64,000 bases of DNA from Candidatus Korarchaeum sp. GTDB lineage: Archaea > Korarchaeota > Korarchaeia > Korarchaeales > Korarchaeaceae. Position 1 is the stretch's first letter; each line of letters starts with the position of its first letter. A program made the translations under genes and the position numbers. The notes below the pieces were generated by a model that made no database searches, had not been told where the DNA came from, and was given only the letters and a program-made list of their open reading frames with translations. Shown here piece after piece: positions 1 to 64,000 of this stretch. Location of the stretch: assembly GCA_020833055.1 (NCBI GenBank), contig JAJHQZ010000003.1:62001-126000 (forward strand), written 5' to 3'.

Positions 1-1
1 T

Positions 2-169
2 GAGCCGAAGGACCTCATAGGGAGGCAGATAGTCGTAGTGACGAACTTAGAGAGGAGGAAGTTCATGGGAGTGGAGTCTCAAGGCATGCTACTAGCGGCT
101 GTAGTCGATGGTAGGCCTGTCCTAATCGAGCCGGAGGAGAGAGTCCCGCCAGGGACTCCGGTCTCATGA
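2..169 (+). CDS. metG: C-terminal tRNA-binding (OB-fold) domain of methionyl-tRNA synthetase, 5' end outside window
   Basis: Only the last 55 codons are present, open to the left edge. They contain the run NLERRKFMGVESQGMLLAA followed by a Pro/Gly-rich end, the usual signature of the EMAP-II/Arc1p-type tRNA-binding domain found at the C-terminus of MetRS or as its free beta subunit. The domain would bind the outer corner of tRNA in the cytoplasm. Whether it is part of a full synthetase or a stand-alone subunit cannot be seen. Its stop overlaps by 6 nt the stop of the convergent next gene. Confidence 0.78.
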   Translation, partial: EPKDLIGRQIVVVTNLERRKFMGVESQGMLLAAVVDGRPVLIEPEERVPPGTPVS

Positions 170-580
170 CTCCTCTTCCTCGGAGGCTCCGAGTATCCTA
201 TATACTTCCACTCCCTCATCTCCTATCTTTTTGAAGTCGAGGAATGCCAGTCCCTTCCTCTCGAGCCCCTCCAGTATCTTCCTAGCGAGCTCAACTGGTA
301 AGTTCAGTTCAGAGGATACGTCCGCTACTGAGACGAATCCACCCCTCCTCTTAGCCAGCCTTATGACAGCTGCCTCTAACCTCTCCTCGGAGGCTTTAGC
401 TTCCCTCAACATATACCTGAGGTAGATCAACAAGCCCCCCAGGCCCATTAGGGCTATCCCCGGTAGCACTCTCATAGGTTCGAATACGCTAGCTATCAGG
501 AATATCAATCCGAAAAATATGAGAACTGCTGAGAGCAAATAAGATAAGATATCAGATATTGAGGGCAATTTAACCCCCAA
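164..580 (-). CDS. Membrane protein with C-terminal winged-helix domain, partner of PspA
   Basis: A 138-residue protein with two hydrophobic segments near the N-terminus (about residues 10-31 and 37-53) and a cytoplasmic tail whose residues 65-125 read as a winged helix (SVADVSSELNLPVELARKILEGLERKGL). Its start overlaps the end of the PspA-like gene upstream by 11 nt, so both are probably translated from one mRNA. The layout suggests a membrane-tethered regulator or adaptor working with PspA, but that is inference from neighbourhood. No close family name is recognised. Confidence 0.72.
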   Translation of the reverse strand: MGVKLPSISDILSYLLSAVLIFFGLIFLIASVFEPMRVLPGIALMGLGGLLIYLRYMLREAKASEERLEAAVIRLAKRRGGFVSVADVSSELNLPVELARKILEGLERKGLAFLDFKKIGDEGVEVYRILGASEEEES

Positions 581-1277
581 CTTCCTCCTTCAGTTTCTTA
601 ATCTCCTCCTCCAATTGAGCCTGCAGCTCTATCTTACCTAACTCCCTCTCTATGACATCCCTCTCCTCTGGCTCCAGTAAGTCTAGAGCTCCTCCAGTAG
701 CTATTAATTCATCTATCGCTGCTGCTCTCGCCTTCATATCGCTTATTTTCTCCTCAGATCTCTCGATTATCCTAGCTGCTGATGCGAAGTCGTCTGATAA
801 TCCTGTTATCATCCCCTGAACCTCGACCTGAGCCTTAGAGGCTTCATATTCTGCCTTAAGCTGCTCCTTCTTAGCCTTGAATAGCTCTATCTTAGTCCTA
901 AGATTGTCCCTCAGAGAGAGCAGCTTTTCCTCGTCTTGCTTCATCTCATCTATCCTCTTACTTATGGTCTCCCTCTGCTGGACTAGGACTAACTTCCTCT
1001 CTAGAGCTTGCTTAGCTAGATCCTCCCTGCCCGCCTTAAGGGCCCTCTTAGCTTTATCATCCATATCCTTTATCCTCTCATCCAGCCTCTCTAACTCGAA
1101 TTCCAACTTCTTCCTAGCAGCTATCGCCCTAGATAGCGCTATCTCAACGTTATGCAACTGTTGAACGAGCTTATCGTAAGCGTAATCCAGTTGCTCCCTC
1201 GGGTCCTCGAATCTATCGAGCAGTTTATTCAACTTGGCCTCTATATTAGCTCTCAACCTATCCCAGAATCCGGACAT
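570..1277 (-). CDS. pspA: PspA/IM30 (Vipp1) family membrane-remodelling protein
   Basis: The 235-residue product is almost entirely alpha-helical coiled coil with heptads over residues 20-150 and 175-235, and begins with an amphipathic helix followed by LLDRFEDPREQLDYAYDKL, a PspA/IM30 hallmark. The family is homologous to ESCRT-III and polymerises on stressed or bent membranes. The ATG start at 1277 has a GGGGTGG ribosome-binding site just upstream. It is first in a two-gene operon with the winged-helix membrane protein. Length matches the family. Confidence 0.88.
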   Translation of the reverse strand: MSGFWDRLRANIEAKLNKLLDRFEDPREQLDYAYDKLVQQLHNVEIALSRAIAARKKLEFELERLDERIKDMDDKAKRALKAGREDLAKQALERKLVLVQQRETISKRIDEMKQDEEKLLSLRDNLRTKIELFKAKKEQLKAEYEASKAQVEVQGMITGLSDDFASAARIIERSEEKISDMKARAAAIDELIATGGALDLLEPEERDVIERELGKIELQAQLEEEIKKLKEEVGG

Positions 1278-1365
1278 GGGACCACCCCCACTTAGACCCT
1301 CTCGAAGATAAAAAGATTAGCTCCTCACCGCCTCCCTCAGTATGTATCGGCCTCCCGTGATACAG

Positions 1366-2760
1366 CTAAGGCTCTCGAAATTTTCCCATGCTTCCGAGGA
1401 CTTCACCATATTTTTTGAGTGAGAGGAGAGCATGCGCGGCCCTCTCGGGCGTGGGGAATATCGGCAATCCCCTCTTCTTCAATTCCCTCAGTATAGAGTC
1501 TACCTCTTCAGTCGTAGGTACTGCTACAGCGACAATAGGTATCTTTGAGGACTCCAGGAGCTCTGATAATGCCTCTAAGGTCTTACTCGGTATCATAGCG
1601 GGGACCCCGAGTAAGGGTATTATGAAGAGGGCATCGTACTCACCGCTCTCGGAGAATATGCTGCCGACCTCTAGGAATTGCTCGGGTGTCGAGTCGCCTG
1701 TCAGATCCGTCGGATTTCCGATAGGATAGTAAGGGGGGAGTATCTCCTTCAGCTTCCTCTCCAACCTCTCAGAGGGTGGGTTCAACTCGAAGCCCATCGA
1801 TTCGAGGGCATCTACAGCTAGTATCCCGAAACCCCCTCCATTCGTTATAACAGCTACTCTATCGCCTGACATAGGGGGCTGTGATGCTAGCGTCTGAGTG
1901 GAATCCAAGAACTCCCCCAAACTGCTCACGAGTATCCCCCCGCTCTGCTTCACAGCCGAGTGGAATATCTCGCTGCTCCCCGCCATCGATCCAGTGTGAC
2001 TCCTCACAGCCCTATCGCCCGATGAAGTCCTACCCCCCTTGAGGACTACTACCGGTTTCCTCCTAGATGCCCTCCTCAGGGACTCCATGAACCTCCTACC
2101 GTTAGCCACGCTCTCTACGTAAGCTGCTATTACCTCGGTATCCTCATCTTCCATCAGATATTCCAGAAGCTCCCCCTCATCTACATCCGCCCTATTCCCA
2201 TAACTCACGAATTTACTTATCCCCATGCCCTCCTTCCTCATCATCGTGAGTACAGTGCTCCCCAGACTACCGCTCTGCGTGATTACAGCTATTTTCCCCC
2301 CACCAGGCCTAGGTATTACCCTCTCCGGGAGGAAGAGGGTATCTATCTTGTCCTTAGGATCGAATATCCCTAGGCAATTCGGTCCAATTATCCTTATACC
2401 CCTCCTCCTAGCTACTTCGATGAGCTTCCTCTCGAGCTCCCAGTTCCCCACTTCCGAGAACCCACCTGAGATAACCAAGGCTCCCCTTGCCCCTTTATCA
2501 GCTGCTTCCTCTATGATCGCTGGCGTGAGATCTGCCCTAACAGCTATTACGACTAGATCAATACCCCCCGGTATATCTGAGATAGATCGATAGCATTTGA
2601 GCCCTAAGATCTCATCTGCATTCGGATTAACTGGATATATCTTCCCTTCGAATCCTATTTCCACCATCCTCCTGAGGATGACGTGTCCCACTTTCTCCTC
2701 ACTCCTAGATGCGCCGACTATAGCTACAGAGCTAGGTCTGAAGAAGACATCCAGGCCCAT
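1366..2760 (-). CDS. Acetyl-CoA synthetase (ADP-forming), alpha subunit
   Basis: The 464 residues match the usual size of the separate alpha subunit of archaeal NDP-forming acyl-CoA synthetases. An N-terminal CoA-binding Rossmann domain (SVAIVGASRSEEKVG, residues 11-25) is followed by the succinyl-CoA-ligase-like part with GPNCLGIFDP and the SHTGSMAG segment bearing the phosphorylated His. The enzyme converts acyl-CoA, ADP and phosphate to acid, CoA and ATP, the energy-conserving step of peptide fermentation. The ATP-grasp beta subunit is not next to it and is not in this window, so it must be encoded elsewhere. Divergent from nurA. Confidence 0.88.
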   Translation of the reverse strand: MGLDVFFRPSSVAIVGASRSEEKVGHVILRRMVEIGFEGKIYPVNPNADEILGLKCYRSISDIPGGIDLVVIAVRADLTPAIIEEAADKGARGALVISGGFSEVGNWELERKLIEVARRRGIRIIGPNCLGIFDPKDKIDTLFLPERVIPRPGGGKIAVITQSGSLGSTVLTMMRKEGMGISKFVSYGNRADVDEGELLEYLMEDEDTEVIAAYVESVANGRRFMESLRRASRRKPVVVLKGGRTSSGDRAVRSHTGSMAGSSEIFHSAVKQSGGILVSSLGEFLDSTQTLASQPPMSGDRVAVITNGGGFGILAVDALESMGFELNPPSERLERKLKEILPPYYPIGNPTDLTGDSTPEQFLEVGSIFSESGEYDALFIIPLLGVPAMIPSKTLEALSELLESSKIPIVAVAVPTTEEVDSILRELKKRGLPIFPTPERAAHALLSLKKYGEVLGSMGKFREP

Positions 2761-2783
2761 GCTCCCCCTCTCGATTTGAGTTA

Positions 2784-2794
2784 CGTTAAAATTG
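2784..2794. promoter_or_regulatory. Shared TATA element between acetyl-CoA synthetase and nurA
   Basis: CGTTAAAATTG is centred near 2789, 29 nt from the minus-strand ATG at 2760 and 26 nt from the plus-strand ATG at 2815. Both spacings suit leaderless archaeal mRNAs, so the one AT-rich element may serve both directions. Confidence 0.55.
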
Positions 2795-2814
2795 AGCTAA
2801 TGCACTATAAAATA

Positions 2815-3918
2815 ATGCCATTAGAAGATGAGCTCTCCCTCGAGTCCCCTGAGGAAGCGTTCATCAGGATGAGTAAAGATATCCTGAGCTCCCTCAATAT
2901 CGAGAGGAGCAAGTACAAGCTGAAGTGGGAGGAGATCCCTGAGGGGTCTCATGAGAGGATAGCGGCTGTGGACGGGGGGAGCGGCATACTCTTCTTGAAC
3001 CAAGGTCAGGTGATGTTCTTGACATCCTCCTCCCTCTTCCAGAAAGACGATGCCATTAGGAGAGCTAGGAAATATCACATGGGCGTTCTAGATGCTTTCG
3101 CGCACACTGAGAGGGTTTCTATATGCAGGAAGACTATGGAGATAAAGATGGCCCTTAGAACAATAGAGTCACTGAATCCGGATCTCCTCCTACTTGATGG
3201 ATCTCTTAAAGCATTCGTAGATGGAGATATATGGGCTACACCATTCGGCTCGAGGTATCGAGTGAGTGAAGTGAGGAAGTTCCTCGATAAGTTCCTGATG
3301 GGGATAGAGGGGATGGGACTCGATCTAACGAGCGGGCTCATACCTCTAACTCAAAGTCGGGAGCATTCTAGAGATATAGATGCTATTATAGAGGAGGTCC
3401 TGAGGGAGAAGGGCGGTGAAACTCTGGGAAGGGATGAGTTTCTGAGAGCCAGAGCATATTTGGAAAGATATGAGTTCCTCTATTCATTGAACAAGCTCCT
3501 CAGTACGTCTAAAAAAATCGTAGCAATATCCAAGAGATCTGGGGGTAGTGCTTATTTCAGATCTAATGTCCCCGACATTGAGATAGTTAGGAGGTGCTGT
3601 GAGATGAAGCCCGGATTCCTGGAGCCCATTCCTATGGATCTGGACTTCCAGAATCACGGTATAGATAGCTCTTATTCGATTTACTTAACTTACGCGAGAT
3701 TGGAGAGAGGGGCCAATGTGCTGAGGGTAGAGGCACTCGGGGATAGTGACGACGTAAGTGAGATAATAGGATCCCTCGCGAGGAACTCCATAAAGGGATA
3801 TCCGTATCATCTGAGGATAGCCCACGAGATGGCGAAAGTAGGGAGGAAGCTGATCCACTTCTTAGTCAAGAACCTCCACTTAGATATCGTGAGCGGGAGG
3901 GAGGTACTTGGGGAGTGA
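2815..3918 (+). CDS. nurA: NurA 5'-3' nuclease
   Basis: NurA degrades DNA ends 5' to 3' together with the HerA translocase during homologous recombination. The catalytic acidic motifs are visible as IAAVDGGSG near the N-terminus and LLLDGSLKAF about 70 residues later. An open frame extends upstream to 2683 but overlaps the divergent gene and its promoter; the ATG at 2815 lies 26 nt after the TATA element, and ATG 2800 is an alternative. About 367 residues, normal for the family. First gene of the nurA-herA-mre11-rad50 operon; it overlaps herA by 11 nt. Confidence 0.88.
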   Translation: MPLEDELSLESPEEAFIRMSKDILSSLNIERSKYKLKWEEIPEGSHERIAAVDGGSGILFLNQGQVMFLTSSSLFQKDDAIRRARKYHMGVLDAFAHTERVSICRKTMEIKMALRTIESLNPDLLLLDGSLKAFVDGDIWATPFGSRYRVSEVRKFLDKFLMGIEGMGLDLTSGLIPLTQSREHSRDIDAIIEEVLREKGGETLGRDEFLRARAYLERYEFLYSLNKLLSTSKKIVAISKRSGGSAYFRSNVPDIEIVRRCCEMKPGFLEPIPMDLDFQNHGIDSSYSIYLTYARLERGANVLRVEALGDSDDVSEIIGSLARNSIKGYPYHLRIAHEMAKVGRKLIHFLVKNLHLDIVSGREVLGE

Positions 3919-5500
3919 CTCCTTAGGTAAGGTCGCCCCGGGCACCACCCCCCTCTCGGTCCAGATGGTAGCTTACGAGGGCGTGATCCCGAGGGTCGGG
4001 GAGTACGTCATACTGGAAGATGGGGAAGTCAGAGTGCTCGGTATGATAACCGATGTCGTGATGGGAGCCTCTGAACTAGAGAGAGAGGACTTGCTCCAAG
4101 CTAATTATTACGATAAGATCCTCAAGTTGATTGAGAGGCCATCTAATTGGATAAAAGCATCTATAAAGACGATAGGGGTCCTAGATGGGAAGAAGATCTC
4201 TGGAACCCCTAAGGTCCCAATATCGCCTGCAGCGGATGTTAAGAGGGCCCCTACTGATGTCTTGACTGAGATATTCAAACCGAACGATGGCGATGGGATA
4301 AGGATAGGTAAGTTGATGACTAGGGATGATGTAGATGTCTACTTAGATCCCGATGAGATACTATCAAGGCATCTAGCTATCCTAGCGGTCACTGGTGCCG
4401 GGAAGTCGAATACAGTCGCTGTGATACTCGAGGAGATCCTGAGGCTCGGGGGTGTAGCTCTACTCTTCGATATACACTCCGAATATTCTAACATGTCTCT
4501 GGATTGTGAGGGATGCTATGTTGAGACGATACAACCTGAGATAGATCCATTGACACTCAGCACCGATGAAATAGCTAAATTAATAGGAATATCCTACGAA
4601 TCTGCCGCGAAGATATATATATTCCTTAAAAGAGCTCATAATAATGCGAAAAACCTCTTGATGAGGGAGGAGTTAGGGGATTACATCAAGAGGGCCGGAA
4701 TAGATGGCGACCCTCAGGATCTACTGGCTGGTATACACGCTATAGTGAAACTATCTGTAGATGAGGAAGGCGGATCCGATGATAAGAACCTGCTGAGGTA
4801 CGGGAGGAAGGATAGGGAGAGTGTATTGAGCCTCTTAGCCAGGCTGGAGCACGTGAGGGAGAGATATTCTAGGGTCTTAGTCCCTAGGGCTGGTGAGATA
4901 GTAGATCACTTGAATTACAGAAAGCTCGTTGTCGTTGATCTGGGTCAATTAGATACGGAGCTGACGGATATAGTCGTAGGTAAGACTCTCATAACTCTAC
5001 TGGAGAGAGCTAAAAAGAAGAGGATGGGATCCGATGTCTGGATACCTATTCCAGTGTTCTCAGTCATAGAAGAAGCGCATATATTAGTCCCCTCTTCGAT
5101 GAATACGTACACTAACTACGCTGCCTCGCAAATAGCGAGAGAGGGGAGGAAGTTCGGGGTCGGTCTCTGCTTAGTCAGTCAGAGGCCTAAGGGAATAAAC
5201 ACTGATATACTCTCGCAAATGGTCAATAAGATAATATTGAGGGTGATAGAACCTGAGGATCAAGCCTACATAAGGAGAGCTACGGAGTTCCTAAGCGAGG
5301 ATATGGTGAAGTACCTCCCGTCCTTAGACATAGGGGAAGCGGTAGTAGTAGGTCCCATGCTCAAGATACCAGCTCTCATAAAGATCAGGTTATCTAGAGC
5401 CAAGAGGGGAGGTGAGAGCTTGAAAGCTAGGGAGCTATGGAAGATGGGGAGTGAGAAGAGGGACTTCAAGGATGATTATTACTCGGCTATAGGTGATTGA
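3908..5500 (+). CDS. herA: HerA DNA translocase / bipolar helicase
   Basis: A 530-residue FtsK-HerA superfamily ATPase. The N-terminal HAS barrel (GEYVILEDGEVRVLGMI) precedes Walker A LAVTGAGKSNTVAV near residue 160 and Walker B FSVIEEAHILVPSS near 385, then the REGRKFGVGLCLVSQRPKGI sensor region. Hexameric HerA pumps DNA into NurA at broken ends. The start is the TTG at 3908 inside the end of nurA, preceded by GGGAGG at 3895-3900 and needed to retain the N-terminal strand of the HAS domain; the next ATG (3965) would cut it. Overlaps the upstream nurA stop and abuts mre11. Confidence 0.93.
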   Translation: MGSDSLGKVAPGTTPLSVQMVAYEGVIPRVGEYVILEDGEVRVLGMITDVVMGASELEREDLLQANYYDKILKLIERPSNWIKASIKTIGVLDGKKISGTPKVPISPAADVKRAPTDVLTEIFKPNDGDGIRIGKLMTRDDVDVYLDPDEILSRHLAILAVTGAGKSNTVAVILEEILRLGGVALLFDIHSEYSNMSLDCEGCYVETIQPEIDPLTLSTDEIAKLIGISYESAAKIYIFLKRAHNNAKNLLMREELGDYIKRAGIDGDPQDLLAGIHAIVKLSVDEEGGSDDKNLLRYGRKDRESVLSLLARLEHVRERYSRVLVPRAGEIVDHLNYRKLVVVDLGQLDTELTDIVVGKTLITLLERAKKKRMGSDVWIPIPVFSVIEEAHILVPSSMNTYTNYAASQIAREGRKFGVGLCLVSQRPKGINTDILSQMVNKIILRVIEPEDQAYIRRATEFLSEDMVKYLPSLDIGEAVVVGPMLKIPALIKIRLSRAKRGGESLKARELWKMGSEKRDFKDDYYSAIGD

Positions 5501-5501
5501 A

Positions 5502-6671
5502 GTGAGGTTAGTCCATTTATCGGACAGTCACCTGGGGAAAGCTCAATTCAATCTAGCTGAGAGGGAAGATGACTTCTACTCATCCTTCAGTAGGGCAATA
5601 GATATCGCTATATCCGAGAAACCGGATCTACTCATATACACTGGAGATCTATTCGATAGCTACAGACCGCATCCCAGAGCATTCGTTAAGGCTTTCGAAT
5701 CCCTCATGAGAGTGATCGAGAGGGGGATACCGATAGCGATAATAGAGGGGAACCATGAGCTGGGGCCCGATGTCGTGAAGAAGCAGATAACTTCCCCTAT
5801 CGCGAACATGGAGGCTCTCTTCAATAGGCTGGGTTATGGGAAATTGTTCATAAGGCTCAATGCTAGAGTCGAGAGGATAGGCGACCTCGTCATAGCCGGC
5901 CTACCTTACAAGAGCCTCGGTAAGGACGTCCCAGATGCGATAAGCAAGCTCGAGAGAGAATGCAAGAACTTATGCAACTGCCCCTCAGTACTCATGATAC
6001 ACCAGGGAGTTAAGGGGATGATCAAAACATTCTATCCCGAGCTCGATTTCCCTCACATAGCGAGCACTAGCTTCGATTACGTCGCTATGGGTCACTACCA
6101 CAATAAGGTCGTGAGGAGGAGCGGGAATAGGGTTTTCGCTTACTCAGGATCCACTGAGATAGTTGAGCTGAGGGAAGCCTTCTCCTCTGACGGGAGCAAG
6201 TATATCCTCTCCGTAGATATAGAGAGGGACGGGATAGATGTGAAGGAGATAAAGCTCGAGACGAGACCATTCATAACTTTCTCTGAGATAATCAGGAACA
6301 CGAGAGATCTGTATTCCCTGATAGAGAGGATAAGGGATGAGATTAAGGGGAAGGAGAAGCCAGTTATATGCGGAAGGATTTACGTGAAGGGATCTATGAA
6401 GCCCGGATTCTCCACTGGGGAGATCAGGAGGTCCCTCTCTAGCGATGCCCTCCATATAGTTATCAAGGAGAGGTTCGAGGAGAGGGAAGAAGTATCAGAG
6501 GAAATCCCTTTATTGGGGTTAGAGGACACTATATCGCAACTCATAAGCTCACTCAAGATAGATGAGGACATCAAATCCCTCGCGATTAGGATATTCGACT
6601 TATGGTACAGGGAGGGGAAGAGGGGGGAGGACTTCTTGAACGAAGTCATGAGGATGGTGGATGAATATTGA
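5502..6671 (+). CDS. mre11: Mre11 double-strand-break repair nuclease
   Basis: The phosphoesterase motifs appear in order: HLSDSHLG near the start, YTGDLFD, IEGNHE, MIHQG and MGHYHNK, supplying the two-metal active site. Mre11 with Rad50 trims and tethers broken DNA ends. I place the start at GTG 5502 because AGGTGAT at 5491-5497 is well placed and the protein then begins MRLVHLSDSHLG as in relatives; GTG 5493, overlapping herA, is the alternative. 389 residues. The stop overlaps the rad50 start in a TTGA. Confidence 0.92.
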   Translation: MRLVHLSDSHLGKAQFNLAEREDDFYSSFSRAIDIAISEKPDLLIYTGDLFDSYRPHPRAFVKAFESLMRVIERGIPIAIIEGNHELGPDVVKKQITSPIANMEALFNRLGYGKLFIRLNARVERIGDLVIAGLPYKSLGKDVPDAISKLERECKNLCNCPSVLMIHQGVKGMIKTFYPELDFPHIASTSFDYVAMGHYHNKVVRRSGNRVFAYSGSTEIVELREAFSSDGSKYILSVDIERDGIDVKEIKLETRPFITFSEIIRNTRDLYSLIERIRDEIKGKEKPVICGRIYVKGSMKPGFSTGEIRRSLSSDALHIVIKERFEEREEVSEEIPLLGLEDTISQLISSLKIDEDIKSLAIRIFDLWYREGKRGEDFLNEVMRMVDEY

Positions 6672-9376
6672 GGATAAGGAGGATATCTCTCGAGAACTTC
6701 GGATCCCATCAGAAAACAGATATATCATTCACTGACGGTATAAATGCGATAATAGGGAACAATGGAGCTGGAAAAACTACTATACTTGAGGCTATAGCTT
6801 ACGCTCTATACCATAGGGCCAGCAGGCAGCAGGATGAGTTGATAAGGATAGGAGCTCCCTACATGAGAGTGACGCTGGAGTTCGAGGCGGATGGGAAGAG
6901 CTATATAGTGACTAGGGAGAGGAGGAGAGATGGGGGAGTCTCTGCAGAGCTCCATGAGATCACGGAGAGAGGTAGGAGATTATTACAGAGGGATCAGAGT
7001 AAAGTATCTTCCCAAATAGAGGCTATATTGGGTTTCAGTAGGGATGTATTCCTTCAGGGGATTTACGTTAGGCAGGGCGAGATACAAGAACTATTGGAGA
7101 GCCAGCCATCGAAGAGGAAGGAGATAATAGCTAGGCTCTTAGGCATAGATATACTCGAGAGACTTTGGGAGGAGCTCAGGGGCGTCATAGATAAGCTGGA
7201 TTCTGAGATAGGAGGGATAGATAGGGAGATAGCTGCGATAGGAGATGTAGATAGGGAGAGATTGGAGATAGAGGGGAAGATCGAGGAGATTGAGAGAGAG
7301 CTCTCCGACCTAGATTCTCAAAGACGCACACTTCAGTCGAGGATAGAGGAACTTAAGAATCTAGTCGATGAGATCGAGGAAAAGAGGAGGAAGTTCATCG
7401 AGCTGAAATCTAAGCTCACTGAGATAGAGGAGAGGATCGAGCAGAATGAGAAGAAAAAGAAGGAGCTCGAAAAAGACCTTATTAGGATAGATGAAAGCTT
7501 ATCGAAGCTTCCAGAGGTAGAAAAGATCGCCTCAAAGTTTGATGAGATTTCCAAGTTGAGAGATTTAACAATGAAACTCTCCGAACTTAGGAGAAATCGC
7601 GAAGCAGCTGATGAGAGGCTAGGTGAACTAAAGGCTTTAGAAGAGGAGATCTCTGAGATAGAGGGGAGAAGGAAGGACTTAGATAGGATTAAAGAGTTAA
7701 TCGAAGAGAAGAGGGGAGAGAGGCAAGAGCTAACTAAACTGAGCATGAAACTAGCAGATCTTAAAGAGGAGGAAAGCGATCTCTTGAGGAAGATCGATGA
7801 AATAAAGGTTTTATCGAATAAGGAGATCTCTTCGCTGAGGGAGATTGTTGAGGGAGCGCCTGAGGATCCTGAGGAAGCCCTGAAGTTCTGCTCAAGGTTC
7901 TCCGAGGAGCTCAAGAAAAAGCTAGAGGGGATCGATCAAAATATGAAAAATTTGAACGATGAGATCGCTGTGCTGAGGGAGAGGATCAATAATTACTCGA
8001 TATACTTAGGAGAGCTGAGCACGAACCCAGAGAGGTGTCCATTATGCGGCTCTAAGCTCACAATAGAAGTGATAGAGAGACTCAAGGAGGACCTTCGGAG
8101 GAATTTGGATGAGATGAGAGCGGAGATCTCTGAGATAGAGGGTAAATTGAGAGAGTTAGATAGCGAGAGAGAGCTGACCATAGAGAAGATCGGGAGAGTA
8201 GATGAAATATCGAAGAGGCTGATGGAAAATCTAGAGGAGCTCAAAAGTATCGATGATTCCTTAAAAAGAGTTAAGGATGATATGATGTGTTTATCTGAGA
8301 GAATAGCTGAATTAGAGACCTCCGTAAGAGATTTAGATGATCTAGAGGAGAATTATAGGAAATTAATGTCGGATATCGAGAGAGTTGGGAAACTGAAGGA
8401 GAGAGCTGAGAGATTGAGAGAACTCCTCGCTGGAGTGGACTTAGATAAGATGAGGCAAGAGATAAGCTATCTAGAGGGGGAGATTAATTCTTTGATGAGA
8501 GAGCTGAATGTAGTAGATATTGAGGAGGAATATCAGAGATCGAAGAATGCTTTCATAGAGTTTGAGAAGCTTAAGGGACTTCTTAGGGAGAGGGAGAGGA
8601 TTTCAAGCATCTTGAATGAGCTCTCGAAGGAGATATCCTTGGATATTGAGAAGGTCAGGGAGCTCTCTGAGAGGATAGCGTCTCTAGGCTTCGATGAGAA
8701 CGCTCTATCTAAAGCGAAGAGCGAGTTGAATGAAGCAGAGGGAAGGATGAGGGAGATCATTAGAACTAAGGGGGAGCTCGAAGGAGCTATGAGTGAGTTA
8801 AAGAAGAAGATCGATGAGTTGATCATTAAATCAGAGAAGTTGAGGAAGCTCAGGGAGAGGAAGGAGAGGTATGAGAACTTCAGATCGAAAATATTGAAGA
8901 TAAGGGAGATATTCAGTAGGGATAAGGGTATACAAGCTTCTCTCAGGGAGAGAGCTAAGCCAATCATAGAGAGGGAGCTCAATGAGATCTTCAGCTCATT
9001 CGGATTCGATTACGATTCAATAGAGCTCGATGAGAACTTCACTCCCATCCTGAGGAGAGGAGGAAAGGAATATTCATTCGATATCTTGAGCGGTGGTGAG
9101 AGGATCTCATTAGCGCTCGCACTGAGGCTAGCTATAGCTAGATATCTGGTCTCCACTAAGATAGAGTGCTTCATCCTAGATGAGCCGACTATACATCTGG
9201 ACGACGAGAGGATAGAGTCCCTGCTCGAGGCTCTCTCATCGCTCCAGATACCTCAGGTAATAGTAGTGACACATTCCCCTAGGTTCAGGGACATAGCTTC
9301 CAGGTCCATACTCGTCAGTAAGGTGAACGGTATTTCAAATATTGAGATCCTAGAGGATGTCATGGTAAGCGATTAA
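6668..9376 (+). CDS. rad50: Rad50 ATPase, SMC-like DNA repair protein
   Basis: 902 residues with Walker A IIGNNGAGKTTILEA near residue 33, two long coiled-coil arms (about 185-455 and 465-720) joined at a zinc hook CPLCGSKL near residue 457, then the ABC signature LSGGERISLALALRLA and Walker B CFILDEPTIHLDD near the end. It partners Mre11. The start is TTG 6668, overlapping the mre11 stop by 4 nt (TTGA), with GGTGG at 6656-6660 as ribosome-binding site. Length is typical for archaeal Rad50. Confidence 0.94.
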   Translation: MRIRRISLENFGSHQKTDISFTDGINAIIGNNGAGKTTILEAIAYALYHRASRQQDELIRIGAPYMRVTLEFEADGKSYIVTRERRRDGGVSAELHEITERGRRLLQRDQSKVSSQIEAILGFSRDVFLQGIYVRQGEIQELLESQPSKRKEIIARLLGIDILERLWEELRGVIDKLDSEIGGIDREIAAIGDVDRERLEIEGKIEEIERELSDLDSQRRTLQSRIEELKNLVDEIEEKRRKFIELKSKLTEIEERIEQNEKKKKELEKDLIRIDESLSKLPEVEKIASKFDEISKLRDLTMKLSELRRNREAADERLGELKALEEEISEIEGRRKDLDRIKELIEEKRGERQELTKLSMKLADLKEEESDLLRKIDEIKVLSNKEISSLREIVEGAPEDPEEALKFCSRFSEELKKKLEGIDQNMKNLNDEIAVLRERINNYSIYLGELSTNPERCPLCGSKLTIEVIERLKEDLRRNLDEMRAEISEIEGKLRELDSERELTIEKIGRVDEISKRLMENLEELKSIDDSLKRVKDDMMCLSERIAELETSVRDLDDLEENYRKLMSDIERVGKLKERAERLRELLAGVDLDKMRQEISYLEGEINSLMRELNVVDIEEEYQRSKNAFIEFEKLKGLLRERERISSILNELSKEISLDIEKVRELSERIASLGFDENALSKAKSELNEAEGRMREIIRTKGELEGAMSELKKKIDELIIKSEKLRKLRERKERYENFRSKILKIREIFSRDKGIQASLRERAKPIIERELNEIFSSFGFDYDSIELDENFTPILRRGGKEYSFDILSGGERISLALALRLAIARYLVSTKIECFILDEPTIHLDDERIESLLEALSSLQIPQVIVVTHSPRFRDIASRSILVSKVNGISNIEILEDVMVSD

Positions 9377-9410
9377 ATATGGGTTACGGATGATAGGCTT
9401 GGGGGGTTGA

Positions 9411-9848
9411 GTGGGAGATAGGAAGAAGACCCCTTATGACGATCCCTTCGATCGCTTCATAAGGGACGTGATGGAGCTACTGAGGAAGATGGATGAGGAT
9501 TTATCGAGTTTCATCAATGGCGATATATCTTGGGATGTGAGTTATGGTGAGGAGGGAGAGGGGGTCGAGATCTCCCCCGAGGCAGATACCTCATCAGAGG
9601 GGGGGAGGGGTTTGGAGTTAGAGGAGCAATTGGTTGATGTTATAGAACTGGAGGATGAGATCCTCATAGTCGCTGAAGTCCCCGGGATAAGTAAGGAGGA
9701 CATCTCGGTCAGGTTGAAGGGGAAGGAGATAACTATAAAGGCGGGGGACCTCCTGAGGAGGATACAGCTATCGATAGAGCCCGACTCAGAGAGAGTGAGG
9801 GCTACTTATAGGAACGGGATCTTGGAAGTAAGGATACCTAAAAGGTAG
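9411..9848 (+). CDS. Small heat-shock protein (Hsp20/alpha-crystallin family)
   Basis: 145 residues. The C-terminal part (about 70-145) is an alpha-crystallin domain: VAEVPGISKEDISVRLKG followed by the closing YRNGILEVRIPKR. The N-terminal 70 residues are acidic and of low complexity, unlike most Hsp20 arms. Such proteins hold unfolding proteins in the cytoplasm. It starts with GTG 9411 after a G-rich ribosome-binding site, 34 nt after rad50, and is followed after 5 nt by the helicase gene. Its place inside a DNA-repair operon is unusual. Confidence 0.82.
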   Translation: MGDRKKTPYDDPFDRFIRDVMELLRKMDEDLSSFINGDISWDVSYGEEGEGVEISPEADTSSEGGRGLELEEQLVDVIELEDEILIVAEVPGISKEDISVRLKGKEITIKAGDLLRRIQLSIEPDSERVRATYRNGILEVRIPKR

Positions 9849-9853
9849 GCTAA

Positions 9854-12800
9854 TTGACGAGGATCTCATCCTCCGATTTACTCAAATACTTAGGTTATGA
9901 GTTCGAGGCTTATTCCGAAGATGAGATAAGGCCGAAAACTGTTGAAGTGAAGTTCGGAGACCTTTTCCCAAAGTTATACGCTTACGAGGGGAAGAGTAGG
10001 GAGATAGCTGAGAAGAAGCTTTATCTACATCAGATGGAAGCTCTAAATTCCCTTGAAGCTGGGAAGAATATCGTATTGATTTCCGGGACTGGTAGTGGGA
10101 AGACAGAGGGGTGGTTCTTTTACACTGCTAAAGGGAAGAGGACTTTAGCTCTCTATCCAACTCTAGCTCTCGCTAATGATCAGATCAGGAGGTTAGAGAA
10201 TTACTCTAGGGCCTTAGGTATGAGCACTCAGATCTTAGATGCTAGGAGGAGGGAGTTACTTGAATCATCGCAAGGAGCTCATGCTATCAGGGAAGTAGTT
10301 ATCTCATCTAGCTTAGTGATAACTAATCCAGCTTTCTTACTGGTAGATCTCAAGAGGTTATCTAGAGGATACCTGTTGGGCTTCCTCAGGAAATTAGAGC
10401 TCCTCGTCTTAGATGAGTTAGACTTCTATGGGCCAAGGGAGATCGCTCTCCTCCTATCAATGATCAAGATAATATCTCTTATTTCAGAGAGGAATCCTCA
10501 AATAGCTGTACTTACTGCTACACTCGGGAATCCTGACGATCTAGCCTCTTTCCTCACTTCGACTAACGGGAGGGAGACCTCTATAATAAGGGGGGATCCG
10601 TTCAGGCCTAGGAACGATGTCTACCTCATACTGGGGAAGAACTTGAGGAGCGTATGGGAATGCCTCAAGGCTCATGAGACTGAGATCCTTTCGAGCGATG
10701 TGGGTGAGGATGTTAAGAACTCCCTGAGGGACTATAAGTCCTTCGAGAGGGAAGTGTATAAGCTAGTGGAGATAGCGAGATCTCTGGGTATAGAGTGCCC
10801 TCAGCCCTTAATGGATCCCGCTGAAGTCATATCCAATTATGAGAGGGATGATGGAGTGACTGTCGTATTCACGAACAGTATAAGGAGCGCTGAGAACCTG
10901 AGGAAGAGGTTAGTAAACGAGTTCGGTCTAACTAAGGTAGCTTCCCACCATCACTTAGTGCCTAAGGATGAGAGGGAGAGGATAGAGGATGCAGCGAGAT
11001 CAGGGGAGCTCAAGATACTGATAAGCCCCAGGACTCTCTCACAAGGGATAGACATAGGAAACATCATAAGGATCGTCCATCTTGGACTCCCGGATAGCTT
11101 GAGGGAGTTCAAACAGAGGGAGGGGAGGAAGGGTAGGAAGGATGTCGGATGGACAGAGACAGTGATATTCCCATTATACAGATGGGATAGAGAGCTCCTC
11201 TCAAGAGGAGTAGATGCTATGACTAAGTGGCTCAAACTACCGCTCGAGATAACTTTCGTGAATCCATCTAACAAGTACTCCATCCTCTTCGAGGGCTTGT
11301 TCAAGATTGTAAATCCCCTGATGAGGGATCAATTGAGGGAGGAAGAGATCAAATTGCTCACGGAATTGGGGCTGATTTCACAGGGTAATTTGACGGAAAG
11401 GGGAAAGAGAGTGTGGGAGATGATAAACTTCTATGAGTTCGGCCCTCCCTATGGCTTCAAGAGGATCTTAAGGGAGGGCGGTGAGCTCAGGTACTTAGAG
11501 GATATAGGTCATTGCGATCTAGTCGAGAGGTTTCAACCGGGTTGTATAGATTATGGGAATGACTCTATCGTTGTTGATTTCAGGAGGAAGGGTAGGATAA
11601 TAACTGGGGTCGTCGAGGAGCCCTTCAATTACGGGACCATATATTCATTCGATGCCCTAGCATTCATGTTGGAGGAGTACGAGAGGATAAAGGCGGAGTG
11701 GGGTGAGAGGCCTGATATAGTAGATGATTACTACAGGGGGAGGGTGGGGTCCGAGGTAGTTTGCGTGGTCGATCCCCCAGTAGATGGATTCGGTCTCAGG
11801 ACTAAAGTACCGAATAGGGTCTATTGGAGGCTCAGTTCATCTAAAGTGAGGCCTGTGAACGTAGGGAGGAGCACGATATTGCTCAGGGAGAGCAGGTCCC
11901 TCCCTGTGATAACTCAAACGGGGGGAGTTTACAGGGATTATACTTACGGTATATCGGTAGAATTGGATCCCAAGGAGGACCTGACTTGGCTCAGGATAGG
12001 ATTGGCCACTCTCATGCTCGTCTTGAGGCTCTCCCTAGGCATACACGTAGACTCCCTCTATTACGAAGTGGCCAATTTAGGTGAGAAGAAAGTCATGATG
12101 GTACATGAACCGGAATCCGCTGGTTTGATAGAGAAGTTGGATTGGCTCAAAGTCGCTAAGGAGGTAGATCTCTTCGAACCAGATGACCTATCTGAGGTAA
12201 TGATGATGCTGATAGATGAGGAAGCCCATTATGAGTTCGTGATGAGGGGTCTCGATTGGGACCTAGCGAAGAGGTTCGCTAGGAGAGCTGTAGATTACAT
12301 CTTAGCTAAGCAGATGATCCCCTTCGCTCTAGAAGGGAGGAGTTTCATGATCCCAAGGCCTTCTAGGGCTAATAAAGTGCTCTCATTAGATTTCATCGGG
12401 GTAAACTTGACGGATTCAATATCCATCGGGTTCCTAGGGCTCTACGATGGGGAGGACGTAGAGACTCAGGTATTGATCAAGGAGTTCTTCGATTCTAGGG
12501 GGGCGGACCTCTCGCCCATCGAGGAGTGCGTTAACGAGGACTTCGCTGTAGTAAGCTGGGACTTCGACTCCCTATTCAAGGACTTATTCTCGATGAATCA
12601 GAGGACCCTCTGCTATATACTTCAGGGCTTGAGGGAGGAGGGAAGGTTCCTCGAGCTCAAGCCCTTAGTCGAGGAATTCCTCGGAATGAGCCCTGTATCT
12701 CTGGAGGAAGTAGCTAGGAGGATCTGGGGGATAAGTAGTTCAATAAAGGACGTATTGATGGAAGCTAAGAGATCTATTGGAGAAATAGAGGAGAGGAGAG

Positions 12801-12922
12801 GGGTGAATTGGGAGAGGTATACAAAGTATCTGAGAGAAAAAGCGAAAAATATTATTGAGGAGAGAGCTAAAGCTATCTACCTAACTTTCCTCGCTCTGGG
12901 TCGAGGGGAGAGGGCTCAGTAG
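9854..12922 (+). CDS. Large SF2 helicase resembling Hrq1/MrfA
   Basis: 1022 residues. Helicase motifs: I SGTGSGKTEGW (about 77-87), Ia LYPTLALANDQIRRL, a TNPAFLL Ib-like motif, II VLDELD in place of DEAH, III TATLGNPDDLASFL, and VI QREGRKGR. The TNP and TATLGNP wording and a later segment VHEPESAGLIEKL resemble the Hrq1/MrfA family and its MZB (DUF1998) domain, but the usual Cys cluster is not seen. The final 170 residues contain LSLDFIGVNL and VVSWDFDSLF, faintly like an RNase H-fold exonuclease. Probably a repair helicase; last gene of the nurA operon. TTG start at 9854; stop overlaps the SAM synthetase stop by 7 nt. Confidence 0.72.
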   Translation: MTRISSSDLLKYLGYEFEAYSEDEIRPKTVEVKFGDLFPKLYAYEGKSREIAEKKLYLHQMEALNSLEAGKNIVLISGTGSGKTEGWFFYTAKGKRTLALYPTLALANDQIRRLENYSRALGMSTQILDARRRELLESSQGAHAIREVVISSSLVITNPAFLLVDLKRLSRGYLLGFLRKLELLVLDELDFYGPREIALLLSMIKIISLISERNPQIAVLTATLGNPDDLASFLTSTNGRETSIIRGDPFRPRNDVYLILGKNLRSVWECLKAHETEILSSDVGEDVKNSLRDYKSFEREVYKLVEIARSLGIECPQPLMDPAEVISNYERDDGVTVVFTNSIRSAENLRKRLVNEFGLTKVASHHHLVPKDERERIEDAARSGELKILISPRTLSQGIDIGNIIRIVHLGLPDSLREFKQREGRKGRKDVGWTETVIFPLYRWDRELLSRGVDAMTKWLKLPLEITFVNPSNKYSILFEGLFKIVNPLMRDQLREEEIKLLTELGLISQGNLTERGKRVWEMINFYEFGPPYGFKRILREGGELRYLEDIGHCDLVERFQPGCIDYGNDSIVVDFRRKGRIITGVVEEPFNYGTIYSFDALAFMLEEYERIKAEWGERPDIVDDYYRGRVGSEVVCVVDPPVDGFGLRTKVPNRVYWRLSSSKVRPVNVGRSTILLRESRSLPVITQTGGVYRDYTYGISVELDPKEDLTWLRIGLATLMLVLRLSLGIHVDSLYYEVANLGEKKVMMVHEPESAGLIEKLDWLKVAKEVDLFEPDDLSEVMMMLIDEEAHYEFVMRGLDWDLAKRFARRAVDYILAKQMIPFALEGRSFMIPRPSRANKVLSLDFIGVNLTDSISIGFLGLYDGEDVETQVLIKEFFDSRGADLSPIEECVNEDFAVVSWDFDSLFKDLFSMNQRTLCYILQGLREEGRFLELKPLVEEFLGMSPVSLEEVARRIWGISSSIKDVLMEAKRSIGEIEERRGVNWERYTKYLREKAKNIIEERAKAIYLTFLALGRGERAQ

Positions 12923-14124
12923 ACCGGGACCTCCCCGTCTATCAGCTTCTCAACGAACCGATCTATCCTGGATATCCCCCTCAATAGCACCTCTTCCACT
13001 TGCTTCTTTATGTCCTCGAAGTTCGATTCAGTATGTACTTCAGCGGCTATCAAAGTCGGTTCATTGATAGGCCAACCTATCCTGCTGAGGAGCCAGACAT
13101 AAGCCTCCTTTATAGATGGGACTTCCTCTATTATCTCTTTTGCCATCTCATATGCGTAAGCATTGTATATCTTCCCAACGTGGCTCACCGGGTTCTTTCC
13201 AGCTGCGGCTTCCGAGCTCCTGGGTCTCATCAAGGATATCACTCCATTAACACCATTCCCTCTCCCTACTTGACCTGAGTCGCCTCCTTCAGCCGAGGTG
13301 CCTAAGACGGTCAAGTAGACACCTCCAACTCCCCTGCCCCTGACGTCCAGTGTGTTCAAGTGGACCTCTATGGAGTCGAAAGCATCACTGTACTTCTCCC
13401 TCAGGAAGGAATTTACCCTCTCTAAAACTTCCTCCTTCCTCCTGAAATACTCATCCTCGCTAGATATGAACCTATCGACGAATGCTAAAGCTATAGTGAG
13501 GTCTAACTTATTATTGTACCTGCTCCCCATCACTTTAACATCTTCTCCCGTCTCCTCGAAATCCTTCTTAAACTCCTTAGAATTCAGGAACCTTTCTACA
13601 TCTAAGACGACTCTCTCCGTCCTAGAGAGGGGTGCATAACCGACGGCAGCCGATGTGTCATTAGCTCCCATTACCTTACTACCCCTCTTGAATATATCAG
13701 TCAACTCAGCGCTCCCCTGCTTCATCTCAACTTGATACCTCACATGACGCTCAGGATCCACGAACCTCAAGTTCTCCTTTATCCAAGACTTCGCCGCTCT
13801 CTTCACTATCTCCTCAAGATCTATAGATTCCCCTCCGAATGAAGTAGTAGCTCTATCCCCGAAAACGATCAGCATAGGTTCTATTACTCTCCCGCCACCG
13901 AAAGCTGGTTCCGTGACCCCGGCTGCTAGTAGGGATTTATCCGCATTGTAATGTAATAACCCCCCGAATTTCCTCAAGTACTCCCTATTCAACTCTAAGG
14001 AGACTCTCTCCATTATTCCGTCCGCTATCGTGTCGGGATGACCGATACCCTTCCTCTCAACTATCTCTATAGGTTGTTCATCGACGGGAGGTCTGTAAGA
14101 AGGGAAAACCTTCAATGAGGTCAT
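12916..14124 (-). CDS. mat: S-adenosylmethionine synthetase, archaeal type
   Basis: 402 residues making S-adenosylmethionine from methionine and ATP. The family-specific features GIGHPDTIADGIME near residue 27, the HYNADKSLLA segment, GANDTSAAVGYAP and RGVGGVYLTVLGTSAEGGDSG regions are all present, distinguishing the archaeal type from bacterial MetK. It would feed the many radical SAM enzymes of this region. ATG 14124 lies 27 nt from a TATA box, suggesting a leaderless mRNA. Confidence 0.95.
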   Translation of the reverse strand: MTSLKVFPSYRPPVDEQPIEIVERKGIGHPDTIADGIMERVSLELNREYLRKFGGLLHYNADKSLLAAGVTEPAFGGGRVIEPMLIVFGDRATTSFGGESIDLEEIVKRAAKSWIKENLRFVDPERHVRYQVEMKQGSAELTDIFKRGSKVMGANDTSAAVGYAPLSRTERVVLDVERFLNSKEFKKDFEETGEDVKVMGSRYNNKLDLTIALAFVDRFISSEDEYFRRKEEVLERVNSFLREKYSDAFDSIEVHLNTLDVRGRGVGGVYLTVLGTSAEGGDSGQVGRGNGVNGVISLMRPRSSEAAAGKNPVSHVGKIYNAYAYEMAKEIIEEVPSIKEAYVWLLSRIGWPINEPTLIAAEVHTESNFEDIKKQVEEVLLRGISRIDRFVEKLIDGEVPVY

Positions 14125-14146
14125 ACGACATCAGACGGGAACTGAC

Positions 14147-14156
14147 TATATAAAAT
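14147..14156 (-). promoter_or_regulatory. TATA box of the SAM synthetase gene
   Basis: TATATAAAAT (plus-strand reading) is centred about 27 nt before the minus-strand ATG at 14124, the expected distance for a leaderless archaeal transcript. Confidence 0.6.
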
Positions 14157-14191
14157 AAATAAACGTTTCCACTCAATTTACTGCATCGAGG

Positions 14192-15265
14192 GTGGAGCTG
14201 TTGATCCTGATAGTGACCACCACTGGGAAATGCAACATGAAATGCTCGTACTGCGGTGGCAGCTTCGATCCGAGGCTCGTACCTTGGTCGGAGGAGTATC
14301 GACTGGAGGACCTCATCGCTACTATAATGAGGACTGGGTGCGATGTAGCCTTCTACGGAGGGGAACCCCTCCTCAATCCTGAGCTGATAATGGATGTGGT
14401 GGATTCCTTGAAGTCGAGGGGTTGGAGGGGTAGGCTCGTAATACAGACCAACGGTACTCTCTTTGAGAACTTACCCTTGAGCTACTGGTTATCCTTCGAC
14501 TCCGTGCTCCTCTCCGTGGATGGGAGGCCGGAAGTGAACGATGAGGGCAGGGGGAGGGGGAATTATGAGAGGGTCATAGGGGCAGCGAAGAATCTGAGAA
14601 AATATGGATTCTCTGGAGATCTGATAGCTAGAATGACCGCTTGGGAGAGGACAGATATATATGAGGATGTGACCCATCTCTTGGGCTTGGGGATATTCGA
14701 TCACATCCACTGGCAGCTCGACGTCATATGGTCTGAGAGATGGGATTTCAGGGAGTGGTCAGAACGCTCTTATCTACCGGGAATCAGGAAACTAGTTTCC
14801 CTATGGTTGGAGGAGATGAGGAAAGGGAGGGTTCTGGGGATAGCCCCCTTCTTGGGTATAATGAGGGCTGAGTTATTCGGGGACCTACCTTCCCCTCCCT
14901 GCGGGGCCGGTAGCGAGAGTTTCACACTACTGCCGAACGGTAAGGTCTTAGCATGCCCTATAGCTGTTGATTCTAGTTGGGCAGTCCTCGGGAAGCTAGA
15001 TAATTGGATCAGGGGGATTGAGATAGGTGAGCCCTGTAAGAGCTGCGATTACTTCAAATACTGCAGGGGTAGGTGCCTCTACGCTTACATGGAACGCTTA
15101 TGGGGGGAGGAGGGGTTCGAGGAGGTCTGCTATGTGACTAAGGAAATGATAAAGATAGTTTTAGAGCGTGTGGGAGAGATAAGATCTCTGATCAGTGAGA
15201 GGGTCATATCCGCTGAGGACCTTTATTATCCCAGGTATAATAACACAGTGGAGATAGTCCCTTAG
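14192..15265 (+). CDS. Radical SAM enzyme with SPASM-like C-terminus, AF1577-like peptide-modifying family
   Basis: 357 residues. The 4Fe-4S radical SAM motif is C14-x3-C18-x2-C21 (GKCNMKCSYCGG), followed by FYGGEPLLNPEL and a TIM-barrel. The C-terminal Cys-rich stretch (CKSCDYFKYCRGRC and a later Cys) looks like an auxiliary-cluster SPASM/twitch domain. It resembles the archaeal AF1577 group, predicted to modify peptides or proteins; the substrate is unknown and no short precursor gene is seen adjacent. GTG 14192 is the chosen start, TTG 14201 is possible. Followed after 10 nt by a winged-helix regulator. Confidence 0.8.
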   Translation: MELLILIVTTTGKCNMKCSYCGGSFDPRLVPWSEEYRLEDLIATIMRTGCDVAFYGGEPLLNPELIMDVVDSLKSRGWRGRLVIQTNGTLFENLPLSYWLSFDSVLLSVDGRPEVNDEGRGRGNYERVIGAAKNLRKYGFSGDLIARMTAWERTDIYEDVTHLLGLGIFDHIHWQLDVIWSERWDFREWSERSYLPGIRKLVSLWLEEMRKGRVLGIAPFLGIMRAELFGDLPSPPCGAGSESFTLLPNGKVLACPIAVDSSWAVLGKLDNWIRGIEIGEPCKSCDYFKYCRGRCLYAYMERLWGEEGFEEVCYVTKEMIKIVLERVGEIRSLISERVISAEDLYYPRYNNTVEIVP

Positions 15266-15275
15266 GTGACTTCAG

Positions 15276-15542
15276 TTGGATTGGGAGGACTTGTTAATCG
15301 AAGCTGTGAAGAGCAAGACTAGGGTCAGGATATTGAAGTACATCCTAGAGGTGGGAGGGGCCAACATAAGCAGGATATCCAGGGAATTGGGGATATCTTA
15401 CACGAGCGCTGAGAGGAACTTGGAGGCCTTGAGCAGGGCCGGTATATTGGAAGAAGTGAGACTGGGGAGAGTGAGAGTGTACAAGATAGGGGAGGGAGAG
15501 AGTATTATCAAGTTAATAAAGTGCTTGATTGGGAGGGATTAA
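15276..15542 (+). CDS. ArsR-like winged-helix transcriptional regulator
   Basis: 88 residues forming a single winged helix: VRILKYILEVGGANISRIS, then the recognition helix SYTSAERNLEALSRAGI and a wing EEVRLGRVRVYKI. It has no added ligand domain and no Cys metal site. TTG 15276 follows AGGTGAC at 15264-15270. It is coupled to the radical SAM gene upstream and may regulate that gene. The target is unknown. Confidence 0.8.
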   Translation: MDWEDLLIEAVKSKTRVRILKYILEVGGANISRISRELGISYTSAERNLEALSRAGILEEVRLGRVRVYKIGEGESIIKLIKCLIGRD

Positions 15543-15548
15543 TTAAAA

Positions 15549-17090
15549 TTAGTTCCATGGGGATTTCTTAGATCCCCTCCTCACGTAAGTCCTGTAATCC
15601 CTGTAGTACTTCCCATGAGTTCCCTGTCTCCTCTTATTCAGATCCTTCCTCACGATGACCTTCCTATTGTTAGCTCTCTCAATGAAGCTGTTCCTATTGG
15701 AATCTCTCACAGCTAGATAACTCGCTAAGATCACGATGAATGCACCTATCCCTATGCTCACCCATAGGTTGTCCAGACCTATCCAAGATAAGGAGGCCGA
15801 AGATATCTCAGGTATCTTGACAGTTATCCTCTTGCTCACCCAGTTCGACCAAGCCCCCTTATCATCCTTAACCCTGAAGCTCACGGTATAATTCCCACTC
15901 TTCGAGTATGTGTAATTGAGGTAATCGTGGGGTATGGAGTTCCCCTTGAGCTCCCCTGTGAATATCTTCCCGTCACCCATATTCCACTCATATGCAACTA
16001 CTTTGCCATCGGGATCGACGCCCATCCCTTGGAATAGGAATGTGACGTTATCTAGCGTCTTTATAGAAATTATGGAGGCCTGAGGTGGCTTATTGCCCCT
16101 CACAGAGACACTGACAGTATAATAGGAGGACTCGAGTCCCTTCGAATCTATCGCCTTCACCTTAACTGTGTAAGCGCCTTCCTTCGGATAGGTATACTTT
16201 ATCTCAGCATCTCCCTTCCTCACAGTACCATCGCCGAAGTCCCAAGTGTATGTTATCGGATCACCATCGGGATCGTAAGCGGATGCCCTGAATGATATAG
16301 TAGCCCCAGGGTCCGGATCCTGCGGGCTGAACGTTACCGAAGTTATGATCGGTGCCCTATTCGGGGGCCTCGTCTCAGTCATCCTAGACTTAACGTAAAC
16401 CTTGACGGATGTCTCATTCGATACAGCCCCCTTATCATCAGCGACTTTCACAGTGACGGTGTAAGTGCCTTCTCTCGAGTAAGCGTGAGTTACCTTAGTT
16501 AAGTTAGCCCCCTGCTGCTTATTGCCATCACCGAAATCCCAGTAGAAGGTAGTCACGCGGCCATCGGGATCAGAAGCCTCAGCTACGAATGTAACCTTTT
16601 CATTCGGTTGCGCGGGATTTGGATAAACATCCTTAAGCTCAACTATGGGCGGGTAATTCGATTTTGTGATTGCTATCGTAGCAGTGTAAACGGCTTCTGA
16701 TCCCCCCCAAGTACCCTTCACGCTCACTTTAACCGTATACTGCCTGTAATCCTTGTAGGTATGAGTAACATCCATACCATAATAGACTATAATATAGGCT
16801 CCCTTTCGTGTCTCATTTATCTTATAACCGCCCGTTTCTCTGAGAGTCTGCCCATCACCGAAATCCCAAATCCACTCGCTTGGCATATTTTCTGCGTTTT
16901 CAGTTTTCTCGAAAGCTGCCACGGCAGTGAAGTAGACGGTAGTCCCCCTAACTATATACGATAGGCTGACTATCTTAGGTGGAGGTAGTGAGGGTGCGAC
17001 TGCTGGGCATCCGGTACCTGCCGAAGCGCTTATCGTCATGAGCAGAATTAATGCTACGCTCGTGGAAACTAACATTTTCGTTGCTTTCAT
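15549..17090 (-). CDS. Secreted surface protein with four PKD domains and C-terminal membrane anchor
   Basis: 513 residues. A signal peptide (basic MKATK then about 16 hydrophobic residues ending ASAGTG) is followed by four PKD repeats, about residues 38-143, 148-233, 242-331 and 334-427, each with WDFGDG or the variant WNMGDG and a TYTVTVKV-type strand. A hydrophobic helix near 443-464 and a strongly basic tail of about 45 residues end the protein, so it is anchored in the membrane with its tail inside. PKD modules usually mediate cell-surface contacts or S-layer structure. No catalytic domain is present. A TATA box lies 28 nt upstream of the ATG. Confidence 0.87.
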   Translation of the reverse strand: MKATKMLVSTSVALILLMTISASAGTGCPAVAPSLPPPKIVSLSYIVRGTTVYFTAVAAFEKTENAENMPSEWIWDFGDGQTLRETGGYKINETRKGAYIIVYYGMDVTHTYKDYRQYTVKVSVKGTWGGSEAVYTATIAITKSNYPPIVELKDVYPNPAQPNEKVTFVAEASDPDGRVTTFYWDFGDGNKQQGANLTKVTHAYSREGTYTVTVKVADDKGAVSNETSVKVYVKSRMTETRPPNRAPIITSVTFSPQDPDPGATISFRASAYDPDGDPITYTWDFGDGTVRKGDAEIKYTYPKEGAYTVKVKAIDSKGLESSYYTVSVSVRGNKPPQASIISIKTLDNVTFLFQGMGVDPDGKVVAYEWNMGDGKIFTGELKGNSIPHDYLNYTYSKSGNYTVSFRVKDDKGAWSNWVSKRITVKIPEISSASLSWIGLDNLWVSIGIGAFIVILASYLAVRDSNRNSFIERANNRKVIVRKDLNKRRQGTHGKYYRDYRTYVRRGSKKSPWN

Positions 17091-17113
17091 CGAGCGATAA
17101 CTTCGCGCTCACC

Positions 17114-17122
17114 TAAATAAAT
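17114..17122 (-). promoter_or_regulatory. TATA box of the PKD surface-protein gene
   Basis: TAAATAAAT on the plus strand is centred 28 nt before the minus-strand ATG at 17090. The adjoining spacer to 17350 (260 nt) is the most AT-rich stretch seen in the window; apart from this box I see no gene or RNA in it. Confidence 0.5.
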
Positions 17123-17350
17123 GTTACATGCTCTACTTCTTAACTTACCAATGCAACCGTTTCGCATGTTAAAGTCATCTAAAAATCCAGTAAATTGAAA
17201 AAAAATTTGAGATTTAATATACTTACTGTATGTTTTTATATCTAAAAGATGGAAGTTTATTTTTTCTTAGCTCATTTTTATTTAATTTTCTTAACATTTT
17301 AAGGTAATATGGAAAATAAAATTATGAATATATACCGTCTGGAATGGCTG

Positions 17351-18157
17351 TCATCGAATCTGAGCGAGCACCTTATCAACTATTTCGCTGAATGCCTTAG
17401 CTACAGGGCTCTCGGGATCCTCCATCACTATGGGCTTACCCTCATCAGTTAGCTCAACTACTTCCGGATCTATCGGAATCTCACCGAGGAAAGGGACCCC
17501 CTCCTCTTCCGCGAGCTTCCTGCCGCCACCCTCCCCGAATATCTTGATCTTCTCACTACCGCACAAGAAGTAGCTCATGTTCTCTATTAGACCGAGGACC
17601 CTTACGTTCATAGCCTTAGCCATCCTTATCGCCCTCCTGACATCCATCAGGGCGATCTTCTGAGGAGTAGTCACTATAACGATGCCATCGAGAGGGATGA
17701 GTTGCATCACACTCAATGGTTCATCCCCTGTCCCAGGCGGGAGGTCTATTACCAGGAAATCTAAGTCCCCCCAATCCGTACTTTCCACTAATTCCCGTAT
17801 CGCTTTGGCCTTGAGAGGTCCTCTCCATATGACAGCGTCTTCATCCTCTATCATGAAGCCGAGTGAGATGACTTTTATCCCTAAGGGGCCTTCTACAGGG
17901 ATTAGCTTATTCTCCTCGATATATACTTGGGAGCCCAGTAGACCGATGGCCCTGGGGACGTTAGGTCCCGTGAGGTCCGTATCCATTATGCCGACGGAAT
18001 AACCCCTCTTAGCGAGCTCAGCTGCTATGTTCACGGAGACAGTGGTCTTACCGACTCCTCCCTTTCCGCTCATCACAGCTATCTTCCTCTTGACATATTT
18101 CAGGCTCTCCAGTTCTTTAGATTGCGTCGATCCCTCACTCTTCACCGGAGTCACCAA
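17351..18157 (-). CDS. Mrp/NBP35 family P-loop ATPase, iron-sulfur carrier type
   Basis: 268 residues with the deviant Walker A GKGGVGKTT (31-39), the DTDLTGPNVPRAIGL switch and DLPPGTGDE. The family carries and inserts Fe-S clusters in the cytoplasm. The usual CPxCG pair after ENMSYF is reduced here to a single Cys (SYFLCGSEKIKIFG), so cluster binding in the standard manner is doubtful. It stands alone on the minus strand with an AT-rich promoter element near 18184. Otherwise full length. Confidence 0.87.
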   Translation of the reverse strand: MVTPVKSEGSTQSKELESLKYVKRKIAVMSGKGGVGKTTVSVNIAAELAKRGYSVGIMDTDLTGPNVPRAIGLLGSQVYIEENKLIPVEGPLGIKVISLGFMIEDEDAVIWRGPLKAKAIRELVESTDWGDLDFLVIDLPPGTGDEPLSVMQLIPLDGIVIVTTPQKIALMDVRRAIRMAKAMNVRVLGLIENMSYFLCGSEKIKIFGEGGGRKLAEEEGVPFLGEIPIDPEVVELTDEGKPIVMEDPESPVAKAFSEIVDKVLAQIR

Positions 18158-18194
18158 TCAAGCGACCCACATTATCGGAAAAACTTTTTGGAGA

Positions 18195-19298
18195 TCAGCG
18201 TGAGTAAAATCTACCTAAGACATAGGGGAGGGCCATCCTTCCCTTGACTCTGAGCCCTATAGATATCAGTTGGCCGTGCTTGAGGGGATAATCCATCACC
18301 CTCTTCCAGCTCATCCCCTCCTGAATCCAGACTCCCCCAGGTGCACCCATATCGCTTATCCAGAACTCCCCACCTACCTTAGATATCTCAACCCACCCGA
18401 GAGGGGGGCCGGGGGGTAAGAGCCTCTTGTTCCCTATCTCCTGTAGGCAGACATCGGCATTTCCAGTGCCTCCCTGCCTCTTTACCCTCCCTATCGTTAT
18501 CTTTGAGGTCAAATTTATTACTTTACCTTGGATAACGAGCCTCGGCCCCTCCCCCTGGGGTATCCTCCTCCCCATGAGGGCTAAGGACATCTCGCTAGCG
18601 CTCCCGAATCTCCCCCATGGCTCCGGATTGAGGGATCTCTCCAAGACGTACTTGAGGTTATCGGAGATATTACTTGGTATCTTTACGGATGAAGGATCCT
18701 CAGGGGGATCTCTGCCTGTTAACATGAAGAGGAGGAGTGCTCCAACTGAATATATATCGGACTCCGGGGAGACTTCCCCCTTTAGGAACTCAGGTGCGCT
18801 CCATCCCAATGTAGCGGCTAGAGATTTACTCCCGAACTTCCTAGCGACTCCCATATCGATTAGGACTGGATGTAACGGCTTGGGGAGTATTATGTTATCC
18901 GGCTTAATATCTCCATGAGCGATCCCCAACGAATGTATCCTCTCTAGAGCGGAGAGGCATCCCAAAGCGACTCTAATAGCATCTCCCTGTGTCGCAATCC
19001 TCCCTGAGAATGCTTCCCTCAACGTAGGACCGGGGACGTACTCCTCAACTAGAGCTGGAGCATCAGGAATCCACTCTATGAATCCGACGATGTTCTCGTG
19101 AGGTACAGGCTTTGAGACTTCCTCCAGTATCTCAGCTTCCTCAGCTAGGAGGTACCTCGATAGCTCATCATCCTTTGGGAGCTTCAGTACCACGAGCTCC
19201 CTTTCCCTCCTCGCTAAGAATACCTTCGAGAATCCACCCTCTCCCAGCATCCTTATCAGAGTGTATTTATCTACTTTCCCTAAGGATCCCCTATTCAT
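18195..19298 (-). CDS. Eukaryotic-type Ser/Thr protein kinase with C-terminal FHA domain
   Basis: 367 residues. Kinase features: glycine loop LGEGGFSKVF (18-27), ATP-anchoring Lys39 in VVLKL, catalytic loop HGDIKPDN (128-135, HGD in place of HRD), DMG (148-150) in place of DFG, and SAPE near 166. Residues about 266-350 are an FHA phosphothreonine-binding domain (ITIGRVK ... WISDMGAPGGVWI). It presumably phosphorylates proteins in the cytoplasm, perhaps the FHA membrane protein encoded just upstream, with which it overlaps by 4 nt. Confidence 0.88.
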   Translation of the reverse strand: MNRGSLGKVDKYTLIRMLGEGGFSKVFLARRERELVVLKLPKDDELSRYLLAEEAEILEEVSKPVPHENIVGFIEWIPDAPALVEEYVPGPTLREAFSGRIATQGDAIRVALGCLSALERIHSLGIAHGDIKPDNIILPKPLHPVLIDMGVARKFGSKSLAATLGWSAPEFLKGEVSPESDIYSVGALLLFMLTGRDPPEDPSSVKIPSNISDNLKYVLERSLNPEPWGRFGSASEMSLALMGRRIPQGEGPRLVIQGKVINLTSKITIGRVKRQGGTGNADVCLQEIGNKRLLPPGPPLGWVEISKVGGEFWISDMGAPGGVWIQEGMSWKRVMDYPLKHGQLISIGLRVKGRMALPYVLGRFYSR

Positions 19299-20368
19299 AT
19301 CTCGGGCACACCCAGGTCCTCCGACTCGTATGAGAACCTGAGCCTAGCTACCTCAGCGACATCTATGACAGCTCCGTTGACTAGCTTAACGAATTCCCTC
19401 CCTATCTTGTTCCCGTTAACCCAAGTCCCATTTAAGCTCCCCAGATCCCTTATGAAGTATCCCTCCTTCGTCCCCTTGATCTCGAAGTGCCTCCTCGATA
19501 TGTAGTCCAGATCCTCCTCCGGGACGTAGCCCACGAAATCCCTCCTACCGAAGACTCTGACGCCGAGCTCGAGGTCTATTGTCAATCCATTCGGTCCCAA
19601 TAATCTGGCTCTCTTCTCCTCAGCCTTCACACGGGCCCTCTCGTATACCTCCTCCCTCCTGGGAGCTTCCACTGGCTCCCTCCTAGGGGCCTCTAATGGC
19701 CTCTCCGGGATTTCCTCTAACCTCGAGACTTCCTCTGGCTCCTCATATTCCTGCGGAGCCTCCTCAGCCTCTAAAACTTCTATCTCAGCCCTCATGAGTC
19801 TAGTCAGGGAGAGCATGATTATCAGCGATCCTATTATTCCCAACGCAGATCCTATGATCACTCCGGTATCATAGCCAGTTATAGCTGCGAAGGGAGACGG
19901 TATTATCATCAGAGGTCCGAGCATCATGGACCTCGAGCCTAACAATGAGCTGAGCTTGATGAATGAGTATGCCATCAATAGGAGGAGGATTATGAAGAAT
20001 AACGCCGCTATTAGTAGGGGTGGTTTTGATACCAGCCCTTCTATTCCAATAGGGCCTCCTATCCCGTAGAAGATCGAGATAGAAGTGAAGATCAGGAGAG
20101 CGGGCGTCAAGTATTTGAAGAGCCTCCTCAACTTGCAGAAGATCTCCCCCAATGATTCACATATTCTACTTATCCCCATAGTGAAAGAAGCTAACGATAC
20201 TATGCAGAGGAAAGCTGAAGCTATTAGTACTGGTATTGAGTACTCATTCGGTAGTACTTGGGGGGAGTGAGCTAAAGCTAGGGAGATTCCAGAGAGGAGC
20301 ATTGGTATCATTGAGAGCCTCAGCTTCCTCAACCCTTGGGTGAGCTCGCTCATATCAGTCCCACACAT
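19295..20368 (-). CDS. Polytopic membrane protein with cytoplasmic FHA domain
   Basis: 357 residues. The N-terminal 200 contain about five or six hydrophobic helices, then an acidic/proline-rich linker with repeated EAPRRE units, and a C-terminal FHA domain with the signature YISRRHFEIKG and LGSLNGTWVNG. FHA domains bind phosphothreonine, so the protein may recruit phosphorylated partners to the membrane. Transcribed with and overlapping the kinase gene (ATGA), suggesting a membrane signalling pair. ATG 20353 is a possible alternative start. Confidence 0.84.
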   Translation of the reverse strand: MCGTDMSELTQGLRKLRLSMIPMLLSGISLALAHSPQVLPNEYSIPVLIASAFLCIVSLASFTMGISRICESLGEIFCKLRRLFKYLTPALLIFTSISIFYGIGGPIGIEGLVSKPPLLIAALFFIILLLLMAYSFIKLSSLLGSRSMMLGPLMIIPSPFAAITGYDTGVIIGSALGIIGSLIIMLSLTRLMRAEIEVLEAEEAPQEYEEPEEVSRLEEIPERPLEAPRREPVEAPRREEVYERARVKAEEKRARLLGPNGLTIDLELGVRVFGRRDFVGYVPEEDLDYISRRHFEIKGTKEGYFIRDLGSLNGTWVNGNKIGREFVKLVNGAVIDVAEVARLRFSYESEDLGVPEI

Positions 20369-20382
20369 GGGGAAGAGTTAAG

Positions 20383-20392
20383 TAAATAAAGA
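20383..20392. promoter_or_regulatory. Candidate shared TATA element between FHA/kinase operon and B12 radical SAM gene
   Basis: TAAATAAAGA lies between the divergent starts at 20368 (minus) and 20417 (plus), about 20 and 30 nt from each. It is the only AT-rich box in the 48-nt spacer. Confidence 0.42.
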
Positions 20393-20416
20393 TACCCCTG
20401 ACCTCGGGGGAAAAGC

Positions 20417-22084
20417 TTGAGGCTGGACGTCGCTCTCATACACCCTCCGAGCGTCTATGACTTCAGGAAGATCCCATCCTACGCTACTATGATCAGTGAG
20501 GTAATCCCCTCCATGTACGTCTTCGATATGATGCCCTATGGATTCCTGACTCTAGCTACTTACCTCGAGAGGAACGGGCTCGACGTCGCAATATTCAACT
20601 TGGCCGCTAAGATGTTGAAGGACCGCTCCTTCGATGTTGAGAAGTACATCAAGAGGATAGAGGCTGATCTCTTCGGAATAGATCTTCACTGGGCTGTACA
20701 TGCTCAGGGAGCGATAGAGATTGCTAGGATCATTAAGGAGATTCACCCGGAGAGTAAGGTCGTACTCGGTGGCCTCTCATCCACCTACTTCAGGTATGAG
20801 GTGATAAAGTACCCCTTCATCGATGCTATCTTAACCGGAGATAGCGCGGAGCTCCCCCTCCTCAGGTACATAGAGGAGGGACCTGAGAGGACTCCTAATA
20901 TCATTTGGAAGGATGAAGGAAAAATAAGGGAGAACCCATTGAGCTGGATCCCGGAATCCCTAGATGAATTCGGGATAGATCATGAGTTCCTCTTGAGGAA
21001 TGTCAAGAAGACGAGGGATCTCGCTATGAGCTCCCCCTTCGCATCCTTCGATGAGGCCCCTATAGCTGGCGTCATAACGATGAAAGGCTGCCCTTTCAAT
21101 TGTATCACATGCGGTGGATCCAGATTCGCATATGAGAGGGTTTGCATGAGGAGGAAACTCGCTATAAAGTCTCCAGAGGCGATAGCTGATGAGGTAGAGG
21201 GGATAGCGAGGATATCGAAGATGCCGATATTCTTCGTAGGTGATCTGAGGATTGGTGGGATTGGGAGGGTCGAGAGAGTATCCAAGCTCCTGAAGGATCT
21301 CGATCTGGAGAATGAGCTAATCTTCGAATTCTTCACTCCACCACCTAAGGAGGTCTTAGGATACATAAGGGAGGCTTCTCACTCCGTCTACCTACAGATA
21401 TCCCCAGAGAGCCCCTTTGAGGACATTAGGAGGGCATTCGGGAGGCCTTACACGAACCAATCATTAGAGAAGATGATATCCAACTCCGAATCTCTGGGGT
21501 TCGAGAGGCTAGATCTCTATTTCATGGTGGGCCTCCCTTTCCAGAGGAAGGAGCAAGCAATCTCTGTTGCTGATTACTTCAAGAAGCTCAGGGGGATCTC
21601 TAAGAGGCTGGATTCTTTCGTTTCTCCATTAGCACCTTTCGTCGATCCTGGGAGCAGAGCTTATATGGATCCGGAGGCCTTCGGATACAGTATAACTCTG
21701 AGGAGTTTCGAGGGTTATAGGGGGGCCCTCCTCTCAGAGCATTGGATGAACTCCCTCAATTACGAGACCAGATGGATGAGCAAGAGGGAGATAGCTGAGG
21801 CTTCACTCGATGCATATGAGAGATTGCTCACCGAGAGGTACCTCCAGGGGATCGTTGATGAGGAAGCTTATGAGCTAGCCATGGGGAGGATAGAGCTCGA
21901 TAAGATCATCCTGGATAGAGTTGAGAGGGGGATCCCTATAGATGATTTGAAGGATAGGATAGATGAATTAGCGAGGGAGTATGATGCTAGAGTTAAGAAG
22001 GGGCTCTCCCTATATCCGACGAGCGGATTAGCAGAGAGTATCAGGAACCCCATCTTAAGGGCCCTCATAGCTTTAGTCAGATGA
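20417..22084 (+). CDS. B12-binding-domain radical SAM protein, Ta0216-like
   Basis: 555 residues. Residues 1-160 form a cobalamin-binding-type Rossmann domain (VALIHPPSVYDFR, VVLGGLSSTYF, AILTGDSAELPLL), followed by the radical SAM motif KGCPFNCITCGG near 222-233 and its barrel. Members are often methyltransferases or C-C bond-forming enzymes, but this archaeal subgroup (resembling Ta0216) has no known substrate. TTG 20417 is the start. The canonical DxHxxG cobalamin motif is not obvious, so B12 may bind base-on or not at all. Convergent with the next gene, overlapping 8 nt. Confidence 0.78.
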   Translation: MRLDVALIHPPSVYDFRKIPSYATMISEVIPSMYVFDMMPYGFLTLATYLERNGLDVAIFNLAAKMLKDRSFDVEKYIKRIEADLFGIDLHWAVHAQGAIEIARIIKEIHPESKVVLGGLSSTYFRYEVIKYPFIDAILTGDSAELPLLRYIEEGPERTPNIIWKDEGKIRENPLSWIPESLDEFGIDHEFLLRNVKKTRDLAMSSPFASFDEAPIAGVITMKGCPFNCITCGGSRFAYERVCMRRKLAIKSPEAIADEVEGIARISKMPIFFVGDLRIGGIGRVERVSKLLKDLDLENELIFEFFTPPPKEVLGYIREASHSVYLQISPESPFEDIRRAFGRPYTNQSLEKMISNSESLGFERLDLYFMVGLPFQRKEQAISVADYFKKLRGISKRLDSFVSPLAPFVDPGSRAYMDPEAFGYSITLRSFEGYRGALLSEHWMNSLNYETRWMSKREIAEASLDAYERLLTERYLQGIVDEEAYELAMGRIELDKIILDRVERGIPIDDLKDRIDELAREYDARVKKGLSLYPTSGLAESIRNPILRALIALVR

Positions 22085-22895
22085 AACTACCGATGAGTTC
22101 CTCTGGGATGGAGCAGCAAGCTTCAACTCTCTCCAGATTCAGGGAACCGTGGGGGTTCGCTATCCTATCCACTATACCCAGGAGCATCCTATCATATTCT
22201 CTCTTTAGCCAGGGAGCCCTCATGCATCCTAAGCTCACCCTAGAGACCTTCCTCAACTCCTCGGCTGCCCCTCTGAGGGTTTCAGGGCTTGGAGCTGTTT
22301 CATTCGAAAACTTAGTCCCTGGAGTAGGTATGAACCCTAAAATAACGGTCCTCCTTATCTTGAGTTCCCTTATGATATCGATATACTCCCCTAGGGAGCC
22401 CTCCCTGGAGCCGGGGAGCCCCAATATTATGTGGGGAACTACCTCTATCCCCTCCCCCGAGAGGTTCTCCATCCCCCTCAGATGATCCTCGAGGCTGAGA
22501 TTGAGCCCCTTCGCAATCCTAGCGGAGTTCTCATCCATTAACTCAAAATCTGCAATATCAACTCCAGCCTTCCCTAGATCCTGAGCCTCCTTCTTATCCA
22601 GAGGACCTGTATGAACGCTTATTACGAAACCTATCCTCTTGAGCTCTCTCATAGCCCATAGGAAAGGTTGAATGGGTAGTTTCCCCTCTCTATTATATCC
22701 CCCGCTTATCAGGATCCCCCTGGCTCCCCTCTTCCACCCAGAAATGCCTAGTTTAACTAAATCCTCCGGTCTATTCACGCTGAGCATCCCCTCTAGCCAC
22801 CTCCCCCCGCAAATCGGGCAGTTCAGCTGACAAGTCCTCCCAGTTATACTGACCTCTATGAACTTCCCCCTAGGGAAGAAACCTGAGGTAGTCAA
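22077..22895 (-). CDS. Radical SAM protein, probable LipS1-type lipoyl synthase subunit
   Basis: 272 residues. The motif C22-x3-C26-x2-C29 (SITGRTCQLNCPICGG followed by LEGM) and the near-terminal ACCSIPEEL resemble the archaeal LipS1 proteins, which with LipS2 insert two sulfurs into octanoyl groups to make lipoate. Its start overlaps the end of the second radical SAM gene by 26 nt, so the two are made together as expected for a two-subunit enzyme. The assignment rests on remembered motif resemblance and on pairing; a generic radical SAM function is the fallback. Confidence 0.6.
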   Translation of the reverse strand: MTTSGFFPRGKFIEVSITGRTCQLNCPICGGRWLEGMLSVNRPEDLVKLGISGWKRGARGILISGGYNREGKLPIQPFLWAMRELKRIGFVISVHTGPLDKKEAQDLGKAGVDIADFELMDENSARIAKGLNLSLEDHLRGMENLSGEGIEVVPHIILGLPGSREGSLGEYIDIIRELKIRRTVILGFIPTPGTKFSNETAPSPETLRGAAEELRKVSRVSLGCMRAPWLKREYDRMLLGIVDRIANPHGSLNLERVEACCSIPEELIGSFI

Positions 22896-23787
22896 GAGAG
22901 GCCCTCACCTCCTCCCTCACTCCTTCCCATTTCGACTCCAGGAGCTCCTTAGATGGGAAATTGTACAGCTTGCCGCTGGGTCTCTCGTTGTAGAAGGGCC
23001 TGTTGCATCCCGGGCATCCCGATGTCAGGAAAGCCTCCTTATAATCATCGGGATCCAGAGATCTGACCCTCCCGAGCGGGATCCCCTCCCTCAGGAAGTA
23101 ATTGACGATCTGGACGAACCTGTAGTAAGTTATTGGAGGGGGCTCCCTATCCTGGAGCGGGGTCCCCGGGACTGGAGTGAAAGCGAAGAGGGCGACTGCT
23201 CCTCCTCTATCGTATATATACGACATGATCCTCACTATATCCTTCAGATCCTCGCCCAATCCAGCTATTAAGTGGACGTAAACGTTCCCCTTACCGTATA
23301 CCCTCAATGATCTCTCGAAGAATTTTAGATAGGATTCGAAGGATCCGGGCTTCCTAACCGCTTCGAATAATGAGCTTGAAGTTGCATCTATACCTATCCC
23401 TATCATTTGAGAGTTCCTCCTCAGTTCAAAGAGCTCCCTCTCCCCCACTGGGTTAGTCGAGATAGATACGGGGATCTCGAAGAGTGATGAAATTTTCACT
23501 AAATCCCTCCAGAACATCCTCCTCAGGACGGATTGTATACAAACCCTCTCGAATAGCTTCTGAGCGCTCAAAATATACTCCAATTCCACCTCAGGCCAGC
23601 TCACCCTTGAGACTCGAGATTCCTCGATCCATTGAGGGCAGAAGAGACAGCTAGCTGAACAGCCTCCCGAGAGGAGGAGGTAAGCTGTCCTCGGATAAAC
23701 TTCCAATTTCACTCGCGTTATTCCGATCCTCGCTAGAGTCCCGATAGAGGCTCTTATTTTTATGCCATCTCCCGGATTATCGAGCAT
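22870..23787 (-). CDS. Radical SAM protein, probable LipS2-type lipoyl synthase subunit
   Basis: 305 residues. The cluster motif is C43-x3-C47-x2-C50 (GGCSASCLFCPQW), and a C-terminal segment SGCPGCNRPFYNERPSG likely holds an auxiliary Fe-S cluster. This end, and likeness to biotin synthase, match the archaeal LipS2 group that acts with LipS1. First gene of the two-gene minus-strand operon; divergent from the tungsten AOR 59 nt away. No lipoate-carrying protein is in the window to confirm the role. Confidence 0.6.
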   Translation of the reverse strand: MLDNPGDGIKIRASIGTLARIGITRVKLEVYPRTAYLLLSGGCSASCLFCPQWIEESRVSRVSWPEVELEYILSAQKLFERVCIQSVLRRMFWRDLVKISSLFEIPVSISTNPVGERELFELRRNSQMIGIGIDATSSSLFEAVRKPGSFESYLKFFERSLRVYGKGNVYVHLIAGLGEDLKDIVRIMSYIYDRGGAVALFAFTPVPGTPLQDREPPPITYYRFVQIVNYFLREGIPLGRVRSLDPDDYKEAFLTSGCPGCNRPFYNERPSGKLYNFPSKELLESKWEGVREEVRASLDYLRFLP

Positions 23788-23846
23788 CCCCTCTCCAGTG
23801 CAAAGTAAGTTTTTAACTTTTCAGTACCGCTACCCCGGGTGCTCTC

Positions 23847-25709
23847 ATGAGGGGTGGATGGACCGGTAAGTTACTCAGGGTCGATCTCAGCAAGGGTAAG
23901 TCAGTGGTCCAGGATCTAGATCCTAAAGTCGCCGTGGACTTCCTGGGAGGGAGGGGATTCGCGGTAAAAACTTTGTGGGATGAGCTCCCCCGGGGAACTG
24001 ATCCTCTATCCCCTGAAAACTTACTGATACTCGCCACGGGCCCCCTAACTGGAATAAGTATGCCTAGCAGCGGGAAGCTGGTCGTCGCCGCTAAATCGCC
24101 CCTCACCGGGGGCTACGGGGATGGGAACATAGGGACGAGGGCATCAGTCCAGCTTAAGAAAGCTGGATACGATGCTGTAGTAATATCGGGGAAAGCTGAG
24201 AAGCCATCTATTCTGAGCATAGAGAACGATAAAGTTGAGATAAAGGATGGTAGAGATCTATGGGGTCTCGATACTTACAAAGCCCAGGAAGAGCTCGAGA
24301 GACAGTATGGGAAGAACTCAGGGATATTGGTCATAGGGCCTGGCGGCGAGAGGCTCGTGAAGTTCGCAGTGATAACTTCTGAGAAGGGAAGGGCGGGCGG
24401 GAGGCCGGGGATAGGTGCTGTGATGGGTTCGAAGAACTTGAAAGCGATAGTGATAAGGGGGAGCAAGGAGATCCCGTTAGCAGACCCTAAGGAGGTAGCG
24501 AGACTGGGAGCTGAGTCCTTCAGAGACATAAAGTCCAAGGATAATTACGATTTCTGGGTGAGGCAGGGGACGATGGCTACTGTCGAGTGGGCGAATGCAA
24601 ATGCTGCCCTACCGACTTACAACATGAGCGAGGGCGTTTTCGATGGTTACGATAAAGTGGGCGGTAATGCTATGGAGAAGATATACAAGATAGGGCAGAA
24701 GGGATGCCCGAATTGCAATATGCCCTGCGGGAACATAAATGAGATAAAGGAGGGTCCGTACAAGGGGAGAGATACTGAAGTGGATTACGAGAACATAGCG
24801 ATGCTGGGGCCCAACTTGGGGATAGATAATATGAATTGGGCCCTCACTCTCAACTTGATCGCTGATGAATTTGGTGTGGATACGATAAGCTTGGGAAGCG
24901 TGCTAGCGTTCACTACGGAAGCGATGAAGAAGGGTTTAGTTAGCGAGGGAGACATCGGCCTCAAGCTCGATTGGGGGGACGGGCAGGCTTACGTGGAACT
25001 AGCTAAGAGGATAGTGAGTAAGGAAGGTTTCGGATCTATTCTTGCTGAGGGAGTGGCTTATGCATCGCAGAAGATAGGTAAGGGATCGGAGAGGTTTGCG
25101 ATGCATGTGAAGGGGCTTGAGATAAGCGCATACGATTGCCACGCATACATAGGGATGGCACTAGCCTATGGGACGAGCCCCATAGGCGCCCATCACAAGG
25201 ACGCTTGGTTCATCTCTTACGAAGTGAGGGAGGGCAGAGGTATAGTTAGCGAGGAGAGGGCCAAGAAGCTGATATGGATGCAGAACGTAAGAGGTGGTTT
25301 CTTCGAAAGCGCTGCTGCTTGCAGATTACCATGGGTAGAGGTCGGTTACGATCTCGGGTGGTATCCCAAGTTCCTGAAGGCAGCTACGGGACTGGACTAC
25401 AGTTGGGATGACCTCCACGTAGTAGCTGATAGGATCTACACGCTGATGAGGGCGTTCTGGGTCAGGGAGAAGGGAGGATGGAGCAGGTCCCTAGATACTC
25501 CCCCAGCTAAGTGGTTCGAGGAGCCCCAGACTAAGGGTCCTCTAGCCGGTAGCAAGCTCAACAGGGATGATTACGAGAAGATGCTGACTTGGTACTATGA
25601 GAACAGGGGATGGGATCAGAACGGTATCCCGAGGAAGAGTACCTTGAGGAAGTTGGGCCTCGATTGGGTCATACCTGAGCTGGAGAGAGTGGTCTCCCTG
25701 AGTGAGTAG
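23847..25709 (+). CDS. aor: Tungsten-dependent aldehyde:ferredoxin oxidoreductase
   Basis: 620 residues, the usual AOR size. It begins GGWTGKLLRVDLSKGK, carries the tungstopterin regions GGRGFAVKTLWDE and AKSPLTGGYGDGNIG, and the 4Fe-4S ligands C287, C290, C294 (GCPNCNMPCG) and C492 (AACRLPW), spaced as in characterised AORs. It oxidises aldehydes from amino-acid fermentation to acids with ferredoxin as acceptor. The ATG at 23847 follows a TTTTTAACTTTT box near 23815. It is followed 8 nt later by a MoaD-like gene. Confidence 0.94.
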   Translation: MRGGWTGKLLRVDLSKGKSVVQDLDPKVAVDFLGGRGFAVKTLWDELPRGTDPLSPENLLILATGPLTGISMPSSGKLVVAAKSPLTGGYGDGNIGTRASVQLKKAGYDAVVISGKAEKPSILSIENDKVEIKDGRDLWGLDTYKAQEELERQYGKNSGILVIGPGGERLVKFAVITSEKGRAGGRPGIGAVMGSKNLKAIVIRGSKEIPLADPKEVARLGAESFRDIKSKDNYDFWVRQGTMATVEWANANAALPTYNMSEGVFDGYDKVGGNAMEKIYKIGQKGCPNCNMPCGNINEIKEGPYKGRDTEVDYENIAMLGPNLGIDNMNWALTLNLIADEFGVDTISLGSVLAFTTEAMKKGLVSEGDIGLKLDWGDGQAYVELAKRIVSKEGFGSILAEGVAYASQKIGKGSERFAMHVKGLEISAYDCHAYIGMALAYGTSPIGAHHKDAWFISYEVREGRGIVSEERAKKLIWMQNVRGGFFESAAACRLPWVEVGYDLGWYPKFLKAATGLDYSWDDLHVVADRIYTLMRAFWVREKGGWSRSLDTPPAKWFEEPQTKGPLAGSKLNRDDYEKMLTWYYENRGWDQNGIPRKSTLRKLGLDWVIPELERVVSLSE

Positions 25710-25717
25710 GGGGGAGC

Positions 25718-26008
25718 ATGAGGATAAGGTTCTTAGGGAAGCCCAAGGAGATCATGGGAGGGGTCATTGAGCTAGATATCGGGAGGGCCACACTCAGAGA
25801 AGTGCTGGAGAGGCTGCCTGAGGACGTAAGGAGGCTCATAACTGATGGAGAGAAGCTGAAGATGATAGTACTGATAAATGGAGTCTCCGCTGAGTCCAAA
25901 GGCGGACTAGATGCTCCTGTATCCCAAGATGACGAGCTCACTGTGATGCCAGAGATAAGCGGGGGCTCCCCCACTATTTTCGTTCCGCTCACTACTCAAA
26001 GGGAGTAA
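25718..26008 (+). CDS. MoaD/ThiS-like ubiquitin-fold protein with C-terminal extension
   Basis: 96 residues with the beta-grasp pattern of MoaD/SAMP proteins (MRIRFLGKPKEI, LREVLERLPEDV, IVLINGVSAESKGG, DDELTVMPEISGG). In the family the chain ends in Gly-Gly, which is adenylated for sulfur transfer. Here Gly82-Gly83 are followed by 13 more residues (SPTIFVPLTTQRE), so activation would need trimming. Directly downstream of aor, with GGGGGAG before the ATG, suggesting a role in tungstopterin synthesis for AOR. The end overlaps the convergent next gene by 13 nt. Confidence 0.8.
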   Translation: MRIRFLGKPKEIMGGVIELDIGRATLREVLERLPEDVRRLITDGEKLKMIVLINGVSAESKGGLDAPVSQDDELTVMPEISGGSPTIFVPLTTQRE

Positions 26009-26397
26009 CCGATACCCTCCTCCGACTTGGGCTGGGGTATCGGTGGGAGGGGTGGGGGCACCCCTATCGATCTGCACACTATTATTACCTCACTAGTCCC
26101 GACCGTATATACGCTCTGAACTATGGGAGCTGGCAATTTCCCCTCCTTAACATCTGAGAGCAGCTTCTCAATCTCATCCGGGGAGCCCCTAGTGATTACT
26201 CTACCCTCTACAGTTATCCTAGCTATAGAGGGCATATAGCTAACATCTATCACGAATTTGCACTTAGTGGAATTACCCTGTCTCTCTACCCTACCTATGT
26301 TCATATTGACTGCTATCTGGAGGTTCTCAGGCAGTGGATCCTCGGGCTCCACGAACCTCTCGCCCAGCACTCTCATGACCCTAACGACAACTTCCAT
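25996..26397 (-). CDS. Conserved archaeal hypothetical protein
   Basis: About 133 residues if started at ATG 26397, where the protein reads MEVVVRVMRVLGERF; the frame stays open to 26511 but that part would overlap the divergent gene and promoter. It is a mixed alpha/beta protein (KCKFVIDVSYMPSIARITVEGRV) with a proline-rich end PPPLPPIPQP. The pattern looks like a small conserved archaeal family, but I cannot name a function. No membrane segment or metal site is seen. Convergent with the MoaD-like gene. Confidence 0.66.
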   Translation of the reverse strand: MEVVVRVMRVLGERFVEPEDPLPENLQIAVNMNIGRVERQGNSTKCKFVIDVSYMPSIARITVEGRVITRGSPDEIEKLLSDVKEGKLPAPIVQSVYTVGTSEVIIVCRSIGVPPPLPPIPQPKSEEGIGYSL

Positions 26398-26435
26398 CTG
26401 GGGAGCGTGTATGAGGAGCAGAAAAGTTTTTCGTA

Positions 26436-26444
26436 TACTTAAGG
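26436..26444 (+). promoter_or_regulatory. TATA box of the ATP-cone gene
   Basis: TATACTTAA lies 25-26 nt before TTG 26465, which supports that codon as the start of a leaderless mRNA rather than the far-upstream open frame. Confidence 0.5.
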
Positions 26445-26464
26445 TATGGAGGTCGGGTGATAGT

Positions 26465-26722
26465 TTGACCAAGGTGAGGAAGAGGGATGGGAGGGAGGAG
26501 GAGTTCTCCAAGATGAAGATAGTTTCTGCGTTGATAAAGGCCGGATCTTCTGTCGAGCTAGCTGATAAGATAGCTGAAGAATGTGAAAGCGTATTCAGGG
26601 GTAAGGATTACGTGGAGACCTCTGAGATAAGGGAATTCGTATTGAGTAAGTTGAGAGATGTAGATAAGCAATCTTACGAGAATTGGTTGAGGTTCGATTC
26701 TAGAGCCAAGGGATTGGGGTGA
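26465..26722 (+). CDS. Stand-alone ATP-cone domain protein
   Basis: About 85 residues consisting of one ATP-cone: TKVRKRDGREEEFSKMKI, EECESVFRGKDYVETSEIREFVLSKL and a final NWLRF. This nucleotide-binding domain usually sits on ribonucleotide reductase or NrdR, sensing ATP/dATP. Here it is alone, without the NrdR zinc ribbon or a reductase. An upstream open frame to 26258 is antisense to the neighbouring gene and is not credible. Start TTG 26465; GTG 26474 is possible. Followed after 9 nt by the IMPase-family gene. Confidence 0.75.
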   Translation: MTKVRKRDGREEEFSKMKIVSALIKAGSSVELADKIAEECESVFRGKDYVETSEIREFVLSKLRDVDKQSYENWLRFDSRAKGLG

Positions 26723-26731
26723 GAGCCTTAG

Positions 26732-27487
26732 ATGATCCTCGAGGATCTCATAGATCTCTCTCTGAGAATAAAGGATCGCGTGACAGAGTACTTAGGCTCC
26801 GATGAGGAGTTAGAATACTTGAGTGAAGGGGGAGACTATGCTAGGGCTGTCGATGAAGCAGCGAAGCTCGAGATAGAGAGATGGGCATCGGAATCGAGGA
26901 GACCGAGTATTCTGAGCGAGGAGAACGGTTTCATAGAGGGTGAGTGCGATGGGCTCATCTTAATAGATCCCGTGGATGGCAGCTCTAATGCTGACAGGGG
27001 GATACCTTTCTCGTGCGTCTCAGTAGCGTATTCCCTCTCCAATTCCATCAAGGACCTCTCCGCTTCTGTAATACTCAATATATTCTCAGGCGATCTCTAC
27101 TATGCTGAGAGAGGGAAGGGGGCGTATAAGAACGGTTGTAGGGTGAGAGTGAGGGACTTCAGGGGGACTCCAGTGATATATGCCCCTTGTCAGGAACCGG
27201 ATCCATTAGCTGGTCTTTACTTCAAGCAAATAGCTAGGAGAGATTATGGGTCGATAGCCCTAGGGCTCGCTCTCGTATCCGAGGGGAAGCTGGACCTCCT
27301 CATCGATTTGAAGGGGGACCTCAGGATAGTGGATATAGCAGCAGGCTTATTGTTAGTTAAGGAAGCTGGAGGATCCGTTTTCATAAATAAAGTCGAGATA
27401 AGTGGGTTGAATAGAGAATTCGGCCTAGTGGCAGGTGTTGAGGAACTATCATCGATTTTGGCTCCTAAAAATTATCTTAGACTTTAA
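26732..27487 (+). CDS. Inositol monophosphatase / fructose-1,6-bisphosphatase family phosphatase
   Basis: 251 residues with the metal-binding set of the family: SEENGF near residue 67, DPVDGSSNA near 84, and the second metal Asp in LRIVDIAAGLLLVKEAGG near 205. Archaeal members hydrolyse inositol monophosphate and often fructose 1,6-bisphosphate; the sequence alone does not decide which. ATG start 9 nt after the ATP-cone gene, probably co-transcribed. A poly-T stretch after the stop looks like a terminator. Confidence 0.86.
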   Translation: MILEDLIDLSLRIKDRVTEYLGSDEELEYLSEGGDYARAVDEAAKLEIERWASESRRPSILSEENGFIEGECDGLILIDPVDGSSNADRGIPFSCVSVAYSLSNSIKDLSASVILNIFSGDLYYAERGKGAYKNGCRVRVRDFRGTPVIYAPCQEPDPLAGLYFKQIARRDYGSIALGLALVSEGKLDLLIDLKGDLRIVDIAAGLLLVKEAGGSVFINKVEISGLNREFGLVAGVEELSSILAPKNYLRL

Positions 27488-27500
27488 AAAATCGTTTTTT
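27486..27500 (+). terminator. Poly-T terminator after the IMPase-family gene
   Basis: AAAAAATCGTTTTTT begins at the stop codon; it is an inverted repeat with a T6 run, typical of archaeal intrinsic termination. Confidence 0.5.
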
Positions 27501-27565
27501 ATTGACTCTCAAATAAGAGGTCCTATCGAGAGATGAGAGATCGTCCCGAAATCTTTTATGAGCGA

Positions 27566-27638
27566 AGCCCCGGGGGGGTCTCGAACCCCCGACCTGCCGC
27601 TTACAAGGCGGCCGCTCTGCCGACTGAGCTACCGGGGC
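27566..27638 (-). tRNA. tRNA-Thr (anticodon TGT)
   Basis: 73 nt folding as a full cloverleaf: acceptor GCCCCGG/CCGGGGC, D stem GCTC/GAGC, anticodon stem GCCGC/GCGGC with loop CTTGTAA (anticodon 27603-27605), T stem GGGGG/CCCCC. Discriminator U, as expected for archaeal tRNA-Thr. No intron and no encoded CCA. Its TATA box lies at the 3' end of the aspartate kinase gene. Confidence 0.96.
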
Positions 27639-27659
27639 TCTTTAATACTTCCGTATGGA

Positions 27660-27667
27660 AAATTTAA
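27660..27667 (-). promoter_or_regulatory. TATA box of tRNA-Thr(TGT)
   Basis: AAATTTAA is centred 26 nt upstream of the tRNA 5' end at 27638 and lies immediately beyond the aspartate kinase stop codon. Confidence 0.55.
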
Positions 27668-27669
27668 GC

Positions 27670-29031
27670 TTAATCCTCTATCTTACTGAGCTCGAACTCC
27701 TCATGCAGAGCCCTCACAGCTTCCTCCCCATCGCTACCATTCACCACGAAGGATATGCTCAGCTCAGACGAGCCCTGAGCTATCATCTTAACGTTTATAC
27801 CTCTCTCAGCTACAGCTCTGAAGACCCTAGCGGCCACTCCCGGGGTCCCCCTCATACCTGAGCCTATCGCCGCTACAGCTGCGCAATCCCTCTCTATCAA
27901 TACCTCCCTGAAGAGGGTCCCGAGCCTCGCTTCCACTAGACCTCTAGCTCTCTCAGCTGCCTTACTATCTAGTAATACAGATATATCTGACTCTGAGATC
28001 GATTGCGATATCATCCCGACGTTTATATGACTCTCACCCAGGACTTTGAAGAACATATGAGCTATCCCAGGCCTCCCAACCATGCGAGCCCCCCTGACGG
28101 TCAGTATGGATACCCCTTTCTTCATCCCGATTGCTCTGACCACACTTCCAGACGAGCTCTCCGATATGAGGGTCCCCTCACACCCCCTATTTCTGAAGTT
28201 CCTTATCCTTATTGGGGTCTTAGTAGGTATTGCCGGCTCCAAAAACCTTGGATTCATTCTTTTTGCTCCAAAATGAGCCATCTCTATAGCTTCGGAGTAG
28301 GAGACATTCTTCAGAACTCTAGCGTCCCTGACTACCTTGGGATCGGCCGTCATGAGGCCGTCCACATCCGTCCAAAGGCAGACCTCACGAGCTGAGAGTG
28401 AGGAGCCTATCAGTACGGCCGTCAGATCGCTCCCCCCTCTGCCTAGCGTCGTGATCTTGCCGAGCATAGTGACGCCTGAGAAACCCGCAACTACTGGAAC
28501 GGTGTCTTCGAGGAGAGGCAAGAGCCTCGTCCTCAAGTATACCCTAGTGGCCTTGATAAGGGGGTTGGCATTACCGTAGCATTCATCAGTGACTATACCA
28601 GCCTCCCCACCAGTTAGGAACCTTGAATTAACCCCTCTTTCCCTTAAGAGTCCAGCTAGGATCTTACCGCTGAGGTTCTCGCCGAACGATGCGATAAGAT
28701 CCCTTATCCTAGGGGTCGATTCCCCTAAGTAAAGCATTCCCCTCACTATCCTCTCCAACTTATTTAGATCCTTCCTCACGTCCTCGCATCTGATCCCCAA
28801 TTCCTCGCAAATCCTAAGATGTACCTCTTCTAGGTCGGATAGGACTCTGCTCGCGTTAACTTCATCGCCAGATGCAGCTAAGTTGTGGAGCTTGAGTAAG
28901 GAATCAGTCACACCCTTAATCGCTGAGATAACTATGACCTTCCTCTCATTCTGCTCCATTATGTAATCTGAGATCTCAATGAAGTCCCTCGATCCCTCTA
29001 GTATCGATCCCCCGAATTTCATCACAAGCAA
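27670..29031 (-). CDS. lysC: Aspartate kinase
   Basis: 453 residues. It opens with VMKFGGSILEGSRDF, has GRGGSDLTAVLIG and a C-terminal pair of ACT regulatory domains from about residue 300 (SILTVRGARMVGRPGIAHMFF, GSGMRGTPGVAARVF). It phosphorylates aspartate, the first step to threonine, methionine and lysine; the ACT domains predict feedback inhibition by an end product. It overlaps homoserine dehydrogenase by 10 nt, and that partner points to threonine/methionine synthesis. Confidence 0.94.
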   Translation of the reverse strand: MLVMKFGGSILEGSRDFIEISDYIMEQNERKVIVISAIKGVTDSLLKLHNLAASGDEVNASRVLSDLEEVHLRICEELGIRCEDVRKDLNKLERIVRGMLYLGESTPRIRDLIASFGENLSGKILAGLLRERGVNSRFLTGGEAGIVTDECYGNANPLIKATRVYLRTRLLPLLEDTVPVVAGFSGVTMLGKITTLGRGGSDLTAVLIGSSLSAREVCLWTDVDGLMTADPKVVRDARVLKNVSYSEAIEMAHFGAKRMNPRFLEPAIPTKTPIRIRNFRNRGCEGTLISESSSGSVVRAIGMKKGVSILTVRGARMVGRPGIAHMFFKVLGESHINVGMISQSISESDISVLLDSKAAERARGLVEARLGTLFREVLIERDCAAVAAIGSGMRGTPGVAARVFRAVAERGINVKMIAQGSSELSISFVVNGSDGEEAVRALHEEFELSKIED

Positions 29032-30038
29032 GCTCCCACCTCGCTCAACCTCATCCTGAGCTCTACTAAGTCCCTTATCAGAGCCATCGCTGTCTCATCG
29101 CCTCCCGCGCCCTTCCCTATCAGTGTGTGCCTCCCCGACGACTCAGCGAAGAACGAGACTGCGTTCAAAGCGCCGGATACTGCTAGGGGATCTGTCCTCT
29201 CTATTATCTCAGGCCTAACTCTCGCTCCCGATTCATCAGAACTTGCTATCAATCTTAAGGTCCTTCCCTCCTCTAATATCCTCTCATCCAATTCTATCCC
29301 TCTAATGCCCGTTATCTCCACATCTCTTATAGTCAGATCAGTCTCCATCGCGAGGTTAGATAGTATGACGAGCTTAGCAGCTGAGTCGAGGCCATCTATA
29401 TCATTGGACGGATCTGCTTCTGCATAACCCAGTTCTTGAGCCTCCCTCAGGGCACTCTCGAATGGTAGTCCTGATTCCATCCTCGTCAATATGTAATTCG
29501 TAGTCCCATTGAGGACCCCCTTTATAGCTAGCACTCTCTCCCCTATCAGGCATTTCCTGATGAACCTGACGAAGGGCACGCCCCCTCCTACTGTAGCGCT
29601 GAATAGGAGATGAAGACCACTCTCTTGAAACATTTCAATTAAAGCAGGCATTTCTAAAGCAAATGGACCCTTATTAGCTGTTATCACATGCTTTCCAGTG
29701 TTCAAGGCTGCTTTAATATATGAAAGGGATGGTTCCCCAGTCTTGAAATCCGATGGGGTGACATCTATGAGCACTTCAGCGTCCACGCTCCTTATCAGTT
29801 CCACCCCTCTGATCCCTACTTCGCGAGAGTGCCCAGATAGAGAGCCCTCCCTGACCTTCAGCTCTAGTATCTCCCTGGGGTCAAGCCCCCTCTCATCTTG
29901 GACAGCTGAGGAGGAATCTGCTACAGCTACTAAAGTCGGGTTCAGACCATACTTCGACCTCAATTCCGGGGCCTTCTCAATGAACAAACGTAAGAAGGAT
30001 CTACCGACTACACCCAGCCCCATCAATACCACACGCAT
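29022..30038 (-). CDS. hom: Homoserine dehydrogenase
   Basis: 338 residues with an N-terminal NAD(P)-binding VVLMGLGVVGRSF, the catalytic-domain motif GVLNGTTNYILTRME and AEADPSNDIDGLDSAAK. It reduces aspartate semialdehyde to homoserine. The short form lacks a C-terminal ACT domain, so regulation would fall on the kinase downstream. First gene of the pair; a TATTTAAAA box lies 26-29 nt upstream of the ATG. Confidence 0.95.
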   Translation of the reverse strand: MRVVLMGLGVVGRSFLRLFIEKAPELRSKYGLNPTLVAVADSSSAVQDERGLDPREILELKVREGSLSGHSREVGIRGVELIRSVDAEVLIDVTPSDFKTGEPSLSYIKAALNTGKHVITANKGPFALEMPALIEMFQESGLHLLFSATVGGGVPFVRFIRKCLIGERVLAIKGVLNGTTNYILTRMESGLPFESALREAQELGYAEADPSNDIDGLDSAAKLVILSNLAMETDLTIRDVEITGIRGIELDERILEEGRTLRLIASSDESGARVRPEIIERTDPLAVSGALNAVSFFAESSGRHTLIGKGAGGDETAMALIRDLVELRMRLSEVGACL

Positions 30039-30062
30039 ATTAGGGGAGCTTGAGAGGTCATG

Positions 30063-30071
30063 TATTTAAAA
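30063..30071 (-). promoter_or_regulatory. TATA box of the hom-lysC operon
   Basis: TATTTAAAA is about 28 nt from the minus-strand start at 30038. A second box ATTATTTTAAC near 30085-30095 is correctly spaced for moeA on the plus strand. Confidence 0.5.
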
Positions 30072-30116
30072 AATTTACACGGCAATTATTTTAACTGGGG
30101 AGCTCAGTTAACCCAG

Positions 30117-31379
30117 ATGAGCAAGCTCTTCGATAGGCTCAGTAAGGTCGATGAAGCTATCTCGAAGATATCGACCTATATAAGTAATCTCCCGAGCGAG
30201 ATCGTGAGCACTGAGCGGGCCTTGGGGAGGGTCTTAGCTGAGGACATAGTATCACCTACAGACCTTCCCCCTTACGATAGAGTCGCTTTCGATGGCTACG
30301 CAGTGAGATCTGAGAGTACCTTCGGGGCCTCTCCAGATAATCCTATAGTCCTGAGAGTGATAGGATCCTCCTCGCCAGGGGAGGAATGCGGATTTGAGAT
30401 AGAGGGCATGGAAGCAGTTGAAGTAGCTACCGGAGCCCCCCTCCCGAAAGGTGCCGATTCCGTCGTCCCACTCGAATATTCGAGGAGAGTAGGCGAGTAC
30501 GTTGAGATATTGAAGCAAGTAGCTCCTGGAGCTAATGTAGATAGAGCTGGGAGCGATATAAGGAAGGGAGAGGTCCTCATCAAGAAGGGGACATTTTTAG
30601 GCCCATTCGAAATACTCGCGATATCTTCCTTGAACATAACGCAGGTCAGAGTTGTGAGGAAGCCGAGAGTATGCATTATAGCGAGCGGAGATGAGCTCGT
30701 AGAACTTGGATCTGAGCTCAAGAGGGGTAAAGTCGTGAACTCAAATGTATTCGGGATCAGAGCTATCATAGGGGAGTTAGCTGAGACTAGGTATTTAGGT
30801 ATAGCGAGGGATGAGCCGGATTCTATCAAGAGTCTAATAGGAGCCTGTGATGACTGTGATATCATCTTAACTATAGCTGGGAGCAGCGTCGGGAGTAAGG
30901 ATTATCTATATGATGTAATAAAGTCGATGGGCGGTGAGATCTTAGTACGAGGCCTCAGCATAATGCCTGGGAAACCTACGGTTCTCGCTACACTAGGAGG
31001 GAAGCTCCTAGTCGGGATACCAGGCTACCCTGTATCCGCTATGGTAGCGACTAGCGAGGTACTACTACCGATAATACAGAGGCTCTTGGGGATCAGGGGA
31101 GTGGAGGTTAAGGCTAGAGTGAGAGCCAAGCTCTCACAGAGGGTTCCCTCTTCTCCGGGAGTGAGGCATTACGTTAGAGTAAAACTCAATAAGAGAGGTG
31201 ATTCATACATCGCAACCCCAGTGAGGATAGGCGGCGCTGGTATAGTGAGCTCCCTCTTGAGATCTGACGGCTTCCTCGTAGTCCCCGAGGAAGTCGAGGG
31301 ATATGAGGAAGGTGATGAAGTAGATGTGATAGTTTACAAGAGGTGGTTGGATCTTGAGGAAGGTCTTCAGACATCTTAA
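30117..31379 (+). CDS. moeA: Molybdopterin molybdotransferase MoeA (first copy)
   Basis: About 420 residues: MoeA N-terminal domains (LPPYDRVAFDGYAVR, EAVEVATGAPLPKGADSVVP), the MPT-binding domain with IMPGKPTVLA and VGIPGYPVSAMV, and the C-terminal barrel. It inserts molybdate or tungstate into adenylated molybdopterin. The frame opens at 30060 but ATG 30117, 26 nt after ATTATTTTAAC, fits the usual family start. It overlaps the next moeA copy by 26 nt. Together with aor this points to tungsten use. Confidence 0.92.
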   Translation: MSKLFDRLSKVDEAISKISTYISNLPSEIVSTERALGRVLAEDIVSPTDLPPYDRVAFDGYAVRSESTFGASPDNPIVLRVIGSSSPGEECGFEIEGMEAVEVATGAPLPKGADSVVPLEYSRRVGEYVEILKQVAPGANVDRAGSDIRKGEVLIKKGTFLGPFEILAISSLNITQVRVVRKPRVCIIASGDELVELGSELKRGKVVNSNVFGIRAIIGELAETRYLGIARDEPDSIKSLIGACDDCDIILTIAGSSVGSKDYLYDVIKSMGGEILVRGLSIMPGKPTVLATLGGKLLVGIPGYPVSAMVATSEVLLPIIQRLLGIRGVEVKARVRAKLSQRVPSSPGVRHYVRVKLNKRGDSYIATPVRIGGAGIVSSLLRSDGFLVVPEEVEGYEEGDEVDVIVYKRWLDLEEGLQTS

Positions 31380-33306
31380 GAGCTTAGAGGAAGTTAAGGA
31401 ATTGATTATGAGATACGAGAGACCGGAAAGGAGGGAAAGAATACCTATTTGGGATGCTTTCGGTAGGATCTTAGCCGAAGATGTCGTATCGAGTGTAGAT
31501 GTACCGGGATTCGATAGGGTGATGCTCGATGGTTACGCTGTGAGGGCGGAGGATACATTCTGGGCCGATGAGGATAATCCCGTCGAGCTCAAGGTAGTGG
31601 GAGTGGCTTCAGCTGGGCATCCCTTCCAGGGGGAGGTGGGGGAGGGGGAGGCTGTCGAAGTAGCTACCGGTGCTCCAATGCCTAGAGGAGCCAATTCCGT
31701 CGTTAAGGAAGAGTTCACTGTGAGGAGAGGCGATAGTATCCTTGTAATGAGATCAGTAGCTCCTGGGGAGAATGTGCAAGGAGCTGGATCTGATGTGAGA
31801 GTCGGTGAGACTATAGCTTACAGGGGGACGAGGCTGACAGCTAGGGAGATAGGGATGCTCGCTGCAGCCGGTATAAGGGAAGTAGAAGTGTTCTCGAGAC
31901 CTAGGGTGGGGATATTCTCGACAGGGGATGAGTTAGCTCAACTGGGGGAGCCTTTAGGATATGGGAAGATATACGACGTGAACTCACCATCCCTCATGGC
32001 TTCCGTGCTAGAGGACGGAGGGGAGCCCACTTTCCTAGGCATACTCCCAGATGATTATGAAGCTATAAGGGATTCTCTTGAGAGGGAGATCGGGAAATTC
32101 GATATCATCCTGATTTCAGGGAGCACTAGTGTCGGAGCTGGTGATGTTATGTATAGAGTACTCGAGGAACTAGGCCCACCAGGCGTCATCGTCCACGGTA
32201 TAGCTATGCACCCGGGGAAACCGACTATAATAGCTGAGGCGAGAGGGAAACTTGTGATAGGCCTCCCAGGCTATCCCACGAGCTGCCTCACGGTTTATAG
32301 GGAGATAGTCTCCCCTCTCATAAGGAAGTGGAGCGGCAGGCCTCTGGAGACTGGGAAGGAGATAATCGGAAGGGCCGCGGAGAGGATAATCGGGGAGAGG
32401 GGGAGGAGGGATCTACTCCCCGTCCATGTAGTGAGGGATGAGGAGTTCTTAGTTTTCCCTGTCCCAACTGGATCTGAGGCTATTTCGACGCTCTCGAGAG
32501 CGGATGGTTACGTTGAGATGGAGGAGCTTGAGGAGATCATAGAGGAAGGGGAAACCGTTAGAGTGAAGCTCTTCACAGATAAGATCGCTGATATCTCTAT
32601 AATAGGTAGCCATTGCATCGGATTAGAGTTGATAATGGCTGAGATGAGGAGGAGGGGGTTCCACGTTAAATCTGTATTCGTCGGATCCTCCGGGGGGTTC
32701 AAAGCAATAGCTAGAGGGGAAGCCGATCTAGCTGGAGTGCATGCACTCGATCCGGAGACTATGGAGTATAACGTACCTTTCATGCGGAAGTTCTCGATAG
32801 AGGATAAGGCTGTCCTGATAAGGGGCTATAAGAGAGTCCAGGGCCTCATAGTAGCGAAGGGGAACCCCAAGGGGATAAGGGGGATCAGGGATATCCTTGA
32901 GAGGAGGGATATCGTTATCATGAACAGGAATAAGGGCTCGGGCACTAGGATACTGCTAGATCATCTCCTTAAGGTAGAAGCCGATAGGATAGGTATGGAT
33001 ATCTCCGAAGCCATCAAGGAAATCAGAGGCTACTGGAACGAGGCTAAATCCCATAACGCAGTTGCCATAGCTGTTAAGAATGGTATCGCTGACGTGGGGA
33101 TCGGGATAAAGACTGTAGCTGCACTTTACAATCTAGATTTTATTCCAATAGCTGAGGAAAGTTATGATTTCTTGATCAGGAGATCCTCAATGAGAAAGAG
33201 AGCTGTCGAGGAATTCATCAATATTTTGAGGGAATTCAGAAGTAAGCTAAATGAATTGGATGGCATTGAGGCTGATGATGATATAGGCCTCCCTATTAGC
33301 CCCTAG
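31354..33306 (+). CDS. MoeA fused to a periplasmic-binding-like (COG1910-type) C-terminal domain
   Basis: 650 residues. Residues 1-405 are a complete MoeA (FDRVMLDGYAVRAE, VATGAPMPRGANSV, MHPGKPTIIAEARGK, GLPGYPTSC). Residues about 410-640 are a substrate-binding-protein-like domain (SHCIGLELIMAEM, VGSSGGFKAIARGEADLAGVHALD, MNRNKGSGTRILLDHLL) known in archaea as a MoeA fusion, probably sensing or binding molybdate or tungstate. TTG start at 31354 inside the end of the first moeA. Two MoeA copies might separate Mo from W, which the sequence cannot tell. Confidence 0.9.
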   Translation: MRKVFRHLKSLEEVKELIMRYERPERRERIPIWDAFGRILAEDVVSSVDVPGFDRVMLDGYAVRAEDTFWADEDNPVELKVVGVASAGHPFQGEVGEGEAVEVATGAPMPRGANSVVKEEFTVRRGDSILVMRSVAPGENVQGAGSDVRVGETIAYRGTRLTAREIGMLAAAGIREVEVFSRPRVGIFSTGDELAQLGEPLGYGKIYDVNSPSLMASVLEDGGEPTFLGILPDDYEAIRDSLEREIGKFDIILISGSTSVGAGDVMYRVLEELGPPGVIVHGIAMHPGKPTIIAEARGKLVIGLPGYPTSCLTVYREIVSPLIRKWSGRPLETGKEIIGRAAERIIGERGRRDLLPVHVVRDEEFLVFPVPTGSEAISTLSRADGYVEMEELEEIIEEGETVRVKLFTDKIADISIIGSHCIGLELIMAEMRRRGFHVKSVFVGSSGGFKAIARGEADLAGVHALDPETMEYNVPFMRKFSIEDKAVLIRGYKRVQGLIVAKGNPKGIRGIRDILERRDIVIMNRNKGSGTRILLDHLLKVEADRIGMDISEAIKEIRGYWNEAKSHNAVAIAVKNGIADVGIGIKTVAALYNLDFIPIAEESYDFLIRRSSMRKRAVEEFINILREFRSKLNELDGIEADDDIGLPISP

Positions 33307-33805
33307 CGAGTTTGATCAAGTGAGGGGCCTCAGGTATTATCAACTTCTCGAGAGCTAGCTTAACAGCGTCCGGTGATCCCGGGAGCATGAAGACGAGTGA
33401 TTTTAAGTAAAATCCAGCTGAAGCCCTGCTAGCGATAGCTGAGCTACCTATCTGAGAGTAACTTAGCCATCTGAATATCTCCCCGAATCCGGGAAGTTCC
33501 TTCTTAAGTAATGGCCCTATAGCTTCTGGCGTTATATCTGAGGGGCTGACACCGGTCCCCCCGCAGAATATTATCACATCGGAGTCCTCAGCTGCCCTTA
33601 TCAAAGATGCCCTTATTAGACCTTCATCATCAGGTATCACCTCCTTCCTCACGACTAGATTCCCTGAGGCCTCTATAATCTCCACAGCGACCTTCCCCGT
33701 TAGGTCCTCCTTGCTCTCATCAAAGAACCTAGATGTACTGACTACGAATACCGAATAGCTCAGCTTCTGGGGGGCTCCCCTCTTGTGTTCCTCAGGTACT
33801 CCCAT
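33296..33805 (-). CDS. moaB: Molybdenum cofactor biosynthesis protein MoaB/MogA
   Basis: 169 residues with the MPT-binding loop FCGGTGVSPSDITPEAI near residues 81-97 and PGFGEIFR, and a terminal GSPDAVKLAL. It adenylates molybdopterin before metal insertion by MoeA. It converges on the second moeA, overlapping by 11 nt, and is divergent from a DtxR-type regulator 55 nt away. Length typical. Confidence 0.92.
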   Translation of the reverse strand: MGVPEEHKRGAPQKLSYSVFVVSTSRFFDESKEDLTGKVAVEIIEASGNLVVRKEVIPDDEGLIRASLIRAAEDSDVIIFCGGTGVSPSDITPEAIGPLLKKELPGFGEIFRWLSYSQIGSSAIASRASAGFYLKSLVFMLPGSPDAVKLALEKLIIPEAPHLIKLARG

Positions 33806-33826
33806 AGGTCAATGGTAGTGGGGTAA

Positions 33827-33836
33827 CTTTAAAACT
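33827..33836. promoter_or_regulatory. Shared TATA element between moaB and the DtxR-like regulator
   Basis: CTTTAAAACT is centred near 33831, 26 nt from the minus-strand ATG 33805 and 30 nt from the plus-strand ATG 33861, the only AT-rich box in the 55-nt spacer. Confidence 0.5.
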
Positions 33837-33860
33837 ATCTAATTTACCCCCAATCTCGAG

Positions 33861-34313
33861 ATGGCGGAGCTTCGAGTTAAAATAACTCCAGGGCTTCAGG
33901 AGTACCTCACAGCAATCTACAGATTACAGAGGAGGGGGAAGGCCGTCGGAGTTAAGGAACTCGCGGATGAGCTCGATGTCACATTACCGAGTGTGATAGA
34001 TGCATTGAAGAGACTCTCTAAGGCCGGTTTAGTCAATTACAATAGGTACAGGAAGGTCACTCTCACGGAGAGCGGGGAGAAATCCGCAATACTCATAATG
34101 AATAAAGAGGAGATTTTCTACGAGTTCCTCAAGGAGATCTTAGGGATAGAGGATGAGAGAGCTAGGGAGGAGGCATGCTGGATGGAGCATGGGGTGAGTT
34201 GGGAGAGTGCTGAGAGGTTAAAATTATTCATCGAATTTCTGAGGGAAAATATGTATGATATAAACGAAGAGTTCAAAAAATATATAAATAAGAGACAGAA
34301 TTTCACTACCTAG
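33861..34313 (+). CDS. DtxR/MntR family metal-dependent transcriptional regulator
   Basis: 150 residues. An N-terminal winged helix (EYLTAIYRLQRRGKAVGVKELADELDV, recognition part SVIDALKRLSKAGLV) is followed by the metal-binding/dimerisation helix region with EFLKEILGI and EEACWMEHGVS, holding the Glu, Cys and His expected as metal ligands. There is no SH3-like third domain. It probably represses metal-uptake genes when Fe or Mn is bound; its position next to moaB leaves a role in Mo/W control open. Confidence 0.86.
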   Translation: MAELRVKITPGLQEYLTAIYRLQRRGKAVGVKELADELDVTLPSVIDALKRLSKAGLVNYNRYRKVTLTESGEKSAILIMNKEEIFYEFLKEILGIEDERAREEACWMEHGVSWESAERLKLFIEFLRENMYDINEEFKKYINKRQNFTT

Positions 34314-34403
34314 ATGTTATTATGAAAGTGTGTACGCGTACTATCACTACAAAAAATTAAATTAAACCTACTCACAGCTTAGCTTAACTGAGGAGGTGTT
34401 ACC

Positions 34404-34631
34404 ATGCCCAAGTACTTGATAGAGCAGGATAGGGAGAGTTGCATAGCCGATGGTGTCTGCGCATCCCTCTGCCCGGACAACTGGATCATAGATGAGGATG
34501 GGCTGGCTTCCCCCGTAAAGAAGGAGCTCGATGATCTCGGTTGCAACATGGAAGCTGCCCAAGCCTGCCCCGTCAATATAATACATATATACGAGGTTCA
34601 GCCGGACGGCTCCAAGAAGCAGTTGATCTAA
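34404..34631 (+). CDS. Single-cluster ferredoxin with Asp ligand
   Basis: 75 residues. Ligands are C13-x2-D16-x2-C19 and C55-P, with C23 and C47 placed to form a disulfide, the arrangement of the Pyrococcus furiosus ferredoxin, in which Asp replaces one Cys. It carries electrons from AOR and other oxidoreductases. AGGAGGTG ends about 6 nt before the ATG and an AT-rich promoter precedes it. A T-rich terminator follows. A single-gene transcript. Confidence 0.93.
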   Translation: MPKYLIEQDRESCIADGVCASLCPDNWIIDEDGLASPVKKELDDLGCNMEAAQACPVNIIHIYEVQPDGSKKQLI

Positions 34632-34635
34632 ACAC

Positions 34636-34650
34636 CCTTTTTCTTTTTTA
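34636..34650 (+). terminator. Poly-T terminator after ferredoxin
   Basis: CCTTTTTCTTTTTTA directly follows the ferredoxin stop and separates it from the convergent SRP RNA. Confidence 0.55.
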
Positions 34651-34651
34651 T

Positions 34652-34972
34652 GGGGGCGGTGGGCTCCCCCGAGGTGGAGTTGATGGATCAGGTTTCCCTA
34701 TTCTCCCCATACCCTTCCCCCAGTTACCCAGCAGCACCGGACGTCCACCTTAGGGCTGCTCCCTTCCGGGCCTGACCCGGTTCGGTGGTAAAGGTGACTC
34801 CCCGTCCCTCCGGACGGGTTATCACCACCGCCGGTCCACCGGGACCGAGGTTCATCGGTTAGGAGGAGGTAGGGACCCCCTACCATCAACTCGCCCCCGG
34901 GAGTTGCTGACCCCGGCATTAGCCTTCCGGTCGAGGGGACGGCTACCCCCCCGGTCCTACCCCACCGCCCCC
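34652..34972 (-). ncRNA. Signal recognition particle 7S RNA
   Basis: About 321 nt on the minus strand. The 5' end GGGGGCGGTGGG pairs with the 3' end CCCACCGCCCCC (helix 1), and the SRP54-binding helix 8 with GTCAGG...CCGGAAGG.GAGCAGCC lies at about 34749-34780. GC-rich throughout, as in hyperthermophiles. It is the scaffold for SRP19 and SRP54; SRP54 is encoded at 60-61.7 kb. Exact ends are taken from the helix-1 pairing. Confidence 0.92.
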
Positions 34973-34991
34973 TTGATCGGGCGTCACTCCC

Positions 34992-35000
34992 TTAAAAACC
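34992..35000 (-). promoter_or_regulatory. TATA box of SRP RNA, overlapping the rpiA stop codon
   Basis: On the minus strand GTTTTTAAG lies about 24 nt before the 5' end of SRP RNA and includes the rpiA TAA stop, so this strong RNA has its own promoter within the end of the coding gene. Confidence 0.55.
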
Positions 35001-35669
35001 CTGGCGTATGACCTTGACCTCGCTTCCCCTCGCTATTAGGACTAAATCCGCTAAGCCGACGAATATACCTACTTCAACGACGCCCGGCACTCCCTTTATC
35101 TCGCTCTCCATAGAAGCGGGATCCTCTATCGGGGGGCATGATATATCCACTATCAGGTTACCATTGTCCGTTATGAAGGGCGTTAGATCCTTCATCCTGA
35201 TCCCAGCATCGCAATTGAGTTTCCTCTTGAGATTATAGAGTGTCCAAGAGATCCCATAAGGTAGTACTTCAACTGGGAGAGCTCTCTTTGAGCAGAGCTT
35301 CTCCACTAATTTCGTGTGATCCGCTATAATCACGTAAGTTGAACTGTTGTATGCTAGAACTTTCTCCCTCAGTAAAGCACCACCTCCCCCCTTCAGCAAG
35401 TTCAAATTACTATCTATCTCATCAGCACCATCTATAGTTATCTCAGGCCTCTCGTCATCAGGGTGAATAACCTTAAGGCCCTTATCCTTAGCTACCTCCT
35501 CTATCTGCTTAGATGATGGTATAACCGATACTTTATCCGCCCTATCGGATTTAGCTAACTCCTCCACGAATATAGCTACCGTGGATCCGGAGCCTAGGCC
35601 CACTAATCTCGCATCCCCTATCAATTTGAGCGCTTCCCTAGCCACTACCCTCTTCTCTAACTCTATCAT
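34992..35669 (-). CDS. rpiA: Ribose-5-phosphate isomerase A
   Basis: 225 residues with the family motifs VGLGSGSTVA, TIDGADEID (77-83 region) and KGGGGALLREKV. It interconverts ribose 5-phosphate and ribulose 5-phosphate. With the 6-phospho-3-hexuloisomerase at 43.6 kb this fits the archaeal RuMP route for making pentoses. Its ATG abuts the stop of the GTPase gene upstream, so it is the last gene of an MBF1-GTPase-rpiA operon. Confidence 0.95.
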   Translation of the reverse strand: MIELEKRVVAREALKLIGDARLVGLGSGSTVAIFVEELAKSDRADKVSVIPSSKQIEEVAKDKGLKVIHPDDERPEITIDGADEIDSNLNLLKGGGGALLREKVLAYNSSTYVIIADHTKLVEKLCSKRALPVEVLPYGISWTLYNLKRKLNCDAGIRMKDLTPFITDNGNLIVDISCPPIEDPASMESEIKGVPGVVEVGIFVGLADLVLIARGSEVKVIRQGF

Positions 35670-36836
35670 TCAGCCCACCACTATCTCGACTACATCCCCG
35701 TCCTCCAGGAGGAAATCCGGACCCACTCTCATCGGGGAGTAGGGGAGCCTCTTAGCCCATACCTTAGCGTACTTGAACCTCTCCCTGAATGACTCGTGGA
35801 TTAACTCCGCTAGGTCTATCACGCTCGAATTCCTAGATAGAATAACTGCCTTATCCGATGGATATTTCTCGTTCTTAGATTTCGTGAATACTCTTATGAG
35901 CCCCAGTTCCTTGAGTATCATCTCCCCTAGCTCCTCTTTAGATGGGAGTCCAGTGGGTGAGGGTATTATCCCCATGACCTTATCTCCGTAGAGCTTCTTG
36001 ACTTCCTCCACCAAACCCTTATCCTCGACGATATCATATTTCGTCAGGAAGATTATCGCTGGTTTGTAACTCTTCTCCCCGAATATCGCTTCCTCAACAT
36101 CCTCGAGCTTCACATATCCTTCTATCTCAACCCAAGCCCTATCTATCCCGAATTGGAGCAGTAGCTCCCTCACATCCCCCTCAGAGCAATCAATTAGCCT
36201 CCCCTTATTCATTATTATAAGAGCGGGGGCCGCTTTACTCCTCTTTATCCTGACCCTACCGGTCGGCCTCTCTAGAGATATCTCCCTAGACTCTAAGAGT
36301 GAGAATATCTTAGAGAGGGAATCCAGAGGGTCATCGAGAGAGCTCACTGTTATCCCTAGGACATCTGAGTTCTTCGCTAGAGCGACTGCTAGGTTCGTTG
36401 GGCCTCCCTGAGCCTCAAGTATGAGTGGGGGCGCCTCAACTATTTGGATCTGGGTACCGGATATCTCCATCATCCCCTCAACGGGTCTCATAGTAGTGAA
36501 GGGGTTCGGGGATATTGAAGGCTTAGCGTTCGTTAATTTAGCTAAGAGGGTGCTCCTTCCGGAATTTGTGAACCCTATAAGGACCATTTGTGCTGCTCCT
36601 CTCTTCTCAACCATTAAAGATACTCCTTTACTCTTCTTTGCTGCTTTTTTCCTTTCTATTTCCTCTTTAAGCTCAGATATCCTCCTCTTGACGAATTTCT
36701 CCATTTTCTCTGTTCCCTTATGCTTAGGTATTAATGAGTAGAACTCCTTAAGTTTCTGGAGCTTCTCCTCCGGGGTTTTAGCTTTGGAGTACTCCTCCCA
36801 CTTAGCCTGAGCCTCTGGTGGGAGGTTGGTCGGCAT
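35670..36836 (-). CDS. DRG/Obg-like GTPase with degenerate G motifs and TGS domain
   Basis: 388 residues. An N-terminal basic helical region is followed by a DRG-like G domain: G1 reads IGFTNSGRSTLL, with Arg for the P-loop Lys; the expected DxPG of G3 reads VEAPP; a TKYD near residue 260 supplies NKxD-type recognition. A C-terminal TGS domain (about 318-388) ends GDVVEIVVG. DRG proteins act with ribosomes. The altered P-loop suggests weak or absent GTP hydrolysis. It sits between MBF1 and rpiA, 1-nt spaced on both sides. Confidence 0.82.
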   Translation of the reverse strand: MPTNLPPEAQAKWEEYSKAKTPEEKLQKLKEFYSLIPKHKGTEKMEKFVKRRISELKEEIERKKAAKKSKGVSLMVEKRGAAQMVLIGFTNSGRSTLLAKLTNAKPSISPNPFTTMRPVEGMMEISGTQIQIVEAPPLILEAQGGPTNLAVALAKNSDVLGITVSSLDDPLDSLSKIFSLLESREISLERPTGRVRIKRSKAAPALIIMNKGRLIDCSEGDVRELLLQFGIDRAWVEIEGYVKLEDVEEAIFGEKSYKPAIIFLTKYDIVEDKGLVEEVKKLYGDKVMGIIPSPTGLPSKEELGEMILKELGLIRVFTKSKNEKYPSDKAVILSRNSSVIDLAELIHESFRERFKYAKVWAKRLPYSPMRVGPDFLLEDGDVVEIVVG

Positions 36837-36837
36837 A

Positions 36838-37404
36838 TCACCTCTTCCTCCTCTTCCTCTTAACTTCTACTGCTTCTCCAAGCGTGATAGAGCTATAAAC
36901 TTGTTGAGGGGCTGAACTAGTGACATACGACCTCTCAGGATTTCTCTGTATTATAGAGACCTCTAGAAGCTTCTCTATACTCCTAGCTACCTCGAAGCTC
37001 GGGACGACTCTCTCAGATTCTATATTCCTGAGGAGCGATGCTTTTATATTCAATGCCGCAGCTACTTGTTCTATTGATAGGCCAAGAGCTTCCCTAGCTT
37101 CTCTTATCTTCCTCCCGTAATCCTCAACGAGCTCGATCTCCTCCTTCTCCCTCTTGGGGATCCTGAGTTCCATAGGCTTACTGAGGGAGGGCTTCTCTAA
37201 GGGTTTTTCTAATTTCTTCTGAGGTAGAGTAGCTCCCTCCTCTTTCCTCTTAACTTTCTTGACTTTTCTAGCACAGTTATTGCATAGAGATGCTTTATAG
37301 CCATCTAGATCCACTATAACGGGCTTCCCATAGAAGGTCCCCCCGCATAACTCACAGACGTAAACTTCCCCCGACAAGCTCACCAGCTCCCACTGATGAT
37401 GCAA
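36838..37404 (-). CDS. Multiprotein bridging factor 1 (MBF1) homologue
   Basis: 188 residues: an N-terminal zinc ribbon (CELCGG ... LCNNCARK), a basic linker and a Cro-type helix-turn-helix at about residues 95-150 (REALGLSIEQVAAALNIKASLLRNIESERVVPS split across two helices). The archaeal protein binds the small ribosomal subunit or acts in transcription. ATG 37404 lies 25 nt from the TATATA in the palindrome at 37424-37435. First gene of the operon with the GTPase. Confidence 0.9.
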   Translation of the reverse strand: MHHQWELVSLSGEVYVCELCGGTFYGKPVIVDLDGYKASLCNNCARKVKKVKRKEEGATLPQKKLEKPLEKPSLSKPMELRIPKREKEEIELVEDYGRKIREAREALGLSIEQVAAALNIKASLLRNIESERVVPSFEVARSIEKLLEVSIIQRNPERSYVTSSAPQQVYSSITLGEAVEVKRKRRKR

Positions 37405-37423
37405 AAGCTTTAGATTAACCTTT

Positions 37424-37435
37424 GGGTATATACCC
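37424..37435. promoter_or_regulatory. Palindromic TATA element GGGTATATACCC
   Basis: A perfect 12-nt palindrome centred 25 nt from the MBF1 start (37404, minus) and touching the NAC start codon (37437, plus). NAC has its own box, AGCTTTAGATTAAC (37406-37419), next to the MBF1 start, so the two promoters interlock in 32 nt. Confidence 0.6.
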
Positions 37436-37436
37436 G

Positions 37437-37784
37437 ATGAAGAGGATAAGGCCCAGGGACTTAGATAGGATGATGAAGAGCATGGGGATTCAAGTTCAGG
37501 GCATAGATGCGATAGAAGTATTGATAAAATTGAGTAGCGGTGAGTCTATAATCATAAGGGACCCCCAAGTCTCGCTCATGAGAGTGGGCGGTGAGGAAAT
37601 TTATCAGATAATCGGGAGATCCGAGAGATTGAGCGTTGAAACGGAGTACTCACCATCTGAGGAGGATGTGATGTTAGTAGCAACTCAAGCGGGAGTAGAT
37701 CCCGATAGAGCGAGGAAGGCTCTCATAGAGACGCATGGGGATCTTGCGGAGGCGATAATCAGACTGAAGGAGGGTTTAATTTGA
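37437..37784 (+). CDS. nac: Nascent polypeptide-associated complex protein
   Basis: About 115 residues: a NAC beta-barrel domain (DAIEVLIKLSSGESIIIRDPQVSLM, YQIIGR) and a C-terminal UBA domain (VMLVATQAGVDPDRARKAL, GDLAEAIIRLKEG). It shields nascent chains at the ribosome exit. ATG 37437 is chosen over TTG 37422, which lies in the promoter palindrome. The stop overlaps the HIT gene start by 4 nt. Confidence 0.93.
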   Translation: MKRIRPRDLDRMMKSMGIQVQGIDAIEVLIKLSSGESIIIRDPQVSLMRVGGEEIYQIIGRSERLSVETEYSPSEEDVMLVATQAGVDPDRARKALIETHGDLAEAIIRLKEGLI

Positions 37785-38296
37785 GCTTGAGGAGGCTCTG
37801 GGCCATCTGGAGGATGCCTTACATAAAACTATTGGCTAGTGAGGGTGGGAAAGAGTGCATTTTTTGCAAACTACCGAAGGAGAACAGTGATAAGGAGAAC
37901 TTGATACTCCACAGATCCAGCAACTCCTTCATGATAATGAACAAGTACCCCTATAATCCGGGCCACCTGATGGTCGCACCATACAGGCATGTAGCCAACC
38001 TCGATGAGTTGAACGATGACGAGCTCATTGATATCATGAATCTCGTGAGGCTCTCCATAAGGATTTTGAAAGAGGCAATGAGACCGGATGGATTCAACAT
38101 AGGGATGAACGTGGGTAAGGCTGCTGGCGCTGGTTTCGAGGGCCACATACACATACATATAGTGCCTAGATGGATCGGGGACGCTAACTTCATGCCGATA
38201 GTGAGTGACACGAAAGTGATAAGCGAGGCACTATCTAGCACTTACGATGAGCTCAAGAGAGTCTTAGACGATCTGATAGCTAAATCTAAATCTTAA
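37781..38296 (+). CDS. HIT family nucleotide hydrolase/transferase
   Basis: 171 residues. Histidine triad GHIHIHIVPRW (H122, H124, H126), and C26-x2-C29 with a later His giving a probable zinc site, as in the ApA phosphorylase/hydrolase-like branch. It likely cleaves dinucleoside polyphosphates or AMP-linked adducts in the cytoplasm; substrate unknown. TTG start overlapping the NAC stop (TTGA), so translationally coupled. Followed by an AT-rich spacer with no gene. Confidence 0.88.
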   Translation: MSLRRLWAIWRMPYIKLLASEGGKECIFCKLPKENSDKENLILHRSSNSFMIMNKYPYNPGHLMVAPYRHVANLDELNDDELIDIMNLVRLSIRILKEAMRPDGFNIGMNVGKAAGAGFEGHIHIHIVPRWIGDANFMPIVSDTKVISEALSSTYDELKRVLDDLIAKSKS

Positions 38297-38462
38297 TCTG
38301 ATCATAAAGGAAATTATATTGATAATATTTGCAGCTTTTGAATATATATTCTACTTAGCTCACTGTTAATTCAAAAATACGTCAAGTAGGGGGAGAATCC
38401 GGGTGAACACCTCCGCCATACTAGCCTCCAAAATCTTTATCTATTAACATCAGCTAGACCAA

Positions 38463-38536
38463 GGGGCCGTGGTCTAGCTAGGTAGGATGCCGGCCTTGGG
38501 AGCCGGAGGTCCCGGGTTCAAATCCCGGCGGCCCCA
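38463..38536 (+). tRNA. tRNA-Pro (anticodon TGG)
   Basis: 74 nt: acceptor GGGGCCG/CGGCCCC, anticodon stem CCGGC/GCCGG with loop CTTGGGA (anticodon 38497-38499), T stem CCGGG/CCCGG, discriminator A. No intron, no encoded CCA. A CTTTATCTATTAAC box near 38433-38446 precedes it. The next 202 nt (38537-38738) hold nothing I recognise. Confidence 0.96.
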
Positions 38537-38738
38537 TCCGCTAGCGATATCTCCCGCTACCTACATGGGAAGTTCTTACATATCGCTTTCTATCTAAAAT
38601 TTTGAATTTTCTGGCAACTTTTCGATACGATTAGAATTATATCCTAGGACATCAGGTAATAGATCCCCTGTGAATATTCGTAGAGCAACTGCCCCGAGTA
38701 GAAAAGCTTATTTGAGCTTACGCATAATAATATCGTGA

Positions 38739-38813
38739 AGCCCCGGGCGGGATTCGAACCCGCGACCTGCCGCTTACGAGGCGGCCGCTCTGACCGAGCT
38801 GAGCTACCGGGGC
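38739..38813 (-). tRNA. tRNA-Thr (anticodon CGT)
   Basis: 75 nt: acceptor GCCCCGG/CCGGGGC, D stem GCTC/GAGC, anticodon stem GCCGC/GCGGC with loop CTCGTAA (anticodon 38776-38778), T stem GCGGG/CCCGC, discriminator U. The body closely resembles the tRNA-Thr(TGT) at 27.6 kb. Divergent from the TFE gene. Confidence 0.96.
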
Positions 38814-38834
38814 TTTAATAGGGTGCGATGCTCA

Positions 38835-38844
38835 CCTATAAACT
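38835..38844 (-). promoter_or_regulatory. TATA box of tRNA-Thr(CGT)
   Basis: CCTATAAACT (minus reading AGTTTATAGG) is centred 27 nt before the tRNA 5' end. It lies just before the TFE start codons and may also act in the other direction. Confidence 0.55.
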
Positions 38845-38860
38845 TTACTGGATGATGTGT

Positions 38861-39391
38861 ATGAGGGACGAGGAGCTGATAATACTTGCCCTCGCTGTGA
38901 TCAGCAGGGATCTCGAGTTAGTCAGGAGAATCGTCGAACTCGCTAATAACGGTGTCATAGAGGAGGGAGAGTTGCAGCAGAACCTCAAGCTATCAGTCAC
39001 AGATCTGAGGGTCATGCTATACAGAATGCAGGACTCCAACTTAGTGATCCAACTCGGAGCTAAGGAGGACGGTAATGGGGGTTACCTATCCTATTGGAGG
39101 ATAAATAAAGATGCAGCGAGGTCCTTCCTCTTGAGGAGGCTGAAGAACACGAAGAACGAATTGATGAGGAGGAAGGAGGAGGATCTATCTGGAGAGTACT
39201 ATGTATGCGCCGCAGACCCATCTCACGCTAGATTGAGCTTCGATGATATCATAAGGAACATAGGGGAGGGCTCCCCCACTTGCCCCGTATGCGGAGCGAT
39301 GATGGAACCCGTGAATAAGGAAGAGGTCATTAAGATCATAGACTCTCTGATAGAGTTGATAGATAGGGCGATCGAAGCACTGGAAGGATGA
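38861..39391 (+). CDS. tfe: Transcription initiation factor E, alpha subunit (TFE)
   Basis: About 176 residues from ATG 38861; upstream ATGs at 38828, 38852 and 38855 are possible. A winged helix (residues 1-85) is followed by a helical linker and a zinc-ribbon region. TFE stabilises the open promoter complex with RNA polymerase, TBP and TFB. The ribbon has C116 and the pair C141-x2-C144, but the second Cys of the first pair is replaced (CAADPSHARLSF), so His122 or no zinc may be used. Its start overlaps a tRNA promoter; its stop overlaps the DUF2110 gene by 4 nt. Confidence 0.87.
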   Translation: MRDEELIILALAVISRDLELVRRIVELANNGVIEEGELQQNLKLSVTDLRVMLYRMQDSNLVIQLGAKEDGNGGYLSYWRINKDAARSFLLRRLKNTKNELMRRKEEDLSGEYYVCAADPSHARLSFDDIIRNIGEGSPTCPVCGAMMEPVNKEEVIKIIDSLIELIDRAIEALEG

Positions 39392-40176
39392 TTAACTTGA
39401 CTAGAGAGTTCTTCATACAGGAGAGGATCCCGGAGGATCTGAACGTCGACGCAGTTCTCGAGGAACTAGGTTGGGAGATGATGCAATTGATGAGGGGTAT
39501 AGAGGTAGAAGCGCTGGACCTCGATATCGAGGACTGTTGGGTTAAGGTGAAGGTGAGCGGAGCTGATGAGGGAGCTGCAGAGAACTTGATCTCTAGGACG
39601 TACGGGAGGCTGAAGAGAGTTGAGGAAGTGAGGGTAGGGGAGATTTTCAAGGGTTTCATAACGGATCTCGGTGAAGTTGGCTATGGTATTTACTTCAAGG
39701 CTTTTCTTGGGGAAAAAGATGGACTCTATCCGCTCTATGAGATGAGGAGACAACTCGTTGATGAGAAGAAGCTCTCAGTAAGAGCTATAGCTAATATTTA
39801 TGGTTTCATGAATGATATGTCGATGGAGATAAATGTAACCAAGATAGATGAGAAGGGGATTTACATCTCACTATCTCAGAGGCAAGTCCGCATTATGAGG
39901 GACATGGTCAATATGGGGAGGGAGATATTATTCATAGTTAGGGCCACACCTAAGCAAGTTAAGAGAGCCCTGAATAGGACGGGGCACTTCAGAGATGTCT
40001 CCTTAGTTAGGAGATCGTTCCTCTCCCACATGCTCATATGCAAGCGTAAGACTCAAGCTAAGGGGCTAATACCGAGGCTTGGGCCGTATCTCCCCGGCGC
40101 TAAGTTCTCGACGATATCTCAAGATAAGTTCCGCAAGTTAACGGAAGTCAACTTTTTAAATCATCCCACTCAATAG
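39388..40176 (+). CDS. DUF2110 family archaeal protein
   Basis: 262 residues. It matches the archaeal DUF2110 family, typically encoded next to TFE as here (4-nt overlap). The middle part, about residues 80-175 (GEIFKGFITDLGEVGYGIYFKAF split by strands, ending ISLSQRQV), looks like an S1/OB-type RNA-binding fold; the end is basic. Function unknown; the linkage suggests transcription or RNA processing. The promoter of the downstream tRNA-Ser lies in its last codons. Confidence 0.83.
   Translation: MINLTREFFIQERIPEDLNVDAVLEELGWEMMQLMRGIEVEALDLDIEDCWVKVKVSGADEGAAENLISRTYGRLKRVEEVRVGEIFKGFITDLGEVGYGIYFKAFLGEKDGLYPLYEMRRQLVDEKKLSVRAIANIYGFMNDMSMEINVTKIDEKGIYISLSQRQVRIMRDMVNMGREILFIVRATPKQVKRALNRTGHFRDVSLVRRSFLSHMLICKRKTQAKGLIPRLGPYLPGAKFSTISQDKFRKLTEVNFLNHPTQ
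40152..40161 (+). promoter_or_regulatory. TATA box of the tRNA-Ser/tRNA-Val unit
   Basis: CTTTTTAAAT is centred about 29 nt before the tRNA-Ser 5' end and lies inside the end of the DUF2110 coding sequence. Confidence 0.55.
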
Positions 40177-40185
40177 TAAGGGATT

Positions 40186-40273
40186 GCCGGGGTGCCCTAG
40201 CTCGGTAGGGGGCTGGCCTGCTAAGCCAGTGGCCCACTGGGCCGCGAGGGTTCAAATCCCTCCCCCGGCGCCA
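40186..40273 (+). tRNA. tRNA-Ser (anticodon GCT), CCA encoded
   Basis: Acceptor GCCGGGG/CCCCGGC, D stem CCCT/GGGG, anticodon stem CTGGC/GCCAG with loop CTGCTAA (anticodon 40220-40222), a long class II variable arm (40230-40245), T stem GAGGG/CCCTC, discriminator G at 40270. The bases CCA at 40271-40273 follow directly, and the next tRNA starts at 40274. Confidence 0.96.
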
Positions 40274-40346
40274 GGGCCGGTGGTCTAGTGGCTATGACGC
40301 CGCCCTTACGAGGCGGAGGTCGGGGGTTCGAGTCCCCCCCGGCCCA
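40274..40346 (+). tRNA. tRNA-Val (anticodon TAC)
   Basis: 73 nt: acceptor GGGCCGG/CCGGCCC, anticodon stem CCGCC/GGCGG with loop CTTACGA (anticodon 40307-40309), T stem GGGGG/CCCCC, discriminator A. It abuts tRNA-Ser without spacer, so both come from one transcript, which may continue into the radical SAM gene 14 nt later. Confidence 0.96.
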
Positions 40347-40360
40347 CTTGGGAGGGAAGT

Positions 40361-41857
40361 ATGCCTATCGAGGAGGGTGGATTTTACGATAGGGATCCCA
40401 GGGTCTTCGAGCTGAAAGTCGCTATCGTCTATCCGGGTCCATATAGAGTAGCTGTGAGCTCCCTGGGGCACCAGATCCTCTATTTCATGATGAATTCTAT
40501 AGATGGAGTGATGGCTGAGAGGTTCGTGAGCGACCTCAATGGCTCTGTGGAGAGCGGTAGGCCCCTGGATGAATTCGATATCGTTCTAGCTACTCTGCAT
40601 TTCGAGGGACAGTATCCGGTATTACTCAGGATGATAGAGGGAATAAAGAAGCCTGTATTAGTTGGAGGACCTGCTGTTAGTTTCAATCCCCTCCCCATGA
40701 GCCCCCTCGTCTCTGCGGTTGGTTTAGGAGATTTTGAGGAGCTCATCGGGGAGATCTTAAAGGTCAAGGATGAGGGAATTGCCTCCCTTCCCCCGAAGTT
40801 CTTCGTCTATGAGCTCAGGAATAGAGCTAAGTTCAATAGGACCCCCCGTTTGAGACCCCTACGCGATCAAATAAGGGTCGTTGAGAGCGGAGTCACTTTG
40901 AATAAATTCCTCTTAGAGATATCTAGGGGTTGTGGGTGGGGGTGTAGGTTCTGCGGTATAGGGTGGCACTGGAGACCCCGTTTAGATGCCCCGATTAGCG
41001 AGGTGAGGGAAGCTATAGAATACGCTTCGGATCTGGGCTTCAGTGAGATCTACATAATAGGATCTGATGCAGCTTCATCGAAAGCTATGAAGGATGTACT
41101 CTGGGAGATAGTTGAGAGGGGGTTGAGGGCTAGCATCCCATCCATAAGGGCCGATCAAGTGGATAGTGATCTCCTCGATCTGATAAGGAGGACGGGGGGG
41201 AGGATGATAACTATAGCCCCTGAGACGGGGAGCGATAGATTGAAGGGGATAATAAACAAGAGGATAGATAATGATGAGGTGATCAGGATTGCCGAGGAGG
41301 CTAAGGACAAGGGGTTGAGACATATAAAGCTTTACTTCATGATAGGGCTCCCCTTCGAGCAAGAATCAGACGTAATTGAATCCGTTAAACTAGCTAGCAA
41401 AGTCAATTCCATAATCAGGGCGAAGATAACCTTGAGTGTATTCGTACCGAAGGCCGGGACGCCTTTCGAACTTTCCCCCTTGGTTAGAGAGATCGATTTC
41501 AGGAGGAGAGCTTCTCTCTTCTGGAAGGAGTTTAAGGAGGAGCTGAATATCTCTCATTACGGAAGGGCTTATGTACAAGCCCTCCTCTCCTTAGGAGGGT
41601 TTGAAATGAGTGAGATATTGAGGAAGGGGTACAAGAGACCGTTCAACAGGTGGACTTATAAGTCTATAGCGAGGGACCTCGGTATAGATGCCGATCGGAT
41701 AGTCTATGGGGAGAGGGAGACGCCTTGGTGGGATTACGTCGACAATATACCCAAGGATTTCATCAGGGGGGAGTATGAGAGAGCGAAGAGTGGACTGCCC
41801 TCACCATCCTGCGATGAATTTTGCTCCGAATGTGCTATCGGGTGCCTTATGAAGTGA
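40361..41857 (+). CDS. Radical SAM protein with B12-binding-like N-terminus
   Basis: 498 residues. Residues 1-150 are Rossmann-like (VAIVYPGPYRVAVSSLGHQ, PVLVGGPAVSFNP), followed by the cluster motif SRGCGWGCRFCGIGWHWRPR near 190 and the barrel with SIRADQVDSDLL and IAPETGSDRL. A Cys-rich tail (CDEFCSECAIGC) may hold another cluster. It resembles the large archaeal/bacterial group of YgiQ/TIGR03960-like radical SAM proteins; the substrate is unknown. ATG start 14 nt after tRNA-Val. Confidence 0.82.
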   Translation: MPIEEGGFYDRDPRVFELKVAIVYPGPYRVAVSSLGHQILYFMMNSIDGVMAERFVSDLNGSVESGRPLDEFDIVLATLHFEGQYPVLLRMIEGIKKPVLVGGPAVSFNPLPMSPLVSAVGLGDFEELIGEILKVKDEGIASLPPKFFVYELRNRAKFNRTPRLRPLRDQIRVVESGVTLNKFLLEISRGCGWGCRFCGIGWHWRPRLDAPISEVREAIEYASDLGFSEIYIIGSDAASSKAMKDVLWEIVERGLRASIPSIRADQVDSDLLDLIRRTGGRMITIAPETGSDRLKGIINKRIDNDEVIRIAEEAKDKGLRHIKLYFMIGLPFEQESDVIESVKLASKVNSIIRAKITLSVFVPKAGTPFELSPLVREIDFRRRASLFWKEFKEELNISHYGRAYVQALLSLGGFEMSEILRKGYKRPFNRWTYKSIARDLGIDADRIVYGERETPWWDYVDNIPKDFIRGEYERAKSGLPSPSCDEFCSECAIGCLMK

Positions 41858-41937
41858 CTTGTCCGATAGGTCCCTACTTTGGAGGGTCCCCTCTCAACAT
41901 TATAATAATCTCCTAGAGCGGTACCCAGGGTGTTCGC

Positions 41938-42216
41938 ATGCCGACATATGTATACTTCGTGTTCTACAAATTGAAGGAGCTCACTCAAGAGGAAGAGGAG
42001 AGAGCTAAGAACGAGTGGGGGAAGATAACTGAAGAATGGCCCCCTGAAGTCAGACTTATCGGGGTATACGATCATGCTTGGGGGACTGAGTATAACGGAG
42101 TAATGGTGCTAGAGTCTGAGAGCATGGATTCTTTCACTAGATTCTGGAAGTGGTTCAGGGACAAAGTGAGGTGGTATGTCCCTGAGACTAAGACCGTAAT
42201 AGCGACTAAGAGATAG
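41938..42216 (+). CDS. Small hypothetical protein, possible ferredoxin-like (alpha/beta barrel) fold
   Basis: 92 residues, MPTYVYFVFYKLKEL, ending with a strand TKTVIATKR. The beta-alpha-beta alternation and many aromatics resemble dimeric alpha-beta barrel proteins, but no catalytic residue stands out. An ATTATAATAA box near 41900 precedes it. Convergent with truA, 11-nt overlap. Confidence 0.72.
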   Translation: MPTYVYFVFYKLKELTQEEEERAKNEWGKITEEWPPEVRLIGVYDHAWGTEYNGVMVLESESMDSFTRFWKWFRDKVRWYVPETKTVIATKR

Positions 42217-42895
42217 AATTTATGAGCCCAAGGATCATTCTAGAGGACTCAAGCCTCCATAACTCTCTTTCAATAATTTTTCCAAATATGTAGAGTTTCC
42301 TCTTATGGAACTCCTCCCAACGTATGTCTGTCACGGTCTTAGTTAGGACGAGCCCTTCAGGAGGGGCCAAGCCTATCCTCCTCCCGAGACTTAGTTCTAA
42401 GGCTCTACCCACTATCCTCCTTATCTCATTCCTTTTAAATGATTTCCCATAAATCTCAATATATGTGAAGTTTTCTCCAACTTTCACATCAAGACTCTCA
42501 ATATTTTTCCCTAATCCTAACTGCGCTAACTCATCTAACGCTCTCCTCACGCACTCCTCAGCTCCTTTGATCCTGAAGGGGATCGCGTAGCAATACGCTC
42601 TAGCCCTAGGCTTAGGCGTCCCCCCAGTAGCCACAGCCCATACTACTATATCCCTCGGGAGCTCTGAGTTGAGGAGGGATATATTAGGAACTGGGCCCCT
42701 GTAGAAAGCTATATTATCTAGTGCAGATACTCCTCTATCAGTCCTAGATGTGAACTTGAGTCTCGCTCTTATGCCTTGCGATTCCATCGCTTCCCTCAGA
42801 GCTGAGCCTACAGTAGGTAGGTTCGGTTGTTCTACGACCCCGTGATAGTTCCACCCCAAGTAAGCGATCCTCAGGGAGACTACACTCCAAGCCAA
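42206..42895 (-). CDS. truA: tRNA pseudouridine synthase TruA
   Basis: 229 residues with the catalytic motif SRTDRGVSA, Asp53 being the nucleophile, and AYLGWNYHGVVEQPN at the N-terminus. It makes pseudouridine at positions 38-40 of the tRNA anticodon arm. Shorter than bacterial TruA, as is common in archaea. TTG 42895 overlaps the end of the membrane-protein gene by 16 nt. Confidence 0.9.
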   Translation of the reverse strand: MAWSVVSLRIAYLGWNYHGVVEQPNLPTVGSALREAMESQGIRARLKFTSRTDRGVSALDNIAFYRGPVPNISLLNSELPRDIVVWAVATGGTPKPRARAYCYAIPFRIKGAEECVRRALDELAQLGLGKNIESLDVKVGENFTYIEIYGKSFKRNEIRRIVGRALELSLGRRIGLAPPEGLVLTKTVTDIRWEEFHKRKLYIFGKIIERELWRLESSRMILGLINSIS

Positions 42896-43521
42896 AACAT
42901 CACCACCAATAGGAGGAGTCCTGCGCCGAGCGTGAAGATAGCGTAACTAAACTTCCTCCCTCCAGAGAGGGATCCTAAGTAGAAGCCCATGAAGAAGAGG
43001 AGAAGTAGGGCCTGAAGGATCGATAGGGTATAAGAGAACGTTATCCCCATTAGACCGAGCTCGCATATCTTAAAGGGTATTGAGAGAGTCATCACTATCA
43101 TCGATGGAACCCCTCCGCTCGCTAAAGATATTAATATAGCTTTTCTTCTCTCCATCTCGCTGATAACTGTCTCATCCAGCGTCATCAGGACTGCTTTCTC
43201 CAGCTCCCTGACCTTCAGTTCCCTCTCCGCTCTCTCCGATATATAAGTCCCCAAGGACCCTGAGAAAAATATGGATATAGCTCCAGCCCATATCAATTTG
43301 AGGAGCACCGATGGATCCTCTATCCCCCCGAAGTACCCTCCCAGCACGATCCCGAGCAGCATTAGAATGCTATCGAAACTATTAGTGACAGCATACCTCC
43401 TAGCTATCTCCCAAAAATCCCCTAGATCTATTAAGTCCTCTAGATTTTCTTTAGCCCTCGCCAAGATATCTCCCATCTTCCTCAACGTTCCCCTCAAAGT
43501 AATCCTAGTCGCTGCACCCAT
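42880..43521 (-). CDS. VIT1/CCC1-like integral membrane protein
   Basis: 213 residues. A cytoplasmic helical N-terminus ending ARRYAVTNSFDSILMLLGIVLGG is followed by about five hydrophobic helices, with an acidic helical insertion near 110-135 (ERAERELKVRELEKAV). The first membrane helix with its Asp resembles archaeal CCC1/VIT1-like proteins, which move Fe or Mn. The assignment is tentative. Coupled to truA, and divergent from the hexuloisomerase. Confidence 0.62.
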   Translation of the reverse strand: MGAATRITLRGTLRKMGDILARAKENLEDLIDLGDFWEIARRYAVTNSFDSILMLLGIVLGGYFGGIEDPSVLLKLIWAGAISIFFSGSLGTYISERAERELKVRELEKAVLMTLDETVISEMERRKAILISLASGGVPSMIVMTLSIPFKICELGLMGITFSYTLSILQALLLLFFMGFYLGSLSGGRKFSYAIFTLGAGLLLLVVMFWLGV

Positions 43522-43543
43522 CTTAGGGGATGGGGTAAGTAAA

Positions 43544-43553
43544 GGTTATTTTG
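43544..43553. promoter_or_regulatory. Shared TATA element between the CCC1-like gene and hexuloisomerase
   Basis: GGTTATTTTG is centred about 28 nt from the minus-strand ATG 43521 and 30 nt from the plus-strand ATG 43579. Confidence 0.42.
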
Positions 43554-43578
43554 TTATCTAGAGACGTTGAGCTGGGTG

Positions 43579-44181
43579 ATGGGCACGCCAGTAGTTGATA
43601 AGATCGGTAAGCTGATAGAAGTCGTTAAGGAAAATCTATCTACAGTCGATGAAGAATCCGCGAATATGTTCATAAAGGCTCTCTTCAGGACTATGGGCGA
43701 GGGCAAGATATTCGTAGTCGGGGCCGGTAGATCCGGGCTAGTGGCTAAGGCCTTCGCGATGAGGCTCCTCCACGTCGGCTTCCAAGTTTACGTAGTAGGT
43801 GAGACTGTCACTCCATCTATGAGGAGCGGTGATCTACTGATAGCTGTGAGTGGATCTGGGGAGACTAAATTCCCCGTTACAGCAGCTCAAGTAGCTAAGA
43901 GCGTTGGGGCCCATGTAGTAGCTATCACGAGTTATCCTAATTCTACATTGGGGAAGATAGCCGATTTCGTTGTCAGGATAGGAGGAAGGGTCCTCCCGGA
44001 GGATGAGAGCAGGGATTACTTCACGAGACAGATACTGGGTATACATGAGCCCCTAACACCGCTAGGGACGTTATTCGAGCTTAGCGCCATGATATACTTA
44101 GACGCTCTGATATCCGAGATAGTTGAGCTCATGGGGAAGAGTGAAGAGGACCTTGCCAGGAGGCACGCGAACATCGAGTGA
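43579..44181 (+). CDS. hxlB: 6-phospho-3-hexuloisomerase
   Basis: About 200 residues with the SIS-domain sugar-phosphate signature FVVGAGRSGLVAKAFAMRL, AVSGSGETKFPV and the terminal LARRHANIE typical of PHI. It interconverts 3-hexulose 6-phosphate and fructose 6-phosphate in the RuMP pathway; the partner hexulose-phosphate synthase is not in the window. ATG 43579 fits the promoter spacing, TTG 43567 is the alternative. Confidence 0.92.
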   Translation: MGTPVVDKIGKLIEVVKENLSTVDEESANMFIKALFRTMGEGKIFVVGAGRSGLVAKAFAMRLLHVGFQVYVVGETVTPSMRSGDLLIAVSGSGETKFPVTAAQVAKSVGAHVVAITSYPNSTLGKIADFVVRIGGRVLPEDESRDYFTRQILGIHEPLTPLGTLFELSAMIYLDALISEIVELMGKSEEDLARRHANIE

Positions 44182-45556
44182 TTTAGAGCTCATCCTGAGG
44201 GAAGCCGAGAGGATAGTCTCACCCTCAGCTGAGGAGAGGGAGAGATTAGAGAGGGTACTTGGAGAAGCCCTCAGAAGGGTAAAGGAGAGCGTCAAGAGGC
44301 TGAATTTAGACGCTGAGGTAGTAGCTGTCGGTTCCTCTGTGAGAGATACTTGGCTCCCGAATAACAATGAACTCGATATATTCGTCCTCTTCCCCAAGGG
44401 GATAGGGGATAAGGAGGTTTTGGGGGGCCTCATAATAGATATAGCTAAGGATGCCTTCGGGGAGTATGAGCAGAATTACGCTGAGCACCCTTACGTCAGG
44501 GTCAGATACTCAGATTTCGAGATAGATCTCGTCCCCGCTTTCAAGATACTACCTGGGGAGAGGATAGTGAGCGCTGTAGATAGGACGCCCCTCCACAATT
44601 CTTACGTCAAGGAGAAGCTCAAGAGACCGAATGATGTGAGGTTACTCAAGGCCTTCCTCAAATCGATCGATGCTTATGGTGCTGAGGAGAGAGTGGGTGG
44701 CTTCAGTGGTTACGTATGCGAGCTCCTGATAATAAATTACGGGAGCTTCCTCAAGACGATAGAGGAAGCATCGAAGTGGGGACCGAGGGTCTACATAGAT
44801 ATTGAGCACCACTTAACTGAGGAGTACGCGTTCTCAGCTTTCAATGGGCCGCTGATATTGATAGATCCTACAGACCCCAGGAGGAACGCTGCCGCGGCCC
44901 TCACTGAGACGCAGTTCAACAGATTCAAGGTAGCAGCTAGAGCTTTCCTCAAGAACCCGGATATCGAGTTCTTCACTAGGGGGTTGGGGGGAGAGAAGGG
45001 GAGAGTATCCGCTAAGCAGATAGAGGAACAACTCTCGGAGAGGAGGACAAGAGTTTTAATCATAGAGATCAGTGATCTAGATCTCCCTAGGGAGCTATTA
45101 TGGTCTCAAGCGAAGAGGATGGCTAGGCTCCTTGAGGAGGAGCTTAAAGCGAATGGCTTCGATCCGCTCTGGGTCTCAGGTTGGACGGATGAGAGGAACA
45201 AGATATTCGTTGCGATGGAACTCCCCTCATTGACTCTCCCTACCATTGAAAGGAGGCAGGGGCCCCCAGTTGGATCGAAGGAAGAGATCAACTTCCTCAA
45301 GAGTTACCTCAACTCTGGATTCGGGGGGCCTTTCATCGAGGGGGATAGGTGGTACGTCTATAGGAGGAGGAGGCATAGCGATGTAATTAACCTCATAAAT
45401 GAGTTGATGAATCTGAAAGTACCCACGCTACTGAGGGGAGCGAGATTCAAGACATTAACTGATAGGGAGCTCCTGATCTTAGATAGGGACGTCCTGAGAT
45501 GGATATATAAGGAGATGAGGAGAGAGGAATTCTTCATAAGGCATCTAGTTGGCTGA
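44153..45556 (+). CDS. cca: CCA-adding tRNA nucleotidyltransferase, archaeal class I
   Basis: About 467 residues. The nucleotidyltransferase core reads VAVGSSVRDTWLPNNNELDIFVLFP, with the Glu and Asp of ELD and the later FEIDLVPAF Asp as the catalytic carboxylates. It adds or repairs the tRNA 3' CCA, required since most tRNAs here lack it. The start is uncertain (TTG 44123, GTG 44141 or TTG 44153), all overlapping the previous gene. The stop overlaps the convergent enolase by 23 nt. Confidence 0.92.
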   Translation: MPGGTRTSSDLELILREAERIVSPSAEERERLERVLGEALRRVKESVKRLNLDAEVVAVGSSVRDTWLPNNNELDIFVLFPKGIGDKEVLGGLIIDIAKDAFGEYEQNYAEHPYVRVRYSDFEIDLVPAFKILPGERIVSAVDRTPLHNSYVKEKLKRPNDVRLLKAFLKSIDAYGAEERVGGFSGYVCELLIINYGSFLKTIEEASKWGPRVYIDIEHHLTEEYAFSAFNGPLILIDPTDPRRNAAAALTETQFNRFKVAARAFLKNPDIEFFTRGLGGEKGRVSAKQIEEQLSERRTRVLIIEISDLDLPRELLWSQAKRMARLLEEELKANGFDPLWVSGWTDERNKIFVAMELPSLTLPTIERRQGPPVGSKEEINFLKSYLNSGFGGPFIEGDRWYVYRRRRHSDVINLINELMNLKVPTLLRGARFKTLTDRELLILDRDVLRWIYKEMRREEFFIRHLVG

Positions 45557-46799
45557 AGGATGCTACTGATCCCAGTTCCTCCTCTATCTCCAGCAACCTA
45601 TTATACTTCGCTACTCTCTCCCCCCTAGCTGGAGCTCCCGCCTTTATGTAGCCACAGTTCAGAGCGACGGAGAGATCGCTTATGAAGGGATCGTTAGTCT
45701 CCCCCGATCTGTGGCTCACGATAACCTTATATCCATATCTGAAAGCGAGTGATGCAGTCCTAAAAGCCTCAGTTAGCGTCCCTATCTGATTCAACTTGAG
45801 CAAAATAGCATTCCCAGCTTTCGCTTCGATACCCTTCCTGAGGTATCTCTCATTCGAGACGAAGTAATCATCTCCTACTAGTAAGATCCTATGGCCGAGT
45901 TTTTTAGTGAGCTCAGAGAGGGAATCTAAGTCTTCCTCGTGGAAGGGATCTTCTATCGCTATTATCGGGTACCTATCCACTATGCTCTCGTAGAATGACA
46001 TCAACTCCTCTCTAGTCAGGGATGCTCCATCTATGTTATACTTTCCATCTGCATATAAGTTACTAGCAGCGCAATCAATAGCTAGCTTAACTTCTCCCTC
46101 AAATCCAGCCCTCTCTATCGAGTTGACCAGAGAGTCTAAGGCTTCCTCAGTCCTCTTCATCGGAGGAGCGAAACCTCCCTCATCCCCCAAGTTAATAGCA
46201 TGCCTACCGTATCTCTCCTCAAGGAGGGATCTTAACTCCATGTATATACTGACTCCAGCAAATAGAGCATCTTTAAATGTCTTAAAGTTCACTGGCACTA
46301 TCATGAATTCTTGAATAGATAAATCATTGCCAGCATGCTTCCCACCATTTATTATATTCATTAAGGGTACGGGTAAGACGTTTGAGAAAGCTCCCCCTAA
46401 GTACCTATATACCGGGATATTCAGTTGATCAGCAGATGCTTTCGCAGAAGCTACTGAAACACCTAAGATTGAGTTAGCTCCTAATCTCGATTTATTCGGC
46501 GTTCCATCCAACTGAATCAATATACTATCTACTAAAGCTTGGATGGATGCGTCCACCCCGAGTAGAGATGGCCTTATTATCTCATTGACGTTCCTCACAG
46601 CCTTAATGACGCCCATCCCTCTCAACCATTTCCCACCGTCTCTGAGCTCTAAGGCCTCCCTCTTCCCCTTCGAGGCACCGGACGGGACTGAGAACTTCCC
46701 TAAGCCCCCTCCCTCTAATCTAACTGTCACTTCAACTGTTGGGTTCCCTCTGGAGTCCAGTACCTCCCTCGCCCTTATATCCTCTATCCTGAAGGACAT
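45534..46799 (-). CDS. eno: Enolase
   Basis: About 421 residues: RAREVLDSRGNPTVEVTV, NIINGGKHAGNDLSIQEFM, GDEGGFAPPM, AIEDPFHEEDL, the catalytic LLKLNQIGTLTEA and VSHRSGETND. It interconverts 2-phosphoglycerate and phosphoenolpyruvate. ATG 46799 is preferred over 46814 because it lies about 23 nt from the AT-rich promoter and gives the usual N-terminus. A standalone gene, divergent from the M42 peptidase. Confidence 0.96.
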   Translation of the reverse strand: MSFRIEDIRAREVLDSRGNPTVEVTVRLEGGGLGKFSVPSGASKGKREALELRDGGKWLRGMGVIKAVRNVNEIIRPSLLGVDASIQALVDSILIQLDGTPNKSRLGANSILGVSVASAKASADQLNIPVYRYLGGAFSNVLPVPLMNIINGGKHAGNDLSIQEFMIVPVNFKTFKDALFAGVSIYMELRSLLEERYGRHAINLGDEGGFAPPMKRTEEALDSLVNSIERAGFEGEVKLAIDCAASNLYADGKYNIDGASLTREELMSFYESIVDRYPIIAIEDPFHEEDLDSLSELTKKLGHRILLVGDDYFVSNERYLRKGIEAKAGNAILLKLNQIGTLTEAFRTASLAFRYGYKVIVSHRSGETNDPFISDLSVALNCGYIKAGAPARGERVAKYNRLLEIEEELGSVASFSQLDAL

Positions 46800-46815
46800 C
46801 TCCCTTAGGTCCAAG

Positions 46816-46828
46816 TTTTATTATTTAT
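46816..46828. promoter_or_regulatory. Shared AT-rich promoter between enolase and M42 peptidase
   Basis: TTTTATTATTTAT lies 23 nt from the enolase ATG 46799 and 33 nt from TTG 46855 of the peptidase (preceded by AGGTGG). One element could serve both genes. Confidence 0.45.
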
Positions 46829-46854
46829 CCTTTGACGAATCACTAGGTGGTCGT

Positions 46855-47898
46855 TTGGGTTCACCGCCCGAGGTCGTGAGAGAGATATTGAATAAACTGA
46901 CATCTACTCCCAGGGTCACGGGGAGTGAGAGGCTCTTCGCCCCATCTATAGCCGAGCTCCTCGAGCCTCACTGCGATATGATCAGGATAGACCCCTGGGG
47001 GAATGTGGAGGGCATCATCAACCCCGGAGGAAAGCCCCCTGTAATGATAGCAGCTCATGTCGACCAGATCGGGATAATAGTTAAGGAAGTGACGAATGAA
47101 GGGTACATAAAGTTCGATGGGGTTGGGTGGGATCCCAGAGTCCTTTACGGGTCTCGTGTCAAGTTGATAACTAGCAAGGGGATAATTAGAGGGGTCATAG
47201 GAGTAGTACCGACGCACCTCCTGAAGGCCTACAAAGAGTTAGAGGAGAAGAAGATAGAGATCAAGGATCTAATGATAGATATCGGAGCTCGCAGTAAGGA
47301 GGAAGCTGAGAGCATGGGGGTGAAACCGGGAGTCTACGGAGTCCCTGATTATGATCCGATTCTACTTGGATCCGAATTATTCTCCTCTCCAGGTCTCGAT
47401 AATGCTGCGGGTGTCGCAGCTATGATATATGGAGCGATGCTGAGCCGGGAGAGAGGGGGGATAGATGCCGAAGTCCACTTCACCGCTACGATACAGGAGG
47501 AAATAGGGCTCAGGGGTGCTGAGATGATGGCATATAAGTTGAGACCTGAAGTAGCTATAGCTATCGATGTAACATTCGCTGAACAACCGATGCTGCCCGA
47601 AGCTCCGAAGATCTCCTTGGGGAAGGGACCTGTCATAAGCAAGGGTCCCATATACCATCCTGAGATAGTGGAGTTAATAGAGAGAGCCGCAGAGGAGAAC
47701 GAGATCCCTCACCAGTACGAAGCTGATTTCAAGGGCGCTGGGACCGATACATGGGTGATACAAGTCGCTAGAGGAGGAGTGAAGACTGCTCTCATCTCGA
47801 TACCCTTGAGGTACATGCACAGCCCTTGCGAAGTCATCAGTCTCAAGGATGTAGCCTGGGGAGGGGCTCTCTTGCAGAAGACTTTGGAGTTATTGTAA
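46855..47898 (+). CDS. M42 family metallo-aminopeptidase (TET-like)
   Basis: About 347 residues. Metal ligands and catalytic residues are visible: IAAHVDQIG, GLDNAAGVAA, TIQEEIGLRGAEM, AIDVT, and MHSPCE near the end, with GAGTDTW. M42 enzymes form large tetrahedral cytoplasmic complexes that trim peptides. The frame opens far upstream inside antisense enolase; TTG 46855 with AGGTGG four nt before is the credible start. It fits a peptide-fermenting life. Confidence 0.9.
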   Translation: MGSPPEVVREILNKLTSTPRVTGSERLFAPSIAELLEPHCDMIRIDPWGNVEGIINPGGKPPVMIAAHVDQIGIIVKEVTNEGYIKFDGVGWDPRVLYGSRVKLITSKGIIRGVIGVVPTHLLKAYKELEEKKIEIKDLMIDIGARSKEEAESMGVKPGVYGVPDYDPILLGSELFSSPGLDNAAGVAAMIYGAMLSRERGGIDAEVHFTATIQEEIGLRGAEMMAYKLRPEVAIAIDVTFAEQPMLPEAPKISLGKGPVISKGPIYHPEIVELIERAAEENEIPHQYEADFKGAGTDTWVIQVARGGVKTALISIPLRYMHSPCEVISLKDVAWGGALLQKTLELL

Positions 47899-47953
47899 GT
47901 ACTCAGCTCCCACTCCCTGATACCCTTGAGAAAAACTATAAATGAGCCTTTTT

Positions 47954-49609
47954 TCACTCATGCACTTTTAAGGAGACCTCGAATATAGCTACGGGCACTG
48001 TTATCCCCAATCTGATTAGGACCTCGGGATCTATCTCGCCTATAACTCCAACTTCCTCCCCATCCCTGAGCACGCTCGCGCACCTCCCCTCTATGAAGGG
48101 CCTCTCCCTCTTGGGCTCCAGCTCTATTCTATATGAGAGGTTCTCAGATAGGACCTTCAGATGGGAATATATGTCCTCGAAGCCCACGGAATCATCTGCA
48201 TACGCAGCAGCTACTCTCCTCTCATCCCTCGTCTTGTTCTCGAGCCCCTCATCTATGAGCACGACATCCCCTATCTCGAAGACCTTCTGAGGGTACTTGA
48301 CGTGCGTATTATTAGCTAGGAATGAGAGTAGTCCCGGGAATAAGGCGTCCCTTAAGACGCTATAACTCTCAGAAACTGGATTTGATACCTCAACTACTTC
48401 CCTTTCCTCCCTACCGACCATGTGGAAGAGGGAGGCCCTGCTCGTCATTATGTAGTTCAAGACCTCCTGGTAGCCGAGCCCTATCATAACTGTCCTCACT
48501 CTCCTCGATATCTTCTCCACAGGATGGGGCTTTCCGACAGTCATTACATTCTTTGGAAGCTCATATCCAATTTTATTCAGTCCTAAAGTTATTGAGACTT
48601 CCTCAGCCACATCGACCGCATGCAAGAAATCTGACCTATATCCTGGAATGAGCACTCTGACTTTACCATCCGAACACTCCGCGTCTAGTCTGGCCCTGAG
48701 GAGCTGCTTGACGACATCTTCCTCAGATAAGTTCAGGCCAACGATACTCCTTATGAAATCGAGCTCCACTTCCATCTCTTCAGGCTCGTATCTCGGGGTC
48801 TCTATCCTCCTACCGTCAGGATATAAGATATCTAATGTGCTTATCTCCCCTCCTCTCTCAGCTAGGGCTGACGATATTATCTCGAGGGCATACCATATCG
48901 CTTTGAGATCCGTCCCGGTCACGTCTATGAAGACGTCCCTCACACCCGGCGTGAGTCTCGTGAGCTCAGAGTTTATTATAGGGGGCATGCTGAGGACCTC
49001 CCCCCTCGAGTCCATTATTAATGGGACTAAATTTTCTGGATTTTTTATTAAATGAGAATAAATTTTCCCTTTTTCTGTCTGCTCTAATATCTCCTTAGCA
49101 CTCATTTCCGCATATTCGCCCAGAGGTACGAAGTGGACTTCCTCAGCCTTCCTAGCGTCGTATATTATAGGGGGCTTGACCTTCGAGAAGTCATGAAGCC
49201 CGATCGCGACCCTCCTCCTCTTCCTCCCTAAAGTGTCATGTATCTTCTCTTGGGCCTCTATAAGGGCTACTAAAGATTCCTCAGTCCTCAGATCGACATC
49301 CCTAACGAGAGCGGCGACAACATAAGGCCTGATCTCAGCTACTCTCTCGCCCACTCTGACCTCGAAGGCCCTCCTCCTAATCTTATACTTAGGTAGGCCC
49401 AGCTCCTCGTTCGAGATCCCCTTGAGGCACCTCACTATCCCCTCTAACGTCACGAGGTCCATCCTATCGGAAGTTACCTCGAATTCAACTTCCTCACCGA
49501 AGGATTCCAAATTTATCTTCGTGAAGTCCAAGAGGTCGACGAGTTCCTCCTCACTGAAACTCCTCCAGAGCCTCTCAATCTCCCTCCTGCTGAAACTAAC
49601 GACTGGCAA
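47954..49609 (-). CDS. pheT: Phenylalanyl-tRNA synthetase beta subunit
   Basis: 551 residues, the short archaeal form without the bacterial N-terminal tRNA-binding domain. B1, B3/B4 (VFIDVTGTDLKAIWYALEI), B5 and the catalytic-like domain (QEVLNYIMTSRASLF, VSNPVSESYSVLRDALFPGL) are in order. It pairs with PheS to charge tRNA-Phe. The pheS gene lies 4 nt upstream in the same operon. Confidence 0.95.
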   Translation of the reverse strand: MPVVSFSRREIERLWRSFSEEELVDLLDFTKINLESFGEEVEFEVTSDRMDLVTLEGIVRCLKGISNEELGLPKYKIRRRAFEVRVGERVAEIRPYVVAALVRDVDLRTEESLVALIEAQEKIHDTLGRKRRRVAIGLHDFSKVKPPIIYDARKAEEVHFVPLGEYAEMSAKEILEQTEKGKIYSHLIKNPENLVPLIMDSRGEVLSMPPIINSELTRLTPGVRDVFIDVTGTDLKAIWYALEIISSALAERGGEISTLDILYPDGRRIETPRYEPEEMEVELDFIRSIVGLNLSEEDVVKQLLRARLDAECSDGKVRVLIPGYRSDFLHAVDVAEEVSITLGLNKIGYELPKNVMTVGKPHPVEKISRRVRTVMIGLGYQEVLNYIMTSRASLFHMVGREEREVVEVSNPVSESYSVLRDALFPGLLSFLANNTHVKYPQKVFEIGDVVLIDEGLENKTRDERRVAAAYADDSVGFEDIYSHLKVLSENLSYRIELEPKRERPFIEGRCASVLRDGEEVGVIGEIDPEVLIRLGITVPVAIFEVSLKVHE

Positions 49610-49613
49610 GCTC

Positions 49614-51098
49614 TCACCACACCAGAGGGGCGTTCCTCAGGTATTCAAGGTTCTGGGAGTGGAGTTCCCTTATATCCTCCAATCCGAGTTTTATCATAGC
49701 CAATCTCCCTATCCCTATCCCCCAAGCTAGTGCTTGAACTCTGGGGTAATCGTAACCTAAGGGTATCAACATCTCAGGTCTGAAGAGACCAGAGCCAGCT
49801 ATCTCTATCCATCCTAATTTCTCATGCTTGACGTAAGCTTCAACACTCGGCTCAGTGAACGGGAAGTAAGCCGGCTTGAACTTCACCTCTTTAAAGCCCA
49901 GGTTCTTGGAGAACTCAGCTAGGAAGCCCATCAAGTTCCTAACATTCATTCCCTCAGCTAGAACGACCCCCTCACACTGATGGAACTCGAATGCATGCGT
50001 CTTATCCGGGGCCTCCGGTCTGAAGACCTTATCTATAGCGAATATCTTACTCGGGACCTCTAATCCACTGGCTAAGGATCTAGCTGATGCAGCAGTCGTC
50101 TGAGATCTCAATATGAGCCTCCTAGCTATCTCAAAGTTCCATTTATATCCCCATCCCTTCGATCCAGTTATCCAGCCATCTTCATGAGTCCTAGCTATCT
50201 TATCGATGAGCTCACTGTACTTAGAGAGATCCGCTACCTTAGGATGGGCTAGTTTGTAAGAATCGTGAACTTCCCTAGCTGGGTGGTCTTGAGCTTGAAA
50301 TAGGACATCGAAATTCCAGAACTCACTCTCAACTATCGGGCTCTTCACTTCAGTGAACCCCATCCCGATCAATATCTCCCTCACTTCCTCCAAGAAAGAG
50401 ACATATGGGTGGGGTTTCCCCGGGTAGACTAAAGGAGGGCTCGCTCTGACATCGTAAGCCTTTAGTTTCTTCTTCTTCCATTCTCCAGTCACTATGAGAT
50501 CTCTATTGAGTTTACCCACTTCCTCCACTAACGCTATCTTACCTCCGACGGCATCTAGACCCAGGGGGGTTAATATCACCTCAGCCTCACTGACTTCCTC
50601 TACCTCAACAAGCCCCCTCCTCCTCAAGTTCTTCAGGATCCCCTGATCTAAATCTCCCTCCTCCAGCTCTCCACCCATTATCCTATCTAATATCTCCCTC
50701 TCAGGTACCTCCCAAGATAGCGGGATTACCACTACCTCCCCGCCCCTATTCTCTATCTTCAGGAGGCCCTTCCTCCTCCCCTCGCCTAACGCTACGTTGA
50801 GTTCATCCTCCCCCATGAACTCAGACAGTTCGGAGAGGCTGACCTCTCCTCTCCCCTTAATGATCCTCAGGAGCTTCTCCTCAGGAAGACCCTCCTTAGC
50901 ATGCTTCATCCCCCTATCTGTGAGCTTCAGGACTCTCCTCTTCCTCTCAATAATTTCTATTAGCCCTTTTTCCTTGAGAAGTATTGATAGAGCCGCTACC
51001 CTACTCCTATCCCCTATATCCTCTACTCTAGCTCTCCCTCCCCTGGATTTCAGGATCTCGAGGAGCTCCATTTCCCCTTTAGATAACGCTATTTCCAT
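49614..51098 (-). CDS. pheS: Phenylalanyl-tRNA synthetase alpha subunit
   Basis: About 494 residues: N-terminal winged-helix domains (1-190) and a class II catalytic core with motif 2 IDKVFRPEAPDKTHAFEFH and motif 3 GIGIGRLAMIKLG. It activates phenylalanine and aminoacylates tRNA-Phe. ATG 51098 follows GGTGGAGG and starts MEIALSKGEME; the frame extends to 51140 without support. Confidence 0.95.
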   Translation of the reverse strand: MEIALSKGEMELLEILKSRGGRARVEDIGDRSRVAALSILLKEKGLIEIIERKRRVLKLTDRGMKHAKEGLPEEKLLRIIKGRGEVSLSELSEFMGEDELNVALGEGRRKGLLKIENRGGEVVVIPLSWEVPEREILDRIMGGELEEGDLDQGILKNLRRRGLVEVEEVSEAEVILTPLGLDAVGGKIALVEEVGKLNRDLIVTGEWKKKKLKAYDVRASPPLVYPGKPHPYVSFLEEVREILIGMGFTEVKSPIVESEFWNFDVLFQAQDHPAREVHDSYKLAHPKVADLSKYSELIDKIARTHEDGWITGSKGWGYKWNFEIARRLILRSQTTAASARSLASGLEVPSKIFAIDKVFRPEAPDKTHAFEFHQCEGVVLAEGMNVRNLMGFLAEFSKNLGFKEVKFKPAYFPFTEPSVEAYVKHEKLGWIEIAGSGLFRPEMLIPLGYDYPRVQALAWGIGIGRLAMIKLGLEDIRELHSQNLEYLRNAPLVW

Positions 51099-51156
51099 GC
51101 CTCCACCTCCCCATCGCTCTATCGAGTAAGACATAAGCAAGACTGGTCAGCGTCCT

Positions 51157-52164
51157 TCACACACCCCCCGCGAACCTCGCGTAATATATATTATCCTTGT
51201 CCCTGATCACTCTAACTTTCATTAATGAACCTGGCGACACAGGAGGGGAGTCTATGACAGTCACAACCCTATTCCTCGCGACAGCTAAGACCTCTCCTAC
51301 CTTCCACCCTTCCCCCAGGACTTTCACGCTCACTACTTCCCCCTTCCTGAGACTGGGCTCTATCCCCCCGACTTTCCTTATCCCGAAGTCCTCCGGGCTG
51401 AGTATGAGTTTCACGCCAAACTCTTCCTCGAGTCCCATTAACTTCCGGTAGAATTCATCCCAACTCATCGGTTTAACTCCCCTGGGCTTCCTCCCACCCT
51501 TATAAGCCTCATACTTCTGGATGCCTAGCGCAGGCCACCTCTTCCCAGCCCCTATCTTCAGAGCGAACTCTATGAGCTCTGGGATATCCTCGTCGTTGAG
51601 CCCCGGGACCCAGATAGGTGCTATTAGGAGGTCTATAGAGCTCTGGGATATCCTCTTAGCCGCCTCGACTACCTTGCCTATCCTGAACCAATCCGACCCA
51701 GCTAAGTACTTAGCCTTCCCTTCCTCTAGCGAGTCTATGCTCAAGTTTATCCTATCGATCCCCGCCCTCTCTAGCTCCTCTATGAGCTTCTGAGTCAGCA
51801 GGGGGCCGTGCGTCTGCGCGGATATCACTTTAACCTCGGGGATCTCCCTGAGCCTCCTTACAAGGTTCACTATCTCTGGATAGAGGAAAGGGTCCCCCAC
51901 CGTATCTATATGAGCTTCAATATCGTTAACTCCCTTCTTCTCAACTATCCTCTCGAACCAAGAGATGAGGTAACTTAAGTCCACTAGGAACTCCGTCCTC
52001 CTCGTCCTCGACTTGGGTCCAGCATCAGTAGAGCAGAATATGCATGATAGAGGGCATGATGAGACTGGTCTCACTTGTATCAGATTAGTCCCCCTATCTA
52101 TTAAGCCGAAGGCCACGGATCCCATCAAAGGGATATCTCCTCTTATCCTGACGACCTTCCTCAT
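51157..52164 (-). CDS. Radical SAM protein with C-terminal TRAM domain
   Basis: 335 residues. The motif SSCPLSCIFCSTDAGP near residues 35-50 is the radical SAM cluster (C37-x3-C41-x2-C44), followed by a barrel with GDPFLYPEIV and NLSIDSLEEGKAKYLAG. Residues about 272-335 form a TRAM RNA-binding domain (SLRKGEVVSVKVLGEGW, MKVRVIRDKDNIYYA). TRAM suggests RNA modification, but this archaeal family has no known substrate. Upstream of pheST by 58 nt, and divergent from a phosphoesterase. Confidence 0.82.
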   Translation of the reverse strand: MRKVVRIRGDIPLMGSVAFGLIDRGTNLIQVRPVSSCPLSCIFCSTDAGPKSRTRRTEFLVDLSYLISWFERIVEKKGVNDIEAHIDTVGDPFLYPEIVNLVRRLREIPEVKVISAQTHGPLLTQKLIEELERAGIDRINLSIDSLEEGKAKYLAGSDWFRIGKVVEAAKRISQSSIDLLIAPIWVPGLNDEDIPELIEFALKIGAGKRWPALGIQKYEAYKGGRKPRGVKPMSWDEFYRKLMGLEEEFGVKLILSPEDFGIRKVGGIEPSLRKGEVVSVKVLGEGWKVGEVLAVARNRVVTVIDSPPVSPGSLMKVRVIRDKDNIYYARFAGGV

Positions 52165-52208
52165 GATTTCAACCTAAATTCTTAAATCGAAGTAGGGCAG
52201 GTAGCTTT

Positions 52209-52844
52209 ATGAAATTGCTAGCGATCTCCGATGTGCATTCATCATTCTCTAAGCTGAAGTCCTTACTAGAGAGGGAAAATTTTGATGTTATACTTATAGC
52301 TGGAGATATCTCTAATGGTGATATTAGTGATGTTAGGAAAATCCTGAAATTTGTTAAGGATTTCAGTGAGTATGTCTTCTTCGTCCCCGGTAACATGGAT
52401 CCCGCTCCCCTCCTCGAGATCAAAGAGCTCGAGGGATGCCTCAACTTACACCGTAATAAAACTTACCTAAGGGGGTACTCGATCGGCGGTGTGGGAGGAG
52501 GTCTCATCTCACCTTTCCTGACTAGAATCGAGTTCACTGATCATGAGATCTCGATTGCGCTTGAAGAACTCGGGTACGTCGATATCCTGCTGAGCCACAC
52601 CCCTCCATTCGATAGTGGGCTAGATAGAGTGAGATCGGGGCTTAGCGTCGGATCTAAATCCCTGAGGGATTACATAGAGAGGAGAGCTCCCCTACTCTGT
52701 ATCTGCGGTCACATACATGAGTCCAGGGGTATAGAGAGGATAGGGGTTACTTTCGCGATAAATCCAGGGCCTCTCTCCTGGGGGAATTATGCCATAATAG
52801 ATTTAGAGGGCAGGGAAGTGAGGCCGAAGCTCCTCAATCTCTAG
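52209..52844 (+). CDS. Calcineurin-like metallophosphoesterase
   Basis: 211 residues with the metal motifs ISDVHSS (D8, H10), IAGDISNGD, VPGNMDPAP, LSHTPPFD and CGHIHESRG. The phosphatase substrate cannot be deduced; it resembles small archaeal MJ0936/YfcE-like members. A CTAAATTCTTAAATC stretch centred near 52182 is 26 nt from the ATG. Followed by the ECF-like transporter gene. Confidence 0.87.
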   Translation: MKLLAISDVHSSFSKLKSLLERENFDVILIAGDISNGDISDVRKILKFVKDFSEYVFFVPGNMDPAPLLEIKELEGCLNLHRNKTYLRGYSIGGVGGGLISPFLTRIEFTDHEISIALEELGYVDILLSHTPPFDSGLDRVRSGLSVGSKSLRDYIERRAPLLCICGHIHESRGIERIGVTFAINPGPLSWGNYAIIDLEGREVRPKLLNL

Positions 52845-52846
52845 CC

Positions 52847-52860
52847 AAAATTTTAATTTT
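52847..52860 (+). promoter_or_regulatory. TATA box of the transporter-PanK operon
   Basis: AAAATTTTAATTTT is centred about 25 nt before ATG 52880, which supports that start. Confidence 0.5.
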
Positions 52861-52879
52861 GGTGACTCGAGCATTAGAG

Positions 52880-53413
52880 ATGGATCTGAGGGATATCGCT
52901 ATATCAGCTATAGGGGGAGCTCTGTACGCTCTCGTAGGTTACGTGAGCTGGTTAGGCCTCACTTTCTACGGCGTCAGGTTCTGGCCCTCTGTAGTGATAC
53001 CAGCGACTATATCATGCCTCTATGGAGCGAGCGTAGGCGGGTTATCCGCTGCGATAGGGATATTCATATCAGATATCGCCACTCATGGGAACGCGATCTT
53101 AAGCTTGACAGTTGGTGTTACATCTAACTTCTCATGCTTCTACATAATAGGGAAGCTCGCTGGGGGGAGTAAGTATAGCTTGAGGAGGTACCTATTAGCT
53201 TCTACTCTCGGGCTCACAGTAGGTCACTTGATAATAGGGGTGGGTCTCCTCCTCTGGAGCCAATATTTCCCCCTCCCATTTCAAGAGAGATTAACCCCGT
53301 TATCTATCGCTGCTGCACTCACGATATCATTCGTCACATTTGCTTGGGAGCTCCCATTCGCTCTCATACTAGTCCCTCCCATAGTGCATGCTGTCAAGAG
53401 GGCCGTGGGATGA
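52880..53413 (+). CDS. ECF-type transporter S component (probable pantothenate uptake)
   Basis: About 177 residues and five or six hydrophobic helices, beginning AISAIGGALYALVGYVSWLG, with small-residue motifs typical of ECF S components (vitamin-binding integral membrane subunits). Its stop overlaps the next gene's ATG (ATGA), so it is translationally coupled to a type II pantothenate kinase, which suggests pantothenate as cargo. The shared EcfA and EcfT subunits are not in the window. ATG 52880 is preferred over TTG 52859. Confidence 0.75.
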   Translation: MDLRDIAISAIGGALYALVGYVSWLGLTFYGVRFWPSVVIPATISCLYGASVGGLSAAIGIFISDIATHGNAILSLTVGVTSNFSCFYIIGKLAGGSKYSLRRYLLASTLGLTVGHLIIGVGLLLWSQYFPLPFQERLTPLSIAAALTISFVTFAWELPFALILVPPIVHAVKRAVG

Positions 53414-54267
53414 TGTTCATCATAGGGCTTGATATGGGAGGCACTACTACGAAGGGTGTCCTGCTATCTGAGGGAGGAGTTAGCTTGAAGACTCTAGTCG
53501 TCTCCTCGGATCCCTTAGCGGCAGCAGCTGGCACGATAGGGAAGATATTGACTCAAGGGGGGCTCGATATCGATGATATAGAGGCTATCGCTGCGAGCGG
53601 AGGGAGAGTGAGATCTCTCCCCAAGCGTATCCTCGGCCTCCCTCTCTTCGAAGTGGATGAGATAGAAGCTATAGGGAGGGGAGGCGCCTTCTTAGCGAGG
53701 ATGAGGGAGTGCGTAGTCGTAAGCGCTGGTACGGGGACTGCGATAGTTGAAGTCAGAGAGAGGAACTCTGGATACGATGTCAAGCATCTGGGAGGAACCG
53801 GTGTCGGAGGTGGGACCCTTTTAGGCTTAGGAAAGCTCTTACTCGGTAGATCATCTATAGAATCCCTCCTTGAACTAGCATCGAAGGGGAACTCTGAGAA
53901 CCTAGATCTCAAGGTAGGAGATATAGTGGGGGGTCCAGTGGGGAAGTTGGATGTCAACACCACTGCCTCAAACTTCGGGAGGTTAGTAGATGACGCTAAG
54001 CAGGAGGACATCGCTGCAGCCCTCGTTAATATGGTGGGGCAAGTGATCGGGGTCGTCTCAATCTTCGCAGCTAAGTCAGCGGGATTGGAAGATAAAATAG
54101 TCCTCGTCGGAGGATTGGCGAGTTATGAACTGATAGTTGAGGCAATAAGGAGACCTATAAAGCTCTTCGGTGGTAGTCTAATCGTCCCAGAGGATCCCCA
54201 ATACGCTACTGCATTAGGCGCATCTCTTAAGCTATTCTCCTCCCTCACATCCTTAGTGAGGGGTTAA
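53410..54267 (+). CDS. Type II pantothenate kinase-like ASKHA-fold kinase
   Basis: About 285 residues. The phosphate-1 motif IGLDMGGTTTKGVL, VVSAGTGTAIVEV and HLGGTGVGGGTLLGLGKLL match PanK type II (CoaW/Fumble); DPQYATALGAS ends the fold. It would phosphorylate pantothenate. Archaea usually use pantoate kinase instead, so this salvage enzyme is notable. Coupled with the upstream transporter (4-nt overlap) and with the Nudix-like gene (1-nt overlap). Confidence 0.8.
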   Translation: MMFIIGLDMGGTTTKGVLLSEGGVSLKTLVVSSDPLAAAAGTIGKILTQGGLDIDDIEAIAASGGRVRSLPKRILGLPLFEVDEIEAIGRGGAFLARMRECVVVSAGTGTAIVEVRERNSGYDVKHLGGTGVGGGTLLGLGKLLLGRSSIESLLELASKGNSENLDLKVGDIVGGPVGKLDVNTTASNFGRLVDDAKQEDIAAALVNMVGQVIGVVSIFAAKSAGLEDKIVLVGGLASYELIVEAIRRPIKLFGGSLIVPEDPQYATALGASLKLFSSLTSLVRG

Positions 54268-54968
54268 TGACTGTAAGCTATACAGTAGAACTGAGAGGGG
54301 CTGTCATCAAGGGAGATAGCTTGCTCTTGATAAGGGAGAAGGGTAAGAAGGATTGGTCTATCCCCGGAGACTTAGTTGAGCCTGGAAGGAGTTTCAGGGA
54401 TTCCTTAAGGGGGATTATATCGGATTCCACTGGCGTCCATGCCGAAGTCATTAGAGCTATCGATGTGAGCGATGAAGCGGATGCAGAGCATAGGATACGC
54501 ATAACTTACCTCTGCAAGCCGGTCTCAGGGAAACTGAGGCCCGGGAGGGGAGCTAAGGAAGTGAGGTGGGTCGAGCTCAGTAAGGCCACTGAACTACCTC
54601 TCTCAGGAGCTGCTAGAGAGGCAGTGAATATCCTGACCTCAAAGTTCGCACTCTTCATCAGGAATAGGGACTTGAGGAGGGTGATCATAGGGGTCCCTAG
54701 GGGGCACGTCCACAAAAGGGTAGTTATGGAGCTCTTTGATGGGATAATAGTACTTCATGAGGCGACTGTTGAGAACATCGTCAGGGCTTTCGTAGAGGTA
54801 GAGATGCACCCATCCAGGAGAGCGATAGTGCTAGAGGGGAGGGAGTTAGAGAGGAGGAAGGAAGGTTATTCAAAGTACCAACTCCTTGAGGTCGAGATGA
54901 GCGATGAGGAAGTCGAGAATATGATAACCGAGATCCTGGGCCTCGGTAGTGAGAGAAGTGAAGATTAA
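54267..54968 (+). CDS. Nudix-like protein with degenerate catalytic box and extra C-terminal domain
   Basis: 233 residues. Residues 1-125 follow the Nudix fold (GAVIKGDSLLLIREKGKKDWSIPGDLVEPG), but the box reads SFRDSLRGIISDSTGV, lacking the REUxEE glutamates, so hydrolysis is unlikely. Residues about 130-233 are an unidentified domain (RRVIIGVPRGHVHKRVVMEL). Translated together with the PanK-like gene (1-nt overlap), it may be a sensor or regulator of NAD or CoA metabolism. Function unknown. Confidence 0.72.
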   Translation: MTVSYTVELRGAVIKGDSLLLIREKGKKDWSIPGDLVEPGRSFRDSLRGIISDSTGVHAEVIRAIDVSDEADAEHRIRITYLCKPVSGKLRPGRGAKEVRWVELSKATELPLSGAAREAVNILTSKFALFIRNRDLRRVIIGVPRGHVHKRVVMELFDGIIVLHEATVENIVRAFVEVEMHPSRRAIVLEGRELERRKEGYSKYQLLEVEMSDEEVENMITEILGLGSERSED

Positions 54969-54990
54969 AAAGTTGTACTTAAATCTCAGT

Positions 54991-55047
54991 GGGGGATGAG
55001 GAGGAGTTACTCCATAGATGCGAGATGACCTCTCAGGTGCTGCTGAC
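54991..55047 (+). ncRNA. Possible C/D box sRNA or structured 5' leader before nadM
   Basis: A GGGATGA C-like box follows a G run at about 54991, GAGATGA resembles a C' box, and CTGACCCC supplies a D box plus a C run that could pair with the 5' G run. A hairpin GGAG/CTCC lies between. The boxes each have one mismatch and D' is not clear, so this is a weak call; a TTAAAAAG box lies about 25 nt upstream. Confidence 0.22.
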
Positions 55048-55061
55048 CCCGGGTGTTAGGG

Positions 55062-55592
55062 ATGATCAGGAGAGCCCTCGTCATAGGGAGGTTTCAACCC
55101 CTCCATCACGGTCATCTCTACTTGTTCAGGTACGCTCTATCTAGAGCTGAGGAGTTAGTGATAGGTATAGGGAGCTCTCAATTCTGCTGCCAGCCGAGGA
55201 ACCCCCTCTCAGCTGGGGAGAGGATGGAGCTCATAGTGAGGACGTTGAGGAGGGAGGGCTTCCCAATGGAGAGGATATTCATATCCTGCATACCAGATAC
55301 TCAATCCCCCGAGGAGAATTGGGGACTTATAGTCTTGGATAGAGTTCCCAGAGTAGATATCGCTTTCTCTAATGATCCTGAGACAGTGAGGTGCCTTAAG
55401 GAAGTTGGATTGCATGTAGAGAACGTCCCCTTCTTCAAGAGGGAGATTTATGAAGCCACTAAGATAAGGGAGCTCATATTGAAGGGAGATAGTTCTTGGA
55501 AGTCTTTAGTACCGGAATCTTCACTCGACTTCCTCATTGAAGTGGATTTTGAGGGTAGAGTGAGGAGGTCCGCGGGGAATAATTCACTCTGA
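55062..55592 (+). CDS. nadM: Nicotinamide-nucleotide adenylyltransferase
   Basis: About 176 residues. The nucleotidyltransferase motif VIGRFQPLHHGHLY is at the N-terminus, with EATKIRELILKG as the second ATP-binding motif. It makes NAD from NMN and ATP; archaeal NadM is this size. ATG 55062 gives the usual start; GTG 55053 is possible. The stop overlaps the convergent PIN ATPase gene by 9 nt. Confidence 0.94.
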   Translation: MIRRALVIGRFQPLHHGHLYLFRYALSRAEELVIGIGSSQFCCQPRNPLSAGERMELIVRTLRREGFPMERIFISCIPDTQSPEENWGLIVLDRVPRVDIAFSNDPETVRCLKEVGLHVENVPFFKREIYEATKIRELILKGDSSWKSLVPESSLDFLIEVDFEGRVRRSAGNNSL

Positions 55593-57173
55593 TGGGAATT
55601 CGTACTCCTCGCTCCTCTCCCCTGGGACTACCCTCAAATTCTCGTTCTTTATAGCTTCTAGGATCTTCCTTCCAAGAGGGCTGCTCTTCGCAAGCGTTAT
55701 CCTCCCCCTCGAATCTGTGACTAATGTGACCACTTCCCTCTCACCCGAGTAGATAGTCACTTCGGTATCTGACATAGCCGGACCTAAGTCCAGTATTATC
55801 GTGTGCTTCCTCCTCTTCAACCTGAACTTAGGGGCTCCCTCTACTAAGGGCTCTTTAATTGAGATAGGCATCACTATTACCTCCTCCCCAAATGTGTAAA
55901 TCTCGTACTCTACTGTATCCGTCTCGAAGTCCTTAACTAAGACCACTGGCCTCGCTAGAGCTACATCCCTCATCCCCGTCGGCATCTTCACCGTTATCTT
56001 CAGGGAGTATACTTTCTCGATCCTCCCGTCCTTTATGAATATGACAGTATCGACTACGTGAGGAAGGACTCCTAAGTCCACTCTATCTATGAACCTCTGT
56101 ATCGCCTCTATCGGGAAGCCGCAGTGAACGACACCAACCATCCCTACACCAGCTAGCCTCATATCCACGAATATCTTGAAGTCTTGAGTCTTCCTCATCT
56201 CATCGAATATCACGTAATCCGGCCTGACTAAGAGGAGGAGATCTGCTGTGTTCTCGAAGGAACCAGCTAGCTTCCCGTATTGAGTTATCTCGGGCCCTAC
56301 TTGTAGGTCCCTGGGTGACTCGAGTGTCTTCACTATCCTCCCCTTCTCCCTATAGAACTCCGCTAATGCGCTCGCGAAAGTCGTCTTTCCAGCGCCCGGA
56401 GGTCCAGCTATCAAGATACCTTCAGCTCTCTCACTCAACCTCCTCTTCAGCTTATCGCTCAAGTTGTAATCATCTAAAGTGACCTTGACGAGGGGTCTGA
56501 CAGCAGTTATCTCGATACCATCTGAGAATGGGGGGAAGGCCGCCAATACCCTGAGATCCCCGAGTTGCACTATGTAAGCATCGTCGTACATCACCTCTAT
56601 GAACGCGTCTATCCCCGTCTTCGCTCTCTCCAGTATTTCGTAAGCTATCGTCCTCACTTCGAATTCCTCCAGTTTCTTATCCGAGAGCTTAACTAATCTG
56701 AAGTTCCCTGGACGTCCTTTCTTCGCCATAGGTGGGGCTCCTTCTTTCAGATGGACGCTCATCGTCTCCTCGTCGAAGTAGTCATATATCCTCAGTCCAT
56801 CCATCCTAGGGCCTATGTAATGGACATCCACTCCCCTAGCTAGTAGGGATAGGGTGGTTATCCTGTCCCCTGTGAGGACCTTCGCTGAGAACTTCTTAGC
56901 TAGTTCCTGTAGAGCGTCTATCCCCTTCCCCCTATGACCCTCGACCTTCACTTCCTCTATGTAACCCTCCCTCGCGAGTTCTTGAAGCCATATTATCTCC
57001 CCTAAAGCGCCCACACTGAACCTATCTCCTCTTAGAGCATCTTCCTCTATCTTAGAGAGTACTTCTTCCGGTATTATGAGCTTAGATCCCTTTATCATAG
57101 AGTATCCCGGCTCATATCTCGCTAGAGATCTCATCAGCACGTCTGAACTCAGCACGTATATTGAATCACTCAT
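55584..57173 (-). CDS. PIN-domain / KH ATPase (archaeal PINc-VirB11-like)
   Basis: 529 residues. Residues 1-130 are a PIN nuclease domain (YVLSSDVLMRSLA, TGDRITTLSLLARG), then a VirB11/PilT-like ATPase with Walker A IAGPPGAGKTTFASALAEF near 265 and Walker B PDYVIFDEMRKT, and a KH-like C-terminus (about 460-529). The family is widespread in archaea, presumably a ribonuclease-ATPase in RNA quality control; its role is unproven. The ATG lies 26 nt from a TATA box shared with the IPK gene. Confidence 0.88.
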   Translation of the reverse strand: MSDSIYVLSSDVLMRSLARYEPGYSMIKGSKLIIPEEVLSKIEEDALRGDRFSVGALGEIIWLQELAREGYIEEVKVEGHRGKGIDALQELAKKFSAKVLTGDRITTLSLLARGVDVHYIGPRMDGLRIYDYFDEETMSVHLKEGAPPMAKKGRPGNFRLVKLSDKKLEEFEVRTIAYEILERAKTGIDAFIEVMYDDAYIVQLGDLRVLAAFPPFSDGIEITAVRPLVKVTLDDYNLSDKLKRRLSERAEGILIAGPPGAGKTTFASALAEFYREKGRIVKTLESPRDLQVGPEITQYGKLAGSFENTADLLLLVRPDYVIFDEMRKTQDFKIFVDMRLAGVGMVGVVHCGFPIEAIQRFIDRVDLGVLPHVVDTVIFIKDGRIEKVYSLKITVKMPTGMRDVALARPVVLVKDFETDTVEYEIYTFGEEVIVMPISIKEPLVEGAPKFRLKRRKHTIILDLGPAMSDTEVTIYSGEREVVTLVTDSRGRITLAKSSPLGRKILEAIKNENLRVVPGERSEEYEFPSE

Positions 57174-57195
57174 CTCACTAAGTTCCGATCAACCG

Positions 57196-57203
57196 TTATA
57201 AAT
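57196..57203. promoter_or_regulatory. Shared symmetric TATA box between the PIN ATPase and IPK genes
   Basis: TTATAAAT is centred 26 nt from the minus ATG 57173 and 24 nt from the plus ATG 57223. It contains the palindrome TTATAA, so it can be read in both directions. Confidence 0.6.
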
Positions 57204-57222
57204 GATAACTTCAGATCGAGGT

Positions 57223-57957
57223 ATGCTTTACGTAAAACTCGGGGGCTCCCTGATAACACTCAAGAAGGAGGGGAGAAGGGAGATAAGGTTAGATGTCCTC
57301 AGGAGAATTTCTAATGAAATTAAGAGCATAATGAATGACTTCAAGATATTTCTAGCTCATGGGGCTGGGCAGTATGGACATGAGCCCGCTCTGAGGAGCG
57401 GTCTACATTTGGGGATGGGGGATCGGAATAGGATAGGGGCCTCGGAGACGATGATAGGAGTGAGCGAGCTCAACGTGAGGGTCGCGAGCATAATGATGGA
57501 GGAGGGAATACCTGTAGCCCCTTTCCCACCCAGATCGATTATGAGGAGGTACCGTGGGAAGGTACTCTGCGAGACCTCTTCATTGAGGGAACTCATTAAA
57601 GTAGGATTCATACCATTAACTCACGGCGACCTGATACCAGACGATGAGAGGGGGGTATACATACTCTCTGCCGATGAGATACCCCTCCACTTGGACCTAG
57701 GGTTCGAGAAAGTGATATACCTCATAGATGAACCCGGAGTCCTCGACGAAACTGGGAAAGTGATTCCCGTTATTAATAGGAGCTCACTCGAGGGCATGAG
57801 CTTCCCCTCCTTAGATGCGACTGGATCTATGAGGGGAAAGCTCGAATCCGCTATTAAACTAGCTGAGAGGGGGATCGAAGTGAGGATCTCAGGTTACAGG
57901 GAAACCGGAGATTTAATTAGAGCAATTAATGGAGAAATAGGGACAAAAGTTATCTAA
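57223..57957 (+). CDS. ipk: Isopentenyl phosphate kinase
   Basis: About 244 residues of the amino-acid-kinase fold: YVKLGGSLITLK, AHGAGQYGHEPA with the catalytic His, LTHGDLIPDD and DATGSMRGKLESAI. It phosphorylates isopentenyl phosphate to the diphosphate in the archaeal mevalonate pathway, for ether lipids. ATG 57223 is favoured over 57202, which lies in the TATA box. The stop overlaps DUF655 by 8 nt. Confidence 0.9.
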   Translation: MLYVKLGGSLITLKKEGRREIRLDVLRRISNEIKSIMNDFKIFLAHGAGQYGHEPALRSGLHLGMGDRNRIGASETMIGVSELNVRVASIMMEEGIPVAPFPPRSIMRRYRGKVLCETSSLRELIKVGFIPLTHGDLIPDDERGVYILSADEIPLHLDLGFEKVIYLIDEPGVLDETGKVIPVINRSSLEGMSFPSLDATGSMRGKLESAIKLAERGIEVRISGYRETGDLIRAINGEIGTKVI

Positions 57958-58525
57958 TTTCCTCTTCCTCAATTTCTAATATTTCCTTGGGTGCCACAAG
58001 TATATAATATTTATCCTTACCCATCATCTCATCCATCACTCTCCTCACTATAAGCTCCGCGGGGTCCTTTATACCAGCTCTCTCAGCGAGATCTGAGAAA
58101 CTAGAGAAGGGCTTCTTCGCTCTCTCCTCGAGTATCTTTAAGAGAGTCTTTTTACCTATCCCAGGTAGTAGCTCGAGTTGATGTAGCCTAGTAGTCACGG
58201 GAACGCTTTCATTGAACAAATTGATGAAGAATTGTTCCCCCTCTCTCACTATCCTTGAGATAACGGATTCCAGGATCATCTTAGCTGTCGGGGGGAGTTC
58301 CTCATACGTGAGGTATCTCACGAACTTACTGACCTCCTTCCTAGCCCCCTTACCTACGTATATCTTATCCATTACATTGACATTGACGTTGGGCCTAAGG
58401 ACAAATTCCATGAGTATGAAATACCTATCTCCGACTAACTGGACCCTCCTCTTAGCCTCATCCACATATAGGACGTAAGCCCAGCTATCGTGAGGTCTCC
58501 TCCTGCCTTGCGCAAGCCTCCACAT
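57950..58525 (-). CDS. DUF655 family protein with helix-hairpin-helix
   Basis: 191 residues. A beta-rich N-terminus (SWAYVLYVDEAKRRVQLVGDRYF read across two strands) is followed by an HhH region LLPGIGKKTLLKILEER near 117-133. DUF655 is a conserved archaeal nucleic-acid-binding family usually encoded after Rpb4, as here. Last gene of the long ribosomal operon. Function unknown. Stop overlaps ipk. Confidence 0.9.
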   Translation of the reverse strand: MWRLAQGRRRPHDSWAYVLYVDEAKRRVQLVGDRYFILMEFVLRPNVNVNVMDKIYVGKGARKEVSKFVRYLTYEELPPTAKMILESVISRIVREGEQFFINLFNESVPVTTRLHQLELLPGIGKKTLLKILEERAKKPFSSFSDLAERAGIKDPAELIVRRVMDEMMGKDKYYILVAPKEILEIEEEEIR

Positions 58526-58546
58526 TTTGAGACACCGATTATTCTT

Positions 58547-58909
58547 TTATCCTCTGAGGGACTTCAATAAATTAAGCATTTCCTTATAGTCCTGTTGGCT
58601 GAGCAATGGATAATCCTTGAAGAGGTATGCCCTCAGCTCTTCCTCGTCCTCAGGGAGGACGTTTACTAACATAACAGCGTGTTCTTCCTTCAGTTTGAAC
58701 TTATTCATGAGTTCCTCCACAGCTTCCCTAGCTCTCTTAGGATCGGATACTTTAGTGAACTTCGATAAGTATATGAGGAGCCTCCTCTGATCTAGAGTCA
58801 AGGATTCAACTGCTGAGGACCATCTATCGAACACTAAAGCCTTGACTTCAGCTAACGTGAGAGCTCTCTTATTATGAGGTCCTCTCTCATTCGAATCCAT
58901 AATCCTCAT
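58547..58909 (-). CDS. rpoF: RNA polymerase subunit Rpb4 (RpoF)
   Basis: 120 residues, all helical, with the HRDC-like C-terminal part KFKLKEEHAVMLVNVLPEDEEELRAYL. Rpb4 pairs with Rpb7 to form the polymerase stalk. Overlaps L21e by 4 nt, and is followed by DUF655, the conserved archaeal order. ATG 58909 or 58900. Confidence 0.92.
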   Translation of the reverse strand: MRIMDSNERGPHNKRALTLAEVKALVFDRWSSAVESLTLDQRRLLIYLSKFTKVSDPKRAREAVEELMNKFKLKEEHAVMLVNVLPEDEEELRAYLFKDYPLLSQQDYKEMLNLLKSLRG

Positions 58910-59202
58910 CCTGCGTGCTTCTTGAGGTGGACGGGGAGGACTATCAAGTGCTTCGTCTTACCACCTATCTTGACGTCCACGAGATAAGCTTCTCCTCTCT
59001 TACCAGTCACGACACCCACCTTTCCCTGATATCTCCTGTGAGGCATCCCCCTTCTGATCGATGGTTCCACATCTATTACTACTTTATCGCCCACTTCGAA
59101 TTCCTTGAGGAACTTCGCAGGGGATGGCCTGCCCCTCTCACGCGGGCTCTTCGATAGGAAGTCCCTCGACTTATGGAGGAACCCAGCTGATCTCCTACCC
59201 AT
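58906..59202 (-). CDS. rpl21e: 50S ribosomal protein L21e
   Basis: 98 residues: basic N-terminus (SKSPRERGRPSPAKFLKEF), then an SH3-like barrel with GDKVVIDVEPSIRRGMPHRRYQGKVG spread over two strands and a VLPVHLKKH end. Component of the large subunit. Between pus10 and rpoF. Confidence 0.95.
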   Translation of the reverse strand: MGRRSAGFLHKSRDFLSKSPRERGRPSPAKFLKEFEVGDKVVIDVEPSIRRGMPHRRYQGKVGVVTGKRGEAYLVDVKIGGKTKHLIVLPVHLKKHAG

Positions 59203-59216
59203 GCACCCTCACCACT

Positions 59217-60389
59217 TTACTCAACCATCACCTCGAGTACATCTAGTTCACTACAAAAAGATTTTTTCCCCAGGATCTCGGTCACACTGGGACTAGTCCT
59301 TCCATCATCCCCACTGATGAGTTCCTTAACGTAAAGTCCACCATCGCATAGGACAAATAACTCAAATTTTTTGTCATCTATCCTCTTGAAATTCACCTCG
59401 TATACCCTCTTCAATCTAGTTATATCGGACCTCCTCCAGAGAACTCTCTTAGGTGTCCTCTGCTTTACCAGAGCCCCCTCTAGCCTCTTCAAGAGCAGGA
59501 GCTCCTCGTCACTAATTCCCCCCTCTACTTCTACTAAAGCTCTATATAATTTTTTAACGTTCGGTGATTTTTCCTTTAATATTCTTATTCTCTCTCTCGA
59601 GGAAAATTCCAAATTTCTAACTTCAATTAGGCCAGCTGCTCTCTTATTTATCTCAGATTCCAGCTCCCTCAGATCCGCGTTCCTCTTCCTAGGGCTCACT
59701 AACTCCATCACGAACGGCCTCCCCTCACCTAACATTCTAGCGTCTACGTCTTCCCTCCCGGCCCCGTGAAGGACGTAATCTTCAGCTGAGAAGAACTCCC
59801 TCATAACCTCTCCTATAATACCCTCAACGCTTCCCTGAGGGATCTTGCCCTTCCAATTGCATGCCTCACATCCCCTACCCCCGCACGCAGAACACTTCCT
59901 CCTCGATTGAGAGATCCCCCTCTGAAGCTTCCTATACCTACCGGAGATGAATACAGGGGCTAATTCTAACTTGACATCCCCTCCCTCGAGATCGAATATC
60001 AGGATAGCATCTGGATCCTGACTTATCTTGATGCCAGTGAGGGAATTCAACGCTAAATCTAGTAATTTCGTCAGAGTGACCTTGAGGGACCTCATCGCTG
60101 GAGGGTTGTAATTCGCTCTTATCCTGTCCTCTCTCTCTATCAAGATATCTGGTAGCGAGACGCCCGCTTTCAATGACGATATCTCCACCCCTTCGAGCTT
60201 ACTCAAGGCCTTTCTCAGCATCCCCCCGAGCTCTCTACTCAAGAGTCCACCGCAGAGATCACAACTCTCCCCTGAGGGGCTCTCAGAATTCAGCAGACTC
60301 AACAACTTATTCAGGAGCCTGCCTATCGGTCTACCCAGTATGCTGGCCTCACAGAACTCACAGAGGACGATCCCCCTGAGCTCATCCAC
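59217..60389 (-). CDS. pus10: tRNA pseudouridine synthase Pus10
   Basis: 390 residues. N-terminal zinc-binding Cys pairs (C10-x2-C13, C43-x2-C46) precede a THUMP-like part; the catalytic domain carries GREDVDARMLG near 211-221. A second Cys cluster CSACGGRGCEAC at 166-177 resembles a zinc ribbon. It makes pseudouridine 54/55 in tRNA. The start overlaps srp54 by 8 nt. Confidence 0.92.
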   Translation of the reverse strand: MDELRGIVLCEFCEASILGRPIGRLLNKLLSLLNSESPSGESCDLCGGLLSRELGGMLRKALSKLEGVEISSLKAGVSLPDILIEREDRIRANYNPPAMRSLKVTLTKLLDLALNSLTGIKISQDPDAILIFDLEGGDVKLELAPVFISGRYRKLQRGISQSRRKCSACGGRGCEACNWKGKIPQGSVEGIIGEVMREFFSAEDYVLHGAGREDVDARMLGEGRPFVMELVSPRKRNADLRELESEINKRAAGLIEVRNLEFSSRERIRILKEKSPNVKKLYRALVEVEGGISDEELLLLKRLEGALVKQRTPKRVLWRRSDITRLKRVYEVNFKRIDDKKFELFVLCDGGLYVKELISGDDGRTSPSVTEILGKKSFCSELDVLEVMVE

Positions 60390-61698
60390 TTATGCCCATC
60401 CTCCTGAAGAGACGCATAGCTTTGGATTCAGATGATATAGACTCTATGAACTTCTTCGCTTGATTATAAGATTTCAACAACTTCCTGACTTCTTTAGCTG
60501 TGACTCCAGCTCCTCTAGCTATCCTCTCTATCCTGGATCCTCTTATTAAGGAGGGATCCCTCCTCTCCTCGGGAGTCATCGAATTTATTATCGCTACCCA
60601 CTTCCTCATCTCCTCGGAGCTCATATCGAGGTACTGCATCCTCCCACTGATCCCAGGGATCATCTCCAGGAGCTTCTCCATAGGACCAGCTTTCCCAAGT
60701 TGCTGAATGTATTCCCTGAAATCCTCTAAGTCGAACTTCCCCCTAGAAATCCTCTCCATCAACCTGCTCTCCTTGAATGCCTCTTCTATCCTCATAGCGA
60801 GTTCAATTATATCCCCACCGCCTAGGAGCCTGGAAACGAATCTCTCTGGATCGAACCTCTCGAGATCCTCTATCTTCTCTCCAGTACCTATGAAGAGTAT
60901 CGGAGCCCCTGATGCAGCTACTGCTGAGAGAGCGCCACCTCCCTTCGCTGCCCCATCGAGCTTAGTCACTATGACACCTCCCACAGGGACTCTCTCAGCG
61001 AAAGCCCTCGCTTGAGCGTAAGCTGCTTGCCCGATCGTCCCATCTATCGTTAAGATGACTAGATCGGGCCCTATCTCCTTATAGGAATCTAGTTCATCCA
61101 TCAGGCCCCTCTCGTCCTTATGCCTCCCTGCTGTATCTATTATCACGAAGTTATATCTCTCCCTCTTGAAGAACTCTATACCCTCCCTCATTATCTCCAC
61201 GGGATCCCTGGATTCCTTGGAGAAGACGGGGATATCCGGACCGACTAGTTGCTCTATCTGAAGTTTGGAAGCCGGTCTCACGACATCAGCAGAGATTATC
61301 CCGACTCTCCCGAATCTCTTCGATAACCAGAAAGCCAGTTTAGCGGCAGTAGTTGTCTTCCCTGAACCCTCTATCCCCACCATCAGGATCACGTTCGTCT
61401 TCTTACTCTCAATAGGTATCTCAGCTGGCTTCCTCCCCAAGAGATTCGTGAGCTCCTCGTAGAGTATCTTTACAGCTAAGTCCCTTCTAGTGAAGCCCGG
61501 CGGTGGGCTCTCCTTCAGGGCCCTCTCCTTAATCCTCTTACTCATCTCCAAGACGAGCTTGACATCGACATCGGCTTCTATCAGGGACCTCTGGATCTCC
61601 CGAATGAACTCATTAACAGCAGCCTCATCTACGATCGATTTACCCATTATCCTACTCACAGCGTTCCTGAGGGAGTTCCCCAGCTTCTCTAGAACCAA
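60382..61698 (-). CDS. srp54: Signal recognition particle 54 kDa protein
   Basis: 438 residues: N domain, GTPase G domain (P-loop GIEGSGKTTTAAKLA, DTAGRHKDE, TKLDGAAKGGG) and the M domain with two helices that bind signal peptides and 7S RNA helix 8. It delivers ribosomes to the membrane. Its RNA partner is at 34.65-34.97 kb. ATG start 4 nt after the IF-5A stop. Confidence 0.96.
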   Translation of the reverse strand: MVLEKLGNSLRNAVSRIMGKSIVDEAAVNEFIREIQRSLIEADVDVKLVLEMSKRIKERALKESPPPGFTRRDLAVKILYEELTNLLGRKPAEIPIESKKTNVILMVGIEGSGKTTTAAKLAFWLSKRFGRVGIISADVVRPASKLQIEQLVGPDIPVFSKESRDPVEIMREGIEFFKRERYNFVIIDTAGRHKDERGLMDELDSYKEIGPDLVILTIDGTIGQAAYAQARAFAERVPVGGVIVTKLDGAAKGGGALSAVAASGAPILFIGTGEKIEDLERFDPERFVSRLLGGGDIIELAMRIEEAFKESRLMERISRGKFDLEDFREYIQQLGKAGPMEKLLEMIPGISGRMQYLDMSSEEMRKWVAIINSMTPEERRDPSLIRGSRIERIARGAGVTAKEVRKLLKSYNQAKKFIESISSESKAMRLFRRMGISG

Positions 61699-61702
61699 TT
61701 AA

Positions 61703-62107
61703 CTACACGCCACCCCTCGTCCTCACTATCTTCCTCTTCCCCATCGATTCCCAGTACTCCACTTCTATCCCGCTCTTCAGCTTAGAGGCCAATTCCGGAT
61801 CCTCGGGGAGAGGTAACTCGAAGGTCTCATAAGTCTCTAGATCCATGAGTTGCACTACATTACCGTAGACGTTTATCACTTGAGCTGTCTTCTTATCGAC
61901 GATCGGTATCTCTACTAAGGCATCAGCTGGGAATATCTTCGATCTCCTCGCTCCATCGAATATCCCCCTGGCCTCAACCCTCACTTTAGCTGAACCGTGC
62001 TTCCCTGGCTTCGATTTCGATACTTCTAGGACTTCGCATGGCTCATCATCTAGGATAACGTAACTACCCTTCTTCAGATCCCCTGCGCTACCCCTAGTGA
62101 CTGACAT
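61703..62107 (-). CDS. eif5A: Translation initiation factor 5A
   Basis: 134 residues: SH3-like domain with the hypusine site SKPGKHGSAK (Lys36 modified) and a C-terminal OB domain. It relieves ribosome stalling. The modification enzyme deoxyhypusine synthase is not in the window. Lies 26 nt after S9. Confidence 0.95.
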   Translation of the reverse strand: MSVTRGSAGDLKKGSYVILDDEPCEVLEVSKSKPGKHGSAKVRVEARGIFDGARRSKIFPADALVEIPIVDKKTAQVINVYGNVVQLMDLETYETFELPLPEDPELASKLKSGIEVEYWESMGKRKIVRTRGGV

Positions 62108-62133
62108 GAGATCACCCAGCTCTTATCGGGGAC

Positions 62134-62553
62134 TCACCTATAAGACTTCTGGAACCTGGCCCTAGCGCTCCTACCACCGTACTTCTTAGGTTCTGTCTGC
62201 CTTGGATCTCCCTTCAATATAGTCCTATCGTATTCCTTGAAGATCTCCTTCAGGCGATCGCTCTTTGTGTAGTTGACTAAGGCCCTGCCGATAGCCATCC
62301 TCAGGGCGTCGGCCTGAGCCATGAAACCCCCTCCCTTCACTCTCGCGAATATGTCTAAGTCCTTGACGTAATCCATCGCTAACCACAGTGGCTCAAGTAT
62401 CTTCATCCTAACGAACTCATTAGGCGCGAAGACTTCTATGGGTAAGCCATTTATGTATAGCCTCCCGGATCCCTTCCTTATCACAGCCATAGCCCTAGCA
62501 GTCTTCCTCCTAGCTGACGCTAGAGCGTATACTTCCTTAGCTTTCGGAGACAT
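62134..62553 (-). CDS. rps9: 30S ribosomal protein S9
   Basis: 139 residues: ASARRKTARAMAVIRKGSGR at the start and KKYGGRSARARFQKSYR at the end, the tail that reaches the P site. Overlaps L13 by 17 nt. Confidence 0.96.
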   Translation of the reverse strand: MSPKAKEVYALASARRKTARAMAVIRKGSGRLYINGLPIEVFAPNEFVRMKILEPLWLAMDYVKDLDIFARVKGGGFMAQADALRMAIGRALVNYTKSDRLKEIFKEYDRTILKGDPRQTEPKKYGGRSARARFQKSYR

Positions 62554-63013
62554 ATTTCCCGCCCCAACCTAACAGTTTCGAGAGCGTGAGGACAGTAATA
62601 TAACGCTTGCTCTCCTTAGGCTTCAGGGAATCTATCGTGTATTTAACATCCCCTTTTATTATAGAATCCTTCTCTACATTTGCGAGCTCCTCCGGGACCC
62701 CTATGAAGACCCTGAGCCTCCTAAGGGCCTCCCTACCCTTAGCTTTCTTCATCGGGAGCATCCCCCTCACGGTCTTCCATACAATCCTATCGGGCGTCCT
62801 AGGTTGCACTGGAGATTTCTTCGGGTTCATTCTGCTCTGGATAGACCTCCTCGTCTGATATTTCTTGAGTATCGTCGCTGGATTTCCTGAGATTACTGCC
62901 TTCTCCGCATTCACTATCGCGACCCTCTTTCCCTTCAAAAGCTCCTTAGCAACTAAAGAAGCTATCCTGCCGAGGATCTTATTCTCAGCATCTATAACGA
63001 GATCAAAATTCAT
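62537..63013 (-). CDS. rpl13: 50S ribosomal protein L13
   Basis: 158 residues: VIDAENKILGRIASLVAKEL near the start, then IVNAEKAVISG, TVRGMLP and ALRRLRVFIGVP. Large-subunit protein. 5 nt after L18e. Confidence 0.96.
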   Translation of the reverse strand: MNFDLVIDAENKILGRIASLVAKELLKGKRVAIVNAEKAVISGNPATILKKYQTRRSIQSRMNPKKSPVQPRTPDRIVWKTVRGMLPMKKAKGREALRRLRVFIGVPEELANVEKDSIIKGDVKYTIDSLKPKESKRYITVLTLSKLLGWGGKYVSES

Positions 63014-63018
63014 TCAAA

Positions 63019-63387
63019 TCACCCGATTATCCTTGTGTAAGATCCCTTTGGGTTTATCTTAACGTAATCATCCAACAGGATAGCTTTTCCTCCTGCTTCC
63101 TCTATCTTCCTCTTAGCTGACTTTGTGAAGCCAGCTGCTGCGACTATCACCGGTTTAGTTATCTCACCTTCCCCCAAGACCTTCCCTGGGACTATTACAG
63201 CAGCCACACCATCTGAATATTTCTCTATCTTCCATAGATTGACCTCTATCCTCCTCCTCGTCGGCCTCTTCAACTTCTCAGCCACAGCCCTCCAGATAGG
63301 CGCATCGTTCACCCTAGATGCTATCTCGAGATTCCTTATCATCCTCACTAGCCTCATGTTAGTGGGTCCCGTCGGTTTCAACTTCAC
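63019..63387 (-). CDS. rpl18e: 50S ribosomal protein L18e
   Basis: 122 residues ending [10 protein letters not shown], with [17 protein letters not shown]. The start is GTG 63387; CTTAAATAAATTTA is centred about 29 nt upstream, so this is the first gene of the operon. Confidence 0.94.
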
Positions 63388-63411
63388 CCTCCTCTCGAAC
63401 AGAGAGTCCTC

Positions 63412-63425
63412 CTTAAATAAATTTA
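63412..63425 (-). promoter_or_regulatory. Promoter TATA element of the L18e-DUF655 operon
   Basis: CTTAAATAAATTTA lies 25-38 nt upstream of the L18e GTG start; no other such AT-rich box occurs between L18e and the end of DUF655 at 57950, so nine genes may depend on it. Confidence 0.55.
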
Positions 63426-63473
63426 GCTCACTCCCTCCAGCGTACCTACGGACAATCTCATGACTATCGGATG

Positions 63474-63500
63474 GAAAAAATTGAAAAATTTTTATAATTT
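63474..63500 (-). terminator. T-rich terminator after the MFS transporter gene
   Basis: On the minus strand the stop codon at 63501 is followed by runs of five and six T within 27 nt, separating the transporter from the L18e operon. Confidence 0.5.
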
Positions 63501-64000
63501 TCAGACAAGCTCTTCTAAAGATTTTCCCATTGTTTCGATGCCGAGTAAAATGACTGATAGGCCCGCGAATATATGTACGAAGGAGAATACGATGAAGGGA
63601 CCCGAGAGACCGGTGGTCGCGAATAGATAACCGGTTATCGATGGAGCTAATATTCCCATGAGCCTACCGAAGCTAGCTGCAGCACCAGAGCCAGTCCCCC
63701 TTATCTCAGTAGGATAGAGCTCTGGAGTATAAGCGTAAAGACCAGCCCAAGCCCCCAAGTTGAAGAAGGATATCGTAGAGCTGAAGATGAAAACCCAAAT
63801 GAGATCAATTCTGAGGCTCAGAAGAGCGGATGCAAGTCCAGCAGCCGTTAGGTATATCGCGAGGACCTTCTTCCTCCCTATCTTATCTAAGAGGAACGAT
63901 GCAGAGTAGTAACCGGGTATCTGGAAGAGAGTGACTAGTAAGCTCCACCCTATGGATGTGACATCTTCCAATCCGAACTGCTTCGCGTATATCGTGGGGA
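63501..64000 (-). CDS. Major facilitator superfamily transporter, N-terminal part outside window
   Basis: At least 166 residues with five hydrophobic helices. The inter-helix motif LDKIGRKKV and [14 protein letters not shown] are signatures of the sugar-porter-like MFS branch; the frame remains open at the window edge. Only the C-terminal half is present, so the substrate cannot be proposed. The tail ends [10 protein letters not shown]. Confidence 0.85.

Follow-up and report, generated by a model that had tools for sequence, protein, structure and literature searches.

The closest described counterpart of the locus analyzed here is the bacterial ‘pantetheine shunt', in which CoaBC is missing and pantetheine is phosphorylated directly, in cells that possess a pantothenate kinase (PanK)-family enzyme, CoaD and a dephospho-CoA kinase. 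The shunt has been demonstrated through the rescue of coaBC mutants, summarized for E. coli and S. enterica in PMC12570885, and proposed for ~91 gut strains devoid of CoaBC, the majority of which are Bifidobacterium and Clostridiales (PMC6593275); known B5 transporters are present in only 12% of these strains (PMC6593275). In B. subtilis, coaBC is dispensable given pantethine, via CoaA, a pantothenate kinase (PMC11487621). The use of pantetheine is limited to some PanK types, with type III unable to accept it, and in the Mycoplasmas, which have PanK, PPAT and DPCK without CoaBC, salvage has been suspected (PMC8721197). The bacterial systems for pantetheine uptake have been called poorly understood or unknown (2025 review PMC12570885; PMC6593275). 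Among the archaea, pantoate kinase (PoK) and phosphopantothenate synthetase (PPS) have been reported missing in Korarchaeota and Bathyarchaeota (PMC6650551). Within the partial coverage of our literature search, no paper on pantetheine salvage in archaea was found.

Compared with the bacterial shunt, the predicted korarchaeal system is archaeal and family-wide, and its type II kinase is encoded in a conserved operon together with a candidate transporter. The window, i.e. the whole stretch of 64,000 nucleotides that was analyzed (G000:C3:62001-126000), comes from a 1.39 Mb genome in 25 contigs with an estimated completeness of 99.5%. The operon, on the forward strand, encompasses the genes for an ECF transporter S component that is predicted to bind pantetheine (52880..53413), a type II pantothenate kinase-family (CoaW-like) protein, the predicted pantetheine kinase (53410..54267), and a Nudix-domain protein with a degenerate catalytic motif and a conserved C-terminal domain (54267..54968). 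In the open reading frame (ORF) calls, the S and kinase genes overlap by 4 nt (ATGA), and the kinase and Nudix genes by 1 nt (TAATG), so that the three-gene operon described in an earlier note on this DNA is confirmed by the ORFs and by the Pfam and NCBIfam matches. Among the 23 korarchaeial kinase loci, the S gene lies directly 5' of the kinase gene, within ~20 nt, in every case, and the Nudix gene directly 3' in 17. Given that the three ORFs are all conserved as proteins and that the S-kinase adjacency is invariant, this arrangement is not due to chance.

The ATG at 52880 is favored as the start of the S gene over the alternative TTG at 52859 since in most members of the genus the start of the S gene aligns with this position. 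A TATA-like element with a putative promoter function, TTTTAATTTT (52851..52860, forward strand), is located ~25 nt before this ATG, and the upstream alignment reveals an AT-rich element at the equivalent place 5' of the S gene across the genus. An 18-nt palindrome around the element (52845-52862) was considered as a conserved operator and rejected, being present in the window genome only; a scan for sigma-70 promoters, a model unsuited to archaea, and for terminators yielded matches at the chance level. The upstream neighbor on the same strand, a calcineurin-like metallophosphoesterase gene (52209..52844; PF14582/PF00149), probably lies outside the operon. The downstream neighbor, again on the forward strand, encodes the archaeal NMN adenylyltransferase NadM (55053..55592; NF002243, 150 bits, cut-off 127). 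The linkage of both neighbors to the operon is seen within the genus only. The NadM gene follows the Nudix gene after 84 nt, a position kept through most of the genus, and this proximity is reminiscent of the known bacterial NadM-Nudix fusions.

The first protein of the operon matches PF12822 with 59.3 bits (cut-off 30.7), and its AlphaFold model (pLDDT 91) contains six transmembrane helices in the ECF S fold, which together identify it as an ECF S component. Comparison of the model with the PDB yields S-component matches at a probability of 1.00. The korarchaeal protein shares the S fold and the separate EcfAT with the pantothenate transporters PanT (4rfs, 6zg3) and PanU but differs from PanT in being structurally nearer to ThiT (3rlb, the best match, TM 0.74, compared with 0.61 for PanT), in showing no detectable sequence match to any of the solved S components, PanT included, and in belonging to cells without CoaBC. 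With respect to the substrate, the fold search is uninformative. The earlier note expected EcfA and EcfT in the genome, and both were found: EcfT is present in all 26 genomes of the class, with four copies in the window genome, one of which adjoins a gene for a 490-aa fused double-ATPase EcfA.

The kinase scores 251.5 bits with the NCBIfam model of type II pantothenate kinase (NF009842), above the equivalog cut-off of 234, and 87.1 bits with the Pfam Fumble family (PF03630); most of its relatives in the class score 198-246 bits with NF009842, many of them under the cut-off. Its alignment with type II PanK of S. aureus (4m7x) has an E-value of 2e-25. In common with S. aureus CoaW (4m7x/2ews) and the eukaryotic PANK1-3, it has the glycine-rich motifs and the catalytic Glu (E138 of human PANK3), which is retained as E84, is invariant in 18 sequences and aligns to the Glu of the S. 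aureus enzyme. It is nevertheless distant from CoaW (a profile match of ~92 bits), and the substrate-positioning Arg, R207 in human PANK3 (PMC8366970), is replaced by an invariant His126. The same His is found in the retrieved bacterial relatives, in a sample to which one search pattern that selected for this His contributed, and some of these bacteria encode CoaBC; His126 therefore does not discriminate between substrates and was rejected as a marker of pantetheine use. By descent, the kinase belongs to a sub-branch of the type II PanK family, and its activity is a prediction. With one substrate residue differing, ‘pantothenate kinase' is here a family name only.

The case for pantetheine comes from the content of the CoA pathway in the Korarchaeia. 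Type II PanK is encoded in 23 of the 26 class genomes, including all 15 that are near-complete, and the same 15 all encode CoaD (NF001985) and the archaeal dephospho-CoA kinase DPCK (PF04019). Neither CoaB (PF04127) nor CoaC (PF02441) was detected in any of the 14 near-complete family genomes; 14 of 14 control genomes were positive, and the full-length CoaBC model TIGR00521 concurs. The PF02441 matches in two genomes (G010 and G017), examined as potential CoaC, represent another flavoprotein, with TIGR00521 scores below 30 bits. PPS (PF02006) was not found in these genomes except in G023, and PoK (NF041122; positive control 4/4 archaea) not except in G023 and G026. Both are absent from all 14 near-complete family genomes, so that the archaeal PoK-PPS pathway is missing there; the window genome gives no match to either, as the earlier note had anticipated. 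The absence of CoaBC is not a failure of the search because CoaBC was found in members of the same phylum outside the family (G026, G027, G028 and G001). In gene terms, what remains is the complement of the pantetheine shunt, i.e. a PanK-family kinase, CoaD and DPCK in the absence of CoaB and CoaC. This complement is shared with the coaBC mutants and with the Apn variant of the shunt in gut bacteria (PMC6593275), here known from genes, except that the final step falls to the archaeal GTP-dependent DPCK (DUF359) rather than to CoaE. The Mycoplasmas have the same gap in the pathway but employ a type III kinase that is not known to accept pantetheine, and no linked transporter has been described for them.

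With CoaB and CoaC, the route from phosphopantothenate to 4'-phosphopantetheine, undetectable, phosphopantothenate would be a dead end, and the loss of both these steps in the korarchaea makes it probable that pantetheine is imported and phosphorylated. The retention of the kinase, CoaD and DPCK without CoaBC implies that CoA would be made from pantetheine only. The best reading of the gene content is, accordingly with the bacterial precedent, an archaeal variant of the shunt, and we consider it likely that the operon serves the salvage of pantetheine, with pantetheine as the inferred substrate of both the transporter and the kinase. The S component, a candidate dedicated pantetheine importer, would dock with the shared EcfT and EcfA and bring in pantetheine, or a pantetheine disulfide that undergoes reduction within the cell; the kinase would convert pantetheine directly to 4'-phosphopantetheine; and CoaD and the GTP-dependent dephospho-CoA kinase, whose genes are located at other sites in the genome, would complete CoA. 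PoK, PPS and CoaBC, all missing from the window genome, would be bypassed, and a pantetheine kinase would close the gap in the pathway without recourse to any unrecognized enzyme. The earlier interpretation, namely, import of pantothenate, thus holds in that the locus is an uptake-and-kinase operon for a CoA precursor but not in the identity of the precursor, given that CoaB, CoaC and CoaBC are undetectable whereas CoaD and DPCK are kept.

Pantothenate salvage, in which pantothenate enters through the S component and is converted to 4'-phosphopantothenate by the kinase, and unrecognized enzymes replace CoaB and CoaC, nonetheless has several points in its favor: the top model match of the kinase is a pantothenate kinase family, pantothenate-specific ECF S proteins exist (PanT and PanU; PMC11487621), unrelated PPCS and PPCDC enzymes may stand in for CoaB and CoaC, and the S-kinase pair also occurs in cells with CoaBC, namely, in three genomes. 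Two of these, G028 and G001, are outside the family; in G001, CoaBC is split across two contig ends, with a composition matching the bin. The third, G023, belongs to the family and combines the pair with CoaBC, PoK and PPS genes in a compact cluster, the composition of which agrees with the bin. Contamination as the origin of this cluster is unsupported (tetranucleotide r of 0.92-0.94 with the bin). G026 and G027, likewise from outside the family, combine full CoaBC with a kinase gene that no S gene adjoins. The three genomes with both the pair and CoaBC suggest pantothenate as a possible ancestral substrate, and the simplest story is that Korarchaeaceae lost CoaBC and kept the pair, which may have switched substrate or have been able to use pantetheine all along. 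For the family as it is now, pantothenate salvage seems improbable: it requires two such unrecognized enzymes, not only in Korarchaeaceae but also in the remaining pair-bearing archaea without CoaBC, and in B. subtilis and E. coli it is pantethine rather than pantothenate that makes up for the loss of CoaBC (PMC11487621, PMC12570885).

The genes of the G023 cluster (L143, G023:C15:1035-3890), for CoaBC, pantoate kinase and PPS, overlap one another, and none of the near-complete relatives has them. An ORF beyond the cluster (3829-4422) resembles a membrane S component and has no family match.

When 84,980 species genomes were scanned, the S-kinase pair was also detected in metagenome-assembled genomes (MAGs) of Nitrososphaeria, Brockarchaeota-related groups and Bathyarchaeota. 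In the kinase tree, which contains near copies and long branches, the S-linked kinases are nearly all together, with 3 label changes compared with 25.6 in shuffles. Among 11 non-korarchaeal archaeal MAGs with the pair, of unassessed completeness, no CoaBC was found beyond one fragment of 20.9 bits; among the kinase-bearing genomes without this S gene, CoaBC is present in one Bacteroidales and one Binatia and was not found in one Clostridiaceae. In two bathyarchaeotal loci (L089 and L102), the S gene is separated by 7 nt from a gene that matches CoaD with 182-185 bits, an arrangement that ties the transporter to the step directly after 4'-phosphopantetheine.

This last linkage bears on a further alternative, according to which the kinase, a member of the ASKHA fold, acts outside CoA synthesis as a BadF/BcrAD-like or sugar kinase, the S component imports its substrate, and CoA is made from imported 4'-phosphopantetheine or CoA-level intermediates. 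The kinase does show weak similarity to BcrAD/BadF (51.6 bits) and to acyl-CoA dehydratase activases (58 bits), has His in place of the Arg of the human and S. aureus enzymes, and belongs to a family in which inactive type II PanKs exist (PMC8366970). The type II PanK equivalog, however, is by far the best match and exceeds its cut-off, the catalytic Glu is invariant, the S gene is linked to coaD in Bathyarchaeota, and phosphopantetheine uptake is not known in E. coli (PMC12570885), all of which render this scenario distinctly unlikely. That CoaBC is present but was missed, through assembly gaps (the window genome comprises 25 contigs and some class genomes are fragmented) or extreme divergence, is hardly credible because three models, with controls positive in 14 of 14, fail to detect it also in 12 further near-complete genomes and in G006, the closest single-contig relative of the window genome (1,590,757 bases, same genus).

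Returning to pantetheine salvage, the chances are about even for a broader proposal, in which the S component would found a family of dedicated ECF importers of pantetheine or its disulfides; Korarchaeaceae, Nitrososphaeria, the Brockarchaeota-related groups and Bathyarchaeota would have swapped CoaBC and the pantoate kinase route for obligate pantetheine uptake, and CoA half-molecules would be traded in hot anoxic communities.

The neighborhoods of the archaeal and bacterial relatives show additional features. In nine archaeal loci (L059, L061, L064, L066, L068 and L076-L079), a divergent gene beside the S gene encodes a regulator-like protein that combines an N-terminus of the AbrB/MazE type with a PhoU domain, a candidate regulator of the uptake of the CoA precursor. 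In two of these loci (L066 and L068), S-component genes are found on either side of the kinase gene. In Clostridia (L088, L094, L101, L112 and L118), a different ECF S gene of PF12822 lies beside the type II PanK gene, upstream or divergent, and is a possible bacterial counterpart of the archaeal pairing. The two bathyarchaeotal loci with the CoaD gene also contain a single ORF (L089:6935-7474 and L102:6906-7442) in which RNA polymerase subunit H (RPB5 C-terminal domain) follows a restriction-endonuclease-like domain (Mrr_cat, NA-iREase1), a layout that recalls eukaryotic RPB5.

The place of the third protein of the operon is less clear. It matches PF00293 (NUDIX) with 31.3 bits (cut-off 21.1), and its predicted model has the Nudix fold, but the Nudix box, GDLVEPGRSFRDSLRGIISDSTGV, departs from the intact GX5EX7REUXEEXGU of active hydrolases. 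The comparison of the window protein and its orthologues, L002, L004 and L005, with L006-L024 indicates that the box is degenerate in the window species and its nearest relatives, and intact in most of the genus. The C-terminal domain is strongly conserved, with the motifs RNRD, GVPxGHxHxR, HEATxEN, EMHP and YQL; across 14 orthologues, no Pfam family other than NUDIX was found, and this domain matches none. Of the earlier proposal for a Nudix-like third gene, the adjacency to the kinase and the Nudix domain stand, whereas membership in the CoA pathway is doubtful given the degenerate catalytic motif. The pantetheine model stands without this protein.

The lack of PoK and PPS in Korarchaeota was already known (PMC6650551), but the source of their CoA was not. 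The locus exposes a trap in annotation: the ‘pantothenate kinase' label does not mean that a cell is able to use pantothenate. It also offers candidate pantetheine uptake proteins, namely, the korarchaeal S component and the homologues of this protein that other archaea encode, to which the clostridial ECF S proteins encoded beside type II PanK can perhaps be added. For the korarchaea themselves, the gene set predicts an obligate requirement for pantetheine, which provides a hint for culturing, i.e. the supply of pantetheine or pantethine, beyond pantothenate alone.
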